A DNA stretch of 64,000 bases from Oceanobacillus damuensis. Its GTDB lineage: Bacteria; Bacillota; Bacilli; Bacillales; Amphibacillaceae. Below are positions 1 to 64,000 of the stretch, one piece after another. Where the stretch lies: the NCBI RefSeq assembly GCF_001618145.1, contig NZ_LQNF01000028.1, positions 1 to 64,000 of the forward strand, in the 5' to 3' direction. The notes below the pieces were generated by a model that worked only from the letters and a program-made list of their open reading frames with translations, was not told the origin of the DNA and did no database searches. Both the position numbers and the translations under genes were made by a program. Each line of letters starts with the position of its first letter. Position 1 is the first letter of the stretch.

Positions 1-56
1 TTCAGCGCCGATGGTAGTTGGGGCTTTGCCCCTGCAAGAGTAGGACGCCGCCAGGC
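1..56 (+). rRNA. rrf: 5S ribosomal RNA, 3' end (partial)
   Basis: The first 56 bases match the 3' half of Bacillus-type 5S rRNA: the GGTAGT loop, the GGGGCTTTGCCCC helix and the closing GAGAGTAGGACGCC-like tail are recognisable (here AGAGTAGGACGCCGCC). The gene begins outside the window. It is followed at once by a strong terminator, so it is the last gene of an rRNA operon; no tRNA follows it. Confidence 0.93.
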
Positions 57-61
57 TAATT

Positions 62-104
62 AAAAAGAGTTAAGCTACAGCTAATGTATCTTAACTCTTT
101 TTTT
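62..104 (+). terminator. rRNA operon terminator
   Basis: Inverted arms AAAAAGAGTTAAG and CTTAACTCTTTTT are separated by 15 bases and run into a T tract. The position six bases after 5S marks the end of the rRNA operon. Confidence 0.92.
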
Positions 105-235
105 GTATTACATCATAAAAATGATAATGATGAAGAGGATTCTATTCAACACAAGAGAGTCATATTCTAAATAAGAGATGATGTGTTAATTATTATGTGA
201 AAGGGTAGTTTTATTAGATAGATTTTAGGTGGGGG

Positions 236-946
236 ATGAAGAAATTGAGCTATTATATCGATCAACTATTTGGAGACAACTTTAGTTTAATAGTAATCCG
301 ACTATTTGTTGCCCTGGTTTTATCCGGGTTAATTGGTTTTGAGAGAGAAGTGAATAATCACTCGGCAGGTTTTCGAACCCATATTCTCGTAGGTGTAGGC
401 TCGAGTTTAATGATGGTATTGTCCTTATTTGGCTTTACTGCTTTTATCGAGGCATATGATAATGTCCGATTCGATCCTGCCCGAATTCCTTCTTATGTAA
501 TCAGTGGTATAGGGTTTCTTGGGGCTGGTACTATAATTGTTTATGGTGGAACGGTCCGTGGTCTAACTACTGCAGCTTCGATTTGGGCTGTGGCAGGTAT
601 CGGTTTGGTTGTAGGAGTAGGTATGTACAGTGTAGCAATTGTAACAACCTTACTAATTTTAATTAGTCTTATCTTTCTTAATCGAATTGAAAATTTATTT
701 CCTAAGTCCAAATCCAGTAATTTTATAGAGATGGTTGTTGAAGAGAACTTTAAAATTTATCAAGCAGTAGAGATTATTGAGAAATATAATTTATCTGTTA
801 AAAACGTGGAGATATTCAGAGTGGAAAGCAATCTAAGAAAAATTTATATAAAGACAGACGTAAAAGAGAATCAAAATCTGGTTGAATTATTTGGAGAATT
901 ATCACGAAATAACCTTGTCAAACATATCTCCAAGTTAAATAGTTAA
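236..946 (+). CDS. MgtC/SapB-family membrane protein
   Basis: A 236-residue integral membrane protein of the MgtC/SapB family. Residues about 15-160 hold several hydrophobic segments carrying the family signatures GFERE (34-38), RTH (47-49), GFLGAG (93-98) and the RGLTTAASIW stretch (108-117). Residues about 165-236 form a soluble ACT-like tail. MgtC relatives are linked to survival at low magnesium and to ATP synthase modulation, but members differ and no substrate can be named here. The start is ATG behind AGGTGGGGG. The gene stands alone between the rRNA terminator and its own terminator. No magnesium riboswitch is visible in the 130 bases upstream. Confidence 0.88.
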   Translation: MKKLSYYIDQLFGDNFSLIVIRLFVALVLSGLIGFEREVNNHSAGFRTHILVGVGSSLMMVLSLFGFTAFIEAYDNVRFDPARIPSYVISGIGFLGAGTIIVYGGTVRGLTTAASIWAVAGIGLVVGVGMYSVAIVTTLLILISLIFLNRIENLFPKSKSSNFIEMVVEENFKIYQAVEIIEKYNLSVKNVEIFRVESNLRKIYIKTDVKENQNLVELFGELSRNNLVKHISKLNS

Positions 947-954
947 ACTGTCTT

Positions 955-988
955 AAACCTTACATGAATGACTGATGTAAGGTTTTTT
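955..988 (+). terminator. terminator after the mgtC-type gene
   Basis: AAACCTTACAT and ATGTAAGGTTT form an 11-bp stem with a 9-base loop, followed by TTTTG. It ends eight bases after the stop codon and isolates the gene from the ctsR operon. Confidence 0.9.
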
Positions 989-1032
989 GTTTTGATTTCA
1001 TTAAATTTGTCTAAAATATATAAAGTAAGATG

Positions 1033-1061
1033 TTTGCATCTCATTATTTTTTGCGTATAAT
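1033..1061 (+). promoter_or_regulatory. sigma-A promoter of the ctsR operon
   Basis: TTTGCA (1033-1038), a 17-base spacer and TATAAT (1056-1061). The predicted start point, near 1068, falls at the edge of the CtsR operator, so repressor binding would block initiation. Confidence 0.8.
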
Positions 1062-1069
1062 AAAAGTAA

Positions 1070-1092
1070 AGTCAAAGATAGTCAAAGTCAAA
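1070..1092 (+). promoter_or_regulatory. CtsR operator
   Basis: AGTCAAAGATAGTCAAA (1070-1086) is two AGTCAAA heptads three bases apart, the known CtsR tandem-repeat operator. A third AGTCAAA begins at 1086 and overlaps the second. The operon is therefore expected to be self-repressed by CtsR and released by heat or protein-damage stress. Confidence 0.93.
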
Positions 1093-1140
1093 AGATACTA
1101 CAAGCTGAGATAACTCATACGGATAAGAGGTGCAGGGAAA

Positions 1141-1608
1141 ATGAGCAATATTTCGGATATAATTGAACAATACTTAAAAAATGTTCTCCAATCAAAGGGG
1201 CAAAACACTATAGAAATTAAACGCAGCGAGATTGCCGATCAGTTTCAGTGTGTCCCGTCCCAAATAAATTATGTAATTAATACGCGTTTTACTGTTGAAA
1301 AAGGGTATATAGTAGAGAGTAAACGTGGTGGTGGTGGATATATCCGAATCATGCGGGTGAAGCACCAGGATAAATCAGAACTTATTGATGAAATTATACA
1401 ATTGATTGGGCTATCGGTTACACAGCGCTCTTCGGTCGATGTACTTGAGCGACTATTGGAAGAGGGAATAATCACGAAGCGCGAAGCAAAGATCATGCTA
1501 AGTGCAATAGATCGTACCACATTGGCCTTTCAATTGCCGCTGCGGGATGAAGTCCGGGCGAGAGTTCTTTCCGCAATGCTTTCGACACTGAAGTATTTAA
1601 GTGAATAA
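1141..1608 (+). CDS. ctsR: CtsR, transcriptional repressor of class III stress genes
   Basis: A 155-residue CtsR repressor. Residues about 25-72 form a winged helix-turn-helix whose glycine-rich wing reads RGGGGY (62-67); the arginine at 62 is the residue in this wing that McsB phosphorylates in studied homologues. The C-terminal half is the dimerisation domain. It binds the heptad operator at 1070 and so controls its own operon and, by family knowledge, clpP and clpE elsewhere. ATG start behind AGAGGTGCAGGG. It is first in the ctsR-mcsA-mcsB-clpC order typical of Bacilli. Confidence 0.97.
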   Translation: MSNISDIIEQYLKNVLQSKGQNTIEIKRSEIADQFQCVPSQINYVINTRFTVEKGYIVESKRGGGGYIRIMRVKHQDKSELIDEIIQLIGLSVTQRSSVDVLERLLEEGIITKREAKIMLSAIDRTTLAFQLPLRDEVRARVLSAMLSTLKYLSE

Positions 1609-1649
1609 TAAAGTCCATCTTCATTTGCAAAGGTAAAGGGGGAATAACT

Positions 1650-2198
1650 TTGGAATGTCAGGAATGTCACGAAAGACCTGCTACACTGCATTTTAAACAG
1701 ATTATCAATGGGGAAGAAACAGCAGTAAGCATGTGTGAGGATTGCGCCAAGAAAAAAGGGTATATGTCATACCCTGAAGAAGGATACTCACTACATGATT
1801 TACTCACCGGACTGTTCAATTTCGATAACCTGAAAATGTCCAATCCGAGCGGAAAACAGTTAAAGCAAGTAAAAGACCTGCAATGTTCTTCATGTGGAAT
1901 GACCTTTTCAGAGTTTAAAAAAGTAGGTAAATTTGGGTGTGCCCATTGTTATGAATCTTTTGCTTCCAGGTTAGAACCGATTTTCCGCAGAGTACATGCA
2001 GGCAATACAAAGCATTTTGGTAAAATACCAAAACGTGCAGGCAGTGATTTACATGTGAAAAGGCAATTAAAAAGCTATAAAGAGGAACTTAAAAACCTGA
2101 TTGAATCCGAAGCTTTTGAAGAGGCAGCAAAAGTCAGGGACAAAATCAAGGCATTGGAAAAAGGGCATAGAGAGCCGGAAGCAGGTGATGAAATATGA
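1650..2198 (+). CDS. mcsA: McsA, zinc-finger activator of the McsB arginine kinase
   Basis: A 182-residue protein with four CxxC pairs (CQEC at 3-6, CEDC near 29, CSSC near 80, CAHC near 98), consistent with two zinc-binding modules, and a UVR-type helical motif near residues 138-172. In Bacillus it activates the McsB kinase and helps inactivate CtsR under stress. The start is TTG at 1650 behind AAAGGGGG; no in-frame ATG matches the family N-terminus better. The 3' end overlaps the mcsB start as ATGA, indicating translational coupling. Confidence 0.96.
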
Positions 2199-3259
2199 CC
2201 TTGGAGAATTTTATTGACGAAGCGATCAGTCCATGGATGCTTGAAGATGGGCCGGATAAAGATATTGTTATGAGCAGCAGGATCCGATTGGCAAGAAACT
2301 TTGCCAATGTTTCATATCCAATTCTTGCTGAACAGGATACGTTGGAAGAAATCCGAAGCTTCTTTGAAAAAGAATATGCACATCAATCATTTCAATCCTA
2401 TGAGGATCTGGAATTTGTGTCCATAAGGGATTTAACACCTGTAGAAAAAACTGTTTTGGTTGAAAAACACCTTATCAGCCCGCATTTGGCAAAACATGCA
2501 CAACAGGGTGCGGCACTGATCTCAAAAAACGAGCAGGTGTCAGTGATGATTAATGAAGAAGACCATATTCGGATTCAACTCTACTTTCCGGGTCTGCAGT
2601 TAAGAAAAGCATTAGAGCACTCATTCCATTTTGATGATTGGCTGGAACAAAAAGTCAATTATGCATTTGATGAAACGAAAGGTTATTTGACGAGCTGCCC
2701 GACAAATGTCGGTACCGGGATGCGGGCTTCTGTCATGATGCATCTCCCTGCTTTGGCGATGACGAATCAAATTAACCGAATGATTCCGGCGATCAGTCAG
2801 CTCGGCCTCGTTGTGAGAGGAATCTATGGGGAAGGCAGCGAGGCACTAGGCAATATTTTTCAAATCTCCAACCAGATCACACTTGGAAAGTCCGAGGCTG
2901 ACATTATTGAAGATCTTGAAAGTGTAGTGAATCAGTTAATTGATCATGAAAGAACCGCACGTAATCATATAATAGAACAATCAGGAACAAAGCTTGAGGA
3001 CCGTGTATTCCGTTCATATGGTGTGCTTCAACACAGCCGTATCATTGATTCAAAGGAAGCATCAAAGTGCATTTCTGACGTGCGTATGGGGATAGATTTA
3101 GGTATTATAAAAAATACATCAGGAAATATCTTAAATGAGTTAATGGTTCTTACACAACCGGGTTTTCTTCAACAATATGCAAATAGAACTTTGAAAGCGG
3201 GTGAACGTGACGTACTGCGTGCAACACTCATTCGCGAGCGATTAAAATTGGAAAAATAG
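2195..3259 (+). CDS. mcsB: McsB, protein-arginine kinase
   Basis: A 354-residue ATP:guanido phosphotransferase-type protein arginine kinase. Visible signatures are the nucleotide-contacting SSRIRLARN near residues 27-35 and the catalytic-cysteine motif [13 protein letters not shown] in the middle of the chain. It phosphorylates arginines in CtsR and in aberrant proteins, marking them for ClpCP. ATG start overlaps the mcsA stop by four bases; clpC follows after 13 bases. Full length for the family, with no broken motif. Confidence 0.97.
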
Positions 3260-3272
3260 GAGGGAAATCCAG

Positions 3273-5702
3273 ATGATGTTTGGACGATTTACAGAAAGAG
3301 CACAGAAAGTATTGGCTTTATCACAGGAAGAAGCAGTAAGGCTCGGCCACAATAATATTGGTACAGAGCATATTTTGTTAGGTCTGGTCCGAGAAGGAGA
3401 GGGTATTGCCGCGAAGGCTTTGCAGTCCCTTGGTCTAGAGGTATCAAAGATTCAGGAAGAAGTTGAAAAACTAATCGGTGTGGGAAAGCAGCCGATGCAA
3501 TCGATACACTATACACCACGTGCAAAGAAAGTGGTTGAGCTATCTCAAGATGAAGCAAGGAAACTTGGTCATTCCTACGTAGGCACAGAGCATATATTAC
3601 TTGGTCTGATTCGTGAAGGAGAAGGTGTTGCCGCCCGGGTATTGAATAATCTGGGGGTCAGCCTAAATAAAGCGAGACAACAGGTTCTTCAGTTGCTGGG
3701 AAGCAATGAATCTCAGGCAGGACGTCAGGGTCGTGCAGGACAACAGTCAAATGCAAGTACACCTACCTTGGATTCGCTGGCTAGAGACTTAACTGTCAGT
3801 GCCAAGGAAGGTAAGATTGACCCAGTTATTGGCCGTGCCAAGGAAATTGAACGTGTCATCCAAGTATTAAGCCGCAGGACGAAAAACAATCCGGTATTGA
3901 TCGGGGAACCTGGTGTTGGTAAAACTGCTGTAGCTGAAGGGCTTGCACAGCAGATTATTGATAACGAAGTCCCGGAGACATTAAGGGATAAGCGTGTCAT
4001 GACCCTTGATATGGGAACCGTCGTTGCTGGTACTAAATATCGCGGTGAGTTTGAGGATCGCCTGAAAAAAGTAATGGAAGAAATTCGTCAGGCAGGAAAT
4101 ATTATTCTATTTATTGATGAACTCCATACATTAATTGGTGCTGGCGGTGCAGAAGGTGCTATCGATGCTTCTAATATATTAAAGCCTTCGCTTGCCCGAG
4201 GTGAGTTGCAATGTATCGGTGCAACCACATTGGATGAATATCGCAAGTACATTGAAAAAGATGCAGCACTTGAACGGAGATTCCAGCCGATCCAAGTTGA
4301 TGAGCCTACATTGGATGAAACTATCCAAATCTTAAATGGACTTCGTGACCGTTATGAAGCACATCACCGTGTAACGATAACTGACGAGGCTATCGAAGCA
4401 GCAGCTACACTTTCCGATCGTTATATAACGGATCGCTTTTTACCGGACAAAGCCATTGATTTAATCGATGAAGCAGGTTCCAAAGTAAGGCTTCGCTCCT
4501 ATACGGTTCCACCTAATCTGAAAGAACTGGAACAGAAGCTTGAAGAAGTTCGAAAGGAAAAGGATGCAGCAGTACAGAGCCAGGAATTCGAAAAGGCCGC
4601 GTCTTTACGTGACTCCGAACAGCGTTTCCGTGAAGAACTGGAGAAAACGAAGGATGAATGGAAAGAAAAACAAGGTCAGACAGATTCCGAAGTGACAGTG
4701 GAAGATATCGCGAGTGTCGTTTCCATCTGGACTGGAGTTCCGGTATCCAAATTAACAAAGGACGAAAGTGAACGACTGTTAAATATGGAAGAAATTTTGC
4801 ATAACCGTCTTATTGGCCAGTCAGAGGCAGTCGATGCTGTTTCTAAAGCTATACGCCGGGCACGTGCCGGTTTAAAGGATCCGAAGCGTCCAATTGGTTC
4901 ATTCATCTTCCTTGGACCAACAGGTGTAGGGAAAACGGAGCTGGCCCGTGCATTGGCAGAAGTAATGTTCGCTGATGAAGATGCAATGATACGAATTGAC
5001 ATGTCTGAGTATATGGAGCGACATGCTACTTCCCGTCTGGTTGGTTCACCTCCAGGTTATGTTGGATATGAAGAAGGTGGACAGTTGACGGAAAAAGTTC
5101 GTCGGAAACCATATTCGGTCGTATTGCTTGACGAAATCGAGAAGGCACATCCGGAAGTGTTTAATATTTTACTGCAAGTACTTGAAGACGGACGATTAAC
5201 TGACTCAAAAGGTCGTCTGGTCGATTTTCGTAATACGGTCATCATCATGACATCGAATGTTGGAGCGAGTGAACTCAAACGAAATAAGTATGTTGGGTTT
5301 AACATGGGTGATGAAAAGCAGGAACATGAAACTATGAAATCCAAAGTAATGGACGAATTGAAAAAGGCATTCCGCCCTGAATTCCTGAACCGGATTGATG
5401 AAACAATTGTATTCCATTCCCTGGAGAAGGAGCATATGAAGGATATTGTCACCCTTATGCTGGAACAATTGCAACGTCGTTTGAAAGGCCAGGATATCCA
5501 TTTGACCCTGACGGATAAGGCTGTTGAAAAAATTGCTAATGAAGGTTTCGACCCTGAGTATGGTGCAAGGCCATTGCGCAGGTCAATCCAGAAGAATATA
5601 GAGGATTTGCTGTCTGAAGAATTGCTCAAAGAAACGATTGCCAAAGGCCAAAAGATTAAAATTGGGCTAAACAATAAAGGTGATTTTACCGTTCTCACCT
5701 AA
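3273..5702 (+). CDS. clpC: ClpC, AAA+ unfoldase of the ClpCP protease
   Basis: An 809-residue Hsp100 unfoldase. The N domain contains two repeats (about 1-145, each with an [13 protein letters not shown]-like motif), which in B. subtilis bind phosphoarginine and adaptors. AAA-1 has Walker A GEPGVGKT near residue 211. A coiled middle domain with a UVR motif covers about 415-480. AAA-2 has Walker A GPTGVGKT near residue 548. It feeds substrates to ClpP. The start is the first of two ATGs behind AGGAGGG. It closes the CtsR operon; no strong hairpin terminator directly follows, only repeat-rich DNA. Confidence 0.98.
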
Positions 5703-5735
5703 AAAGAACTTCATTCAGGAGACCTTTCTTTTCCC

Positions 5736-5820
5736 GGCAGGCAGAAAAGTATAGACTTTCCTACCTGCATAAGTGCAACTAAGGCTGTCACCGAAAGGCT
5801 TGGTGACAGCCAAGCATTAT
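5736..5820. repeat. 85-bp interspersed repeat, copy A
   Basis: First of three related sequences near radA. Shared blocks are AAAGTATAxACTT, CTGCATAAGTGCAACTAAGG and the hairpin GGCTGTCACC...GGTGACAGCC (perfect ten-base arms in this copy). No coding potential. The hairpin lacks a T tract, so it is not an obvious terminator. The gap 5703-6107 between clpC and radA consists largely of copies A and B plus a small AAGCTAGGAG/CTTCTAGCTT hairpin near 5855-5880. Confidence 0.8.
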
Positions 5821-5886
5821 AACCAATGATAACCATAGTAAGGAAACTTCAAGAAGCTAGGAGATAATGTCTTCTAGCTTTTCCTT

Positions 5887-5970
5887 GGCAAATAGGAAAG
5901 TATAAACTTGCAGGCTGTATAAGTGCAACTAAGGCTGTCACTGAATAGCTTGGTGACAACCAAGTTTTCT
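5887..5970. repeat. 85-bp interspersed repeat, copy B
   Basis: Second copy, same orientation as copy A and 151 bases downstream. It starts GGCAAATAGGAAAGTATAAA and ends GACAACCAAGTTTTCT. The hairpin arms are less perfect than in copy A (GTCACT...GGTGAC), as expected of an old non-coding repeat. Confidence 0.8.
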
Positions 5971-6107
5971 AAAATGACAGGATGCATATCAAAAGCAAAA
6001 CCCATCGAGTTGTGGCATAAATATGTAATATTATTTTATAAATTGATAGGATTCTGTAACCTGCCAGGCTTAAAAATGTTTTAAAATAAGTAGGAGTGGA
6101 TAATGAT

Positions 6108-7481
6108 TTGGCTAAGAGAAAAACAAAGTATGTCTGCCAGGATTGCGGATATGAATCAGCAAAATGGATGGGCAAATGTCCTGGCTGTAATAACTGGAAT
6201 ACGATGGTTGAAGAAATCGAAGCCTCCACTGTAAGGGGCAGGAGTTCTATTTCCAATGGAACACAATCGGTAAGTAAACCGGAAAGTATCACGGCAATCG
6301 AATCACAAAAGGAACCAAGAATTACTACTGCCATGAAAGAGTTTAATCGTGTTCTTGGTGGAGGAATCGTTCTCGGGTCATTGGTATTAATCGGCGGCGA
6401 TCCTGGTATTGGTAAGTCGACCCTGCTCTTACAAATATCTTCCCAGCTTGCAGAAAAACAATTGCCCGTACTGTATGTATCCGGTGAGGAATCGACACGT
6501 CAGACTAAGCTTCGCGCGGACCGATTAGGCATTAAGTCAGACTTACTGTATGTTCTATCTGAGACGAATTTGTTTGATATTGGAAAGCAAATTGAAGAAG
6601 TTCGCCCGTCTTTCGTAGTGATCGACTCGATTCAAACCATTTTTAAGGAAGAAGTGACAAGTGCACCGGGAAGTGTTTCCCAAGTGCGTGAATGTACGGT
6701 TGAACTGATGAAAATTGCAAAATCGAATGGAATCCCGATATTTATCGTCGGTCATGTTACAAAAGAAGGAGCCATTGCAGGTCCAAGGCTATTGGAACAT
6801 ATGGTGGATGCCGTTCTGTACTTCGAAGGTGAAAGACACCATACATATCGTATTTTGCGTGGAGTCAAAAACCGATTTGGAAGTACAAATGAAATGGGCA
6901 TCTTTGAAATGAAGGAAGAGGGTCTGAGAGAAGTTCTGAATGCATCCGAAATATTTCTGGAAGAACGTTCTGAGGGAACAGCGGGTTCAACCGTTGTCGC
7001 ATCAATGGAAGGAACAAGACCAGTCCTTGTAGAAATCCAAGCCTTAATCTCACCTACCAGCTTTGGGAATCCAAGAAGAACTGCTACAGGTATTGACCAT
7101 AATCGGGTACCGTTACTAATGGCAGTGCTTGAGAAGCGGGTTGGACTTATGCTTCAGAATCAGGATGCTTACATTAAAGTTGCTGGAGGCGTCAAGCTGG
7201 ATGAGCCTGCCATTGATTTGGCCCTTTCTGTCAGCATAGCATCCAGTTACCGTGACAAGCCTACAAATCCCGACGATATTTTTATAGGCGAAGTTGGTTT
7301 AACCGGTGAGATCAGAAGAGTTTCCCGTATTGAGCAGCGTGTACAGGAAGCGGCCAAGCTTGGATTTAAGCGGGTAATTTGTCCAAAAAACAATCTGGAA
7401 GGATGGACTTTTCCAAAAGGCATTAAAGTTATTGGTGTAAGTACCGTTCAGGAAGCACTGGAAATAGGAATAATCAGCTGA
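6108..7481 (+). CDS. radA: RadA, DNA repair and recombination ATPase
   Basis: A 457-residue RadA/Sms protein. The N-terminus has a four-cysteine zinc finger (C10, C13, C24, C27), then a RecA-like ATPase with Walker [11 protein letters not shown] near residue 96, the family motif KNRFG near 253, and a Lon-protease-like C-terminal domain. It promotes branch migration and processing of recombination intermediates. The chosen start is TTG 6108, which gives the family N-terminus (AKRKTKYVC); an upstream GTG at 6096 overlaps the AGGAG ribosome site and is unlikely. disA, normally next, is missing. Confidence 0.95.
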
Positions 7482-7534
7482 TGTGGGAATTTTTAGAAAT
7501 TGAATCGTTTTATGTGCTGTGCTATGATTTGCTT

Positions 7535-7620
7535 GGCGGGTAGGAAAGTTTAAACTTGCCAACCTGCATAATTTCAACTAAGGCCGTCACCGAAAGGCTT
7601 GGTGACAAACAAGTTTTCTG
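7535..7620. repeat. 85-bp interspersed repeat, copy C
   Basis: Third copy of the repeat seen at 5736 and 5887, starting GGCGGGTAGGAAAGTTTAAA and ending ACAAACAAGTTTTCTG, with the hairpin GTCACCGAAAGGCTTGGTGAC. It fills most of the 220-base gap between radA and the PIN-TRAM gene, exactly where disA lies in B. subtilis. Confidence 0.8.
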
Positions 7621-7701
7621 AATATGATTGTCTTTTTTCATTTTTTTTAAGGGTTACATTTTAATAATATAGGCAATAATAAAGGTTAGGAGGTGTCGAT
7701 A

Positions 7702-8793
7702 GTGCTCAATAAAGTTGTGCATTTGTTTTTTATTATCCTGGGTGGTACCATTGGATACTTGTATGTCCCGGAATTAATTAGGATATTGAACTTCACTGAT
7801 TCCGGATGGGCTAGTTCGCCGTATTTAGGCATGATCATAGGTGCAATTATCTTTTTTATCCTTTCATACTGGCTGGCAGATTATATTTTGGACTTTTTAA
7901 GATGGGTTGAAGACGCGCTTATTAAGCTTCCGGCAATGGATTTGTTCTTCGGTAGCATCGGTTTGATTGTTGGATTGGTTATTGCATATTTTATCAACAT
8001 GCCCCTTCAGGATATAAACATTCAAGTTGTTTCACAGGTTCTGCCATTATTTATTACGATTGTTCTTGGTTATCTAGGTTTCCAGGTTGGGTTCAGACGC
8101 AGGGAGGAGTTTGTTGGCCTGATGAAAACAAACAAAAAGGAACGACGCCGCCCGTTGGAGGGTGAAGATGCGGACCTGCTTATACCTAAAGCAAAAATTT
8201 TGGATACAAGTGTTATTATCGATGGCAGAATTGCAGATATTTGTCAGACTAATTTTCTTGAAGGAACGATTATCATCCCGCAGTTTGTTCTTGGAGAATT
8301 ACAGCATATTGCTGACTCTTCCGATACACTGAAAAGGAATCGAGGGCGCCGTGGTCTGGATGTACTGAATCGTATTCAAAAGGAATTGCCTGTAAAAGTA
8401 GAAATCTATGAGGGTGATTTTGAGGAAATATCTGAGGTTGACAGCAAACTGATCAAGCTTGCTAAAGTAATTAATGGGATTGTTGTAACCAATGATTTTA
8501 ACCTGAATAAAGTGTGTGACCTTCAAGGTGTGAGCGTACTGAACATCAATGATCTTGCAAATGCTGTTAAGCCTGTTGTACTGCCGGGAGAAGAACTGGT
8601 CGTGCAGGTGATCAAAGATGGGAAAGAGCATAATCAGGGCGTAGCATACTTGGACGATGGTACTATGATCGTTGTTGAAGAGGGCCGCGATTATATTGGT
8701 CAAACCATTGAAGTTATCATTACGAGTGTATTGCAGACATCTGCCGGACGGATGATTTTTGCAAAACCGAAATTACTTGAAAAAGCACTGTAA
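7702..8793 (+). CDS. PIN and TRAM domain membrane protein (YacL family)
   Basis: A 363-residue protein with about four membrane segments in residues 1-125, a PIN-type nuclease domain starting at the acidic motif KILDTSVIIDGR (about 165-176; further conserved acidic residues follow, as in VVTNDFNL), and a C-terminal TRAM RNA-binding domain (about 295-350). It is presumed to be a membrane-anchored RNase or RNA-binding protein; its substrate is not known. The start is GTG 7702, six bases after AGGAGGTG; a GTG at 7693 lies inside that ribosome site. It matches the gene that follows disA in B. subtilis. Confidence 0.9.
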   Translation: MLNKVVHLFFIILGGTIGYLYVPELIRILNFTDSGWASSPYLGMIIGAIIFFILSYWLADYILDFLRWVEDALIKLPAMDLFFGSIGLIVGLVIAYFINMPLQDINIQVVSQVLPLFITIVLGYLGFQVGFRRREEFVGLMKTNKKERRRPLEGEDADLLIPKAKILDTSVIIDGRIADICQTNFLEGTIIIPQFVLGELQHIADSSDTLKRNRGRRGLDVLNRIQKELPVKVEIYEGDFEEISEVDSKLIKLAKVINGIVVTNDFNLNKVCDLQGVSVLNINDLANAVKPVVLPGEELVVQVIKDGKEHNQGVAYLDDGTMIVVEEGRDYIGQTIEVIITSVLQTSAGRMIFAKPKLLEKAL

Positions 8794-8821
8794 AAAGGGT
8801 ATAACTTATAGAGGATGTAAT

Positions 8822-8855
8822 AAAGTGATAACATGTATTGTGTTATCACTTTTTC
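8822..8855 (+). terminator. terminator after the PIN-TRAM gene
   Basis: AAAGTGATAACA and TGTTATCACTTT form a 12-bp stem with a 7-base loop and a T tract. It separates the PIN-TRAM gene from gltX, at the place where ispD and ispF would be expected. Confidence 0.92.
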
Positions 8856-8914
8856 ATATAACGGTAATCTATTTTGTCTAAGAATTATCTTTTAATAATG
8901 AGAGGGGCAACATC

Positions 8915-10384
8915 ATGAGTAATGAAGTCCGGGTACGATATGCGCCAAGTCCAACAGGTCACTTGCACATTGGTAATGCACGTACAGCTTTATTTAATTA
9001 TTTATATGCAAAGCATTTTGACGGGAAATTTATTATACGTACGGAAGATACGGATGAAAAACGTAATGTAGAAGGCGGCGAAGAAAGTCAGCTGAAATTC
9101 CTGAAATGGCTTGGTCTTGAATGGGATGAAGGTGCTGATATTGGCGGAGATTATGGTCCATATCGTCAAACAGAACGCTTGGATATTTACAATAAATATG
9201 TGGACGAGCTGCTTGAAAGAAACCTTGCTTATAAATGCTACATGTCAGAAGAAGAGCTTGAAGCAGAGCGTGAGGAACAACGTGCGAATGGGCAAGTTCC
9301 GAAATATTCAGGAGCCCATCGTGATCTGACGGAAGAACAAATTGCAGCATTTGAAGCGGAAGGTCGTAAGCCGAGCATCCGTTTCCGTGTACCTGGAAAT
9401 AAAACATATACCTTCCAGGATATTGTCCGTGGGGAAATTACGTTTGAATCAAGCGATTTCGGTGACTGGGTAATTGTGAAGAAGAACGGGATTCCTACGT
9501 ATAACTTTGCGGTGGCGATTGATGATCATCTGATGGAAATTTCACATGTTCTTCGCGGTGAAGAGCATATTTCCAATACACCAAAACAGATGATGGTTTA
9601 TGATGCTTTTAATTGGACAGCACCAAAATATGGTCACATGACATTGATTCTTAATGAAGAACGAAAAAAATTAAGCAAGCGTGATGAGCATATTCTGCAA
9701 TTTATTGAGCAATACCGGAACCTCGGTTATTTGCCGGAAGCAATGTTTAACTTTATCAGTCTATTGGGCTGGTCTCCGGTTGGTGAGGAAGAAATTTTCT
9801 CTCAGGAAAAACTGATTGAAATATTTGATCCGGAACGCCTATCTACATCTGCCGCTATCTTTGATCAGCAAAAGTTGAAATGGATGAACAATGAATACAT
9901 TAAAGCGGCTGAATTGGATAAAGTGATTGAACTTGCCATGCCGCATCTCGTTGAAGCTGGGAAATTGCCGGAAGATATGGATGATGAAAAAAGAACCTGG
10001 GCAGAAAATGTAATCAGTCTTTATCGCGAGCAATTGCGTTATGGTGCTGAAATCGTTGAATTGACAGAGCTTTTCTTCAATGAGCATATCTCCTATGATG
10101 ATGATGCAAAGGAAGTGCTGAATGGGGAGCAAGTACCGGAAGTGCTTCAGGTATTTACGGATAAGCTGATTCATTTGGATGACTTTTCGAAGGATTCCAT
10201 CAAGGCCCAATTTAAAGCGACCCAAAAAGAAACAGGCCATCGTGGCAAAAAGCTATTTATGCCGATTCGAGTGGCTACGACCGGCCAAATGCATGGACCT
10301 GAACTTCCATTCGCCATTGAGCTGTTAGGGAAAGAAGTCATTCTTGCAAGACTTGATAAAGTTCTTAAACAATTGGGTGCTTAA
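8915..10384 (+). CDS. gltX: Glutamyl-tRNA synthetase
   Basis: A 489-residue class I synthetase that charges tRNA-Glu (and, in Bacilli lacking glutaminyl-tRNA synthetase, also tRNA-Gln for later amidation). The HIGH-type motif is HLHIGNA (about 16-22) and the KMSKS-type motif is KKLSKRD (about 249-255). The C-terminal anticodon-binding helical domain is complete. ATG start behind AGAGGGG. It stands between the terminator at 8822 and the T-box leader of cysE. Confidence 0.97.
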
Positions 10385-10387
10385 TGA

Positions 10388-10416
10388 TTCACATTTGGGC
10401 ATACGTATAATATAGT
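10388..10416 (+). promoter_or_regulatory. promoter of the T-box-controlled cysE-cysS operon
   Basis: TTCACA (10388-10393), a 17-base spacer and TATAGT (10411-10416). It starts just after the gltX stop and some 35-40 bases before the T-box stem I sequence. An alternative TATAAT lies at 10406 but has no good -35 element. Confidence 0.6.
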
Positions 10417-10451
10417 ATAAATAAAGCTTAGTGGTGGACTAAATATATGAA

Positions 10452-10692
10452 CGTTGAAAAGGGAAAGTAAAAACGGGCTGCTTATTCAGAGAGAATCACA
10501 TACGCTGTGAGTGATTTTAAGCAACTGTTTTGAAGTGCCCCTTGGAGTCTGTTATGGAAATTACAGTACATGACAGCGGTACTCTTCCGTTATGAGAGCT
10601 CAAGTTGGGAGATTTTTGATCTTCAAACAGAGTGGAACCGCGCATGTTAGCGTCTCTGTGTATATCGTACACAGGGGCGTTTTTATTTTTTT
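10452..10692 (+). promoter_or_regulatory. T-box riboswitch, cysteine specific
   Basis: Stem I elements (GAAAGTAAAA, CAGAGAGA) lead to a specifier loop TGAAGTGCCCC, in which the specifier codon is TGC (10536-10538), for cysteine. The conserved T-box sequence AGTGGAACCGCGC occupies 10631-10643. The competing terminator is formed by GTCTCTGTGTA and TACACAGGGGC with a T tract (10652-10690). Uncharged tRNA-Cys is expected to stabilise the antiterminator and allow transcription of cysE-cysS. Confidence 0.95.
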
Positions 10693-10737
10693 CATATGCC
10701 AAGTTTTCTAACAAATAAGGTGATGGGGGTCGACTCA

Positions 10738-11412
10738 ATGGGGATGTTTAAAACGATGAAAGAGGATATGGATGTGGTGTTCGAACAGGATCCTGCAGCC
10801 CGGACCTATTTGGAAGTATTGTTAACTTACGCAGGACTGCATGCGGTGTGGGCACATCGTATGGCACACTGGTTTTTCAAAAGGAAGCTATTTTTTATTG
10901 CTCGTGCAATATCTCAGATCAGCCGATTTTTTACAGGCATAGAAATACATCCAGGAGCAAAAATTGGAAGACGTCTGTTTATTGATCATGGAATGGGAGT
11001 TGTCGTGGGAGAAACATGCGAAATCGGCAATAATGTCACGATATTCCAAGGGGTTACGCTTGGAGGCACAGGAAAAGAAAAAGGGAAACGGCATCCTACG
11101 GTTAAAGATAATGCACTTATTTCTACGGGGGCAAAAGTTCTAGGTGCGATTACAATCGGTGAGAATTCAAAGGTCGGTGGCGGATCTGTCGTGCTCAAGG
11201 ATGTACCGGACAATTCGACAGTTGTTGGAGTGCCTGGCAGAGTCGTTGTACAGGATGGGGAGAAGGTAAGAAGAGACCTTGATCACCATAAAATCCCGGA
11301 CCCTGTGTTAGACCGTTGTGAGCATTTACAGGAGCAAATTGATTCTTTAAAAGCAGAAATCGCTTTGTTGAGAGAAGGGAGCAAGGAATACCATGTCAAT
11401 AAAAATTTATAA
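10738..11412 (+). CDS. cysE: Serine O-acetyltransferase
   Basis: A 224-residue CysE that acetylates serine to O-acetylserine, the first step of cysteine synthesis. A short helical N-terminus precedes a left-handed beta-helix of hexapeptide repeats (about 65-170) with the active-site region [16 protein letters not shown] and the loop [12 protein letters not shown]. The ATG at 10738 was chosen because it lies six or seven bases after GATGGGGGT and fits the family N-terminus; another ATG follows two codons later. The 3' end overlaps cysS by 20 bases, so both genes answer to the T-box. Confidence 0.95.
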
Positions 11413-12793
11413 TACGCTGACAAGAAATAAGGAAGATTTTAAACCACTTGAAGAAGGTAAAGTGAGTATGTATGTCTGTGGGCCGACGGTTTATAACTAT
11501 ATTCATATAGGAAATGCAAGACCTGCTATTGTGTTTGATACGGTAAGGAGATATTTTGAATATAAAGGTTTTGATGTTGATTATGTATTGAATTTTACCG
11601 ACGTTGACGACAAGATTATCAAGACGGCAAACGAATTGGGAGTAGAAGTCCCTGAACTCGCAGACAAATTTATCCAGGCCTATTTGGAAGATGTGGGGGC
11701 ACTGGGGGTCAAGAAGGCTACACATAATCCACGGGTCATGGAAGCGATGGATGATATAATTCGTTTTATTGATGTGCTTATTCAGAAAGAATATGCCTAT
11801 GAAGCCGAGGGTGATGTCTACTTTAAGCCGCGAGCATTTGAAGGATATGGAAAGCTGTCCCATCAGTCCATTGATGAACTTCGCTCCGGTGCAAGAATTC
11901 AGATTGGCGAGAAAAAGGATGATCCGCTTGATTTTGCCCTTTGGAAAAAAGCGATAGACGGACAAATCTCATGGGATTCACCTTGGGGGAAAGGACGCCC
12001 TGGATGGCATATTGAGTGCTCGGCAATGGTAAAGAAATATCTTGGTGACACAATCGATATTCATGCAGGAGGGCAGGATCTGGCATTTCCTCATCATGAA
12101 AATGAGATTGCCCAATCCGAAGCCATGAATGGTCATACGTTTGCAAACTATTGGATGCATAATGGGTATATTAATATCAATAATGAAAAAATGTCCAAAT
12201 CTCTCGGTAATTTTGTGCTCACAAGAGATCTGATCGCAAACCACGATCCTAAGGTTCTGAGGTTCTTTATGCTCAGTGTGCATTATCGGAATCCAATTAA
12301 TTTCACGGAGGAATTGCTTGAAAGTGCAAAAAACAGCTATGATCGAATCAAGACAGCTTACCAAAATCTGGAGCACCGTAAACAGTCAAGCATGAATCTG
12401 GTCGATGATACGGATAGTTGGATAACAAAAGTCGATGAGATGAAAAAACGTTTTGAGACTGAGATGGATGACGACTTTAATACTGCAAATGCTATTTCTG
12501 TACTATTTGACTTGTCCAAAGAAGCAAACGTGTACCTCCAGTCTAAACAGACATCTGCAAAAGTTATTGAATACTTCCAGAAAACGATGCTGTCGCTGCT
12601 TCAAGTACTCGGAATTGATTTGGCTGAAACAGACGTGCTCTTGGATGAGACGATTGAAGAACTTATTGAAGAAAGAAATAAAGCAAGGAAAACCCGTGAT
12701 TTTGCACGTGCGGATGAGATAAGGGACTTATTGAAAGAAAAGAATATCATTTTGGAAGATACACCTCAAGGGGTTCGTTGGAAAAGAGGGTAA
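11393..12793 (+). CDS. cysS: Cysteinyl-tRNA synthetase
   Basis: A 466-residue class I synthetase. The zinc-ligand cysteine is C29 in MYVCGPT, the HIGH-type motif is HIGNAR just after, further zinc ligands lie in WHIECSAM and the [13 protein letters not shown] segment, and KMSKS is intact near residue 266. The C-terminal helical domain ends in the family-typical GVRWKRG. The start lies inside the cysE 3' end with GGGAGCAAGGA upstream. It is the main consumer of the cysteine made by the CysE pathway, which explains the shared T-box. Confidence 0.97.
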
Positions 12794-12795
12794 CC

Positions 12796-13197
12796 ATGAA
12801 AATGGATGTAAAACAGATGAAAAGCTTAGCCTTGGCCTATATGGGTGATGCTACTTACGAGGTCCATGTGCGAGAGTACTTGCTTCGGAAAGGGAAGGTT
12901 AAGCCTAATCAGCTGCATCGTGAGGCAGTAGGCTTTGTATCCGGGAAATCTCAAGCGGCTGTCATTCTCCATTGGCTGAATCAGGAAGGGTTTCTGAGTG
13001 AGGAAGAAGCGAGCATTGTGGCCCGGGGAAGAAATGCCAAATCCGGTACAATCCCAAAGAATATCAGTGTACAGACGTATCGTTACAGTACTGCATTCGA
13101 AGCTTTGCTCGGTTATCATCATTTATTGAAAAATGAAGAGAGGCTGAAGGAACTTATCGAAACAGCCATTCAATTTGTTGAAGAAAGGAGTGAATAG
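12796..13197 (+). CDS. mrnC: Mini-ribonuclease 3
   Basis: A 133-residue RNase III catalytic domain with no double-stranded RNA-binding domain, as usual for Mini-III. The family signature [16 protein letters not shown] is near residues 15-30. In Bacillus it matures the ends of 23S rRNA. The start is ATG 12796, two bases after the cysS stop, with GAGGG upstream; a TTG at 12778 lies inside cysS and is less likely. rlmB begins one base after the stop. Confidence 0.93.
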
Positions 13198-13198
13198 T

Positions 13199-13945
13199 AT
13201 GGATCAGGAAATGATTATTGGCAAAAACCCAGTGATAGAGGCTTTAAAATCTGGTCATTCGGTTAACAAGGTATTGGTCTCAGAACAGTTGAATCCAAAT
13301 GTGTTAAGGAAATTAAATCAACTGGCAAGAGAAGCGGGGACAATTGTGCAAAAAGTGCCTAAATCCAAGCTGGACCAGATGGAGTCCGGGAATCACCAGG
13401 GAATAATAGCCTATGTTGCCTCCTACCAATATGCATCCATTGAGGATTTGTTCCAGCGTGCCGAGGAAAGAGAAGAAGATCCATTTTTCATTATTTTGGA
13501 TGAACTGGAGGACCCGCATAATTTGGGATCCATTTTACGTACAGCCGATGCGACGGGTGCACATGGAGTTATTATACCGAAAAGACGCTCTGTAGGTCTG
13601 ACAGCTACAGTAGCCAAAACGGCAGCGGGTGCAATAGAGCACATACCGGTAACGAGAGTGACGAATATCGCAAACACCATTGATGAACTGAAAGAACGGA
13701 ATGTGTGGGTAGTCGGCACAGAGGCAGAAGCGACGGAAGATTACCGTAAGCTTGATGGGAGCCTCCCGATAGCGCTGGTTATCGGGAATGAAGGAAAGGG
13801 CATAAGCAGATTGGTCCGCAAAAAGTGCGACTGGACGGTAAATCTCCCGATGAAAGGAAAGGTAACCTCCTTAAACGCCTCGGTGGCCTGCAGTCTGCTA
13901 TTGTACGAGGTGTACCGAAAAAGGTATCCGCTGGGTGAGGCATAA
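13199..13945 (+). CDS. rlmB: 23S rRNA 2'-O-methyltransferase RlmB, SPOUT class
   Basis: A 248-residue SPOUT (TrmH-type) methyltransferase: an L30e-like RNA-binding N-domain (about 1-75), then the knotted SAM domain with DELEDPHNLGSILRTADA, the motif NEGKGISRLVRKKCD and the knot motif LNASVACSLLLYEV. It methylates a ribose in 23S rRNA (Gm2251 in E. coli numbering). The ATG at 13199 with GAAAGGAG upstream is preferred to an in-frame start within mrnC. The stop overlaps the rae1 start (TAATG). Confidence 0.93.
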   Translation: MDQEMIIGKNPVIEALKSGHSVNKVLVSEQLNPNVLRKLNQLAREAGTIVQKVPKSKLDQMESGNHQGIIAYVASYQYASIEDLFQRAEEREEDPFFIILDELEDPHNLGSILRTADATGAHGVIIPKRRSVGLTATVAKTAAGAIEHIPVTRVTNIANTIDELKERNVWVVGTEAEATEDYRKLDGSLPIALVIGNEGKGISRLVRKKCDWTVNLPMKGKVTSLNASVACSLLLYEVYRKRYPLGEA

Positions 13946-14454
13946 TGGTTGTTCTTGTTGTAGATGGATACAATATCATTGGTGCGTGGGAAGAATTGCA
14001 GCGACTGAAGGAAAAAGACATTGGACAGGCTCGTGACCGCCTAATTGAACGAATGGCGGAATACCAGGCATATTCTGGCCATCGTGTCATTGTTGTTTTT
14101 GATGCTTATTATGTTAAAGGTATTGCAAGCAAGCTGCATCAGTATAAAGTTGATGTTATTTTTACAAAAGAGAAAGAAACGGCAGATGAGTGTATTGAGA
14201 AGCTTGTAAAAAAAATAAAAAATATTAAAACCCAAGTTTATGTGGCCACTTCCGATTATGCCGAACAACGAACGATTTTCGGACAAGGAGCACTGCGGAA
14301 ATCCGCTCGGGAACTGCTTATTGAAATGACTGATATAGATCGCGAAATCAAGGCCAGCATTGAGATCCACAAGAAAGACCAGCCTCTGACCAAAATTGAA
14401 TTGGACCAGGAAATTTTGGAGAAATTCGAGAAGATGAGAAGAGGAGAAACATAG
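13945..14454 (+). CDS. rae1: NYN-domain endoribonuclease, Rae1/YacP type
   Basis: A 169-residue NYN/PIN-like nuclease. The N-terminal motif LVVDGYNIIGAW (4-15) contributes the first catalytic aspartate, and VFDAYY and ATSDYAEQ carry later conserved acidic residues. In B. subtilis Rae1 (YacP) enters the ribosomal A site and cleaves certain mRNAs during translation. Its start overlaps the rlmB stop by one base. A terminator follows directly. Confidence 0.9.
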   Translation: MVVLVVDGYNIIGAWEELQRLKEKDIGQARDRLIERMAEYQAYSGHRVIVVFDAYYVKGIASKLHQYKVDVIFTKEKETADECIEKLVKKIKNIKTQVYVATSDYAEQRTIFGQGALRKSARELLIEMTDIDREIKASIEIHKKDQPLTKIELDQEILEKFEKMRRGET

Positions 14455-14484
14455 CATAAGAGTCAGACTTTTATGCTTTTTCTA
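14453..14484 (+). terminator. terminator after rae1
   Basis: AGCATAAGAG...TTATGCT arms with a T tract close the gltX-side gene run. The sigH promoter starts 35 bases later. Confidence 0.75.
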
Positions 14485-14518
14485 CATTTTTCGTCATGTA
14501 ATCGCTTATCATGTCGTG

Positions 14519-14548
14519 TTGACGTCAAAGAAATTATTACTGTATAAT
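14519..14548 (+). promoter_or_regulatory. sigma-A promoter of sigH
   Basis: TTGACG (14519-14524), an 18-base spacer and TATAAT (14543-14548). It is about 40 bases upstream of the sigH start codon. Confidence 0.8.
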
Positions 14549-14586
14549 ATTCCCTAAAGCGACTGCTGGGTAGTTGGGAGGCGATC

Positions 14587-15240
14587 TTGGTGAAGGTTGA
14601 GCAGATAGAAACAGACGACATACGTATCGATGAACTTGATGATAACGATTTGCTGCAACTGGTTCGTCAAGGGAATAGCCGCGCTTTGGATACTTTGATA
14701 AATAAATACATAAACTTTGTGAGGGCAAAAGCCCGAACTTATTTTTTGGTAGGTGCAGATAAAGAGGATATTATTCAGGAAGGAATGATAGGTCTCTATA
14801 AAGCTATTCGGGACTATGACGGGGACAAGCTTTCTTCGTTTAAAGCATTTGCCGAGCTATGTGTTACACGTCAAATCATTACCGCGATCAAAACGGCCAC
14901 AAGACAGAAACATATTCCCCTTAATTCCTATGTTTCTTTGGACAAGCCAATCTATGACGAGGAATCTGATCGTACCTTACTTGATATAATCGGAGGTTCA
15001 AAGGAAATTGACCCACAGGAAATGCTTATTAATCAGGAAGATTACGGAAATATGGAATATAAATTATCTGAATTGTTAAGCGATCTGGAGAAAAAAGTGC
15101 TGCATTTATATCTGGATGGAAGAACCTATCAGGAAATTTCCGTCAGTTTAAACAGACATGTCAAATCGATTGACAATGCTTTGCAGCGTGTGAAAAGGAA
15201 GCTGGAGCAACTGCTGGAAGCCAATGGTGTGAATTTCTAG
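14587..15240 (+). CDS. sigH: RNA polymerase sigma factor SigH
   Basis: A 217-residue sigma-70-family factor. Region 2 is visible in FVRAKARTYFLVGADKEDIIQEG and the -10-recognition helix FKAFAELCVTRQIITAI; region 4 lies in YQEISVSLNRHVKSIDNALQRVKRKL. In Bacillus SigH drives entry into stationary phase and sporulation, so its presence fits a spore former. The start may be TTG 14587 or GTG 14590; both lie behind GGGAGGCG. Confidence 0.96.
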   Translation: MVKVEQIETDDIRIDELDDNDLLQLVRQGNSRALDTLINKYINFVRAKARTYFLVGADKEDIIQEGMIGLYKAIRDYDGDKLSSFKAFAELCVTRQIITAIKTATRQKHIPLNSYVSLDKPIYDEESDRTLLDIIGGSKEIDPQEMLINQEDYGNMEYKLSELLSDLEKKVLHLYLDGRTYQEISVSLNRHVKSIDNALQRVKRKLEQLLEANGVNF

Positions 15241-15330
15241 CAAATGCCACAATTCGACAGGTCGTTGACACAATATGGCAACCATGCTACATTTATAAGA
15301 GTAAAAATACCCTGCATGTGGGGTGAGGTA

Positions 15331-15480
15331 ATGAGTAATAAAATAACTTTATCGTGTGCAATTTGTTCGAGCAGAAATTATTCAACTAACAAAAATGTAT
15401 CCACAAAATCTACAAGATTAGAAGTAAAGAAATATTGCAAGACATGTGGAAAGCATACATTGCATCGCGAGACTAAATAA
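15331..15480 (+). CDS. rpmG: 50S ribosomal protein L33, zinc-binding form
   Basis: A 49-residue L33 with two CxxC pairs (CAIC and CKTC), i.e. the zinc-containing paralogue. The start is ATG 15331 behind GGGGTGAGG; an in-frame upstream ATG at 15244 would add 29 residues foreign to the family and is rejected. It lies in the conserved sigH-rpmG-secE-nusG order. Confidence 0.95.
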
Positions 15481-15554
15481 AGCAGTACCATTTTAGGGGA
15501 ACTCCTGGAATGTTCGGTGAAAATGAGAGTTAGGTAGGTTCGGGGGGTACAAGC

Positions 15555-15728
15555 ATGTTTAAATTTCTGAAAAACGTCTCTAGAGAGATGAAAAAAGTCA
15601 GTTGGCCAAAAGGTAAGGAACTAACAAATTATACAATCATTGTTATTTCGACTGTTGTTTTTGTAGCGCTGTTCTTTTTCGTTGTAGATCTTGGGATAAC
15701 GCAGATTTTAAATGCATTTTTTGAATAA
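15555..15728 (+). CDS. secE: Preprotein translocase subunit SecE
   Basis: A 57-residue protein, short as in most Gram-positive SecE. The amphipathic start FLKNVSREMKKVSWPKGKE carries the universal SWP motif, followed by one membrane helix (about 26-46). It clamps SecY in the SecYEG channel. ATG start; a GGGGGG ribosome site lies nine or so bases upstream. Confidence 0.96.
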   Translation: MFKFLKNVSREMKKVSWPKGKELTNYTIIVISTVVFVALFFFVVDLGITQILNAFFE

Positions 15729-15773
15729 TTAAGCTATAATATAGCTATACTGAAAAAATGATATTCCTTTTAT

Positions 15774-15802
15774 AAAACCCGGAGAAAAAACGGGTTTTTT
15801 AA
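15774..15802 (+). terminator. terminator or attenuator between secE and nusG
   Basis: AAAACCCG and CGGGTTTT are separated by nine bases and followed by more Ts. It lies 45 bases after secE, so nusG is likely also served by its own promoter in the 140 bases that follow; none is clear-cut. Confidence 0.82.
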
Positions 15803-15943
15803 TATTGGCAGAAAAACCGTTAATCTAAAAGGATGCATGCCGGTTTGGTTATGCAAAGGCTGGGTATGGCTGTCCAGATAGAGTTGACTTATAAATAATT
15901 ATCTCTGCAAGGGAGGGAAGGACAAGGTATTGTCCTGAAGTAA

Positions 15944-16480
15944 ATGGAGAAGAATTGGTATGTGGTTCATACGTATTCCGGATATGAGAACAAAGTAAAA
16001 ATGAATCTGGAAAAAAGAGTGGAAACAATGGGTATGGAAGATAAAATCTTCCGAGTGATTGTTCCAGAAGATGAAGAAACAGAAATAAAAGAGGGCAAAA
16101 AGAAAGTTACGAAAAAGAAATCATTTCCAGGATATGTATTAACAGAAATGATCATGACAGACGATTCCTGGTATGTAGTAAGGAATACCCCAGGTGTCAC
16201 TGGTTTTGTCGGTTCTAGCGGCCATGGCGCCAAACCGACACCGTTAATGCCCGGAGAAATTGATGTCGTATTAAAACGCATGGGTGAAGCAGCTCCAACA
16301 GTTCAAGTTGATTTTGAAATGAAGGAAAATGTTCGTGTTGCCGATGGTCCGTTTACTGATTTCACAGGAACGATAGAGCATATCGACATCGATAAACAGA
16401 AAGTCAAAGTTCATGTAAATATGTTCGGAAGAGAAACACCTGTTGAATTGGATTTCTCACAAGTAGAAAAGCTTTCTTAA
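15944..16480 (+). CDS. nusG: Transcription termination/antitermination protein NusG
   Basis: A 178-residue NusG. The NGN domain (about 1-110) starts with the standard KNWYVVHTYSGYE, and the KOW domain (about 125-178) contains VADGPFTDFTG. It binds RNA polymerase and, in Bacillus, promotes pausing. ATG start behind a long purine-rich stretch (GGGAGGGAAGGA) about 20 bases away. Complete and ordinary in length. Confidence 0.97.
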   Translation: MEKNWYVVHTYSGYENKVKMNLEKRVETMGMEDKIFRVIVPEDEETEIKEGKKKVTKKKSFPGYVLTEMIMTDDSWYVVRNTPGVTGFVGSSGHGAKPTPLMPGEIDVVLKRMGEAAPTVQVDFEMKENVRVADGPFTDFTGTIEHIDIDKQKVKVHVNMFGRETPVELDFSQVEKLS

Positions 16481-16580
16481 TAGAATAAGATAGAATGTAA
16501 AAATTGGTAACAAATTAACTTTTACGCCCAGCTTGTCTGGGCTGATCAAGGCGCATGTACTTTTGTTTTTTTTTGGACAC

Positions 16581-16609
16581 TTGCATTATTATTTAATACG
16601 TGGTAAAAT
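16581..16609 (+). promoter_or_regulatory. promoter of rplK-rplA
   Basis: TTGCAT (16581-16586), a 17-base spacer and TAAAAT (16604-16609). It follows a GCCCAG/CTGGGC hairpin at about 16527-16543 and a T-rich stretch, which may terminate nusG transcription. Confidence 0.65.
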
Positions 16610-16655
16610 TCTTTTGTTAATCATGCCCTGAATACAGGAGCATTTGTAAATATGA

Positions 16656-16696
16656 GTGGGAGGGTATCCAAAACAATAACAGGACCCTATTACCAC
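16656..16696 (+). promoter_or_regulatory. probable ribosomal protein L1 binding site in the rplK leader
   Basis: GTGGGAGGGT (16656-16665) can pair with ACCCTATTACCAC (16684-16696) to give GTGG/CCAC and GGGT/ACCC helices around a purine internal loop, the architecture of the L1 site on 23S rRNA. A similar site precedes rplA. L1 autoregulation by mRNA mimicry is established in other bacteria; the assignment here is from pattern. Confidence 0.6.
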
Positions 16697-16723
16697 ATCA
16701 CGGACTTTAAGGAGGTGTGTCTC

Positions 16724-17149
16724 GTGGCTAAAAAAGTAATCAAATTAGTTAAATTGCAAATCCCGGCTGGTAAAGCAAATCCAGCACCGCCAGTAGGACC
16801 GGCACTAGGTCAAGCAGGCGTTAACATCATGGGATTCTGTAAAGAATTCAATGCTCGTACACAAGAACAAGCGGGTTTAATTATCCCTGTTGAAATTACG
16901 GTATTTGAAGACCGTTCATTTACATTCATCACTAAAACTCCGCCGGCAGCTGTTCTTTTGAAGAAAGCAGCAGGTATCGAGTCAGGTTCTGGTGAACCGA
17001 ACAAGAATAAAGTCGCAACAGTAAAACGCGATAAAGTAAAAGAAATAGCAGAAACTAAAATGCCTGATTTAAACGCCGCTGATGTAGAAGCAGCGATGCG
17101 CATGGTTGAAGGAACTGCACGCAGCATGGGAATTACAATCGAAGACTAA
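16724..17149 (+). CDS. rplK: 50S ribosomal protein L11
   Basis: A 141-residue L11 with the proline-rich N-domain ([22 protein letters not shown]) and the C-terminal rRNA-binding domain. It forms the GTPase-associated centre with L10 and L12 and is needed for RelA-type stringent signalling. The start is GTG 16724, seven bases after AAGGAGGTG; an upstream ATG at 16652 would read through the leader and the L1 site and is rejected. Confidence 0.96.
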
Positions 17150-17237
17150 TGACAAAAAACTGAAAGCGGCCGGACAGAGTATTCTTTCTGACCGCTGCAG
17201 CTTGAATGTGTTGCTTCGAAAAAACAAATACGGTACA

Positions 17238-17272
17238 GGTTGCGGCTGGGTAACCATTCGCAACCTTTTTCG
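17238..17272 (+). terminator. terminator/attenuator between rplK and rplA
   Basis: GGTTGCG and CGCAACC are separated by 14 bases and followed by TTTTT. It sits inside the rplK-rplA operon, upstream of the second L1-type site, so it may set the ratio of the two transcripts. Confidence 0.7.
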
Positions 17273-17333
17273 TGAATGCCCTGGACAGCTACTGGTTCAT
17301 TGCATGCATTATAAAAGCCAGGTGCTTTTATAA

Positions 17334-17359
17334 GTGGGAGGTATTACCGTTATAACCAC
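17334..17359 (+). promoter_or_regulatory. second probable L1 binding site, in the rplA leader
   Basis: GTGGGAGGT...ACCGTTATAACCAC folds with GTGG/CCAC closing pairs and an inner GGT/ACC hairpin, resembling the site at 16656. It lies 18 bases upstream of the rplA start, well placed to block translation when free L1 accumulates. Confidence 0.58.
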
Positions 17360-17377
17360 AATAGAGGAGGAAATAAA

Positions 17378-18070
17378 ATGGCAAAAAGAGGTAAAAAGTT
17401 TCAAGAAGCTGCAAAGCTTGTTGATCGCACAAAAAGTTATGAAGTAAAAGAAGCTGTTGCACTTGCTAAGCAAACTGCTAAAGCTAACTTTGACGAAACA
17501 GTTGAAGCTGCTTTCCGTCTTGGAGTAGATCCTAAGAAAGCAGATCAGCAAATTCGCGGAGCTTTCGTATTACCGCACGGAACTGGTAAAACACAACGTG
17601 TGTTGGTATTCGCTAAAGGCGAGAAAGCAAAAGAAGCCGAAGCTGCTGGAGCAGACTTCGTAGGAGAAGCGGAATTCATCGAAAAAATCAACAAAGGCTG
17701 GTTTGATTTCGACGTAATCGTTGCAACTCCTGACATGATGGCTGAAGTTGGTAAACTTGGTCGTGTACTAGGACCAAAAGGCCTTATGCCAAACCCTAAA
17801 ACTGGAACAGTAACTTTCGAAGTTGAAAAAGCTGTTAAAGATATTAAAGCAGGAAAAGTGGAATACCGTGTAGACAAGTCTGCAAATATCCATGTTCCTA
17901 TCGGCAAAATTTCATTTGAAGATGAAAAATTAGTTGAAAACTTTGTTGCACTTACTGAACAACTTGTGAAGGTTAAACCACAAGCTTCTAAAGGTGTTTA
18001 CATGAAAAATGTTTCGATCGCATCTACAATGGGACCTGGAATTAAAGTTGACGTATCTAGTTTCCGTTAA
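17378..18070 (+). CDS. rplA: 50S ribosomal protein L1
   Basis: A 230-residue L1 with the two-domain fold: [16 protein letters not shown] at the N-terminus and the signature [17 protein letters not shown] in the centre. It binds the 23S stalk next to the E site and, by family knowledge, represses its own mRNA. ATG start behind AGAGGAGG. The next gene, rplJ, has its own promoter and leader. Confidence 0.97.
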
Positions 18071-18077
18071 TTAGGTA

Positions 18078-18106
18078 TTGACTTTTTTCTGAGCTTTTGT
18101 TATGCT
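18078..18106 (+). promoter_or_regulatory. promoter of rplJ-rplL
   Basis: TTGACT (18078-18083), a 17-base spacer and TATGCT (18101-18106), starting eight bases after the rplA stop. The predicted transcript begins just ahead of the L10 leader. Confidence 0.78.
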
Positions 18107-18124
18107 AAACTCCGTTATATAAAC

Positions 18125-18260
18125 GAATACGTTATACCGTAGACAGTAGGGGCGAGGATTCGCTTAATCAACCTGCCGAGGTGTTTATAAACAAATGAGA
18201 TGTCCGAAAGATTTCCGTTTGTTATATTAAGCTCCCATGTCTGCATGGGAGCTTTTGCTT
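18125..18260 (+). promoter_or_regulatory. ribosomal protein L10 leader
   Basis: The region between the promoter and rplJ holds the conserved features of the firmicute L10 leader (GACAGTAGGGGCGAGG, CCTGCCGAGGTG with the kink-turn-like segment, and CCGAAAG). It ends in a strong terminator hairpin AAGCTCCCATG/CATGGGAGCTT (18229-18254) plus Ts. L10(L12)4 binding is expected to favour termination and so repress rplJ-rplL. Confidence 0.88.
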
Positions 18261-18325
18261 CGTCTACTCGAATTTTCGATTTTTGAACGGTGTAATGATA
18301 GTGAATATCTATAGGAGGTGGAACA

Positions 18326-18826
18326 ATGTCTGGAATAATTGAAAAGAAAAAACAAGTGGTTGATGAAATCACTGAAAAATTCCGTGCGAGTCAAACTGCA
18401 GTAGTTGTTGATTACCGTGGACTTGATGTAGCAGAAGTAACTGCACTACGTAAAGAGCTTCGCGACGCAGGGATTGAGTTTAAAGTTTACAAAAACACAA
18501 TGACCCGCCGTGCAGTTGAGGCCGTTGAATTAAATGACCTTAACGAGGTGTTGGTAGGACCAACAGCTATTGCATTCAGTAATGATGATGTAGTAGCTCC
18601 TGCAAGAATTCTGAATAACTTCATGAAAGAACATGAAGCTTTGGAAATCAAAGGTGGAGTGATTGAAGGTAAGGTTGCATCGCTTGAACAAATTAAAGAG
18701 CTTGCCGATCTTCCGAACTACGAAGGTATGGTATCTATGCTGCTTAGCGTACTTCAAGCACCTATCCGTAACTTTGCTTATGTTACAAAAGCTGTTGCAG
18801 AACAAAAAGAAGAACAAGGCGCATAA
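18326..18826 (+). CDS. rplJ: 50S ribosomal protein L10
   Basis: A 166-residue L10: the N-terminal rRNA-binding domain ([21 protein letters not shown] and [18 protein letters not shown]) and a C-terminal helix that docks L7/L12 dimers. It builds the stalk base. ATG start behind ATAGGAGGTGG. Probably regulated through the leader at 18125. Confidence 0.97.
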
Positions 18827-18880
18827 TTTGTGGCCACGAAATACAATTAAAACCCAAAAATTATTAGGAGGAATTATATC

Positions 18881-19243
18881 ATGACTAACGAAGAAATGAT
18901 TAGCGCGATCAAAGAAATGTCTGTATTAGAATTAAATGACTTAGTTAAAGCAATCGAAGAAGAATTTGGAGTAACTGCTGCTGCACCAGTTGCTGCTGGT
19001 GCTGCTGCAGGCGGAGCTGCTGAAGCAGAACAAACTGAATTTGATGTTGTACTTACAAGTGCTGGAGCATCTAAAATCAAAGTTGTTAAAGCGGTTCGTG
19101 AAATCACTGGTCTTGGTCTTAAAGACGCAAAAGACATGGTTGACAATGCACCAAAAGCAATTAAAGAAGGCGTTGCTAAAGAAGAAGCTGAAGAAGTTAA
19201 AGCTAAACTTGAAGAAGCGGGCGCTGGTGTAGAAGTTAAATAA
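18881..19243 (+). CDS. rplL: 50S ribosomal protein L7/L12
   Basis: A 120-residue stalk protein: N-terminal dimerisation helices, an alanine/glycine-rich hinge (about 38-50) and a C-terminal factor-binding domain with [23 protein letters not shown]. It recruits EF-Tu, EF-G and IF2. ATG start behind TTAGGAGG, 54 bases after rplJ. Confidence 0.97.
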
Positions 19244-19260
19244 TTAAGTTTTTAAATAAT

Positions 19261-19293
19261 AGGAGCTCGTCGTATTTTCGGCGGGCTTTTTAT
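19261..19293 (+). terminator. terminator after rplL; rest of the 310-base gap
   Basis: GGAGCTCGTCG and a near-complementary CGGCGGGCT precede TTTTTAT. The rest of the gap (19294-19553) contains GCCGCAT/ATGCGGC arms about 60 bases apart (19355-19424) and a perfect AACTTAATC/GATTAAGTT hairpin (19451-19472), the latter followed by TTTA. No gene is seen there. Confidence 0.65.
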
Positions 19294-19553
19294 CTCGAAA
19301 TCCTCTGGAATATATGGTGATAAGATTACTTTATGGGGATTTGCAAAAAAAACGCCGCATGCCGGAACGAAAATTTGCTATACCTCACAATGATGTGGAA
19401 TAAGTTTTTTCGGGGCGGATGCGGCATTATTCTATTTCCGATAATGACACAACTTAATCAGATGATTAAGTTTTACTATATATATTTTGGTGAGAGCGAT
19501 GAGCTTTCCTATCTCTTCTGAAATCCAAATACAATGTCAAAGTAGGTGCCCAT

Positions 19554-20156
19554 ATGTCTGAGCATTACTTTTCCGATAAACCTCAATCTAAAACTTCACC
19601 AAGAACATGGACATATCATTTAAGAGGGAAAGACTATACATTTACAAGTGATGTAGGTGTTTTTTCCAAAAACGAAGTGGATTTCGGTTCCAGGCTATTA
19701 ATTGAGCAATTTCAAGAACCGGGCATTTCCGGGGATCTGCTGGATCTTGGATGCGGTTATGGCCCAATCGGAATCACCTTGGCAGAAAACTTTAAAAACC
19801 GCACAATTGTTATGGCTGATGTGAATGAGCGCGCACTGGCGCTTGCCGAAAAGAATGCTTCTGACAATAAATTGACGAATACAGTCGTTATTCAGAGTGA
19901 CAGCTTCTCCAACCTGACAGATAAACAGTTTGCAGCAATTATTACGAATCCTCCCATCAGAGCGGGAAAGCGAGTCGTCCATCAAATGTTTGAGGAATCC
20001 CTTGCTGCTTTATTGCCGGGCGGTGAGCTGTGGGTGGTCATTCAAAAAAAGCAAGGCGCTCCTTCTGCAATGGATAAGATACAGGGCCTGTTCGGGAATG
20101 TTGAAGTTGTTTCAAAAAATAAAGGATACTATATTCTGCGGGCGGTAAATAATTGA
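19554..20156 (+). CDS. Class I SAM-dependent rRNA methyltransferase, RsmC/YbxB type
   Basis: A 200-residue protein with the SAM-binding motif DLGCGYGPIG (about 62-71) and the substrate motif TNPPIRAG (about 130-137), typical of guanine-N2 rRNA methyltransferases of the RsmC group. It is about half the length of E. coli RsmC and matches the YbxB gene that lies between rplL and rpoB in B. subtilis. Whether it modifies G1207 of 16S rRNA is inference. ATG start behind AGTAGGTG. Confidence 0.85.
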   Translation: MSEHYFSDKPQSKTSPRTWTYHLRGKDYTFTSDVGVFSKNEVDFGSRLLIEQFQEPGISGDLLDLGCGYGPIGITLAENFKNRTIVMADVNERALALAEKNASDNKLTNTVVIQSDSFSNLTDKQFAAIITNPPIRAGKRVVHQMFEESLAALLPGGELWVVIQKKQGAPSAMDKIQGLFGNVEVVSKNKGYYILRAVNN

Positions 20157-20265
20157 CCATGGGAAATTTATATGATAAGATTGGAAGATGTTATCATGGG
20201 GATTCTTATGTCAAGGGATTTTTTCGTGAAACAGGAACGTATATTTCATAGGCTAACGGCAACAC

Positions 20266-20312
20266 TGGTATAATCCAAGAAAATGAAGGTTTTTAATTAA
20301 GCCTTTTTTCTA
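20266..20312 (+). promoter_or_regulatory. possible rpoB leader promoter and weak hairpin
   Basis: The 440 bases before rpoB hold no convincing gene. TGGTATAAT (20266-20274) has the form of an extended -10 element. Just after it AAGG/CCTT arms with a TTTTTT tract (20285-20311) could form a weak terminator. A second weak candidate promoter is TTGCCA-17-TAGATG (20327-20355). An open frame from 20370 overlaps the rpoB start and has no ribosome site or recognisable product. Confidence 0.35.
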
Positions 20313-20598
20313 GTTTACCAAATTATTTGCCATCTGTACATCTGTAAATTAGATGTATGGTCACCGGAAATGGAATGGCACACTATTAATTATTTAGTGG
20401 AATGCGTATTGTTCTTGGTTAGAGCTGGAAACAATTTGGTTTTCAGAGGTTTGTCCGATTACTGGACAGCCGAAAATTACGTAATGTTAGTTTCGAAAAA
20501 CACATCCGGAAATACGTTTTCTGATGCTGTTTTTTCTAAATATGATAAACATTTTTGTGTGAAAAATACCAAAATGTATGATTTAAGGGGTGAAGCAG

Positions 20599-23500
20599 TT
20601 GACAGGTCAACTAGTTCAGTATGGACGGCACCGTAAGCGCAGGAGCTATGCACGTATCAGTGAGGTGTTGGAATTACCAAACCTAATCGAGATTCAAACC
20701 GCTTCTTATGAATGGTTCCTGGAAGAAGGTTTGAGAGAAATGTTTGCGGATATTTCTCCGATTGAAGATTTTACAGGAAACTTATCACTTGAATTTGTAG
20801 ATTACAGTTTAGGTGAACCGAAATATCCTGTAGATGAATCGAAAGAAAGAGATGTCACGTACAATGCTCCGCTTCGCGTAAAGGTTCGTTTAATCAACAA
20901 TGAAACCGGTGAAGTGAAAGAACAGGAAGTATTCATGGGAGACTTCCCGCTTATGACAGATACAGGGACGTTTATCATCAACGGAGCAGAGCGAGTAATC
21001 GTTTCACAGCTTGTGCGTTCACCTAGTGTCTATTTTAATGAAAAGATCGATAAAAACGGAAAGCGTGGTATTGCTGCAACTGTGATTCCGAACCGTGGTG
21101 CATGGTTGGAGTTTGAAACAGATGCTAAAGATGTTGCTTATGTCCGTATTGACCGTACGCGTAAATTGCCGATTACGGTGCTATTACGTGCCCTTGGCTT
21201 TGGTACAGATCAGGAAATCGTTGATCTCCTTGGGGAAAACGAATACTTAAGAAATACGCTTGAAAAAGATAATACAGAAACGACAGAAAAAGCTTTATTG
21301 GAAATTTATGAGCGACTTCGTCCAGGTGAACCACCTACAGTAGAAAACGCGAAAAGTTTGCTCGTTTCCCGTTTCTTTGACCCTAAACGTTATGACCTCG
21401 CACATGTTGGTCGTTATAAAATGAATAAAAAACTTCATATAAAGAATCGTTTGTTTAATCAGGTTCTCGCTGAATCGGTAGTGGATCCGGAAACCGGGGA
21501 AATTCTTGCTGAAAAAGGCGAACGACTTGAGCGCAAATTGCTTGATAAAATTCTTCCGTATCTTGAAAGAGAAGAAAATCGCTTTGGTGAAAAATTATTG
21601 GAACCGCACGAAGGTGTCCTTGAGGATGAAATTTATATCCAGTCCGTTAAGATACTTGATCCAACTGATCCAAACGGTGAGCGTGAATTGACCGTAATTG
21701 GAAATGGCGGAGTAACTAAAGAAGTGAAAAATATAACTCCGGCCGATATTCTTTCATCCATCAGCTACTTCTTTAACTTGCTTTACAAGGTCGGAGGTAC
21801 AGATGATATCGATCATCTGGGGAACCGTCGTCTGCGATCTGTTGGTGAACTGCTGCAAAACCAATTCCGTATCGGTTTATCCCGTATGGAACGTGTCGTG
21901 CGTGAAAGAATGTCCATTCAGGATACTTCAAGTGTCACACCGCAGCAGTTAATCAATATTCGTCCGGTTATTGCTTCGATTAAAGAATTCTTTGGCAGCT
22001 CCCAGTTATCTCAGTTTATGGATCAAACCAATCCATTGGGAGAATTGACGCATAAACGTCGTCTGTCTGCATTGGGACCTGGTGGATTGACACGTGAACG
22101 AGCTGGATTTGAAGTTCGTGATGTTCACTATTCCCACTATGGTCGTATGTGTCCGATTGAAACTCCTGAGGGACCGAACATCGGATTGATCAACTCGCTA
22201 TCAAGTTACGCTAAAGTGAATAAGTTTGGATTCATTGAGTCACCATATCGTCGGGTTGACCCGGAAACAGGCATTGTGACTAACCAAATTGACTATCTGA
22301 CGGCGGATGAGCAGGATAATTACATTGTTGCACAGGCAAATGCGCCATTGGACGAGGATAAGAAATTCGTTAATGAAGAAGTTATCGCACGTTTCCGTGA
22401 AGACAATATTATCGTCTCCCGCGATAAAATTGATTATATGGATGTATCACCTAAACAGGTCGTTTCTGCAGCGACAGCATGTATTCCGTTCCTTGAAAAT
22501 GATGACTCCAACCGTGCATTGATGGGTGCGAACATGCAACGTCAGGCTGTTCCGTTATTGAACCCTGAAGCTCCTATCGTTGGTACGGGTATGGAATACG
22601 TTAACGGGAAAGATTCCGGAGCAGCAGTTATCTGCAGGGCTGATGGTATTGTGGAACGTGTAGAAGCGAAAGAGATCCTTGTACGCCGTGTTTCCGTAGT
22701 GGACGGTAAAGAAGTTCAAGGGGATGTAGAAAACTACAAACTGCAAAAATACAAACGTTCAAACCAAGGAACGAGTTATAACCAGCGTCCAATCGTAAGT
22801 GAAGGAGATCGTGTAACAAAAGGCGAAGTGCTTGCTGATGGGCCTTCCATGGAAGATGGAGAGTTGGCATTGGGTCGTAACGTTCTCGTTGGATTCATGA
22901 CCTGGGAAGGTTACAACTATGAGGATGCCATCATTATGAGTGAAAGACTTGTTAAAGATGATGTATATACTTCGATTCATATTGAAGAATTTGAATCAGA
23001 AGCTCGTGATACAAAACTCGGGCCGGAAGAAATCACCCGTGACATCCCCAATGTTGGTGAAGATGCACTGAAGAATCTTGATGAGCACGGGATTATCCGT
23101 ATAGGTGCAGAAGTGACCGATGGTGATATTCTTGTAGGGAAAGTAACTCCTAAAGGGGTTACGGAACTATCTGCTGAGGAAAGGTTATTACATGCTATCT
23201 TCGGTGAAAAAGCACGTGAAGTACGTGATACTTCATTACGTGTTCCACACGGTGGAGGCGGCATCGTTCTCGATGTTAAAATCTTCAACCGCGAAGATGG
23301 AGATGAACTGCCACCAGGTGTAAACCAATTGGTGCGTGCTTACATCGTCCAAAAACGGAAAATCCATGAAGGGGATAAGATGGCTGGGCGTCACGGTAAC
23401 AAAGGGGTTATCTCCAAAATTTTACCGGAAGAAGATATGCCGTTCCTGCCTGATGGCACGCCGATCGATATCATGCTTAACCCACTAGGGGTTCCGTCAC

Positions 23501-24135
23501 GAATGAACATCGGACAAGTGTTTGAACTGCATCTGGGTATGGCCGCAAGACAACTAGGCATTCACGTAGCGAGTCCTGTATTTGATGGAGCTACAGAAGA
23601 CGATGTTTGGGAAACACTTGATGAAGCAGGTATGCCTAGGGATGCAAAAACAATCCTTTATGATGGAAGAAGCGGAGAAGCATTTGATAACCGTATATCC
23701 GTCGGTGTTATGTATATGATCAAGCTTGCGCATATGGTGGATGATAAACTTCATGCCCGTTCAACAGGACCGTATTCACTTGTTACACAGCAACCGCTTG
23801 GTGGTAAAGCACAATTCGGTGGACAGCGTTTTGGTGAAATGGAAGTTTGGGCACTGGAAGCCTATGGGGCAGCATACACACTTCAGGAAATCCTGACAGT
23901 GAAATCCGATGATACGGTAGGTAGGGTAAAAACATACGAAGCTATCGTAAAAGGGGATAATGTTCCAGAACCTGGTGTTCCAGAATCGTTCAAGGTTCTT
24001 ATCAAAGAGCTGCAAAGTCTTGGGATGGATGTTAAAATGCTTTCCAGTGACGAGCAGGAAATCGACATGCGTGAGCTGGAAGAAGAAGAGGTCCAGGCAG
24101 CAACGAAGCTTAATATAGATGTAGAAGAAAATTAA
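20599..24135 (+). CDS. rpoB: RNA polymerase beta subunit
   Basis: A 1178-residue beta subunit. The rifampicin-pocket cluster is present as [20 protein letters not shown], with wild-type S, D and H positions. The flexible C-terminal region ends in an acidic stretch. The start is TTG 20599, giving the family N-terminus LTGQLVQYG, with AAGGGGTGA just upstream; a GTG at 20590 lies within this ribosome site. It forms the catalytic core with rpoC, 108 bases downstream. Confidence 0.98.
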
Positions 24136-24243
24136 AACAATGCAGAACCGGTACCACTCAGGTGGGCCGTTCTGCAGCTTGCATATAAGTCTTTACATGG
24201 ATCCAGTGGTAAAATGAGCACATTAAAAAGGGAGGATTGCCCC

Positions 24244-27200
24244 TTGTTGGATGTAAATAATTTTGAGTATATGAAAATCGGGCTTGCTTCACCGGAAAAG
24301 ATTCGTTCTTGGTCATATGGTGAGGTCAAGAAGCCGGAAACAATTAACTACCGTACATTGAAGCCGGAAAAAGACGGTTTGTTCTGTGAAAGAATTTTTG
24401 GCCCGCAAAAAGACTGGGAATGTCATTGTGGAAAATACAAACGTGTACGTTACAAAGGTGTCGTTTGTGATCGTTGTGGAGTGGAAGTGACAAAAGCGAA
24501 AGTCCGCCGGGAAAGAATGGGACACATCGAACTTGCTGCTCCTGTATCACATATCTGGTACTTCAAAGGAATCCCAAGCCGTATGGGACTTGTATTGGAT
24601 ATGTCTCCACGTGCACTGGAAGAAGTTATTTACTTTGCAGCTTATATCGTAACAGACCCAGGCAACACGCCTTTGGAGAAAAAGCAGCTTTTATCCGAAA
24701 AAGAATTCCGCAGCTACTATGACAAGTACGGCAATACGTTTAAAGCACAAATGGGTGCAGAGGCGATCCGCAAGCTTCTTCAGGATATTGACCTTGATAA
24801 AGAGGTTGATGCATTAAGAGAAGAACTGAAAAGCGCCCAAGGACAACGCAGAACAAGAGCAATCAAACGTTTGGAAGTAATGGAAGCATTCCGTCACTCA
24901 GGAAATGACACCAGTTGGATGGTATTGGATGTTCTTCCTGTTATACCACCGGAAATCCGTCCAATGGTACAGCTTGATGGCGGACGTTTTGCCACTTCCG
25001 ATTTGAATGATCTGTATCGTCGTGTCATCAACCGTAATAACCGTCTGAAACGATTACTGGACCTAGGTGCACCAAGCATCATCGTTCAAAATGAAAAACG
25101 TATGCTTCAAGAAGCTGTTGATGCATTAATCGACAACGGTCGTCGTGGCCGTCCAGTAACGGGACCAGGGAACAGACCGCTGAAATCCTTATCCCATATG
25201 CTGAAAGGGAAACAAGGTCGTTTCCGTCAAAACCTGCTTGGAAAACGAGTGGATTATTCTGGACGTTCCGTTATCGTAGTAGGTCCGAATTTGAAAATGT
25301 ATCAATGTGGACTCCCGAGAGAGATGGCTTTGGAGCTTTTCAAACCATTTATTATGAAAGAGCTTGTATCCAGAGGGCTTGCCCATAATATTAAATCCGC
25401 AAAACGTAAAATTGAACGTGTGCACCCGGACGTTTGGGATGTGCTTGAAGATGTAATCAAAGAGCACCCGGTACTGTTAAACCGTGCACCAACATTGCAT
25501 AGACTTGGTATCCAGGCTTTTGAACCAACCTTGGTCGATGGCCGTGCGATTCGCTTGCATCCATTGGTGTGTACAGCGTATAACGCCGACTTTGATGGTG
25601 ACCAAATGGCTGTTCACGTTCCACTTGGAGCGGAAGCGCAGGCGGAAGCTAGAATACTGATGCTTGCGGCACAAAACATCTTGAATCCAAAGGACGGTAA
25701 ACCGGTTGTTACTCCTTCACAGGATATGGTATTAGGTAACTATTACCTGACACTGGAAAGAGAGAATGCAGTTGGTGAGGGAAGTATTTTCAAAGATACC
25801 AGCGAAGCTATGACTGCCTATCAAAACGGCTATGTGCACCTGCATACGAGAGTTGCTGTGCAAGCGTCCAGCCTGAATAACAAGACGTTTTCTGAGGAAC
25901 AAAATTCACAATTGCTGCTTACAACTGTAGGTAAGTTAATATTTAACGAAATATTACCTGATTCGTTCCCTTATATTAACGAACCGTCCAAAGTAAATCT
26001 GGAAGAAAAAACGCCAGAAACCTATTTTGTGGAACGCGGTACGGATATTGGAGAAGAAATCAAAAAACGTGAATTGGTTAAACCATTTAAAAAAGGATTC
26101 CTAGGTGATATCATCGCAGAAGTATTTAAGCGATTTAAAATTACCGAAACATCCAAAATGCTTGACCGTATGAAAGACCTTGGATTCAGCTATTCAACAA
26201 AAGCAGGTATGACTGTCGGCATTTCGGATATCGTCGTATTGGCTGAAAAGCAAGGTATCCTGGATGACGCGCAAGCTAAAGTGGATAACGTACTCAAACA
26301 ATTCCGTCGTGGTTTGATTACAGAAGAGGAACGTTATGAACGAGTTATTTCCATCTGGACACAGGCAAAAGATGTTATTCAAAACAAACTGATGGATTCA
26401 TTGAGCAACCGTAACCCTATCTTCATGATGAGTGATTCAGGTGCAAGGGGTAATGCATCCAACTTTACACAGCTGGCTGGTATGCGTGGTCTGATGGCCG
26501 ACCCTTCCGGTAAAATCATTGAAATTCCAATCAAATCCAGTTTCCGTGAAGGCCTAACTGTATTGGAATACTTTATTTCCACTCACGGGGCGCGTAAAGG
26601 GCTTGCCGATACGGCTCTGAAAACAGCGGATTCCGGTTACTTGACAAGACGTCTTGTTGATGTAGCGCAAGACGTAATCATTCGCGAAGAAGATTGTGGG
26701 ACTGATCGTGGTTTACCTGTCAGAGCGCTGGAGGATGGATCTGAAGTAATTGAGCCATTAATCGACCGATTGATCGGAAGAACAGCATTCGTAACGGTAA
26801 AACATCCTGAAAACGGCAAAGTCATTATTGGTAAAAATGAATTGATCTCCGAGGATCAGGCTAAAGAAATTATCGAAGCCGGAATAGAAGAGGTAACAAT
26901 TCGAACTGCCTTTACTTGTAATACGAAACATGGTGTCTGCCAAAAATGTTATGGCCGCAACCTGGCAACAGGAGCCGATGTGGAAGTGGGAGAAGCTGTC
27001 GGCATCATTGCAGCCCAATCCATCGGTGAACCTGGTACACAGTTGACAATGCGTACATTCCATACTGGCGGGGTAGCCGGAGATGATATTACACAAGGTT
27101 TACCGCGTATCCAAGAGTTATTTGAAGCGCGTAACCCTAAAGGTCAGGCTGTTATTACCGAAATTGCCGGTTCTGTCCTTGAAGTAAAAGAAGTTAAGGA

Positions 27201-27849
27201 TAAACAGGAAATTGTAATACAGGGTGATGTGGAACAACGCAATTACGCAGTTCCATACAATGCCCGCATGAAAGTTTCAGTTGGCGATGAAGTAGTATCG
27301 GGACAAGAGCTTACAGAAGGTTCTGTTGACCCGAAAGAACTTCTGCGTATTAAAGGTGTTGAAGGCGTGCAGGATTACCTGCTTCGCGAAGTTCAGCGCG
27401 TTTACCGTATGCAAGGGGTGGAAATCGGTGATAAACACGTAGAAGTAATGGTTCGGCAGATGCTTCGCAAAATCCGTGTTACTTCAGCAGGAAATACCGA
27501 AGTCTTACCAGGTTCATTACTTGAATTGCACCAGTTTAAAGATGCAAACCATGCTGTGCTTAACAGTGGTGGAGAGCCTGCGACAGGTCGTCCTGTACTC
27601 TTGGGTATTACAAAAGCTTCCCTTGAAACGGATTCCTTCCTATCAGCAGCATCGTTCCAGGAAACAACACGTGTTCTTACCGATGCAGCGATCAAAGGAA
27701 AACGAGACGAGTTACTCGGTCTCAAAGAAAATGTTATCATTGGAAAACTTGTTCCAGCAGGTACCGGCATGCCGCAATACCGTAACATTCAAGCTGGCAT
27801 GGACCAACCGGAAACCGTGGAAGAGGAAGAAACAGAAACTGTACAATAA
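24244..27849 (+). CDS. rpoC: RNA polymerase beta' subunit
   Basis: A 1201-residue beta' subunit. An N-terminal zinc finger (CHCGKYK and CDRCGVEV, about 59-78), the catalytic magnesium motif [12 protein letters not shown] (about 447-458) and the second zinc site (CGTDRG to CQKCYGRN) are intact. The start is TTG 24244, nine bases after AGGGAGG, giving [13 protein letters not shown] as in Bacillus; an ATG at 24214 lies before the ribosome site. A strong terminator follows. Confidence 0.98.
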
Positions 27850-27866
27850 ATAATGGTTGATTCCAG

Positions 27867-27902
27867 GTAAAAAGCGAAAGCGAAACGCCTCGCTTTTTAC
27901 CG
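27867..27902 (+). terminator. terminator after rpoC
   Basis: GGTAAAAAGCG and CGCTTTTTACC form an 11-bp stem with a 13-base loop and further T-rich DNA downstream. It separates rpoBC from the rplGB-rpsL operon. Confidence 0.85.
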
Positions 27903-27971
27903 ATTTAAGACTTTTTTTAGAAGGTTAACAAGAAAAACATCGGAAGTGCCAAAAAAATAGCCATATATATA

Positions 27972-28000
27972 TTGACATAAAAATTATAGAATGGTACTAT
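27972..28000 (+). promoter_or_regulatory. promoter of the rplGB-rpsL-rpsG-fusA operon
   Basis: TTGACA (27972-27977), a 17-base spacer and TACTAT (27995-28000). Arms ATCGGAAG (27939-27946) and CTTCCGAT (28011-28018) flank it symmetrically, which may be chance or an operator. Confidence 0.78.
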
Positions 28001-28046
28001 ATTCAAGGTGCTTCCGATTATACTTGTTACTTTGGAGGATACTCGG

Positions 28047-28298
28047 ATGTCTTATGAAAAAGTGACAAAAGCAAGGTCGCGTATAATCATTGGGACAAAG
28101 CAAACACTTAAAGCTATGAATAATGGTGAAATAAGTGAAGTGGTTATTGCTGAAGATGCTGACAGGCAAATAACACACAAAGCAGTCAGTTTGGCAATTG
28201 AACTAGGTATACCTTACCAGCATGTGGATTCCATGAAAAAACTTGGTGCCGCTTGCGGTATAGAGGTTGGCGCATCTACTGTTGCGCTCAGGAAATAA
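28047..28298 (+). CDS. L7Ae-family kink-turn RNA-binding protein (YbxF/L7Ae-like)
   Basis: An 83-residue L7Ae/L30e-fold protein ([44 protein letters not shown]). The B. subtilis homologue YbxF binds kink-turn RNA. The start is ATG 28047 behind TTGGAGGA; an upstream ATG at 28008 lies within the presumed leader. It is in the expected slot between rpoC and rpsL. Confidence 0.92.
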
Positions 28299-28444
28299 AC
28301 GTTTTGGCGGCAATTTGGATCGCTGAAGCATTATTTTTTACCGAAAGATGAACCACCTGGATGTGTGGAATTAGAATCGGTGTTCAGAAAATCTGATTGC
28401 TGTTTTAAATGAAAGATATAATACAAGAAGGGAGGACATAAAAA

Positions 28445-28864
28445 ATGCCTACAATTAATCAATTAGTACGAAAAGGACGCGTAAGCAAAACAAGAAAGTC
28501 TGATTCTCCAGCACTTAACAAAGGTTACAACAGTTTCAAAAAGAGACTGACTGACCAAAGTTCTCCACAAAAACGTGGTGTTTGTACTCGTGTTGGTACA
28601 TTGACTCCGAAAAAACCGAACTCAGCACTTCGTAAATATGCGCGTGTTCGTTTGTCTAACAACATGGAAGTAACTGCATATATTCCAGGTATCGGACACA
28701 ACCTGCAAGAGCACAGTGTTGTACTAATCCGTGGTGGTCGTGTAAAAGACTTGCCAGGGGTACGTTATCACATTGTTCGTGGTGCACTTGATACTGCCGG
28801 AGTAGATGGCCGTATGCAAGGACGTTCTAAATACGGAACTAAAAAACCTAAAGAAAAAAAATAA
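28445..28864 (+). CDS. rpsL: 30S ribosomal protein S12
   Basis: A 139-residue S12 of the decoding centre. The streptomycin-relevant motifs [11 protein letters not shown] and [13 protein letters not shown] carry the lysines typical of sensitive forms. ATG start behind GGGAGG. First ribosomal gene of the str operon (rpsL-rpsG-fusA). Confidence 0.97.
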
Positions 28865-28904
28865 GCCTAAAAAAATAACATAGATAGGAAAGGAGGATAC
28901 TAAT

Positions 28905-29375
28905 ATGCCTCGTAAAGGACCAGTACCAAAACGTGATGTATTGCCAGATCCGCTTTATAACTCAAAATTAGTAACTCGTTTAATCAACCAAATCATGATT
29001 GATGGTAAACGTGGGATTGCTCAGAAAATCCTTTATAATGCGTTCCAATTAGTTGCTGAAAGAAGCGGCCAAAACGCTATGGAAGTATTCGAGCAAGCTA
29101 TGAAAAATGTAATGCCTGTACTTGAAGTTCGTGCCCGCCGTGTAGGTGGTTCAAACTACCAAGTACCTGTTGAAGTTCGCCCTGAACGTCGTCAGGCATT
29201 GGGATTGCGTTATATCGTTAACTATTCACGTCTTCGTGGGGAGAAAACGATGGAAGAACGTCTTGCTAATGAAATTCTGGATGCTTCTAACAATACAGGA
29301 GCTGCTGTTAAAAAGCGTGAAGAAATGCATAAAATGGCAGAAGCAAACAAAGCATTCGCTCACTACCGTTGGTAA
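28905..29375 (+). CDS. rpsG: 30S ribosomal protein S7
   Basis: A 156-residue S7 that nucleates the 30S head. It starts [15 protein letters not shown] and ends AHYRW, as in Bacillus. ATG behind AAAGGAGG. fusA follows 42 bases later. Confidence 0.97.
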
Positions 29376-29417
29376 TATAAATCTAACAAAAGCTTTTAAG
29401 AGGAAGGAGAAGAATAC

Positions 29418-31496
29418 ATGGCTAGAGAGTTCTCCTTGGAAAAGACGCGTAATATTGGGATTATGGCACATATCGATGCTGGAAAAACCACTACTACTGA
29501 GCGTATTCTTTTCTATACAGGACGTATTCACAAGATTGGCGAAACACACGAAGGTGCTTCACAAATGGACTGGATGGAACAGGAGCAAGAGCGCGGAATT
29601 ACAATTACTTCCGCCGCAACTACTGCATCCTGGAAGGATCACCGTATTAACATTATCGATACACCTGGACACGTAGACTTCACTGTTGAAGTTGAACGTT
29701 CATTGCGTGTACTTGATGGGGCTGTAACCGTATTGGATGCACAATCAGGTGTTGAACCGCAAACGGAAACAGTTTGGCGTCAAGCGACAACGTATGGTGT
29801 GCCGCGTATTGTATTCATTAACAAAATGGATAAAACCGGTGCAGATTTCCTTTATTCCACAGGTACTTTGAAAGACCGTTTAGGTGCTAACGCGCATCCT
29901 ATCCAGATGCCAATTGGTGCTGAAGACGAATTTAACGGAATTATTGACTTGATCAGAATGGAAGCTCATTTCTATTTGGATGATCTTGGAACACGTGCTG
30001 ATGCTCGTGAAATTCCTGAAGAATACAAAGACCAAGCTGAAGAATTACGTGCAAGCTTAATTGAAGCTGTTGCAGAAACTGATGAAGAGCTCATGATGAA
30101 GTATCTTGAAGGAGAAGAAATCTCTGAACAGGAACTTAAAGAAGCGATTCGTCAAGCAACATTGAATGTTGATTTCTACCCGGTACTATGTGGTTCAGCA
30201 TTTAAAAACAAAGGTGTTCAATTAATGCTGGATGCAGTTATTGCTTATCTTCCTGCTCCAACGGATGTACCTCCAATTGAAGGTATTATCCCGGGAACAG
30301 AGGAAAAAATTACTCGTCCTGCTTCAGATGACGCACCTTTCTCAGCACTTGCGTTTAAAGTAATGACAGATCCATACGTTGGTAAGTTAACCTTCTTCCG
30401 CGTATACTCTGGAACTTTACAATCTGGATCCTATGTAAAAAACTCTGTAAAGGATAAGCGTGAACGTGTAGGTCGTATCCTGCAAATGCATGCAAACTCC
30501 CGTGAAGAGATTTCTGTTGCATACTCCGGAGAAATCGCTGCAGCTGTTGGTATGAAAGATACTTCAACTGGTGATACGCTATGTGATGAAAAAGATCTTG
30601 TTATCCTGGAATCTATGGAATTTCCAGAGCCGGTTATCTCGGTTGCTATCGAACCAAAAACGAAAGCTGACCAAGATAAAATGGGTGCTGCTTTAGCGAA
30701 GCTTGCTGAAGAAGATCCTACTTTCAGAACAGAAACAAACCAGGAGACTGGTCAAACAATTATTTCAGGTATGGGTGAACTTCACCTTGATATCATTGTT
30801 GACCGTATGAAACGTGAATTTAAAGTAGAAGCAAACGTTGGCGCACCACAAGTTTCTTATCGTGAAACTTTCCGTGCTACAGCTGAAGTGGAAGGTAAAT
30901 TCGTACGTCAGTCTGGTGGACGTGGACAGTTCGGTCACGTTTGGGTCAAATTCGAACCTAATGAAGAGGGTGCAGGATTTGAATTCGAAAACAAAATCGT
31001 TGGTGGGGTAGTTCCACGTGAATACATCCCTGCCGTTGAGCAAGGCATTCGTGAATCAATGGAAAACGGTGTTTTAGCTGGTTATCCACTGATCGACATC
31101 AAAGCTTCATTATATGATGGAAGCTATCATGATGTTGACTCGAATGAAATGGCATTTAAAGTAGCTGCATCAATGGCATTGAAAGCAGCGAAAAACAAAT
31201 GTAACCCAGTACTTCTTGAGCCAATGATGCGAGTTGAAATCGTTATACCTGAAGAGTATATGGGAGACATCATGGGTGATATCACTTCTCGTCGTGGACG
31301 TATTGAAGGAATGGAAGCACGCGGTAATGCACAGCTTGTTAAAGGGTTTGTGCCACTTGCAGAAATGTTCGGTTATGCAACAGCATTGCGTTCAAACACA
31401 CAAGGTCGCGGTACTTACACGATGTCATTCGATCATTATGAAGAAACACCTAAGAGCATTACAGAAGAAATTATTAAGAAAAACGCTGGTCAATAA
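29418..31496 (+). CDS. fusA: Elongation factor G
   Basis: A 692-residue translocase GTPase. Switch and nucleotide motifs are [14 protein letters not shown] (about 17-30), DTPGHVDF (about 82-89) and NKMD (about 136-139). Domains II to V are complete. It drives translocation and ribosome recycling. ATG start behind GAGGAAGGAG. It shares the str operon with rpsL and rpsG. Confidence 0.98.
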
Positions 31497-31620
31497 TTGA
31501 TTTTTTCTTGTAATTAACGTATAACAATTAGTAAAGGCTAATGGGATAAACCGCATGCATTATTTCACTAGCGCCAACTAAATACAATAAAATGTTATTT
31601 ATTTAAAGGAGGAACTATAA

Positions 31621-32811
<1,191 letters not shown>

Positions 32812-32823
32812 TTTCTTTTACCC

Positions 32824-32858
32824 AAAGCAGACAGCGTGACGACGCTGTCTGCTTTATT
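32824..32858 (+). terminator. terminator after tuf
   Basis: AAAGCAGACAGCGT and ACGCTGTCTGCTTT form a 14-bp perfect stem with a short loop. The end of the str operon. Confidence 0.93.
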
Positions 32859-32910
32859 TGATAATAAGAAAGTATAAATTTTGGCAGCATTTAACTCTTA
32901 CACATAAACA

Positions 32911-33030
32911 GCCACGTCCAGCTCCGGTTCTTAGAAACTCCTGTCATAAGCAATGGACATTCCAAGCGCGAAAACCATGCGCTTTCCAGTCCCTTGCTAG
33001 CATAGAGTTTCTGAACAGTCACCTCCGCTT
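32911..33030 (-). repeat. palindromic interspersed repeat, copy R4
   Basis: About 120 bases that match, as reverse complement, the element at 47962: shared blocks are TTCTTAGAAACTCC/TTCCTAGAAACTCC, CATAAGCAAT, TCCAAGCGCGAAAACCATGC and TCTGAACAGTC. An inner hairpin has GCGC arms around a GGTTTT-containing loop. Just before it (32870-32910) is a piece resembling the left part of the 85-bp repeats. The rest of the gap to 33344 is AT-rich with no feature seen. Confidence 0.8.
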
Positions 33031-33344
33031 TTGTTCTTAGTTTATTAGAGTCTGGAATTAAGTTATTACAGGCTGAATCCTTAACTTGGCTCGTTTGATT
33101 CAAGACATATTAAGTACGAACAATACACTGAAAATCTTATTTTCATTAAGGTTGACAAGGAAGTTTTTTAGTTTTAGTTAAGCCTGATCCAGTTAAACGT
33201 TTAAGCTTGTATCGTCGGTGCAATAGTTTAGTGCAGCTTATTTGGTTTTAGTCCTATATAATGACCACCATTCCATTTTATATGATTCCTCACAGTACTA
33301 TAATACTTCCATACAGATTTTCTCCAAAAAAATTCCATAAAGCC

Positions 33345-33373
33345 TTGCAATGACCTAAGAAAAAATGTATAAT
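33345..33373 (+). promoter_or_regulatory. S10 operon promoter, distal
   Basis: TTGCAA (33345-33350), a 17-base spacer and TATAAT (33368-33373), one of the best promoter matches in the window. Confidence 0.82.
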
Positions 33374-33409
33374 ACATAAATGCGTGAACTTCTGTTATTT
33401 ATATAGGGG

Positions 33410-33877
<468 letters not shown>

Positions 33878-33907
33878 AATTTGTTTTTAATATAGGAGGT
33901 GTAACGG

Positions 33908-34537
33908 ATGACGAAAGGAATCTTAGGTCGTAAAATCGGCATGACTCAGCTTTTTTCTGAAAATGGAGAGTTGGTCCCTGTAACAGTTATACAGGCTGAG
34001 CCAAATGTAGTTTTGCAAAAAAGAACATTAGAAAATGATGGTTACGAAGCGTTGCAAATCGGTTTTGCTGATAAAAAGGAATCACGTACTAATAAAGCGG
34101 AAAAAGGTCATGCTGAAAAAGCAAACACAGCCCCTAAGCGCTACGTTCGTGAAATCCGTGACGCAGAGCTTGACAGCTATGAAGTAGGTCAAGAAATCAG
34201 CGTTGAAGTTTTTCAGGCCGGAGACAAAGTAGATGTAACAGGAACTTCTAAGGGTAAAGGTTTCCAGGGTGTAATTAAGCGCCACGGACAACAACGCGGA
34301 CCAATGTCCCATGGTTCTCATTTCCATAGAGCACCAGGTTCAATGGGTGACGTTGACCCAATGCGTGTATTTAAAGGTAAAAAATTACCTGGACACATGG
34401 GTTCTGTGCAAGTAACAATCCAAAACCTTGAAATCGTAAGCGTGGATGCTGAGAAGAATCTATTATTAGTTAAAGGGAATGTTCCTGGAGCTAAAAAATC
34501 TTACGTTCAAGTAAATAGTGCAGTTAAAGGTAACTAA
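33908..34537 (+). CDS. rplC: 50S ribosomal protein L3
   Basis: A 209-residue L3 that helps nucleate 50S assembly; its central extension ([17 protein letters not shown]) reaches toward the peptidyl-transferase centre. ATG behind ATAGGAGGTG. 30 bases after rpsJ. Confidence 0.97.
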
Positions 34538-34563
34538 TCACACATACGAAGGGAGGATATGTC

Positions 34564-35187
34564 ATGCCTAAAGTAGCACTTTTAAAACAAGATGGAAGTA
34601 ATGCAGGAGATATCGAGTTAAACGATTCCGTTTTCGGTATTGAACCAAACACACATGTATTGCATGAAGCAGTAGTAATGCAACGTGCATCACTAAGACA
34701 AGGTACTCATGCAGTGAAAAATCGCTCTGATGTACGCGGTGGCGGACGTAAACCATGGCGTCAAAAGGGAACTGGCCGTGCACGTCAAGGATCTATTCGC
34801 TCACCACAATGGGTTGGCGGTGGAACTGTCTTCGGACCGACACCACGCAGCTACAGCTATAAATTACCGAAGAAAGTACGTCGTTTGGCACTTAAATCTG
34901 CATTGTCTTCAAAAGTAAACGAAGACAGCTTGCTTGTTTTGGACAGCATTGCAATTGATGCTCCAAAAACAAAGGAAGTAGTAAAAATGCTGGATGCACT
35001 TAACGTCGATACAAAAGTATTGATCGTACTTGCTGAAAAAGATGAAACGGTTATCCGTTCAGCAAACAACCTCCAATCTGTTAAAGTATTAACAGTAGAG
35101 GAAATGAATGTACTAGACTTGCTTACGCATGACAAGCTGATCATTTCTAAAGATGCAGCTGAAAAAGCAGGGGAGGTGCTCGCATAA
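34564..35187 (+). CDS. rplD: 50S ribosomal protein L4
   Basis: A 207-residue L4 with the basic loop that lines the exit tunnel ([19 protein letters not shown]). The stop codon overlaps the rplW start by one base (TAATG), so translation is probably coupled. ATG behind GGGAGG. Confidence 0.97.
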
Positions 35188-35474
35188 TGAAAGACGTACG
35201 TGATGTAATTAAACGTCCTGTCATTACAGAGAATTCCGCTGATTTAATGGCAGACAAAAAATATACGTTCGAAGTATCTCCAAAAGCAAACAAAACAGAG
35301 ATCAAAGATGCAGTAGAATCAATCTTTGGCGTGAAAGTTGAGAAAGTCAACACAATGAATGTCAAAGGTAAATTTAAGCGAATGGGCCGTTACGGTGGAT
35401 ATCGCTCAGATCGCAAAAAAGCTATCGTACAGCTTACGGAAGACAGTAAAGAACTGGATTTCTTTGAAGCTTAA
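35187..35474 (+). CDS. rplW: 50S ribosomal protein L23
   Basis: A 95-residue L23 at the tunnel exit, docking site for trigger factor and SRP. Typical start [12 protein letters not shown]. Overlaps rplD by one base; GGGGAGGTG within rplD serves as its ribosome site. Confidence 0.96.
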
Positions 35475-35503
35475 TCCAATAATATTGTGAAGGAGGGAAA
35501 AAG

Positions 35504-36334
35504 ATGGCGATTAAAAAATTCAAACCAACCTCAAATGGTAGACGTAATATGTCTGTATCAGATTTCGCAGAGATAACTACGGATACTCCTGAGAAATCCC
35601 TTTTAGCACCATTACACAAACATGGTGGTCGTAATAACCAAGGGAGATTAACGGTTCGTCATCAAGGTGGCGGTCATAAACGACAATACCGTATTATTGA
35701 CTTTAAACGTGATAAAGATGGTATACCAGGACGCGTTGCTACAATCGAATATGATCCAAACCGTACAGCAAACATTGCATTGATCAATTATGCTGACGGA
35801 GAAAAACGTTACATTTTAGCTCCTAAAGGACTAAAAGTAGGCCAGGTAATTGAATCAGGTGAAAATGCAGATATCAAAGTTGGTAATGCACTTCCACTTG
35901 CAAACATTCCTGTAGGTACAATCATTCACAACATCGAATTAAAACCAGGACGCGGTGGACAAATCGCTCGTTCAGCTGGTGCAGAAGCTCAAATTCTAGG
36001 TCGTGAGGAAAAATACACCCTAGTACGTCTTGCTTCAGGTGAAGTTCGTTTAATTCTTACTACTTGCCGTGCTTCTATCGGTCAGGTTGGTAATATCGAA
36101 CATGAACTAGTACGCATCGGTAAAGCTGGTCGTTCTCGCTGGTTAGGTAAACGCCCGACAGTCCGTGGTTCTGTAATGAACCCTAACGATCACCCGCACG
36201 GTGGTGGTGAAGGTCGTGCTCCAATCGGACGTAAATCACCAATGTCACCTTGGGGTAAACCAACACTTGGTTACAAAACACGCAAACGCAACAAGCCGTC
36301 TGATAAGTATATCGTTCGTAAACGTAAAAAATAA
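35504..36334 (+). CDS. rplB: 50S ribosomal protein L2
   Basis: A 276-residue L2, needed for subunit joining and peptidyl transfer. The conserved C-terminal segment [19 protein letters not shown], with the critical histidine, is intact. ATG behind AAGGAGGG. Confidence 0.97.
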
Positions 36335-36391
36335 ACGGAATAAAGGACGGGAACCAAGAACCCGTCTGCAACTCTGGAAGGAGGTTTATCC

Positions 36392-36670
36392 ATGGGTCGT
36401 AGCTTAAAAAAAGGACCTTTTGCAGATGACCATCTATTAAAGAAAATTGACACTTTGAATGAGGATGACAAGAAACAGGTTGTTAAGACCTGGTCACGTC
36501 GCTCAACAATTTTCCCGACATTTATTGGTCATACAATAGCTGTTTATGATGGACGCAAACACGTGCCAGTTTATATAACAGAAGATATGGTCGGACATAA
36601 ATTAGGTGAATTCGCGCCAACTCGTACGTACAGAGGACACGCTGGTGACGATAAGAAAACAAAACGATAA
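36392..36670 (+). CDS. rpsS: 30S ribosomal protein S19
   Basis: A 92-residue S19 of the 30S head, contacting S13 and 16S rRNA. Starts GRSLKKGPF and holds the family segment [22 protein letters not shown] behind GGAAGGAGG. Confidence 0.97.
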
Positions 36671-36688
36671 TGAGAGGAGGTACTAGGC

Positions 36689-37030
36689 ATGCAAGCTAAA
36701 GCCGTTGCGAAATCAGTTCGTATTGCTCCTCGTAAGGTTCGTTTAGTTGTAGATCTAATTCGAGGAAAAAATGTTGGCGAAGCAATTGCTATTTTACGCC
36801 ACACACAACGCGGTGCTTCTCCAGTCGTAGAGAAAGTTTTGAAGTCTGCTATCGCTAATGCAGAACACAACTACGAATTGGACACAGATAATCTAATTAT
36901 TTCCGAAGCATTCGTAAACGAAGGTGCAACATTGAAACGTTTCCGTCCACGTGCACAAGGACGCGCAAGTAAAATCAACAAACGCACAAGCCACATCACA
37001 GTTGTGGTAACAGAAAAGAAGGAGGGATAG
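36689..37030 (+). CDS. rplV: 50S ribosomal protein L22
   Basis: A 113-residue L22 whose hairpin lines the exit tunnel; the tip [15 protein letters not shown], where macrolide-resistance changes occur in other species, looks wild type. ATG behind AGAGGAGG. Its 3' end abuts rpsC. Confidence 0.97.
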
Positions 37031-37033
37031 TCA

Positions 37034-37675
37034 GTGGGTCAAAAAGTGAATCCAACAGGTCTTCGCGTAGGTATCATTAAAGACTGGGAGTCTAAATGGT
37101 ATGCTGGAAAAGACTATGCAGACTTACTGCATGAAGATATTAAAATCAGAGAATATCTTGAAAACCGCTTACGTACAGCTGCTGTTTCTTCTATCGAAAT
37201 CGAACGTGCAGCTAACCGTGTAAACATTACAATTCATACTGGTAAACCAGGTATGGTCATTGGTAAAGGCGGTTCCGAAGTAGAAGCTTTACGTAAATCA
37301 TTAAACAGCTTGACTGGTAAAAGAGTCCATATCAATATCGTTGAAATCAAAAAAGTTGATCTTAACGCAAAGTTGGTTGCTGACAACATTGCTCGTCAAT
37401 TAGAAAATCGTATTTCATTCCGTCGTGCTCAAAAGCAAGCAATTCAACGTGCAATGCGTGGAGGAGCTAAAGGAATTAAAACTCAAGTTTCCGGACGTCT
37501 AGGTGGAGCAGATATCGCTCGTGCGGAACATTATAGTGAAGGAACAGTGCCACTGCACACATTACGCGCCGATATTGACTATGGTACAGCAGAAGCTGAT
37601 ACTACTTATGGTAAATTAGGTGTTAAAGTGTGGATCTATCGTGGAGAAGTCCTTCCAACGAAAACCAACAAATAA
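37034..37675 (+). CDS. rpsC: 30S ribosomal protein S3
   Basis: A 213-residue S3 with a KH domain ([15 protein letters not shown]) at the mRNA entry tunnel. GTG start three bases after rplV, with AAGGAGGGATAG overlapping the rplV end, so coupling is likely. Confidence 0.97.
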
Positions 37676-38318
<643 letters not shown>

Positions 38319-38342
38319 TTCTAAGAGAGGAGGCTAGCCTCA

Positions 38343-38606
38343 ATGACTGAACGTAATAATCGTAAAGTATATACAGGCCGTGTTGTTTCCGACAAAATGG
38401 ATAAAACAATCACAGTTCTAGTTGAAACTTATAAATTCCATAAACTATATGGTAAACGTGTTAAGTATTCCAAGAAATTCAAGGCCCATGATGAGAACAA
38501 TATTGCTAAAACCGGCGATATCGTCCGTATTATGGAAACTCGTCCGCTATCAGCTACTAAGCGTTTCCGTTTATTAGAAGTAACAGAAGAAGCGGTAATT
38601 ATCTAA
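38343..38606 (+). CDS. rpsQ: 30S ribosomal protein S17
   Basis: An 87-residue OB-fold S17 ([22 protein letters not shown]). ATG behind AGAGGAGG, 24 bases after rpmC. Early 30S assembly protein. Confidence 0.96.
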
Positions 38607-38610
38607 TTAA

Positions 38611-39018
<408 letters not shown>

Positions 39019-39052
39019 GAATGAATTACCTTGTCAAGGAGGTGCGTTAAGC

Positions 39053-39364
39053 ATGCATGTAAAAAAAGGTGATAAAGTTAAAGTGTTATCCGGTAAAGAC
39101 CGCGGTAAAACAGGTACAATATTAGAAGCATTTCCGAAAAAAGAGCGAGTGCTTGTCGAAGGAATCAACATGATCCAAAAGCACGCGAAACCTTCTCAAG
39201 AAAATCCGCAAGGCGGAATTCTTAACATAGAAGCTCCAATTCATGTTTCTAATGTTATGCCAATCGATCCAAAATCCGGTGAACCAACTCGTGTTGGATA
39301 TGAAGTACGAGACGGAAAGAAAGTCCGCATCGCTAAAAAATCCGGTGAAGCTTTAGATAAATAA
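39053..39364 (+). CDS. rplX: 50S ribosomal protein L24
   Basis: A 103-residue KOW-domain protein ([19 protein letters not shown]) that initiates 50S assembly. ATG behind AAGGAGGTG. Confidence 0.97.
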
Positions 39365-39390
39365 TTTAGCGACGAAAGGAGGGCGCCACT

Positions 39391-40145
<755 letters not shown>

Positions 40146-40174
40146 ACCCCCATTCGGGAAGGAGGTAATTAGTA

Positions 40175-40573
40175 ATGGTTATGACAGATCCAATCGCAGA
40201 TATGCTTACTCGCATTCGTAATGCAAACATGGTAAAACATGAAAAATTAGAGCTGCCTGCTTCTAAAATGAAAAAAGAGATCGCTGATATCCTGAAACGT
40301 GAAGGTTTCGTCAAGGACTATGAACTAGTCGAAGACAACAAACAAGGTGTTTTGCGTATCTTCCTTAAATACAGTGCAAGCGAAGAAAAAGTAATCACAG
40401 GTATTAAACGTATCAGTAAGCCAGGATTACGCGTATACGCTAAAGCTGACGAAGTACCACGTGTACTAAATGGTTTAGGTATAGCTATCGTTTCAACATC
40501 TAAAGGTGTGTTATCTGACAAAGAAGCACGTTCACAAGCTGTTGGTGGCGAAGTTCTTGCGTATGTTTGGTAA
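40175..40573 (+). CDS. rpsH: 30S ribosomal protein S8
   Basis: A 132-residue S8 ([15 protein letters not shown]), a central-domain assembly protein and, in E. coli, the spc operon repressor. ATG behind GAAGGAGG; a second ATG two codons on is possible. Confidence 0.97.
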
Positions 40574-40603
40574 TTAACATTTTTTAAAGAGGAGGTGCAT
40601 GGA

Positions 40604-41140
40604 ATGTCTCGTATAGGACTTAAACCGATTGAAATTCCAGAAGGTGTGGAAATTAAACTTAATGGCACTACGGTTACTGTTAAAGGGCCTAAAGGTGAAT
40701 TAACAAGAGAACTACACCCAGATATGAAAATTAATATTGAAGATAACGTTCTTACAGTTGAACGTCCAAGTGACCATAAAGACCATCGTGCCCTGCACGG
40801 AACTACTCGCAGCTTGATCGCAAACATGGCGGAAGGCGTAAGTAAAGGTTTCGAAAAATCACTTGAAATTATTGGTGTTGGTTACCGTGCGCAAAAGCAA
40901 GGAAACAAACTTGTGATTAACGCTGGGTATTCACATCCAATTGAAATCGATCCTATTGATGGAATCGAAATCGACGTTCCTAAAAACACACAATTAACAG
41001 TAAAAGGTATCGATAAAGAATTAGTTGGCGCAGTTGCTGCTAACATCCGGGCAATCAGATTGCCAGAGCCTTACAAAGGTAAAGGTATTCGCTATGCTAA
41101 TGAATATGTACGTCGTAAAGAAGGTAAAACTGCTAAGTAA
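40604..41140 (+). CDS. rplF: 50S ribosomal protein L6
   Basis: A 178-residue L6 near the sarcin-ricin loop. The ATG at 40604 gives the family start [11 protein letters not shown] and lies well behind GAGGAGGTG; the ATG nine bases earlier sits too close to that site. Conserved C-terminal [11 protein letters not shown] present. Confidence 0.96.
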
Positions 41141-41170
41141 GATTAGTTAGGCGAGAAAGGAGTGACCTAG

Positions 41171-41533
41171 ATGATCACAAAACCTGACAAAAATATTATC
41201 CGTAAAAAAAGACACGGTCGCGTTCGCAAAAACCTTTTTGGTACAGCTGAGCGTCCACGTCTAAACGTATTTCGTTCCAATAAAAACATTTACGCTCAAT
41301 TAATAGATGATGTTAATGGAGTAACTGTAGCAAGTGCTTCAACTGCTGACAAAGAGCTCAACATTGGCGCTGGCTCTAATGTTGAAAATGCGAAGAAAGT
41401 CGGAGAAGCTATCGCTAAACGTGCTCAGGATAAAGGTTACAAATCGGTTGTATTTGACCGTGGAGGATATCTGTATCATGGACGTATTCAAGCATTGGCA
41501 GATGCTGCCCGCGAGGCAGGTCTCGAATTTTAA
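41171..41533 (+). CDS. rplR: 50S ribosomal protein L18
   Basis: A 120-residue 5S rRNA-binding protein of the central protuberance ([32 protein letters not shown]). ATG behind GAAAGGAG. Confidence 0.97.
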
Positions 41534-41556
41534 TCGATAAAGGAGGTTACGCTTGT

Positions 41557-42060
41557 ATGAAAACTAACATTGATCCTAACAAATTAGATCTTGAAGAACG
41601 CGTTGTGACGGTCAACCGTGTTGCTAAAGTTGTTAAAGGTGGACGTCGTTTCCGCTTTGCCGCATTAGTGGTTGTCGGTGACAAAAATGGTCATGTAGGT
41701 TTCGGTACTGGTAAAGCACAAGAAGTACCTGAAGCAATCAAAAAAGCAGTTGATGACGCGAAGAAAAACTTAATTACAGTACCAATCGTAGGAACTACAA
41801 TTCCTCATCAAATCAATGGTCGATTCGGTTCTGGTAATGTATTGATGAAACCAGCTTCAGAAGGTACTGGAGTTATCTCCGGTGGTCCGGTTCGTGCTAT
41901 ACTTGAACTTGCCGGTGTTGGTGACATTCTAACGAAATCACTTGGTTCTAACACGCCAATCAATATGATTCGTGCAACATTAAATGGCTTAACAAACCTG
42001 AAAACAGCTGAGGACGTAGCAAAATTACGTGGAAAGTCTGTAGAAGAACTGTTAGGATAA
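41557..42060 (+). CDS. rpsE: 30S ribosomal protein S5
   Basis: A 167-residue S5 with its double-stranded RNA-binding-like N-domain ([23 protein letters not shown]); this loop is where spectinomycin resistance arises, and looks wild type. ATG behind AAAGGAGG. Confidence 0.97.
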
Positions 42061-42073
42061 GGAGGGAAACACT

Positions 42074-42256
42074 ATGTCTAACAAATTAGAAATAACCCTC
42101 ACACGCAGTGTCATCGGTGGCACAGCAGTTCAGAAGAAAACTGTTGAAGCATTAGGGTTAAAGAAAATTCGTCAATCCGTTGTACGTGAAGATACTCCAG
42201 CCGTCCGTGGTATGGTAAATAGAGTGTCCCACTTATTGACAGTTAAAGAAGTTTAA
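42074..42256 (+). CDS. rpmD: 50S ribosomal protein L30
   Basis: A 60-residue L30 ([25 protein letters not shown]). ATG behind AAGGAGGG, 13 bases after rpsE. Confidence 0.96.
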
Positions 42257-42287
42257 TTACACATTAGCGTAAAGAGGAGGTGCTCGC

Positions 42288-42728
42288 ATGAAACTTCATG
42301 AATTGAAGGCAGCAGAAGGAACTCGTAAAGAGAGAAATCGTGTTGGACGTGGTACGTCTTCTGGTAACGGAAAAACTTCCGGCCGTGGACATAAAGGTCA
42401 AAAAGCACGTTCAGGTGGTGGTGTACGTCCGGGCTTTGAAGGTGGACAAATGCCTTTATTCCAACGTTTGCCTAAACGCGGATTTACAAACATTCACCGC
42501 AAAGAATATTCAATCGTAAACTTAGACACGTTAAATCGCTTTGAAGAAGGCACTGAAATAACACCTGAGCTATTACTTGAAAATGGTGTCGTAAGCAAAC
42601 TTAATGCTGGTATTAAAGTACTTGGCAAAGGCGCTATCGAGAAAAAATTAACAGTAAAAGCTCACAAGTTCTCCGCTTCAGCTAAAGAAGCAATTGAGGC
42701 AGCGGGCGGTCAAACCGAGGTGATTTAA
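42288..42728 (+). CDS. rplO: 50S ribosomal protein L15
   Basis: A 146-residue L15 with a glycine/arginine-rich N-terminus ([19 protein letters not shown]), a late assembly protein. ATG behind AGAGGAGGTG. The stop overlaps the secY start by one base. Confidence 0.97.
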
Positions 42729-44020
42729 TGTTTCGTACAATCTCCAATTTTATGCGTGTAGCTGATATTAGACGGAAAATAATTTTTACGTTATTAATGT
42801 TGATTGTCTTCCGTATAGGCACGTTCATTCCTGTGCCGTTTACAGATAAAGCAGCAATTGATTTTATGAACCAGCAAAATGTATTTGGGTTTCTGAACAC
42901 CTTTGGTGGTGGAGCCCTCCAAAATTTCTCAATCTTTGCGATGGGAATAATGCCTTACATTACAGCATCCATCATTATGCAATTACTGCAAATGGATGTT
43001 GTGCCTAAATTTACCGAATGGAAAAAACAAGGCGAAATGGGCCGTAAAAAGATTGCCCAGGTTACTCGCTATGGAACGATTGTTCTTGCTTTTGTTCAGG
43101 CAATTGCAATGTCAATTGGTTTCAACGCGATGGCTGGCGGCTTATTGATAGCCGATCCAAGCTTTATGAAGTTTCTTATCATTGCTATTGTATTAACAGC
43201 CGGAACAGCATTTTTAATGTGGGTCGGTGAGCAGATCACTGCACAAGGTGTCGGGAACGGGATTTCAATCCTGATTTTTGCCGGTATCGTCGCAGCAGTG
43301 CCAAATGGTGTAGGTCAACTATACAGCCAGTATTTTGTTAATCCTGGTGATGAGCTGTTCATTAACATCATCATTGTTCTACTGATTGCATTGGTGGCTG
43401 TAGCTGTAACAGTTGGAGTTATATTTGTAAACCAAGCATTAAGAAAGATACCAATCCAATATGCAAAAAAACTTGTTAATCGATCTCCGGTAGGTGGCCA
43501 ATCCACACATTTGCCGATTAAAGTGAATGCTGCGGGAGTTATTCCGGTAATCTTCGCGATTGCATTTATGATTGCACCAACCACGATTGCTGGTTTTTTT
43601 GAAGGCAGTCAAGTAGCATCTACGATCTCGTATATATTTGACTATACTCAACCAGTCGGTATGGTAATATATGTTGCTTTAATTATAGCTTTCACATATT
43701 TCTATACGTTCGTTCAGGTTAATCCTGAGCAGATGGCTGAAAACTTGCAAAAACAAGGTGGATATATTCCAGGTATCCGTCCTGGGAACAATACAGAAGA
43801 ATATCTTACTCGTGTTATGTATCGCTTAACATTTGTAGGTGCACTATTTTTAGCAGCAGTTTCTGTATTTCCTATGATCTTAGGTGGTCTAGCTAATTTG
43901 CCAACAGCTGTACAAATCGGTGGCACAAGTTTACTAATCGTTGTAGGGGTTGCATTACAAACAATGAAGCAATTAGAGAGTCAGTTAGTGAAGCGTCACT
44001 ACAAAGGATTTATTAAGTAA
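42728..44020 (+). CDS. secY: Preprotein translocase subunit SecY
   Basis: A 430-residue SecY with ten membrane helices forming the protein-conducting channel. The plug-domain region near residues 55-75 (FGGGALQNFSIFAMGIMPYI) and the cytosolic loop GIRPGNNTEEYL are typical. It partners the SecE at 15555. ATG overlaps the rplO stop (TAATG). Confidence 0.97.
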   Translation: MFRTISNFMRVADIRRKIIFTLLMLIVFRIGTFIPVPFTDKAAIDFMNQQNVFGFLNTFGGGALQNFSIFAMGIMPYITASIIMQLLQMDVVPKFTEWKKQGEMGRKKIAQVTRYGTIVLAFVQAIAMSIGFNAMAGGLLIADPSFMKFLIIAIVLTAGTAFLMWVGEQITAQGVGNGISILIFAGIVAAVPNGVGQLYSQYFVNPGDELFINIIIVLLIALVAVAVTVGVIFVNQALRKIPIQYAKKLVNRSPVGGQSTHLPIKVNAAGVIPVIFAIAFMIAPTTIAGFFEGSQVASTISYIFDYTQPVGMVIYVALIIAFTYFYTFVQVNPEQMAENLQKQGGYIPGIRPGNNTEEYLTRVMYRLTFVGALFLAAVSVFPMILGGLANLPTAVQIGGTSLLIVVGVALQTMKQLESQLVKRHYKGFIK

Positions 44021-44698
<678 letters not shown>

Positions 44699-44875
44699 GT
44701 CATTAATTGTTCTTTGAACAGAATAGGTGCAAATCAAGCTCTGAAAAGTTATAATTAATGGCGTGAGTTAACATGAAAACACATGTATTGCTTTATATAA
44801 AGTGACACAGGATGATAATAGTTACTCTATTTTCTATTATAAATTTAACGATAGCCTAAGTGATGGTGAGCGCTG

Positions 44876-45202
44876 TTGTGCGAAAATGATTCGATTCCGG
44901 TGATGGGTCAGATAGTTCGTATTAAGCAAGGACGCGAGGCGGGTCAATACGCAGTTGTTATTCAAATCATTGATGATCGCTTTGTACTGCTTGCCGATGG
45001 GGAGAAGCGCAAAACGAATAGACCAAAGAAGAAGAATCTGCATCATATTGAGACGATGGATTATGTTTCCCCTGAAGTCCAAAACAGCCTTCTAGAAACT
45101 GGTCGTGTCACAAATGGGAAATTGCGATTTGCCATAACTAAATTTATAGGTGAGGTTGTGACTGATTTGAAGAAGGGAGATCAACACGATGGCGAAAGAT
45201 GA
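44876..45202 (+). CDS. KOW-domain RNA-binding protein
   Basis: A 108-residue protein with an L14e/KOW-like fold ([35 protein letters not shown]), resembling the small protein encoded just before infA in B. subtilis. Its role is unknown. The start is probably TTG 44876, a few bases after GGTGAG; the ribosome site is weak for this operon. The 3' end overlaps infA by 14 bases. Preceding bases 44699-44875 hold no remnant of map. Confidence 0.8.
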
Positions 45203-45407
45203 TGTAATTGAAGTTGAAGGTACCGTAACGGATACATTGCCAAATGCGATGTTTAAAGTTGAGCTTGAAAATGGCCATACGGTCCTAGCGCATGTATCTG
45301 GTAAGATCCGTATGCATTTTATCCGCATACTACCGGGTGATAAAGTGACGGTTGAACTTTCTCCGTATGATTTAACCAGAGGGCGAATTACGTACCGTTA
45401 TAAATAA
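45189..45407 (+). CDS. infA: Translation initiation factor IF-1
   Basis: A 72-residue OB-fold protein ([28 protein letters not shown]), binding the 30S A site. ATG behind AAGAAGGGAG inside the KOW gene, so the two are probably coupled. Confidence 0.97.
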
Positions 45408-45423
45408 ACGAGCTCCGATATAA

Positions 45424-45552
<129 letters not shown>

Positions 45553-45574
45553 AAACAAGGAGGTGCTATTGTAG

Positions 45575-45940
45575 ATGGCACGTATTGCAGGCATTGACAT
45601 TCCACGTGACAAACGTGTAGTAATTTCATTGACTTACATTTATGGAATTGGAAAAGTTACCGCACAGAAAGTCCTTAAAGAAGCTGGCGTTTCTGAAGAC
45701 ACTCGTGTACGTGATTTAACGGAAGAAGAATTAGGAAAAATCCGTCAAGCGATGGATGTATATGACACAGAAGGTGACCTTCGTCGTGAAGTATCACTTA
45801 ACATCAAACGTCTAATCGAAATCGGAGCTTATAGAGGTCTTCGTCACCGTCGCGGATTACCAGTTCGTGGTCAGAAAACCAAAAACAACTCACGTACTCG
45901 TAAAGGCCCTCGTAAGACAATGGCTAACAAGAAAAAGTAA
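45575..45940 (+). CDS. rpsM: 30S ribosomal protein S13
   Basis: A 121-residue S13 of the head, contacting the P-site tRNA through its basic C-tail ([21 protein letters not shown]). ATG behind AAGGAGGTG. Confidence 0.97.
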
Positions 45941-45960
45941 AGTAAGGAGGTAAGCAATCA

Positions 45961-46350
45961 ATGGCACGTAAACAAAATACACGTAAACGTCGTGTGAAAA
46001 AGAATATTGAGTCAGGTGTAGCACATATCCGTTCTACATTTAACAATACAATCGTAACAATTACAGATACACGTGGTAATGCTGTCGGATGGAGCTCTGC
46101 TGGTGCATTAGGCTTCAAAGGTTCACGTAAATCTACTCCTTTTGCTGCACAAATGGCAGCCGAAACTGCAGCTAAAACAGCGGTCGAAAACGGCATGAAA
46201 ACATTAGAAGTTACTGTTAAAGGCCCTGGTGCCGGTCGTGAAGCCGCTATTCGTTCACTACAAGCAGCAGGTTTGGAAGTTACAGCAATTGTTGATGTAA
46301 CACCAGTTCCTCACAATGGTTGTCGCCCACCAAAACGTCGTCGTGTATAA
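45961..46350 (+). CDS. rpsK: 30S ribosomal protein S11
   Basis: A 129-residue S11 of the platform ([18 protein letters not shown]; ending [13 protein letters not shown]). ATG behind TAAGGAGG, 20 bases after rpsM. Confidence 0.97.
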
Positions 46351-46366
46351 TTATACCGTATAGAAT

Positions 46367-46395
46367 TTGTCACCCTGTCTATAATGGGTTATGAT
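46367..46395 (+). promoter_or_regulatory. internal promoter ahead of rpoA
   Basis: TTGTCA (46367-46372), a 17-base spacer and TATGAT (46390-46395) in the unusually long 199-base gap between rpsK and rpoA. The remaining leader is GC-richer and includes GACGGATGTC and CGGGGTTTCG segments that could fold. Confidence 0.6.
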
Positions 46396-46549
46396 AGCTT
46401 AAATAAAAAGCAAAAATCACTAGCATCCAAGACAGACTCGTACGAAAGAAATACAGGTAGCGCAGAAACGCCAACTGCCTTATTTGAGGAATTTCGGTTA
46501 GACGGATGTCTAGCCGGGGTTTCGACGTTTTAAAGGAGGGTTTTATTGA

Positions 46550-47494
46550 ATGATCGAAATAGAAAAGCCAAAGATTGAAACGCTTGAAATCAGCGATGAT
46601 GCTACATTTGGAAAATTCGTGGTTGAACCGCTTGAACGTGGATATGGTGCCACTCTTGGAAACTCCTTGCGTCGTATCTTATTATCCTCACTACCAGGTG
46701 CTGCAGTTACTACAGTTCGGATTGACGGAGCACTCCATGAGTTTTCAACGATTGATGGTGTTGTGGAAGATGTGACAACAATAATTTTGAATCTGAAAAA
46801 ACTCGCTCTAAAAATCTATTCTGATGAACCCAAAACATTAGAAATAGATGTACAAGGTGAAGGAAAAGTTACTGCTGGCGATCTGACATATGACAGTGAC
46901 GTAGAAGTAATGAATCCGGATCTGCATATCGCAACGCTTAATAGCAAAGGCAATTTGCACATGAAATTGACAGCTGAGCGTGGTCGTGGCTATCGCCAGG
47001 CCGAAGAAAACAAAAGTGATGAGCAACCAATTGGAGTAATTCCTATTGACTCTATCTTCACGCCTGTTTCACGTGTCACTTACCAAGTGGAAAACACACG
47101 TGTAGGCCAAGTGGCAAACTATGATAAATTAACTTTAGATGTTTCAACTGATGGCAGCATTCGCCCTGAAGAAGCAGTTTCTTTAGGCGCTAAAATCATT
47201 ACAGAACATCTTAACATATTTGTTGGTTTGACAGACGAAGCACAAAATGCTGAAATCATGGTTGAAAAAGAAGAAGATCAAAAAGAGAAAGTCATGGAAA
47301 TGACAATCGAAGAACTTGATCTCTCTGTCAGGTCATATAACTGCTTAAAACGTGCAGGAATCAATACTGTTCAGGAACTTGCCAACAAGTCTGAAGAGGA
47401 TATGATGAAAGTACGTAATTTAGGCCGTAAATCGTTAGAAGAAGTAAAAGTAAAATTAGTGGACCTAGGCTTAGGTTTGCGCGATGATGACTGA
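46550..47494 (+). CDS. rpoA: RNA polymerase alpha subunit
   Basis: A 314-residue alpha subunit. The N-domain (1 to about 228, with [20 protein letters not shown]) dimerises and assembles beta and beta'; a short acidic linker follows; the C-domain (about 245-314, with [19 protein letters not shown]) binds UP elements and activators. ATG behind AAAGGAGGG. Confidence 0.98.
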
Positions 47495-47539
47495 TTTATA
47501 CAGTCACCTTTAGAGTTTCAAAAAAGGGAGGGATAGTCC

Positions 47540-47893
47540 GTGGCTAGAAAGTTAGGACGTACAACAGACAATCGTATGGCACTGCTTCGCAACCTTGCAT
47601 CTGATTTAATTATTCATGAACGGATTGAAACAACAGAAGCAAAAGCGAAAGAGCTTAAATCGATAGTGGAAAAAATGATTACACTTGGAAAACGTGGCGA
47701 TCTACATGCACGTCGTCAAGCTGCAGCATTCTTGTACAACAAAGAAGCAGATGAAGAAAACAGTGTTCTTCAAAAACTCTTTGATGATGTTGCTGCACGT
47801 TATGAAGACAGACAAGGTGGATACACACGTGTTCTTAAACTAGGTGAACGCCAAGGTGATGGAGCAAAAATGGCAATCATCGAATTGGTATAA
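47540..47893 (+). CDS. rplQ: 50S ribosomal protein L17
   Basis: A 117-residue L17 at the tunnel exit ([22 protein letters not shown]; ending MAIIELV). GTG start behind AAGGGAGGG. Last gene of the S10-spc-alpha run. Confidence 0.97.
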
Positions 47894-47905
47894 TCAACTA
47901 CATGC

Positions 47906-47958
47906 GGCAAGGGCAGGACTCAATCTCTCTCACGAGGTTAATCCAAGCCCTTTTTTTG
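47906..47958 (+). terminator. terminator after rplQ
   Basis: AAGGGC (47909-47914) pairs with GCCCTT before a seven-T tract ending near 47957; the loop is long (about 30 bases). Probable end of the alpha operon. Confidence 0.65.
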
Positions 47959-47961
47959 TAG

Positions 47962-48085
47962 ATTGAAAGGCTGAGGCGACTGTTCAGAAACGCACTCATA
48001 AGCAAGGCACCGTAAAGCGCATGGTTTTCGCGCTTGGAGTGTGAATTGCTTATGACGGGAGTTTCTAGGAGCCGAAGCTAGATCT
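47962..48085 (+). repeat. palindromic interspersed repeat, copy R1
   Basis: Same family as R4 at 32911, in the opposite orientation: GACTGTTCAGAAAC, CATAAGCAAGG, an inner GCGCATGGTTTTCGCGC hairpin, GGAGTGTGAATTGCTTATG and GAGTTTCTAGGAGCCG. Outer and inner arms give a long stem-loop. Non-coding. Confidence 0.82.
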
Positions 48086-48088
48086 AGT

Positions 48089-48215
48089 AGAGAAAAGTGC
48101 AGCGGGCTCGCCCAGAGACGGAGGGCATAGACAAGGGACCGCAGAGCGCTGGGTTTTAGCGCTCGGAGTGTCCCTTGCCTATGCCCCGTAGTCTCTAGCC
48201 CACGCGATACTAGAC
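48089..48215 (+). repeat. palindromic repeat, copy R2 of a tandem pair
   Basis: A 127-bp unit starting AGAGAAAAGTGCAGCGGGCT and containing CATAGACAAGGGACCG, the AGCGC...GGTTTT...GCGCT hairpin, GGAGTGTCCCTTGCCTATG and TAGTCTCTAG. It is related to R1 in layout but diverged, and much richer in GC than its flanks. Confidence 0.82.
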
Positions 48216-48345
48216 AGAGAAAAGTGCAGCGGGCTCGCCCAGAGACGGAGGGCATAGACAAGGGACCGCAGAGCGCCGGTTTTAGCGCTCGGAGTGTCTA
48301 CTGCCTATGCTCCAGAAATCGTTCGCCGAAGCGATACTGGACATG
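48216..48345 (+). repeat. palindromic repeat, copy R3 of a tandem pair
   Basis: Begins exactly one 127-base period after R2 and is almost identical to it for the first 90 bases, then diverges (GTCTACTGCCTATGCTCC). R1-R3 account for most of the 550-base gap between rplQ and ecfA1; the remaining 100 bases are the ecfA1 leader. Confidence 0.82.
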
Positions 48346-48444
48346 CGAACTTATTAAATCTAAACTAAACGAGAAGTTATCACATACATATGACATACAT
48401 ATCAATCCCCGGGGCTTGCGCTTAGAGGTAGAGGAGGTTTTAAG

Positions 48445-49284
48445 ATGAGAAAAAAGTTAGTAGAGTTTAGGAATGTATCATTCAGGTACGGAGATGAAGG
48501 GCCCTGGGTATTAAAAAATTGTTCCTTTGAAATCTATGAAAATGAATGGGTTGCCATTATTGGACATAATGGTTCAGGTAAATCGACAATCGCCAAGCTG
48601 TTGAATGGATTGCTTTTCCCGCAAGAAGGCGAGATTATAATAGATGGAAAACAAGTAAATGAAGAGTCTATATGGAATATCCGAAAAGAAGTCGGAATGG
48701 TATTTCAAAATCCCGATAATCAATTTGTCGGTGCGACGGTCCAGGATGATGTTGCATTTGGCATGGAAAACCGCGGCGTTCCACGAGAAGAAATGAACAA
48801 GAGGATTTCTGAAACGCTCAAAGCAGTACGTATGCAGGACTATCGGTTAACGGAGCCGCATCGTCTTTCCGGTGGTCAAAAACAACGGGTAGCGATAGCG
48901 AGCGTACTTGCCATCTCCCCTAAAGTACTTATTTTGGATGAAGCAACGGCAATGTTGGATCCTAGCGGCAGAAAAGAAATTATGGAGACTGTCGGATCTA
49001 TCCAGGACCAGAGGGGGTTATCACTCATTACAATTACACATGATCTGCAGGAAGTTGTACAGGCCGACCGAGTAATTGTTATGAATAATGGGGAGTTGTG
49101 GAAGGAATCTACGCCACGTGAAATCTTTACACAAAAAGAAGCATTACGGAAAATTGGCTTGGACGTGCCCTTTGTTGCTATTCTGACAGAGGAACTGAAA
49201 CATGCAGGTGTTCATCTTGGAGCCGCACCATTAAATCATGAAGAATTGTTGGAGGACCTATGGACATTACATTCGAGAACGTAA
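48445..49284 (+). CDS. ecfA1: Energy-coupling factor transporter ATPase EcfA1
   Basis: A 279-residue ABC ATPase of the shared ECF vitamin-uptake module. Walker [10 protein letters not shown] (about 38-46), signature LSGGQKQR, Walker [13 protein letters not shown] with the variant alanine after the acidic pair, and the switch histidine in THDLQE. It pairs with EcfA2 and sits under EcfT. ATG behind TAGAGGAGG. Its 3' end overlaps ecfA2 by 25 bases. Confidence 0.94.
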
Positions 49285-50132
49285 CCTACATCTATCAACA
49301 GAATACACCTTTTGCGCATAAGGCTATTCAAGATCTTTCCTTTCATATCGAGTCAGGATCAATCGTTGCTATCATTGGTCACACTGGTTCAGGTAAATCA
49401 ACGCTGATCCAGCATCTAAATGGTCTTTCTGTTCCAACAGAAGGCGAAGTTCGGATTGGGGAGTATCGTTTATCGCAGGAACATAAACCTAAAGATATGA
49501 AAGAATTGCGAAGCCGTGTAGGGGTGGTATTTCAATATCCTGAACACCAGTTATTTGAAGAGACGGTTGCAAAGGATATCGCATTTGGACCGCAAAACTT
49601 TGGGGTCCCGGAAGCGGTGATTAAAGAACGGATAAAGGATGTCATACCGGCAGTGGGTCTTTCGGAATCTGTCCTGGAACGATCTCCTTTCGATTTGAGT
49701 GGGGGGCAAATGCGCAGAGTTGCCATTGCTGGTGTGCTGGCGGTAAAACCTGATGTCCTTGTACTCGATGAACCAACTGCAGGCCTTGATCCCCGAGGTC
49801 AAAAGGAAATCATGGATATGTTCTATAGACTGCATAACGAGCAGGACTTAACAACTGTTCTTGTGACACATAGTATGGAAGACGCCTTGAAGTATGCAGA
49901 TCGGATTTTAATTCTTAATAAAGGTACTAAGTTTATGGAAGGTACACCGGAAGAAGTATTCAGCCAGAAGGAAGCCCTTCAGAGTGTGCAGCTGGATGTG
50001 CCTGAAATGGTCCAGTTTTTAAACAGGTTTGAGGAAAAGTTTGGACAACAGATTCCTTTCAGAAATCAATCGGTCGAGGAGATTGCACAGATGATTCAGC
50101 AGATTATTAAGGAGCTGAATCAAGATGAATAA
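49260..50132 (+). CDS. ecfA2: Energy-coupling factor transporter ATPase EcfA2
   Basis: A 290-residue ABC ATPase, partner of EcfA1. Walker [10 protein letters not shown] (about 40-48), signature LSGGQMRR, Walker [13 protein letters not shown], switch THSMED, and the C-terminal extension typical of EcfA. ATG inside the ecfA1 end, behind TTGGAGGA; eight-base overlap with ecfT. Confidence 0.94.
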
Positions 50133-50928
50133 CGCATTAATCATTGGACAATATGTGCCTGGAGATTCGTTGGTGCATCGACTGGATCCACGAACGAAAA
50201 TCACGATTATCTTTTTCTTTGTGTTTATCGTATTTTTAGCAAATAACATAGCAAGCTATACTCTATTAACTGTATTTGCACTCGCAAGCATGTTGACTTC
50301 CAGAGTACCGATTCGGTTTATCATTAAGGGTCTAACGCCTGTCTGGTTTTTAATTGTGTTTACTTTTATATTGCACTTATTTGTTACGAAAGAAGGTACA
50401 GTTATAGCAGAGTTTTGGATTTTTGAATTTTATTCCGGTGGTCTTATTCAAGGGATTGCAATTTCTGTACGTTTTTTCTTGTTGATTCTCGTAACATCCC
50501 TGCTGACGTTAACGACGACCCCGATAGAGATAACAGATGCAATCGAGGATATGCTTCATCCTTTGAATCGGTTTAAGTTTCCAGTTCACGAACTTGCATT
50601 GATGATGTCGATCTCATTACGGTTCATTCCAACATTGCTGCAGGAGACAGATAAAATTTCAAGGGCCCAGGCTTCCCGTGGAGTAGACTTCAAAACAGGA
50701 CCGGTCAAAGATAGAATTCAGGCTATCGTCCCTCTGTTGGTACCGCTTTTCGTCAGTGCCTTTAAGCGTGCTGAGGAACTTGCAATGGCCATGGAAGCGC
50801 GGGGGTATCAAGGTGGAGAAGGTCGTACAAAGCTTCGCGAATTGAAAATTGAAAGAAACGATATTTTTATTTTCATTCTCTTTGCTTTTGTTATTGCAGG
50901 TCTATTCATGACAAGGACGTATGGTTAA
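50125..50928 (+). CDS. ecfT: Energy-coupling factor transporter transmembrane protein EcfT
   Basis: A 267-residue membrane scaffold with about five to six hydrophobic segments. The coupling-helix motifs ASRGVD and ARGYQGG (two A-R/S-R-G signatures that contact the ATPases) are visible in the C-terminal third. It connects EcfA1A2 to substrate-specific S components encoded elsewhere, e.g. for riboflavin or folate. ATG behind AAGGAGCTG. Confidence 0.94.
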
Positions 50929-50946
50929 GAGAAAGGCTGGATAAGA

Positions 50947-51696
50947 ATGGCAAGATTGAAATGTGTAGTGAAATATGATGGCTCCGGGTTTTCCGGTTTT
51001 CAGGTCCAGCCCCAATATCGGACCGTACAGGGTGTTCTCGAGAGCGCACTCAAAGAGGTGCATAAAGGGTCTGAAATACGCCTGCAAGCCTCAGGACGCA
51101 CGGATACGGGCGTACACGCCGTCGGGCAGGTAATTCATTTTGATTCCCCGTACAAAATACCTGAAAATAATTGGAAACGAGCACTGAATACCCTTCTTCC
51201 GGATGATATTTACATTCAGGAGGTTACCGAGGTAACCAAAGATTTCCATGCAAGATATAGTGTGGTTGAAAAGGAATATCACTATTATGTTTGGAATGCA
51301 GAGGAGCCTGATGTCTTCAAGCGAAATTACGCCTATTATTTCCCCTATGAGCTGAATGTGGAAAAAATCCAGGAAGCATGCCGCTATTTGGAAGGGACAC
51401 ATGATTTTACGACATTTTCCTCGGCAAAGTCGACCATTAAGGGAGAGAAAGTACGAACACTCTATCATGCCTCGTGTAAGAAACAGGGGGATGAAGTAGA
51501 ATTTATTTTTCGGGGGAGCGGTTTTTTGTACAATATGGTCCGCATTATGGTCAGTGTGCTGCTGGATATTGGTCAAGGCCGCAGAAACCCAGAAGATATT
51601 ATCGGGCTTCTTGAAAAAAAGGATCGCCAGCAGGTTGGAAAAACGATATCTCCGCAAGGTTTATACTTGTGGAATGTAAGATATAATGAAAAGTAG
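50947..51696 (+). CDS. truA: tRNA pseudouridine38-40 synthase
   Basis: A 249-residue TruA. The catalytic aspartate is D53 in ASGRTDTGVHA. It isomerises uridines 38-40 of the anticodon arm. ATG follows GAGAAAGGC in the 18-base gap after ecfT, so it probably belongs to the same transcript. Confidence 0.96.
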   Translation: MARLKCVVKYDGSGFSGFQVQPQYRTVQGVLESALKEVHKGSEIRLQASGRTDTGVHAVGQVIHFDSPYKIPENNWKRALNTLLPDDIYIQEVTEVTKDFHARYSVVEKEYHYYVWNAEEPDVFKRNYAYYFPYELNVEKIQEACRYLEGTHDFTTFSSAKSTIKGEKVRTLYHASCKKQGDEVEFIFRGSGFLYNMVRIMVSVLLDIGQGRRNPEDIIGLLEKKDRQQVGKTISPQGLYLWNVRYNEK

Positions 51697-51736
51697 AAAA
51701 ATAACTTTATTTTTTCTAATTAAATCGTTCAGACCC

Positions 51737-51766
51737 TTGACAATAAGCGGTATAATGTTATATTAT
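51737..51766 (+). promoter_or_regulatory. promoter of rplM-rpsI
   Basis: TTGACA (51737-51742) with TATATT (51759-51764, 16-base spacer) or TATTAT (51761-51766, 18-base spacer) as -10. The leader that follows (51770-51881) corresponds in position to the L13 leader of Bacilli, but I cannot confirm its structure by eye. Confidence 0.7.
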
Positions 51767-51881
51767 GATATATGGCATTTTATTTCTAAACCATGATTAG
51801 CCCCGGAATCTAATTATGTTAAGAATATAAAAATCGAATGAAAATAAAAATGAATTATCGATATATGGAGGGAAATCTATC

Positions 51882-52319
51882 ATGCGCACAACTTTCATGG
51901 CGAATGAATCAAATATTGAACGCAAATGGCTTGTTGTGGATGCTGAAGGCCAACGTCTTGGTCGTCTAGCAAGTGAAGTTGCTGCAATCCTTCGCGGAAA
52001 GCACAAAGCAACTTACACACCACATGCTGATACTGGTGACAATGTGATCATTATCAATGCGGAAAAAATCGAATTAACAGGTAACAAAATCAACGACAAA
52101 ATGTACTACCGTCACTCTGGCCATCCAGGTGGATTAAAAGAACGCAATGCTGACGAAATGCGTACAAAATACCCTGAACAAATGCTTGAGATTGCAATCA
52201 AAGGCATGCTTCCAAAAGGTTCTTTGGGACGTAAAATGGGTAAAAAACTGCATGTATTCAGAGGCGCTGAACATACACATCAAGCACAAAAACCAGAAGC
52301 TTACGAACTTCGCGGATAA
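51882..52319 (+). CDS. rplM: 50S ribosomal protein L13
   Basis: A 145-residue L13, an early 50S assembly protein ([37 protein letters not shown]). ATG behind ATGGAGGG. 19 bases before rpsI. Confidence 0.97.
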
Positions 52320-52338
52320 TTAAAAGGAGGTAAATCAA

Positions 52339-52731
52339 TTGGCACAAGTACAATATTACGGCACAGGCCGTAGAAAAAGCTCAACTGCCCGTGTACGTCT
52401 AGTACCAGGTACAGGTAATGTTACAATCAATGGTCGCGATGCAAAAGACTATTTCCCATATGAAACTCAACTATTAATTTTGAACCAACCATTAGTTACA
52501 ACTGAAACTCAAGGAACTTACGATGTTTTAGTTAACGTTCATGGTGGTGGATTCACTGGTCAAGCTGGTGCAATCCGTCATGGTATCGCTCGTGCTCTTC
52601 TTGAAGCAGATCCAGAATATCGTGGAAGCTTGAAGAGTGCAGGATTCCTGACTCGTGACGCTCGTATGAAAGAACGTAAAAAATACGGTCTTAAAGGCGC
52701 TCGTCGTGCACCTCAGTTCTCAAAACGTTAA
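52339..52731 (+). CDS. rpsI: 30S ribosomal protein S9
   Basis: A 130-residue S9 whose C-terminal KR tail reaches the P-site tRNA (ending APQFSKR). TTG start behind AAAGGAGG, as [14 protein letters not shown] is the family N-terminus. The last 50 bases of the gene recur at 55443 and 60418, so the 3' end appears to be an integration site; the gene itself is intact, as expected when an integrating element restores the end of its target. Confidence 0.97.
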
Positions 52732-52732
52732 T
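52681..52732. repeat. rpsI 3' end, copy 1 (presumed attL)
   Basis: The native gene end, from AAATACGGTCTTAAAGGC to AACGTTAAT. It aligns to copies 2 and 3 with only a few substitutions and single-base gaps across about 50 bases. The pattern is that of attachment-site repeats left by site-specific integration. Confidence 0.75.
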
Positions 52733-52747
52733 AAACTTAAGTTTCAA

Positions 52748-52783
52748 GGCTCTTTTCACTTATGTGGAAAGGGTCTTTTTTAT
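52748..52783 (+). terminator. terminator after rpsI
   Basis: GGCTCTTTTCAC and GTGGAAAGGGTC pair over 12 positions (with some G-T pairs), loop TTAT, then TTTTTT. Confidence 0.85.
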
Positions 52784-52958
52784 GCCCAAAAGTGCTTTTG
52801 ACCCATTTACCGAAGAGGGGCAATATATACTTATCGAATTTTGATTCAATAGATCTCTTTGTGCTTAATTTGACTGTTTTAAAATTATTTGAAATCACCA
52901 CTGATTAAATACATTATGAAAAGTAAGGTTTTCATTCTTTTTATTGATATACCACTGG

Positions 52959-53063
52959 CTAATTTAGTTTAGCAACGGCTGTTTGTAATTCTTTTTTTGT
53001 TTTATATCCCCTGCGTGTTGTTAATTGCCTTTTTCCTGTCTCAGGGTTAATCAGCTGCAACAT
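52959..53063 (-). pseudogene. tyrosine integrase, N-terminal fragment
   Basis: On the minus strand about 34 codons read INPETGKRQLTTRRGYKTK and onward KELQTAVAKLN before a stop. This is the pattern of the AP2-like or arm-type DNA-binding domain at the start of phage and ICE tyrosine integrases (consensus like DPETGKRK, then RGFKTKKEA). The rest of the enzyme is missing. It lies about 230 bases inside the presumed island end, where such integrases normally sit. The remaining gap between rpsI and the aldolase (52784-52958, 53112-53354) shows nothing else. Confidence 0.55.
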
Positions 53064-53077
53064 TATATCAATCACTA

Positions 53078-53111
53078 AAAGAAGAGCAAACCCAGTAAAT
53101 AGGGTTTGCTC
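53078..53111 (-). terminator. terminator of the aldolase transcript
   Basis: GAGCAAACCC and GGGTTTGCTC form a perfect 10-bp stem with an 8-base loop; reading on the minus strand it is followed by TTCTTTT. It lies about 240 bases beyond the aldolase stop. Confidence 0.75.
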
Positions 53112-53354
53112 ATTAATATGATGCAGAATAGGAGAACAGGTAGAAAACGGTCAACTTTGTTACTTAGGGTTAAATAAAAATACCAATAGTTTAGTGTATC
53201 CCCATAGAAAAGCTTTCTTGAATATTCCGTCATAAAATATTTTCTTTATTGAAAACAAAGAAGATGAATAACAAAAATTTCATCTTCCCTAACTTCGCAA
53301 ATCGTTTTCAGCCTATTTTCCGACTAATTAAAATGTACTCATAATGATAATATA

Positions 53355-54047
53355 CTATATCTTCACATCATTTTGATTTAATAAGGACTTTACACCATAT
53401 TCTTTATACCAGTCATCATTAAACATGCTGACATTAGCTTCAGTTGAAGGATGTGAAAGCAAGTTTTTAATAATATCTGGTGCAAGTGTTACACCATGTG
53501 CCCCATTGACACAAACATTATGAACTTGTTGAACGTTTTTAAAGCTTGCAGCGAGTATTTGACAGTTAAACTTATGTTTATCTAATATTTGTGTTAATTC
53601 TTTAACAACTTGTATACCATCCCCTGCAAGATTATCAATGCGATTAACATAGGGAGTTACATAAGAGGCACCTGCTTTTGCTGCAACATATCCTTGTAGC
53701 GGCGTGTATATTGTTGTCGCCATTGTTCTGATACCTAATGTTTTTAATATTTTAATTGCCTTTATCCCTTCGATTGTAGCAGGGATTTTAATCACCACTT
53801 TACCTGGAACTTTTTCGATAATATACTTTGCTTCTTCAACGATTTCTGTTGCTTTAAATGTTAATGTTTGTACGTATAACTCTCTATCATTTCCGATTAC
53901 ATCTCTAATTTCTTTAAGTAAATGTAAAAAGTTCTTTTTTTCTTTAACTATAATACTAGGGTTTGTAGTTACACCGTCAATTGGAAAATAGTCAACAAGT
54001 TCTTTGATATCCTCTATGTTAGCTGAATCAATCACTAATAACATCAT
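53355..54047 (-). CDS. Fructose-6-phosphate aldolase / transaldolase-like protein
   Basis: A 230-residue TalC/MipB-type small transaldolase. The Schiff-base lysine is K87 in VVIKIPAT, and the family segments DGVTTNPSII (24-33) and ATTIYTPLQGYVAAKAGA are intact. Such enzymes cleave fructose 6-phosphate or related sugar phosphates, or transfer dihydroxyacetone units; the exact substrate is not clear. The start is one of two adjacent ATGs behind AAAGGATG. It was the last gene of a sugar operon whose upstream members (54066-54912) are now broken. Confidence 0.85.
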   Translation of the reverse strand: MMLLVIDSANIEDIKELVDYFPIDGVTTNPSIIVKEKKNFLHLLKEIRDVIGNDRELYVQTLTFKATEIVEEAKYIIEKVPGKVVIKIPATIEGIKAIKILKTLGIRTMATTIYTPLQGYVAAKAGASYVTPYVNRIDNLAGDGIQVVKELTQILDKHKFNCQILAASFKNVQQVHNVCVNGAHGVTLAPDIIKNLLSHPSTEANVSMFNDDWYKEYGVKSLLNQNDVKI

Positions 54048-54065
54048 TTCATCATCCTTTCATTT

Positions 54066-54391
54066 TTAAATAAGATCAGATTTACACTGATTATCACTCG
54101 GATAATTAAGGCTGACATGTTCTCTTATTCTATCCATCGCTTTCATTGTTTTATATGAAATTTTATTAGGGTTTAATGAATAATCTGCATCCTTGTTATC
54201 AGTTAAAACAAAAAATTCATTCAATTATTAATGCATTAAGGGACACGGTTGTGTTTAACTGTCAATTGTTCAATAGATCGAATCTCTACCTGTTCTTTTT
54301 GAATAGACGGCTGTTAGCTGAAAGTTTTTAACTGGGTTTGGACATGCAGAAATTGGCCTGTTACCATTTGTACCAACCACCCCAACACGTA
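54066..54391 (-). pseudogene. Gfo/Idh/MocA-family dehydrogenase, internally deleted remnant
   Basis: Two fragments on the minus strand. The upstream one (54391-54270) reads VRVGVVGTNG, then NFQLTAVYSKRTGRDS, matching the NAD-binding start of Gfo/Idh/MocA oxidoreductases (G-x-G-T-N then FELTAVYSR). The downstream one (about 54215-54066) reads NPNKISYKTMKAMDRIREHV and then NYPSD, matching the usual C-terminus (SLEVMKVMDEARK...FPAD). The catalytic middle is gone. Its stop lies 18 bases before the aldolase start, as in an operon. Confidence 0.6.
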
Positions 54392-54568
54392 CCCTTCTCT
54401 AACCTCTTTTGCTTATTTTAATACTTAGTCTAAAACGATTCCAATTTACACGTCTGATCTTTATGATTTTTCCAAAAATTTAAGGGGTAGGTCTTTATCG
54501 TAATCAACTTTTTTAATTATATTAGAAAATGAGAATCCTTTATAGAGGCTAGTGTGATTAAACTTTTC

Positions 54569-54912
54569 TTAGTTTGCTAAAAAAATGACTTGTTTTGAAC
54601 GCTTTGCCACTATCTTTTTAATATATGCATCTTCTCGATTTGCAAAGTAAAAAAATTATAGCAGAATCTTCATAAGCTTTTATTTCATCTTTAAGATGTG
54701 ATAATGCAATTCCGCCATGGGTTCTAAATGCAGTTCCCTTCCTCAATTAACTTGATAACATCTCTATGTGCAGTATCACGAGAAATGATCAACATATTAC
54801 AGACTTCCTGACTGGAGATCTTATTGTGATCTCTTAGATTTTCTAAAATCGTCAATAATCTTTCCTCTTGGTAAATATCAATTGCCTCCTTTTTAACATT
54901 ATTATAAGTCAT
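54569..54912 (-). pseudogene. DeoR-family sugar operon repressor, frameshifted remnant
   Basis: The first 62 codons are an intact DeoR winged HTH (ERLLTILENLRDHNKISSQ, then ISRDTAHRDVIKLIEEG). One extra base near 54733 shifts the frame; the other frame continues exactly as the family does: TAFRTHGGIALSHLKDE. A second shift near 54645 leads to NREDAYIKKIVAKRSKQVIF, after which a stop ends all similarity. Full-length members are about 250 residues, so this regulator is dead. A further short open stretch (about 54450-54530, ending KFLEKS) is unassigned. Confidence 0.75.
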
Positions 54913-55160
54913 ATTAAGTATTTTTGTTAAGTGATTTTAGGTTTATTATTTATAAACAAATCCTTACGTATATAAAAAAAATAGATTGAAGATTATCCTC
55001 CATTTACAATAAATATATTTTTAACCTCCAAAATTGTACGTAAAGATTAGTATCATTGATTTCAACTTTATTTAGTAATTGGATAGTATAGCTGAACAAA
55101 GATAAAATGGGGAAAGACCTGTGAAAGTAGGCACGTGCATTTCAATTGAAAAATTACAAA

Positions 55161-55310
55161 ATGCAAGTTAGTGTAAATGAACAAATAAATAAACAAGAAT
55201 CTAATGTTAATGAGAAGTTACTTCAATTGATTTATCACACTCGGATAATGGGCATGTATACAAATTATAAGTTTTTCGATAAAAACAGTAATCTAATTGA
55301 TGAGTATTAA
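55161..55310 (+). CDS. hypothetical small protein, doubtful
   Basis: A 49-codon frame (starts MQVSVNEQINKQES, ends NLIDEY). No recognised domain and no good ribosome site. After its stop another frame reads YVPYDDDSIKGHVSRIRIEE, which hints at a longer, broken gene over 55161-55426. It may be island cargo in decay. The surrounding gap 54913-55160 is AT-rich with nothing seen. Confidence 0.25.
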   Translation: MQVSVNEQINKQESNVNEKLLQLIYHTRIMGMYTNYKFFDKNSNLIDEY

Positions 55311-55386
55311 ATTTTTAAATCCGTCTTATATGTTCCTTATGATGATGATTCCATTAAAGGGCACGTTTCTAGAATAAGAATCGAAG

Positions 55387-55411
55387 AAACGCCTGTTCCA
55401 AGCGTTTTTCT
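55387..55411 (+). terminator. terminator-like hairpin before copy 2
   Basis: AAACGC and GCGTTT arms with a 9-base loop and trailing TTCTTCTT; about 30 bases before the second rpsI-end copy. Confidence 0.55.
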
Positions 55412-55442
55412 TCTTGTTATATGAAGCATAAAAAAACATAAG

Positions 55443-55492
55443 AAATATGGTCTTAAAGGCCTCGTCGTGCACCTCATTATCAAAACGTTAAT
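55443..55492. repeat. rpsI 3' end, copy 2 (presumed internal att)
   Basis: AAATATGGTCTTAAAGGC, CTCGTCGTGCACCTCA and CAAAACGTTAAT match the rpsI end with two single-base deletions and a few substitutions. The preceding part of rpsI is absent, so this is not a gene duplication but a leftover of the gene end. Confidence 0.75.
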
Positions 55493-55565
55493 ATCGTTTA
55501 GATATCAATGTTTTCAAACCCTCTCCAAAAATTTTTTTACCTTGAGAATTGAATTGAATGCTCTT

Positions 55566-55790
55566 TCAAAAATCCATGAAGTTTTCAAATAGATGAGCTA
55601 CCTTTTCTTTTGCTGCATTTGTGATATGGGTATAGCTATTCAGAGTTGTTTGAATGTCTCAAGCGAACTTGTATATCATTGATAGTCGCACAGGCTTCAA
55701 AAAGTAATGATGCTTGCGTATGAAGTAATTCATGAATGGTAACTGAACTCCGTATGACGTTTAAAGAAACTTGCATGCTTGTCATTTAGA
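55566..55790 (-). pseudogene. tyrosine integrase, C-terminal fragment
   Basis: On the minus strand one frame reads VTIHELLHTQASLLFEACAT and then INDIQVRLRHSN, equivalent to the family's TxHxLRHTHASLLxxAGA and VQxRLGHS motifs; after a frame change it continues YTHITNAAKEKVAHLFENFM and a stop, which contains the nucleophile tyrosine (Y in YTH) and the family C-terminus. Frameshifts and the loss of most upstream sequence show it is inactive. It starts about 75 bases inside copy 2, the usual place for an island integrase. The 420 bases between it and the GH3 gene show no gene. Confidence 0.75.
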
Positions 55791-56211
55791 TAAGCAAGTC
55801 AAAAAATCTCATTTTACCTTCTACGTGCCATTAGCGAGTGAGATTGCAGTATCCATTTTCACCGCGATTAGCTTTTCAAATATGATAGTGACGACGCTTA
55901 TTTAATACATAGAAGTAGTTCCAGGCGTTCAGTATATTAGAAAAATGAAGTATAATGCTCATTAAAATTTATATATTTTGATGTTTATTTGATAAATCAT
56001 TGCTTGCTACACTATTTGAGTACCTCTTTCAGGACTATAGGAGTGTTACTAATAGCGTGTTTTTTTGATCCATTTCTGTAATTAATCGTACATTAGACTA
56101 ATAGACAATAAATAGTTTGGTGGATAAACTAATACAAGTGAGAAGGGAGAGGTTAAAACGAAATATTTCAGTACATAGAAAAGATACATAGTTTGTAAGG
56201 GAGAGATTGAG

Positions 56212-58632
56212 ATGAAAAAACGAGTTAGTTCAATTTTTATGACAGCAATGATCCTCATGTCTTCGTTAGTAAATCCTGCTAATGCGATGACCGGTGGAAC
56301 GGAAGGGACCAACCCTTGGATGAACACCGAGCTGTCTGCTGAGGAGCGCACCGAGCTGCTTCTCGATGAGATGACGATGGAACAGAAGATCCAGCAAATT
56401 GCTGTTTCACGCTTCAATGAGAACGACAAAGGTGAGACAGTCGTCATTGACAAGGGTGGTACAAGCGAGTACCAAAACGGCGAATTCGCACCTCAGGGTA
56501 CCTTGCCAGGGTGTGAGTGGCAGGACACTGGCCGACAAATCCGTGGGATCGAGGAACTGGGCATCCCCACAATCCGCATGACCAACGGTGGTACTGGCGT
56601 GAAGGGCGGATCGTGTGGCAATGATCCGGAGGCGACGGGATTACCGTCTACCCCGGCGATGGCTGCAACCTTCAACCGTGAGCTGAACTATGAGGCTGGC
56701 CGAATTCTCGGCGAAGAAACACGTGCCTTCGCGCATCACGTGATGCTCGGGCCTGGCATGAACTTAATACGTCACCCGTACGGTGGCCGTAACTATGAAT
56801 ATTTCAGTGAGGACCCGTATTTGACTGGTATACTTGCGACTGAACAAGTCAAAGGCATCCAGGACCAAGGCGTTCAGGCACAGCTTAAGCACTTGGCCGG
56901 TAACGAGCAAGAGACTGAGCGATGGACGATGGGTGTCCAGGTTCCTTCACAGACCATGAACGAGCTGTACATGCTGCCTTTCGAGATGACCGTCAAGGAT
57001 GCTGACCCAGCCTCCGTGATGTGCTCCTTCCCGGATGTTAACGGCACTTATGCTTGTGATAGCTCTGAATTGCTTCAAGATGCCCTGCGCGATAACTGGG
57101 GCTTTGACGGTTATGTTATGAGTGACCGTCGCGCAATTCACGACACAGTTGCTGCCATCAAGGCGGGCACGAATGTCGAGCTAGACTGGGCACCACAGTA
57201 CTACACAGAGGAGAAAATCCAGGATGCTCTTGATTCTGGTGAAGTAACCGAGGACGACATCGATAATCTTCTTCGTCCACGCTACATCAAGATGATCGAG
57301 TATGGACATATGGATGAGCCTTACGATGAGTTCCTGCCGGAGATTGTCGATCCGATTGCTAACGGTGCAAGTGCTCGTAAGATGGCAGAGGAAGGTTCCG
57401 TACTGTTAAAGAACGATAACGACTTCTTGCCACTGGACGGTGAACCGGAGTCAATCGCATTGATCGGCCTGGAGTGGTTCGCAGGTGAGGCAAAGATGTC
57501 CCCACGCTCTATTCGGGACAATAACGATAACGTAAATACTCCTTATACGGTCACTCCGCAAGAAGGACTGGAGAACGTTATCGAGGAACTAGGCTATGAC
57601 ACTGAAGTAACATACAACGATGGCCGTGACCCTGAGGCTGCCGCTGAGCTGGCCGCTGAGTCCGACGTCGTACTTCTCATGATCGGTGACAACCCACATG
57701 AGACTGTGGACCGCGATACCCTTGGTTTCCCTGCCATCGACCTTGATGAACATAAGGATCGAGAAAACTATGTGGAGCAGGAGCCACTAATCGAGGCGGT
57801 TCTTGAGGCGAATGCGGAAAATACCGCTGTAGTTCTGAAGACTTCCGGTACGGTGCTTATGCCGTGGCTGGATGAAGTACCTGCAGTACTTGAAGCTTGG
57901 TTCCCAGGCATGGAGGATGGAAATGCCGTAGCCAACTTGCTTTACGGTAAAGTCAATCCTTCCGGTAAGCTGCCTATGACATTCGGTGCAACCGAGCGTG
58001 AAGCTGCCTTTGCAACAGAAGTGCAATTCCCTGGAACGCGTCAGGACACTGGTAAGACAGGCGGACCAGGCCCATACGGTGACGGTTCCGACCAATTAAT
58101 CGCTCAATACACTGAGGGTCTAGAGATGGGCTACCGCTGGTATGAAGCAAACGATGTGGAGCCAGTATTCTCATTTGGACACGGTCTATCGTATACGACT
58201 TTCGAGTATAATGACCTTAAGGTGAAAAAGGTACGTGGTGAAGGTAATTCGAATGGAAAAGGCAACAAGAGTTCCCTGACCGGTATTGAAGTGTCCTTCA
58301 CAATCAAGAACACAGGTGACGTTGCCGGAAAAGAAGCGGCACAGGTCTATCTGACACTTCCGGACGAGGCAGGACAGCCAACTAAACGTCTTGTCAACTT
58401 TGAGAAGGTTGATCTTGAGCCTGGTGAGAGTGAGCGTGTGACTGTGGAAATTAACCAGGCTGACTCTAACCACCCATTCTCTTATTTCACTCCGGAAGAG
58501 CCGGACAATCTGGAGAACTGGGCTGATGGCGAGTGGGAAACTGTTGACGGAAAGTACCAAGTGCATGTTGGTGGTTCCTCGGCAGACACCCCGCTGGAAA
58601 AGAGCGTGCCGTTGAAATTTCAAACTCAGTAA
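56212..58632 (+). CDS. Secreted glycoside hydrolase family 3 protein (beta-glucosidase or xylosidase type)
   Basis: An 806-residue exported enzyme. Residues 1 to about 25 are a signal peptide (KKR, hydrophobic core, ANA cleavage site). The GH3 N-domain has the substrate motif KHLAGNEQE (from K226) and the nucleophile aspartate D305 in VMSDRRAIH (usually SDWGATH, so the tryptophan position is changed to arginine). The alpha/beta sandwich domain and a C-terminal fibronectin-III-like domain (about 690-800) follow. It probably removes non-reducing-end beta-sugars; which sugar cannot be told. GC content is higher than in its neighbours (33 of 60 in a sampled line). ATG behind AAGGGAGAG. Confidence 0.87.
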   Translation: MKKRVSSIFMTAMILMSSLVNPANAMTGGTEGTNPWMNTELSAEERTELLLDEMTMEQKIQQIAVSRFNENDKGETVVIDKGGTSEYQNGEFAPQGTLPGCEWQDTGRQIRGIEELGIPTIRMTNGGTGVKGGSCGNDPEATGLPSTPAMAATFNRELNYEAGRILGEETRAFAHHVMLGPGMNLIRHPYGGRNYEYFSEDPYLTGILATEQVKGIQDQGVQAQLKHLAGNEQETERWTMGVQVPSQTMNELYMLPFEMTVKDADPASVMCSFPDVNGTYACDSSELLQDALRDNWGFDGYVMSDRRAIHDTVAAIKAGTNVELDWAPQYYTEEKIQDALDSGEVTEDDIDNLLRPRYIKMIEYGHMDEPYDEFLPEIVDPIANGASARKMAEEGSVLLKNDNDFLPLDGEPESIALIGLEWFAGEAKMSPRSIRDNNDNVNTPYTVTPQEGLENVIEELGYDTEVTYNDGRDPEAAAELAAESDVVLLMIGDNPHETVDRDTLGFPAIDLDEHKDRENYVEQEPLIEAVLEANAENTAVVLKTSGTVLMPWLDEVPAVLEAWFPGMEDGNAVANLLYGKVNPSGKLPMTFGATEREAAFATEVQFPGTRQDTGKTGGPGPYGDGSDQLIAQYTEGLEMGYRWYEANDVEPVFSFGHGLSYTTFEYNDLKVKKVRGEGNSNGKGNKSSLTGIEVSFTIKNTGDVAGKEAAQVYLTLPDEAGQPTKRLVNFEKVDLEPGESERVTVEINQADSNHPFSYFTPEEPDNLENWADGEWETVDGKYQVHVGGSSADTPLEKSVPLKFQTQ

Positions 58633-58726
58633 GGAAGATAGCAAGGGAAACACCCGTCAATGGGTCCCTCGCTATGGGATGACGATGGCGACCTGGTAGG
58701 GGTCGCCAGGCATCTCGAAAGTGGTG

Positions 58727-58775
58727 AGCCCGCGGGGCTTGGCGAATCACGCCGAGGCCGCGGGCTTATCGTTTT
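58727..58775 (+). terminator. GC-rich terminator between GH3 and beta-helix genes
   Basis: AGCCCGCGG and CCGCGGGCT enclose a second stem (CTTGGCG/CGCCGAG) and precede TTATCGTTTTT. The long, almost all-GC stem is unlike every other terminator here and resembles those of high-GC actinobacteria. Confidence 0.8.
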
Positions 58776-58825
58776 TCTCGACGCCTTCATGGGCGACGAG
58801 AGTCATGGAAGGATGTGAGTAGTTG

Positions 58826-60361
58826 ATGAAGAAATACGCTCGGAATAGCAGGCGAGCTCTAGGGCATTCGTGGTTGGTGTTCCTTGTTCTGATGGTCTTC
58901 TTGGCCGCATGCACCGTCGAGAAACCTGACAAGCCAGCCGAGAGCGATGAAACTGTAGAACCGATACCGTCCGAGAGAGGTGAAAACGTGGAACCTGCCC
59001 AGTCCGAGCACGGCGACTGGCAGGCTCCCGGCTTGGTGGACCGGTCCGGCAACCCGATCGAGGTGCCGATGCCGGATCCGGCATCGGGCAGGACACTGGA
59101 CGTTTCGGACTTCGGGGCAGATCCGAATCCGGACTCACACGACGACGCAGCAGCCATCAGGGCGGCCCTGGACGCGGCCGAACCGGGTGACGAAGTCCTG
59201 CTGCCGGCCGGCACGTATGACCTGCGCACCACTGACCCGACCGACGAGTCGGCGAACATCGTGCTTCGCAGCGGCGTGGACCTGCGCGGTGAAGGGCAGG
59301 AGCGTACGGTGCTGCTGACCTCCCTTGATGGCGAGGATGACAGCAGGGTAATACGCGGCTCAGGCGTCCATGACGTCATCGTCGCTGACTTTACCATCAC
59401 CTCCCGACATGAGGGGCCACTCGGCGACGACCCCGACGACGGCGATGCGAGTGGCGGCCCGATGTACGGAATCTACCTTGGAGCCCCAAAAGGGCAGCCC
59501 AGTTCCCGAGTGCTGGTGGAGAATTTGGGCATCCGCAGGTTCGAGCGCCACGGTATCTCAGTCAAGGCAAGCCGTGAAGTGACCCTCTCCGGAAACTATA
59601 TCAGCGAGGCAACTGCCGTCGGCCCCGGCGGACAGGGCTACGGCATTGCTATTGAGGGGTCAAGGGACCAGCACGATCCGAATGCCGCCAACGATTCCCG
59701 GCACAACGTCGTCATCGGCAATACATTCGATGGCAAGCATCTGCGGCACGCCATTCTGCTGCAGTTCCCAACGCACAACAATCTTGTGGCTGAGAACACC
59801 ATCGTCGGCAGCCTCCTTGACGCCATCGACCTGCACGGCGAGGGTGAATACCTGAACGAAATCCGAGACAACACGGTCACCGGCGGGGATCGGGCGGGCA
59901 TCGCTTTGGGCAATTCTGGAGGGTCCAAGAACAAGCACGACGCCTCAGGACCTGGAAACTGGGTACACTCCAACGACCTGATTGGAAACCGTCAGGGAGT
60001 CCTTGTCATACTGGGAACTCCGGACACCCTCATCGAGGACAACAGGATAACCGCCGGGGAGGATTCGAAAGCCGGAATCGAGGTCCGCAATGCGCCAGGA
60101 ACGAAGTTGCACGGTAACCACATCACTGGAGGGACTGACGGGTTCTGGGCCATCCGGCTCAGTGAGGACCGCGGTACTGAAGGAAGGGGTATTGGAATAC
60201 CCTCGGACATCAGGATTGAGTCCAACGTTATTCGACAGGCTGCTAACGGTATAAGGATGGATGCAGGGAAGGACCTCAGCATGGTGGAAAACATTGTCGA
60301 CGGTATCGAAGGAGACGAACTGAAGGTGGGCGACGGGATAAAAAATTTAATGATACGTTAG
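58826..60361 (+). CDS. Right-handed beta-helix lipoprotein, possible polysaccharide lyase or epimerase
   Basis: A 511-residue exported lipoprotein: signal peptide with lipobox LAAC (cysteine 29), an acidic linker (about 30-85), then VSDFGADPNPDSHDDAAAI, the pectate-lyase-like entry motif, and many parallel beta-helix turns (NYISEATAVGPGG, NTIVGSLLDAIDL, NRITAGEDSKAGIEV, NVIRQAANGIRM). Members act on pectin, alginate or other uronic-acid polymers, but no catalytic residues can be fixed by eye. GC content is very high (42 and 36 of 60 in two sampled lines) against about 40-45% for the window. ATG 58826 is used; TTG 58823 is possible. Confidence 0.82.
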   Translation: MKKYARNSRRALGHSWLVFLVLMVFLAACTVEKPDKPAESDETVEPIPSERGENVEPAQSEHGDWQAPGLVDRSGNPIEVPMPDPASGRTLDVSDFGADPNPDSHDDAAAIRAALDAAEPGDEVLLPAGTYDLRTTDPTDESANIVLRSGVDLRGEGQERTVLLTSLDGEDDSRVIRGSGVHDVIVADFTITSRHEGPLGDDPDDGDASGGPMYGIYLGAPKGQPSSRVLVENLGIRRFERHGISVKASREVTLSGNYISEATAVGPGGQGYGIAIEGSRDQHDPNAANDSRHNVVIGNTFDGKHLRHAILLQFPTHNNLVAENTIVGSLLDAIDLHGEGEYLNEIRDNTVTGGDRAGIALGNSGGSKNKHDASGPGNWVHSNDLIGNRQGVLVILGTPDTLIEDNRITAGEDSKAGIEVRNAPGTKLHGNHITGGTDGFWAIRLSEDRGTEGRGIGIPSDIRIESNVIRQAANGIRMDAGKDLSMVENIVDGIEGDELKVGDGIKNLMIR

Positions 60362-60417
60362 AAAAAATAGTTGGTTATTATAAAAAATCCTTTGAAATTG
60401 CTGAGATAAAAGAAAGT

Positions 60418-60469
60418 AAAATTACGGTCTTAAAGGCGCTCATCGTGCACCTCAGTTCACAACGTTAAT
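60418..60469. repeat. rpsI 3' end, copy 3 (presumed attR)
   Basis: AAATTACGGTCTTAAAGGCG, CTCATCGTGCACCTCAGTTC and AACGTTAAT match the rpsI end, better than copy 2 does. A terminator follows within 15 bases, as follows rpsI itself, so this may be the original downstream flank of rpsI before insertion. Confidence 0.75.
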
Positions 60470-60483
60470 CATATTACCGTTTT

Positions 60484-60520
60484 AAAAAACTCCCAAACCT
60501 TTTGGTCTGGGAGTTTTTTG
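60484..60520. terminator. bidirectional terminator
   Basis: AAAAAACTCCCA and TGGGAGTTTTTT arms with T tracts in both directions. It can end the dctPQM transcript (minus strand) as well as transcripts from the island (plus strand). Confidence 0.88.
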
Positions 60521-60550
60521 TTCGACAAAATTCGGGGAGTGACAGGCACC

Positions 60551-61846
60551 CTATAGTCCGAATAGGTTTGGTAAGAATAAACTTAGCTGCGGAACGAACG
60601 TAACAAATAGTAGTACTATAATTACTACTGCAAAGAACGGGAGCAGTGTTTTAATTACTTGCTCGATTCTCACATCTGCAACACTGGCACCGACAAATAA
60701 TGCACTTCCTACTGGTGGTGTCATGTTCCCGATACATAAAGCGAAACATAGAATCATTCCAAAGTGTACAGGGTCAATTTGGAAGCTTTGGGCTACCGGT
60801 AAAAAGATTGGTGTGAATATGAGTACAGCTGGCGTTATATCCATGAATGTTCCTACAAGAAGCAGGATAACAAGCATGATCAGCATAATTCCAATCTGGT
60901 TTTCTGTAATGGATAACAGGGCATTACTGATTGTTTCAGGTAATCCCAAATACGACATTACTAATGAAAATAGCGCAGAAGCAGTTATCAGGAATAGAAT
61001 CATACCAGTAATTTCAATCGTTTCTTTTAAAATCACCGGAATATCCTTAATTTTTAGGCTCTTGTATACCAATGCAAGGATAGTCGAGTATAGTACGGCA
61101 ACTGCAGCACCTTCTGTTGCAGTGAATATTCCTGCGATGATACCGCCGATTACGATAACAATAAGAAGCAAGCTTGGAATGGCACTGCCGACAATATAAA
61201 ACACATCTTTAACGCTCGGTAACTTTGATACCGGATAATTTTCCTTCTTCGCCATGAAAAAGGCAACAATCATAACAGCCAATCCCCAAAGGATACCAGG
61301 GATATAGCCAGCCATGAAAAGAGCTGCAACCGAAGTTCCGCCACTTACTAATGAATAGACAATTAACACAGAACTTGGCGGGATGATCAACCCTGTAGGT
61401 GCAGAAGCAATATTTACTGCTGCAGAGTAGGTTCGTTTATACCCTTGGTTGTCCTGCATAGGTGTCATAATTCGGCCCATTGCTGCCGCTGAGGCAACAC
61501 TGGAACCGGCAATTGCTCCAAAAAGCATGTTTCCCACAACATTTGTATGGGCAAGCGAGCCTGGAAGTTTCCCAACAAGTACTTTCGCAAAGTTTACTAA
61601 TCGAAAAGCTATCCCGCCTGTATTCATAATGATACCGGATAATACGAATAGCGGGATGGCGAGCATGGTAAAGTTATCTATCCCCGTTATCATCCGCTGA
61701 GCAGAGGTCATTATGGCAACATCGAAGGGAAGAACAAATAGAAAGGTCAAAACGGAACTAGCAATGATTGCTATTGCAATTGGAGCTCCAAACCATAATA
61801 AAAAGAAAAAGCTGATAAATAATATGATTCCTGCAATTGTTTCCAT
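60551..61846 (-). CDS. TRAP transporter large permease, DctM type
   Basis: A 431-residue membrane protein with about 12-13 hydrophobic segments and the DctM features GIDNFTMLAIPLFVLSG, GAIAGSSVASAAAMGRIMTP and TEGAAVAVLY. It carries the sodium-coupled transport path for organic acids bound by the DctP protein. The start overlaps the dctQ stop. The stop codon directly abuts the motif GGTGCCTGTCACTCCCC (minus strand). Confidence 0.92.
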   Translation of the reverse strand: METIAGIILFISFFFLLWFGAPIAIAIIASSVLTFLFVLPFDVAIMTSAQRMITGIDNFTMLAIPLFVLSGIIMNTGGIAFRLVNFAKVLVGKLPGSLAHTNVVGNMLFGAIAGSSVASAAAMGRIMTPMQDNQGYKRTYSAAVNIASAPTGLIIPPSSVLIVYSLVSGGTSVAALFMAGYIPGILWGLAVMIVAFFMAKKENYPVSKLPSVKDVFYIVGSAIPSLLLIVIVIGGIIAGIFTATEGAAVAVLYSTILALVYKSLKIKDIPVILKETIEITGMILFLITASALFSLVMSYLGLPETISNALLSITENQIGIMLIMLVILLLVGTFMDITPAVLIFTPIFLPVAQSFQIDPVHFGMILCFALCIGNMTPPVGSALFVGASVADVRIEQVIKTLLPFFAVVIIVLLFVTFVPQLSLFLPNLFGL

Positions 61847-62331
61847 CAGACACCAACCTCCTCATTCTGGGTTTCCTTACCGATCAACATACTGTGAACA
61901 GTATAAAGGATGATAAGAATCCCACTGACTGGTAAAGCGGCATATACGATTGCCATGGAAATTCCTGTAGACGCCGCTGTCTGTGCAGAAGTCAATAGAA
62001 CTACTTTCATTCCACCATAAACCATAAGAACGGATGTAAGTGCAATAATCAGTACATCGGTAACTCTTTCAAATATGGCCAGCGTTCGGTCATTGAACTT
62101 TTCTCTGAAGAAAAGGATTGCAATATGCTTCTTCGCTCCAAATACGTATGCAGCCGTCATTAATCCAAACCAAATCAGTAAATACCTTGTGATTTCTTCG
62201 GTACCTGGAGAAGAAATGTTAAATACATACCGTGCAAGCACTTGCCATATGGAAAAGATGACCATCATAATCAAAAGAATGGATGAAAACGTCAAGAGTG
62301 TCTTATCAAGCATGTCTTTAAATTTAGTCAT
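61846..62331 (-). CDS. TRAP transporter small permease, DctQ type
   Basis: A 161-residue protein with four membrane helices and the family segment WFGLMTAAYVFGAKKHIAI. It scaffolds the large permease. It overlaps dctP (8 bases) and dctM (1 base), so the three genes are one operon read dctP-dctQ-dctM. Confidence 0.9.
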   Translation of the reverse strand: MTKFKDMLDKTLLTFSSILLIMMVIFSIWQVLARYVFNISSPGTEEITRYLLIWFGLMTAAYVFGAKKHIAILFFREKFNDRTLAIFERVTDVLIIALTSVLMVYGGMKVVLLTSAQTAASTGISMAIVYAALPVSGILIILYTVHSMLIGKETQNEEVGV

Positions 62332-63319
62332 TTGCTTTCCCTCCCATTATCAGTTGATAGATAGCTTCTGTTTTTTCATCCTTGGCATACGCTTTATGAA
62401 GAGGTTGTACAGCCTCGATAAATGGGTCTCTATCTACTTCGATAAATTCCACTCCCATTCGATCTTTTGCAATCTGTGTCTGCTCTTCTATTGCCGCTGA
62501 CCATACATCTTCATGGAAGACGGTTGATTCATCTGCAGCTTCCTGTATGATTGTTTGTTCCTCTTCAGAAAATCGATTAAAGCTTTCAGCATTCATGATC
62601 AGCATATCCGGTACAATTTGATGGCCAGTGTACATATAATACTTGGCAACTTCTCCATGATTGTTTCCGACTAAAGCGGTTTCATTGTTCTCGGCCGCAT
62701 CGATGACACCAGATTGCAGGGCAGTATATACTTCTCCATAAGCCATCGCTGTTGGGATGCCACCTAATGCTTCAACCATTTTAACGCTTGTTTGACTTGG
62801 CTGTACCCGAGTTTTTAAACCGCGCATATCCGAAACATCGTGCACTTCTCTATCTTTTGTATATAGATGTCTTGTGCCAGCATTATAATAAGTCAGACCG
62901 ATAAACCCAATCTTTTCAGTCTGTTGATAAATTTGGTCTGTAATGGACTTATCATTCATGATCTGTTCAAATTCCTCATAGCTTTCAAAAACATATGGAA
63001 GACTGAAGATGGAATAATCGGATTCAAAGCCTTCTAATGCACTGGCACTTACCTTGGAAACATCTACTGCCCCCGTTTGTGTCAGTTCAATAACTTCTCT
63101 TTCACTACCCAACTGCCCATTTGGAAATATCTTAACCTGGATCGAATCGTTCGACTTCTCTTCCACTAACCTTCCAAATTCCACTAATGATTTGTGTACC
63201 GGGTGATCGAGTGACTGATTATGCGCAAGCTTAAGTTCCCTTGCCTCTGAATTGCCTGTTGCATTTTGACAGCCGGCGAGAATAAGAATCGCTGCTATCA
63301 TTATTAATATCTTCTTCAT
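62324..63319 (-). CDS. TRAP transporter substrate-binding lipoprotein, DctP type
   Basis: A 331-residue binding protein with lipobox LAGC (cysteine 17), anchored outside the membrane. Family features: NAGTRH near 147-152 and GLKTRVQPSQ with the carboxylate-binding arginine R171. DctP proteins bind C4-dicarboxylates, sialic acid or uronates; the divergent uxaC makes glucuronate or galacturonate most likely, by context. ATG behind GAGGAGG. Confidence 0.9.
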   Translation of the reverse strand: MKKILIMIAAILILAGCQNATGNSEARELKLAHNQSLDHPVHKSLVEFGRLVEEKSNDSIQVKIFPNGQLGSEREVIELTQTGAVDVSKVSASALEGFESDYSIFSLPYVFESYEEFEQIMNDKSITDQIYQQTEKIGFIGLTYYNAGTRHLYTKDREVHDVSDMRGLKTRVQPSQTSVKMVEALGGIPTAMAYGEVYTALQSGVIDAAENNETALVGNNHGEVAKYYMYTGHQIVPDMLIMNAESFNRFSEEEQTIIQEAADESTVFHEDVWSAAIEEQTQIAKDRMGVEFIEVDRDPFIEAVQPLHKAYAKDEKTEAIYQLIMGGKAND

Positions 63320-63452
63320 TACGTAACCTCCTCGTAGTTGTTATTATTGAATCCACTGTTCGTTAAGTTTTCTCTTTAGGAGATAAAAGTATGGATGCGC
63401 TTAAATTTTAATTCCAGTTATAAAAAAATCACTTGTCTATTTTAAACTCCCC

Positions 63453-63469
63453 TTGAAACGCTATTTCAA
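63453..63469. promoter_or_regulatory. palindromic operator candidate, dctP side
   Basis: TTGAAACGCTATTTCAA: perfect TTGAAA/TTTCAA arms five bases apart, 134 bases upstream of dctP. It resembles operators of LacI/GntR-type sugar regulators. The rest of the 496-base divergent region is AT-rich. Confidence 0.5.
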
Positions 63470-63644
63470 ACAAACAAATGGGTAAAGCATGGTGAGTTTT
63501 TCACCTATTATTTAGTTGGATATCGATATAAGCAGGTATATTAAAAAGCCCATTATTATTACCCCTGATAATTTGACGAGTCTTTCTTTGGATATATCCC
63601 CCTTACGTCATTGGAAATTTAGTTGAAAAAAATATGTGAAACGC

Positions 63645-63673
63645 TTGAAAATTAAAACGTTTACATATATCAT
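63645..63673 (+). promoter_or_regulatory. uxaC promoter with overlapping cre-like site
   Basis: TTGAAA (63645-63650), a 17-base spacer and TATCAT (63668-63673). On the minus strand the spacer (63667-63650) reads TATGTAAACGTTTTAATT, which fits the CcpA cre consensus WWTGNAARCGNWWWCAWW with one mismatch. CcpA bound there would block the promoter, giving glucose repression of uronate use. Confidence 0.55.
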
Positions 63674-63815
63674 AAGACAAGTATACGATAAATAGTTTAT
63701 TTAGTAAACAAATTAATTATTTCCAGTAGCAATTTTTAAAATTAGGTTTTATGATGAATACGTCAGGAAAAAATTGCAAACGATTCTCATTATAAGAAGG
63801 AAAGGATGATTGAAA

Positions 63816-64000
63816 GTGAAAACTTTTATTACAGATGATTTTTTGCTTTATAATGATACGGCAAAGGAACTATATCACAATACGGCAAAGAACTTACCGA
63901 TTATTGATTATCATAACCACCTGAACCAGCATGAGATACTCCAGGATAAGAACTACTCAAATCTAGCTGAAGTATGGCTGGGCGGAGACCACTATAAATG
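63816..64000 (+). CDS. uxaC: Glucuronate (uronate) isomerase, N-terminal part
   Basis: The first 61 codons of UxaC, cut off by the window end. TDDFLL, then TAKELYH and the metal-site motif PIIDYHNHLNQHEI, and finally AEVWLGGDHYKW match the family N-terminus. UxaC converts glucuronate to fructuronate and galacturonate to tagaturonate. GTG start eight bases after AAAGGATG; the ATG inside that site is out of frame. Divergent from the TRAP operon. Confidence 0.93.
   Translation, partial: MKTFITDDFLLYNDTAKELYHNTAKNLPIIDYHNHLNQHEILQDKNYSNLAEVWLGGDHYK

Follow-up and report, generated by a model that had tools for sequence, protein, structure and literature searches.

Two probable, decayed integrative islands in tandem at the rpsI end of Oceanobacillus damuensis

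Introduction

Integration at the 3' end of rpsI, the gene for ribosomal protein S9, the repeat that accompanies it, and the stacking and decay of the integrated elements are already published, as far as the accessible parts of the sources extend (PMC5341023, PMC6008420, PMC5090054, PMC5704250). Two described systems are closest to the locus treated here. In Macrococcus caseolyticus IMD0819, the islands McRImecD-1 and McCI lie in tandem behind rpsI; the Macrococcus island has a 388-aa tyrosine integrase beside rpsI, related integrases adjoin rpsI in Bacillus, the right repeat remains in the chromosome upon excision, and a neighbouring 2.8-kb island, for which the accessible part of the report names no integrase, circularised (PMC5341023). 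In Streptococcus agalactiae, IMESag-rpsI is described as always located at the 3' end of rpsI and as forming a circle on excision (PMC5090054).

Here we consider a window, that is, the whole stretch of 64,000 nucleotides of O. damuensis that was analysed, for which a first-pass annotation had proposed that tyrosine-integrase islands entered stepwise at the rpsI end and subsequently decayed. This proposal is supported by the repeats themselves, by counterparts in two genomes of the genus (G017 and G009), and by a genome of another genus (L088) that carries the second island alone, and we put at roughly 85% the probability that positions 52666-60469 hold two integrative islands, both decayed, which entered one after the other at the rpsI 3' end and now lie in tandem. 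In the sections below, we discuss the repeated gene end, the two islands it delimits, the same site in related genomes, the order in which the islands would have arrived, and the wider distribution of their most conspicuous cargo, and we conclude with a comparison with the known systems.

Three copies of the rpsI end

The rpsI gene (52339..52731, + strand) is intact, with 130 codons, and its last 66 bp (52666-52731) constitute the first of three copies of the repeat, which lie in register on the + strand with start-to-start spacings of 2,761 and 4,978 bp. Copy 2 (55428..55493) is the att junction separating the two islands, and copy 3 (60406..60469) is read as the displaced original end of rpsI. 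The repeat comprises the final 21 codons and the stop codon of the gene and begins at codons ATGAAAGAACGT; it measures 66-68 bp, so that the first-pass annotation, which placed the three copies correctly, fell short in giving their length as about 50 bases. Small deletions and substitutions are present in copies 2 and 3, as would be expected of gene ends released from selection.

When rpsI (query 52339-52735) was searched against the source genome (4.12 Mb, 73 contigs), the gene itself was followed by 55428-55493 (88%, E 8.9e-16) and 60406-60469 (88%, E 1.7e-15), and next by a match of 28 bp on contig C20 (C20:44062, 96%, E 9.4e-6), with E >= 0.4 for all remaining matches listed; across the 73 contigs, this search returned no further rpsI-end copy of comparable strength. 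Around the 28-bp match, no integrase was recognized by eye in four open frames of at least 90 aa, and a LysM-type gene adjoins it, while a match on contig C1 (E 0.4) sits within an apparent coding frame, as judged by eye, and is taken as chance. Short pieces of the rpsI end also occur elsewhere in the genomes G011, G035, and G039. Together with the piece on C20, they lend some substance to the notion that the extra rpsI ends go back to transposition or duplication of a short sequence, with the islands being unrelated insertions, but we consider this very improbable: the nearly full-length extra copies in the source genome are confined to the rpsI locus, integrase remnants adjoin copies 1 and 2, the same layout recurs in relatives with complete integrases, and the islands of G017 and G009 already contradict it. 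No dispersed short element found in the search of the source genome carries the whole repeat, and such an element was rejected as its source.

The two islands and their integrase remnants

Island 1, the aldolase island, occupies 52732-55427. Behind rpsI, it begins with a hairpin and T-run (52746..52781, +), read from the sequence, of a class that also stands behind rpsI in G017, G022, and G004, and we take this terminator to have come in with the island. The integrase remnant that follows (52809..53063, - strand) retains the N-terminal part of the protein, comprising the arm-binding domain (Pfam Arm-DNA-bind_4, E 1.4e-6, for 52962-53063) and the start of the next domain, without the catalytic domain; over 52809-53051 on the minus strand, it corresponds to about residues 23-104 of the G017 integrase, and it is matched by the integrase HMM as well. 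The cargo includes a complete gene for a transaldolase/fructose-6-phosphate aldolase-like protein of 230 aa (53355..54047, -; Pfam TAL_FSA, E 8e-54) and a decayed fragment of a DeoR-type helix-turn-helix protein (54724..54912, -; 62 aa; Pfam HTH_DeoR, E 1e-5), and the interval also contains a weak, possible EndoU-nuclease fragment (55146..55310, +; 54 aa; Pfam XendoU, E 1.2e-4, under the gathering score). The G+C content, taken in 500-bp steps, is 0.28-0.33 over 53001 to 56000. At E <= 1e-60, the aldolase-like protein has matches in four other genomes among the 159 of the taxonomic family (53-56% identity), and no close counterpart of the aldolase island turned up in the relatives searched, which counts against the reading proposed here.

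Island 2, the GH3/beta-helix island, occupies 55494-60405. Its integrase remnant (55569..55798, -) is the C-terminal part, about residues 312-392, in broken frames, of which the 49-aa C-terminal frame by itself has no Pfam match at E 0.05. The cargo is formed by two G+C-rich genes, namely one for a glycoside hydrolase of family 3 (GH3) (56212..58632, +; 806 aa; Pfam Glyco_hydro_3 and 3_C) and one for a right-handed beta-helix protein (58823..60361, +; 512 aa from a TTG start; Pfam Beta_helix, E 5.3e-20), and the G+C content in 500-bp steps reaches 0.49-0.67 over 56501 to 60000. The accessory genes that the first-pass annotation had seen in both intervals are thus confirmed by Pfam, and the integrase fragments that it had noticed next to copies 1 and 2 prove real by profile and sequence comparison, one being an N-terminal and the other a C-terminal piece.

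Both remnants are oriented toward rpsI, that is, convergent with it, as are the complete integrases of G017 and G009. A complete integrase with its catalytic residues is absent from both islands, with only residues ~23-104 and ~312-392 being found, and with the integrase genes reduced to parts, neither island is likely to be able to move alone. Both retain att sites at their two ends and have lost their integration genes, which corresponds to a CIME-like state, and they are now passengers in the sense given to cis-mobilizable elements in the accessible part of PMC5704250. An intact integrase arriving later might still mobilize them.

The rpsI site in related genomes

We found rpsI in all 58 genomes searched, the source genome counted. 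An extra copy of the rpsI end at E < 1e-10 is present in five of the 28 genomes of the genus (G000, G006, G009, G017, and G023), lying on other contigs in G006 and G023. Directly 3' of rpsI, a complete integrase frame is found in 6/28 (G001, G007, G009, G012, G017, and G027) and an integrase remnant in a further 5/28 (G003, G004, G005, G020, and the source genome), these counts resting on an integrase HMM built from those same complete integrases and on a surveyed stretch of at most 5 kb (9 kb for the source genome), shorter at contig or piece ends (1.3 kb in G023), with the weak distant matches in G021 and G022 left out. The integrases of G007, G012, and G027 share merely 23-26% identity with those of G017 and G009, and more than one integrase family therefore occurs at the rpsI end; the G004 remnant is closer to the integrase of G009 than to that of G017. 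Three of the genomes can be tied to named strains, G022, G004, and G006 being identical over ~5.4 kb to O. chungangensis CAU 1051, O. piezotolerans YLB-02, and O. arenosus CAU 1183, respectively. In a wider sample of the order, the 66-bp end was matched in 393 of 397 genomes (E <= 1e-6), and a second match was present in 35 of the 397, with at most two candidates scored per genome and regardless of location.

The first-pass annotation had suggested looking for live islands that share the repeat and have their integrase whole, and islands of this description were found at the same site in G017 and G009. In G017, rpsI is followed by a complete integrase, which matches Phage_integrase (E 3.7e-31) and has arm-binding and SAM-like domains as well, and then by cargo that comprises two HTH regulators, an HTH_17 protein, replication genes with a phage-type replication protein, an HNH endonuclease, and a restriction-modification-type N6-methylase (nine proteins scanned, one without a match). 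This island measures 12.8 kb, its far att copy lies 13,206-13,271 from the start of rpsI and is 97% identical to the near copy, and it is probably mobile. Beyond the far att come one further large gene and then dctM, the gene that in the window stands 3' of the tandem (60551).

The exact empty site, in which rpsI would be followed by the terminator and dctM, had also been proposed as a check, and it was not found in the 28 genus genomes by dctM synteny and by the genes that come first after rpsI, the stretch examined being at most 6.1 kb for G001, G015, and G023. In G016, G017, G024, and G026, dctM lies in the examined stretch 3' of rpsI, never immediately after it. G026 comes nearest to an empty site: neither an integrase nor a second repeat was detected there, and dctM follows after 2.0 kb. 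For G013, the nearest relative, the distance to dctM is ~51 kb. The neighbourhood 3' of rpsI is unstable across the genus, and this, like the missing empty site, weighs against the tandem reading.

Terminators behind the repeat copies

The terminators add a second line of comparison. That behind copy 3 is a hairpin (60484..60519, +) most like the one behind rpsI of G026 and, almost equally, of L112 (Paenibacillus sp. FJAT-29882). In local alignments of the 80 nt after the stop codon, judged against the maximum of 200 shuffles that preserve base composition only, the copy 1 terminator scores best against G017, G022, and G004 (97, 94, and 88; G024 next at 61; shuffle maximum 28), that of copy 2 against L088 (48; shuffle maximum 34), and that of copy 3 against G026 and L112 (45 and 44; shuffle maximum 33), the copy 2 and copy 3 scores exceeding their shuffle maxima by modest margins. 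The three terminators are unlike one another, and the genomes whose rpsI terminators they resemble differ from copy to copy, so that an insertion seems to exchange the rpsI end together with its terminator; read in this way, the sequences indicate that arriving islands may provide an essential gene with a new end and terminator.

A clean division of the terminator classes into island-borne and native ones does not emerge. Hosts of the copy 1 class include G017 with a complete integrase, G004 with a short remnant, G022 with a weak distant match, and G024 with none detected, and the copy 3 class is found in G026, where no integrase was detected, and in L112, which has a decayed one; copy 3 is, for this reason, spoken of here as the probable native end. 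Among the far copies tested, the best terminator match was the rpsI of another genome in six out of seven, the exception being L112b; the two units of L112 are near copies of each other. The far-copy terminator of G017 is barely above chance (37, against a shuffle maximum of 32). The far-copy terminator of G009 scores 86 against its nearest relative, G027, and 16 against its own proximal one, and its far 66-nt repeat is 100% identical to that of G027 and 98.5% identical, with one base different, to its own rpsI end, with the rpsI bodies of the two genomes being 97.8% identical; the G009-G027 match behind the far copy ends after 51 bp.

Order of insertion and a proposed mechanism

The order of the two insertions is read from L088 (Bacillus sp. 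B15-48), in which rpsI is directly followed by DNA 78% identical over 361 bp to copy 2 with its terminator region and the C-terminal integrase remnant (window 55428-55759) and, further on, by the GH3 and beta-helix genes at 82%. This layout demonstrates that island 2 exists at rpsI without island 1, and, because island 2 stands directly behind rpsI there, it argues that island 1 arrived later and pushed island 2 away, the later element being placed between the target gene and the resident one; the evidence on this point comes from another genus. The reverse order, with the GH3 island arriving last through the distal att copy, between an older aldolase island and the chromosome, we regard as quite unlikely, given that in L088 the GH3 island is attached to rpsI itself with a terminator of the copy 2 type behind the gene, and that the copy 1 terminator class is the one found behind rpsI beside the complete integrase of G017, even though insertion at a resident far att is possible in principle and most of the repeat is kept in both copies 2 and 3.

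It is likewise unlikely that the whole arrived in a single event, either as a composite element with an internal att copy or as a ready-made tandem transferred whole. Composite transfer is discussed for other tandems in the accessible part of PMC5704250, and L112 has two att/integrase units behind one rpsI; against this, L088 carries island 2 alone at rpsI, the terminators of the three copies are mutually unlike, and, of the relatives compared, G017 is nearest to the integrase remnant of island 1 but L088 to that of island 2.

On the preferred reading of stepwise entry, each tyrosine integrase would have recombined the chromosomal rpsI end with the copy carried by its island, the crossover probably falling near the 5' edge of the repeat by analogy with the Macrococcus work. 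Each entry would give rpsI the new end and terminator of the island and shift the old end and old terminator to the far side. In the first step, the GH3/beta-helix island would have entered and displaced the original rpsI end, now copy 3; in the second, the aldolase island would have entered at rpsI and displaced the end supplied by the first island, now copy 2. Both integrase genes would afterwards have been cut down, presumably by deletions, the one keeping its N-terminal and the other its C-terminal part. The two islands of the window retain integrase pieces only, and that their own enzymes carried out the integration is argued by analogy.

The GH3/beta-helix pair as cargo

In a species-level genome scan, GH3 relatives were found in 46 loci, with a beta-helix relative in the examined stretch of 31, and the pair occurs in many Bacillales. 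Among the 31, it lies directly behind rpsI together with integrase pieces in L088 and L112. The latter, with a second att copy and a second integrase remnant, is another tandem, and its integrase piece is 43-63% identical to the island 2 remnant over the two segments compared, against 84% for the cargo DNA, which suggests that the cargo was loaded separately. Two pieces resembling the rpsI end enclose the pair in L110 (Sporosarcina sp. ACRSM), with no rpsI found in the 18.4 kb examined. A glmS gene, named by eye from the sequence, is upstream of the pair in L082, L084, L085, and L102, and in L084 a direct repeat of 245 bp, starting 14 bp behind glmS, brackets it. Within the genus, GH3 at E <= 1e-200 is present in five of the 28 genomes and, judged by position, stands at rpsI only in the source genome, which has a second GH3 copy on contig C12. 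Relatives also appear in records of Micrococcus and Citricoccus (both metagenome-assembled) and of Georgenia, and these actinobacterial relatives, together with the G+C content, point to a probable actinobacterial source of the pair.

The pair was also considered as a transposon with fixed ends, and this was rejected, as no constant inverted ends were seen by eye and its edges vary: the left edge looks sharp at 55865 in several loci, homology in some continues to the start of an apparent divergent gene (by eye), and on the right the edges coincide with the point where the beta-helix gene ends. A search for flanking repeats covered 39 loci, with L113 left out as too short; direct repeats flank the pair in L084, L110, and L112, further candidate repeats are present in L089, L094, L096, L107, L108, L109, L114, L119, and L157, L100 has an inverted repeat only, and none was found in the rest of the 39. 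Genes for tRNAs are near the pair only in L086 and L101 (37 loci).

A broader picture, which we offer tentatively and rate as somewhat short of probable, is that the rpsI end may be a layered record, in which each arrival swaps the last 21 codons and the terminator and the displaced ends can be read like strata, and that the GH3/beta-helix pair, of actinobacterial character, may be a travelling cargo, taken up repeatedly by rpsI islands whose integrases differ and located also at a glmS hot spot, in four genomes of the scan.

Comparison with known systems

The first-pass annotation had held the case worth describing, and its novelty is smaller than supposed. Islands at the rpsI end and a composite with three repeats are already published for Macrococcus (PMC5341023, in its accessible part), whereas the Oceanobacillus example is new, as are the survey of the genus and the GH3/beta-helix cargo at rpsI in more than one genus; in the literature collection searched, no paper contained both Oceanobacillus and rpsI. 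The rpsI end emerges as a busy island site in one more genus, and the locus is a case in which the order of two insertions is readable by comparison. That one and the same pair of carbohydrate-acting genes recurs at rpsI across genus boundaries may be a sign of a selected cargo. Knowledge of integrase targeting is unchanged by the finding.

The described systems to which the locus can be compared are given here as they appear in the accessible parts of the respective sources. Tandem accretion and CIMEs in streptococci are described for relatives of ICEs and IMEs (PMC5704250, which cites Pavlovic 2004). IMESag-rpsI is ~9 kb and has a relaxase (PMC5090054), whereas Pfam scans found no relaxase or transfer gene in seven window proteins, nor in the nine scanned proteins of the G017 island. 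The closest likeness is to the McRI type. Direct repeats of the rpsI end stand at both borders, as three copies in the window and likewise as three in the McRImecD-1 and McCI tandem, where the core att is 61 bp, and a tyrosine integrase adjoins and converges on rpsI, in the window in the form of remnants only (PMC5341023). The large Macrococcus island has its integrase whole, and circular forms were observed for each of the two islands and for the composite, whereas the window holds integrase pieces only; the Macrococcus cargo includes mecD (PMC5341023), whereas that of the window comprises an aldolase-like gene and the GH3/beta-helix pair.

The GH3/beta-helix pair beyond the rpsI locus

The GH3 gene of the cargo pair carried by the second rpsI island (window 56212-60361) is present in two copies in the O. 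damuensis genome, with the two proteins being 91% identical. The second copy (G000:C12:80320-82734, locus L157 on another contig), which likewise has beta-helix homology after it, lies at a site unrelated to the rpsI locus, where its neighbours, named by eye, are sugar-uptake and sugar-cleaving genes. In Sporosarcina sp. ACRSM (L110), the pair is flanked on both sides by rpsI-end-like pieces with a similar terminator (7414-7485 and 12249-12303); the rpsI gene is absent from the stretch examined, and the pair possibly represents a deeper position in a longer stack. The pair in Paenibacillus castaneae (L084) is enclosed by a 245-bp direct repeat (5110-5354 and 13255-13499, 95%) that starts 14 bp behind glmS, a hot spot that may be a further site used by the pair besides rpsI. 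Behind the repeat, we also noted by eye a short frame resembling the start of a tyrosine recombinase.

Candidate remnants of integration sites and a weak fragment beside repeat copy 2

Single pieces of the rpsI end, about 28-30 bp long, occur away from rpsI in O. damuensis (G000:C20:44062-44089; L054 8064-8090) and in genomes G011, G035, and G039, and could be remnants of att sites; the piece in L054 adjoins a gene that by eye is of LysM type. In the window, a weak EndoU-nuclease-like fragment (55146-55310), scoring under the Pfam gathering score, adjoins repeat copy 2. A similar terminator behind rpsI is common to genomes G013, G018, G033, and G002, and in the first three it is followed by short repeated motifs that by eye resemble integrase arm sites. 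The profile HMM built from the genus's complete integrases found no integrase there, and these features are perhaps remnants of another element family.
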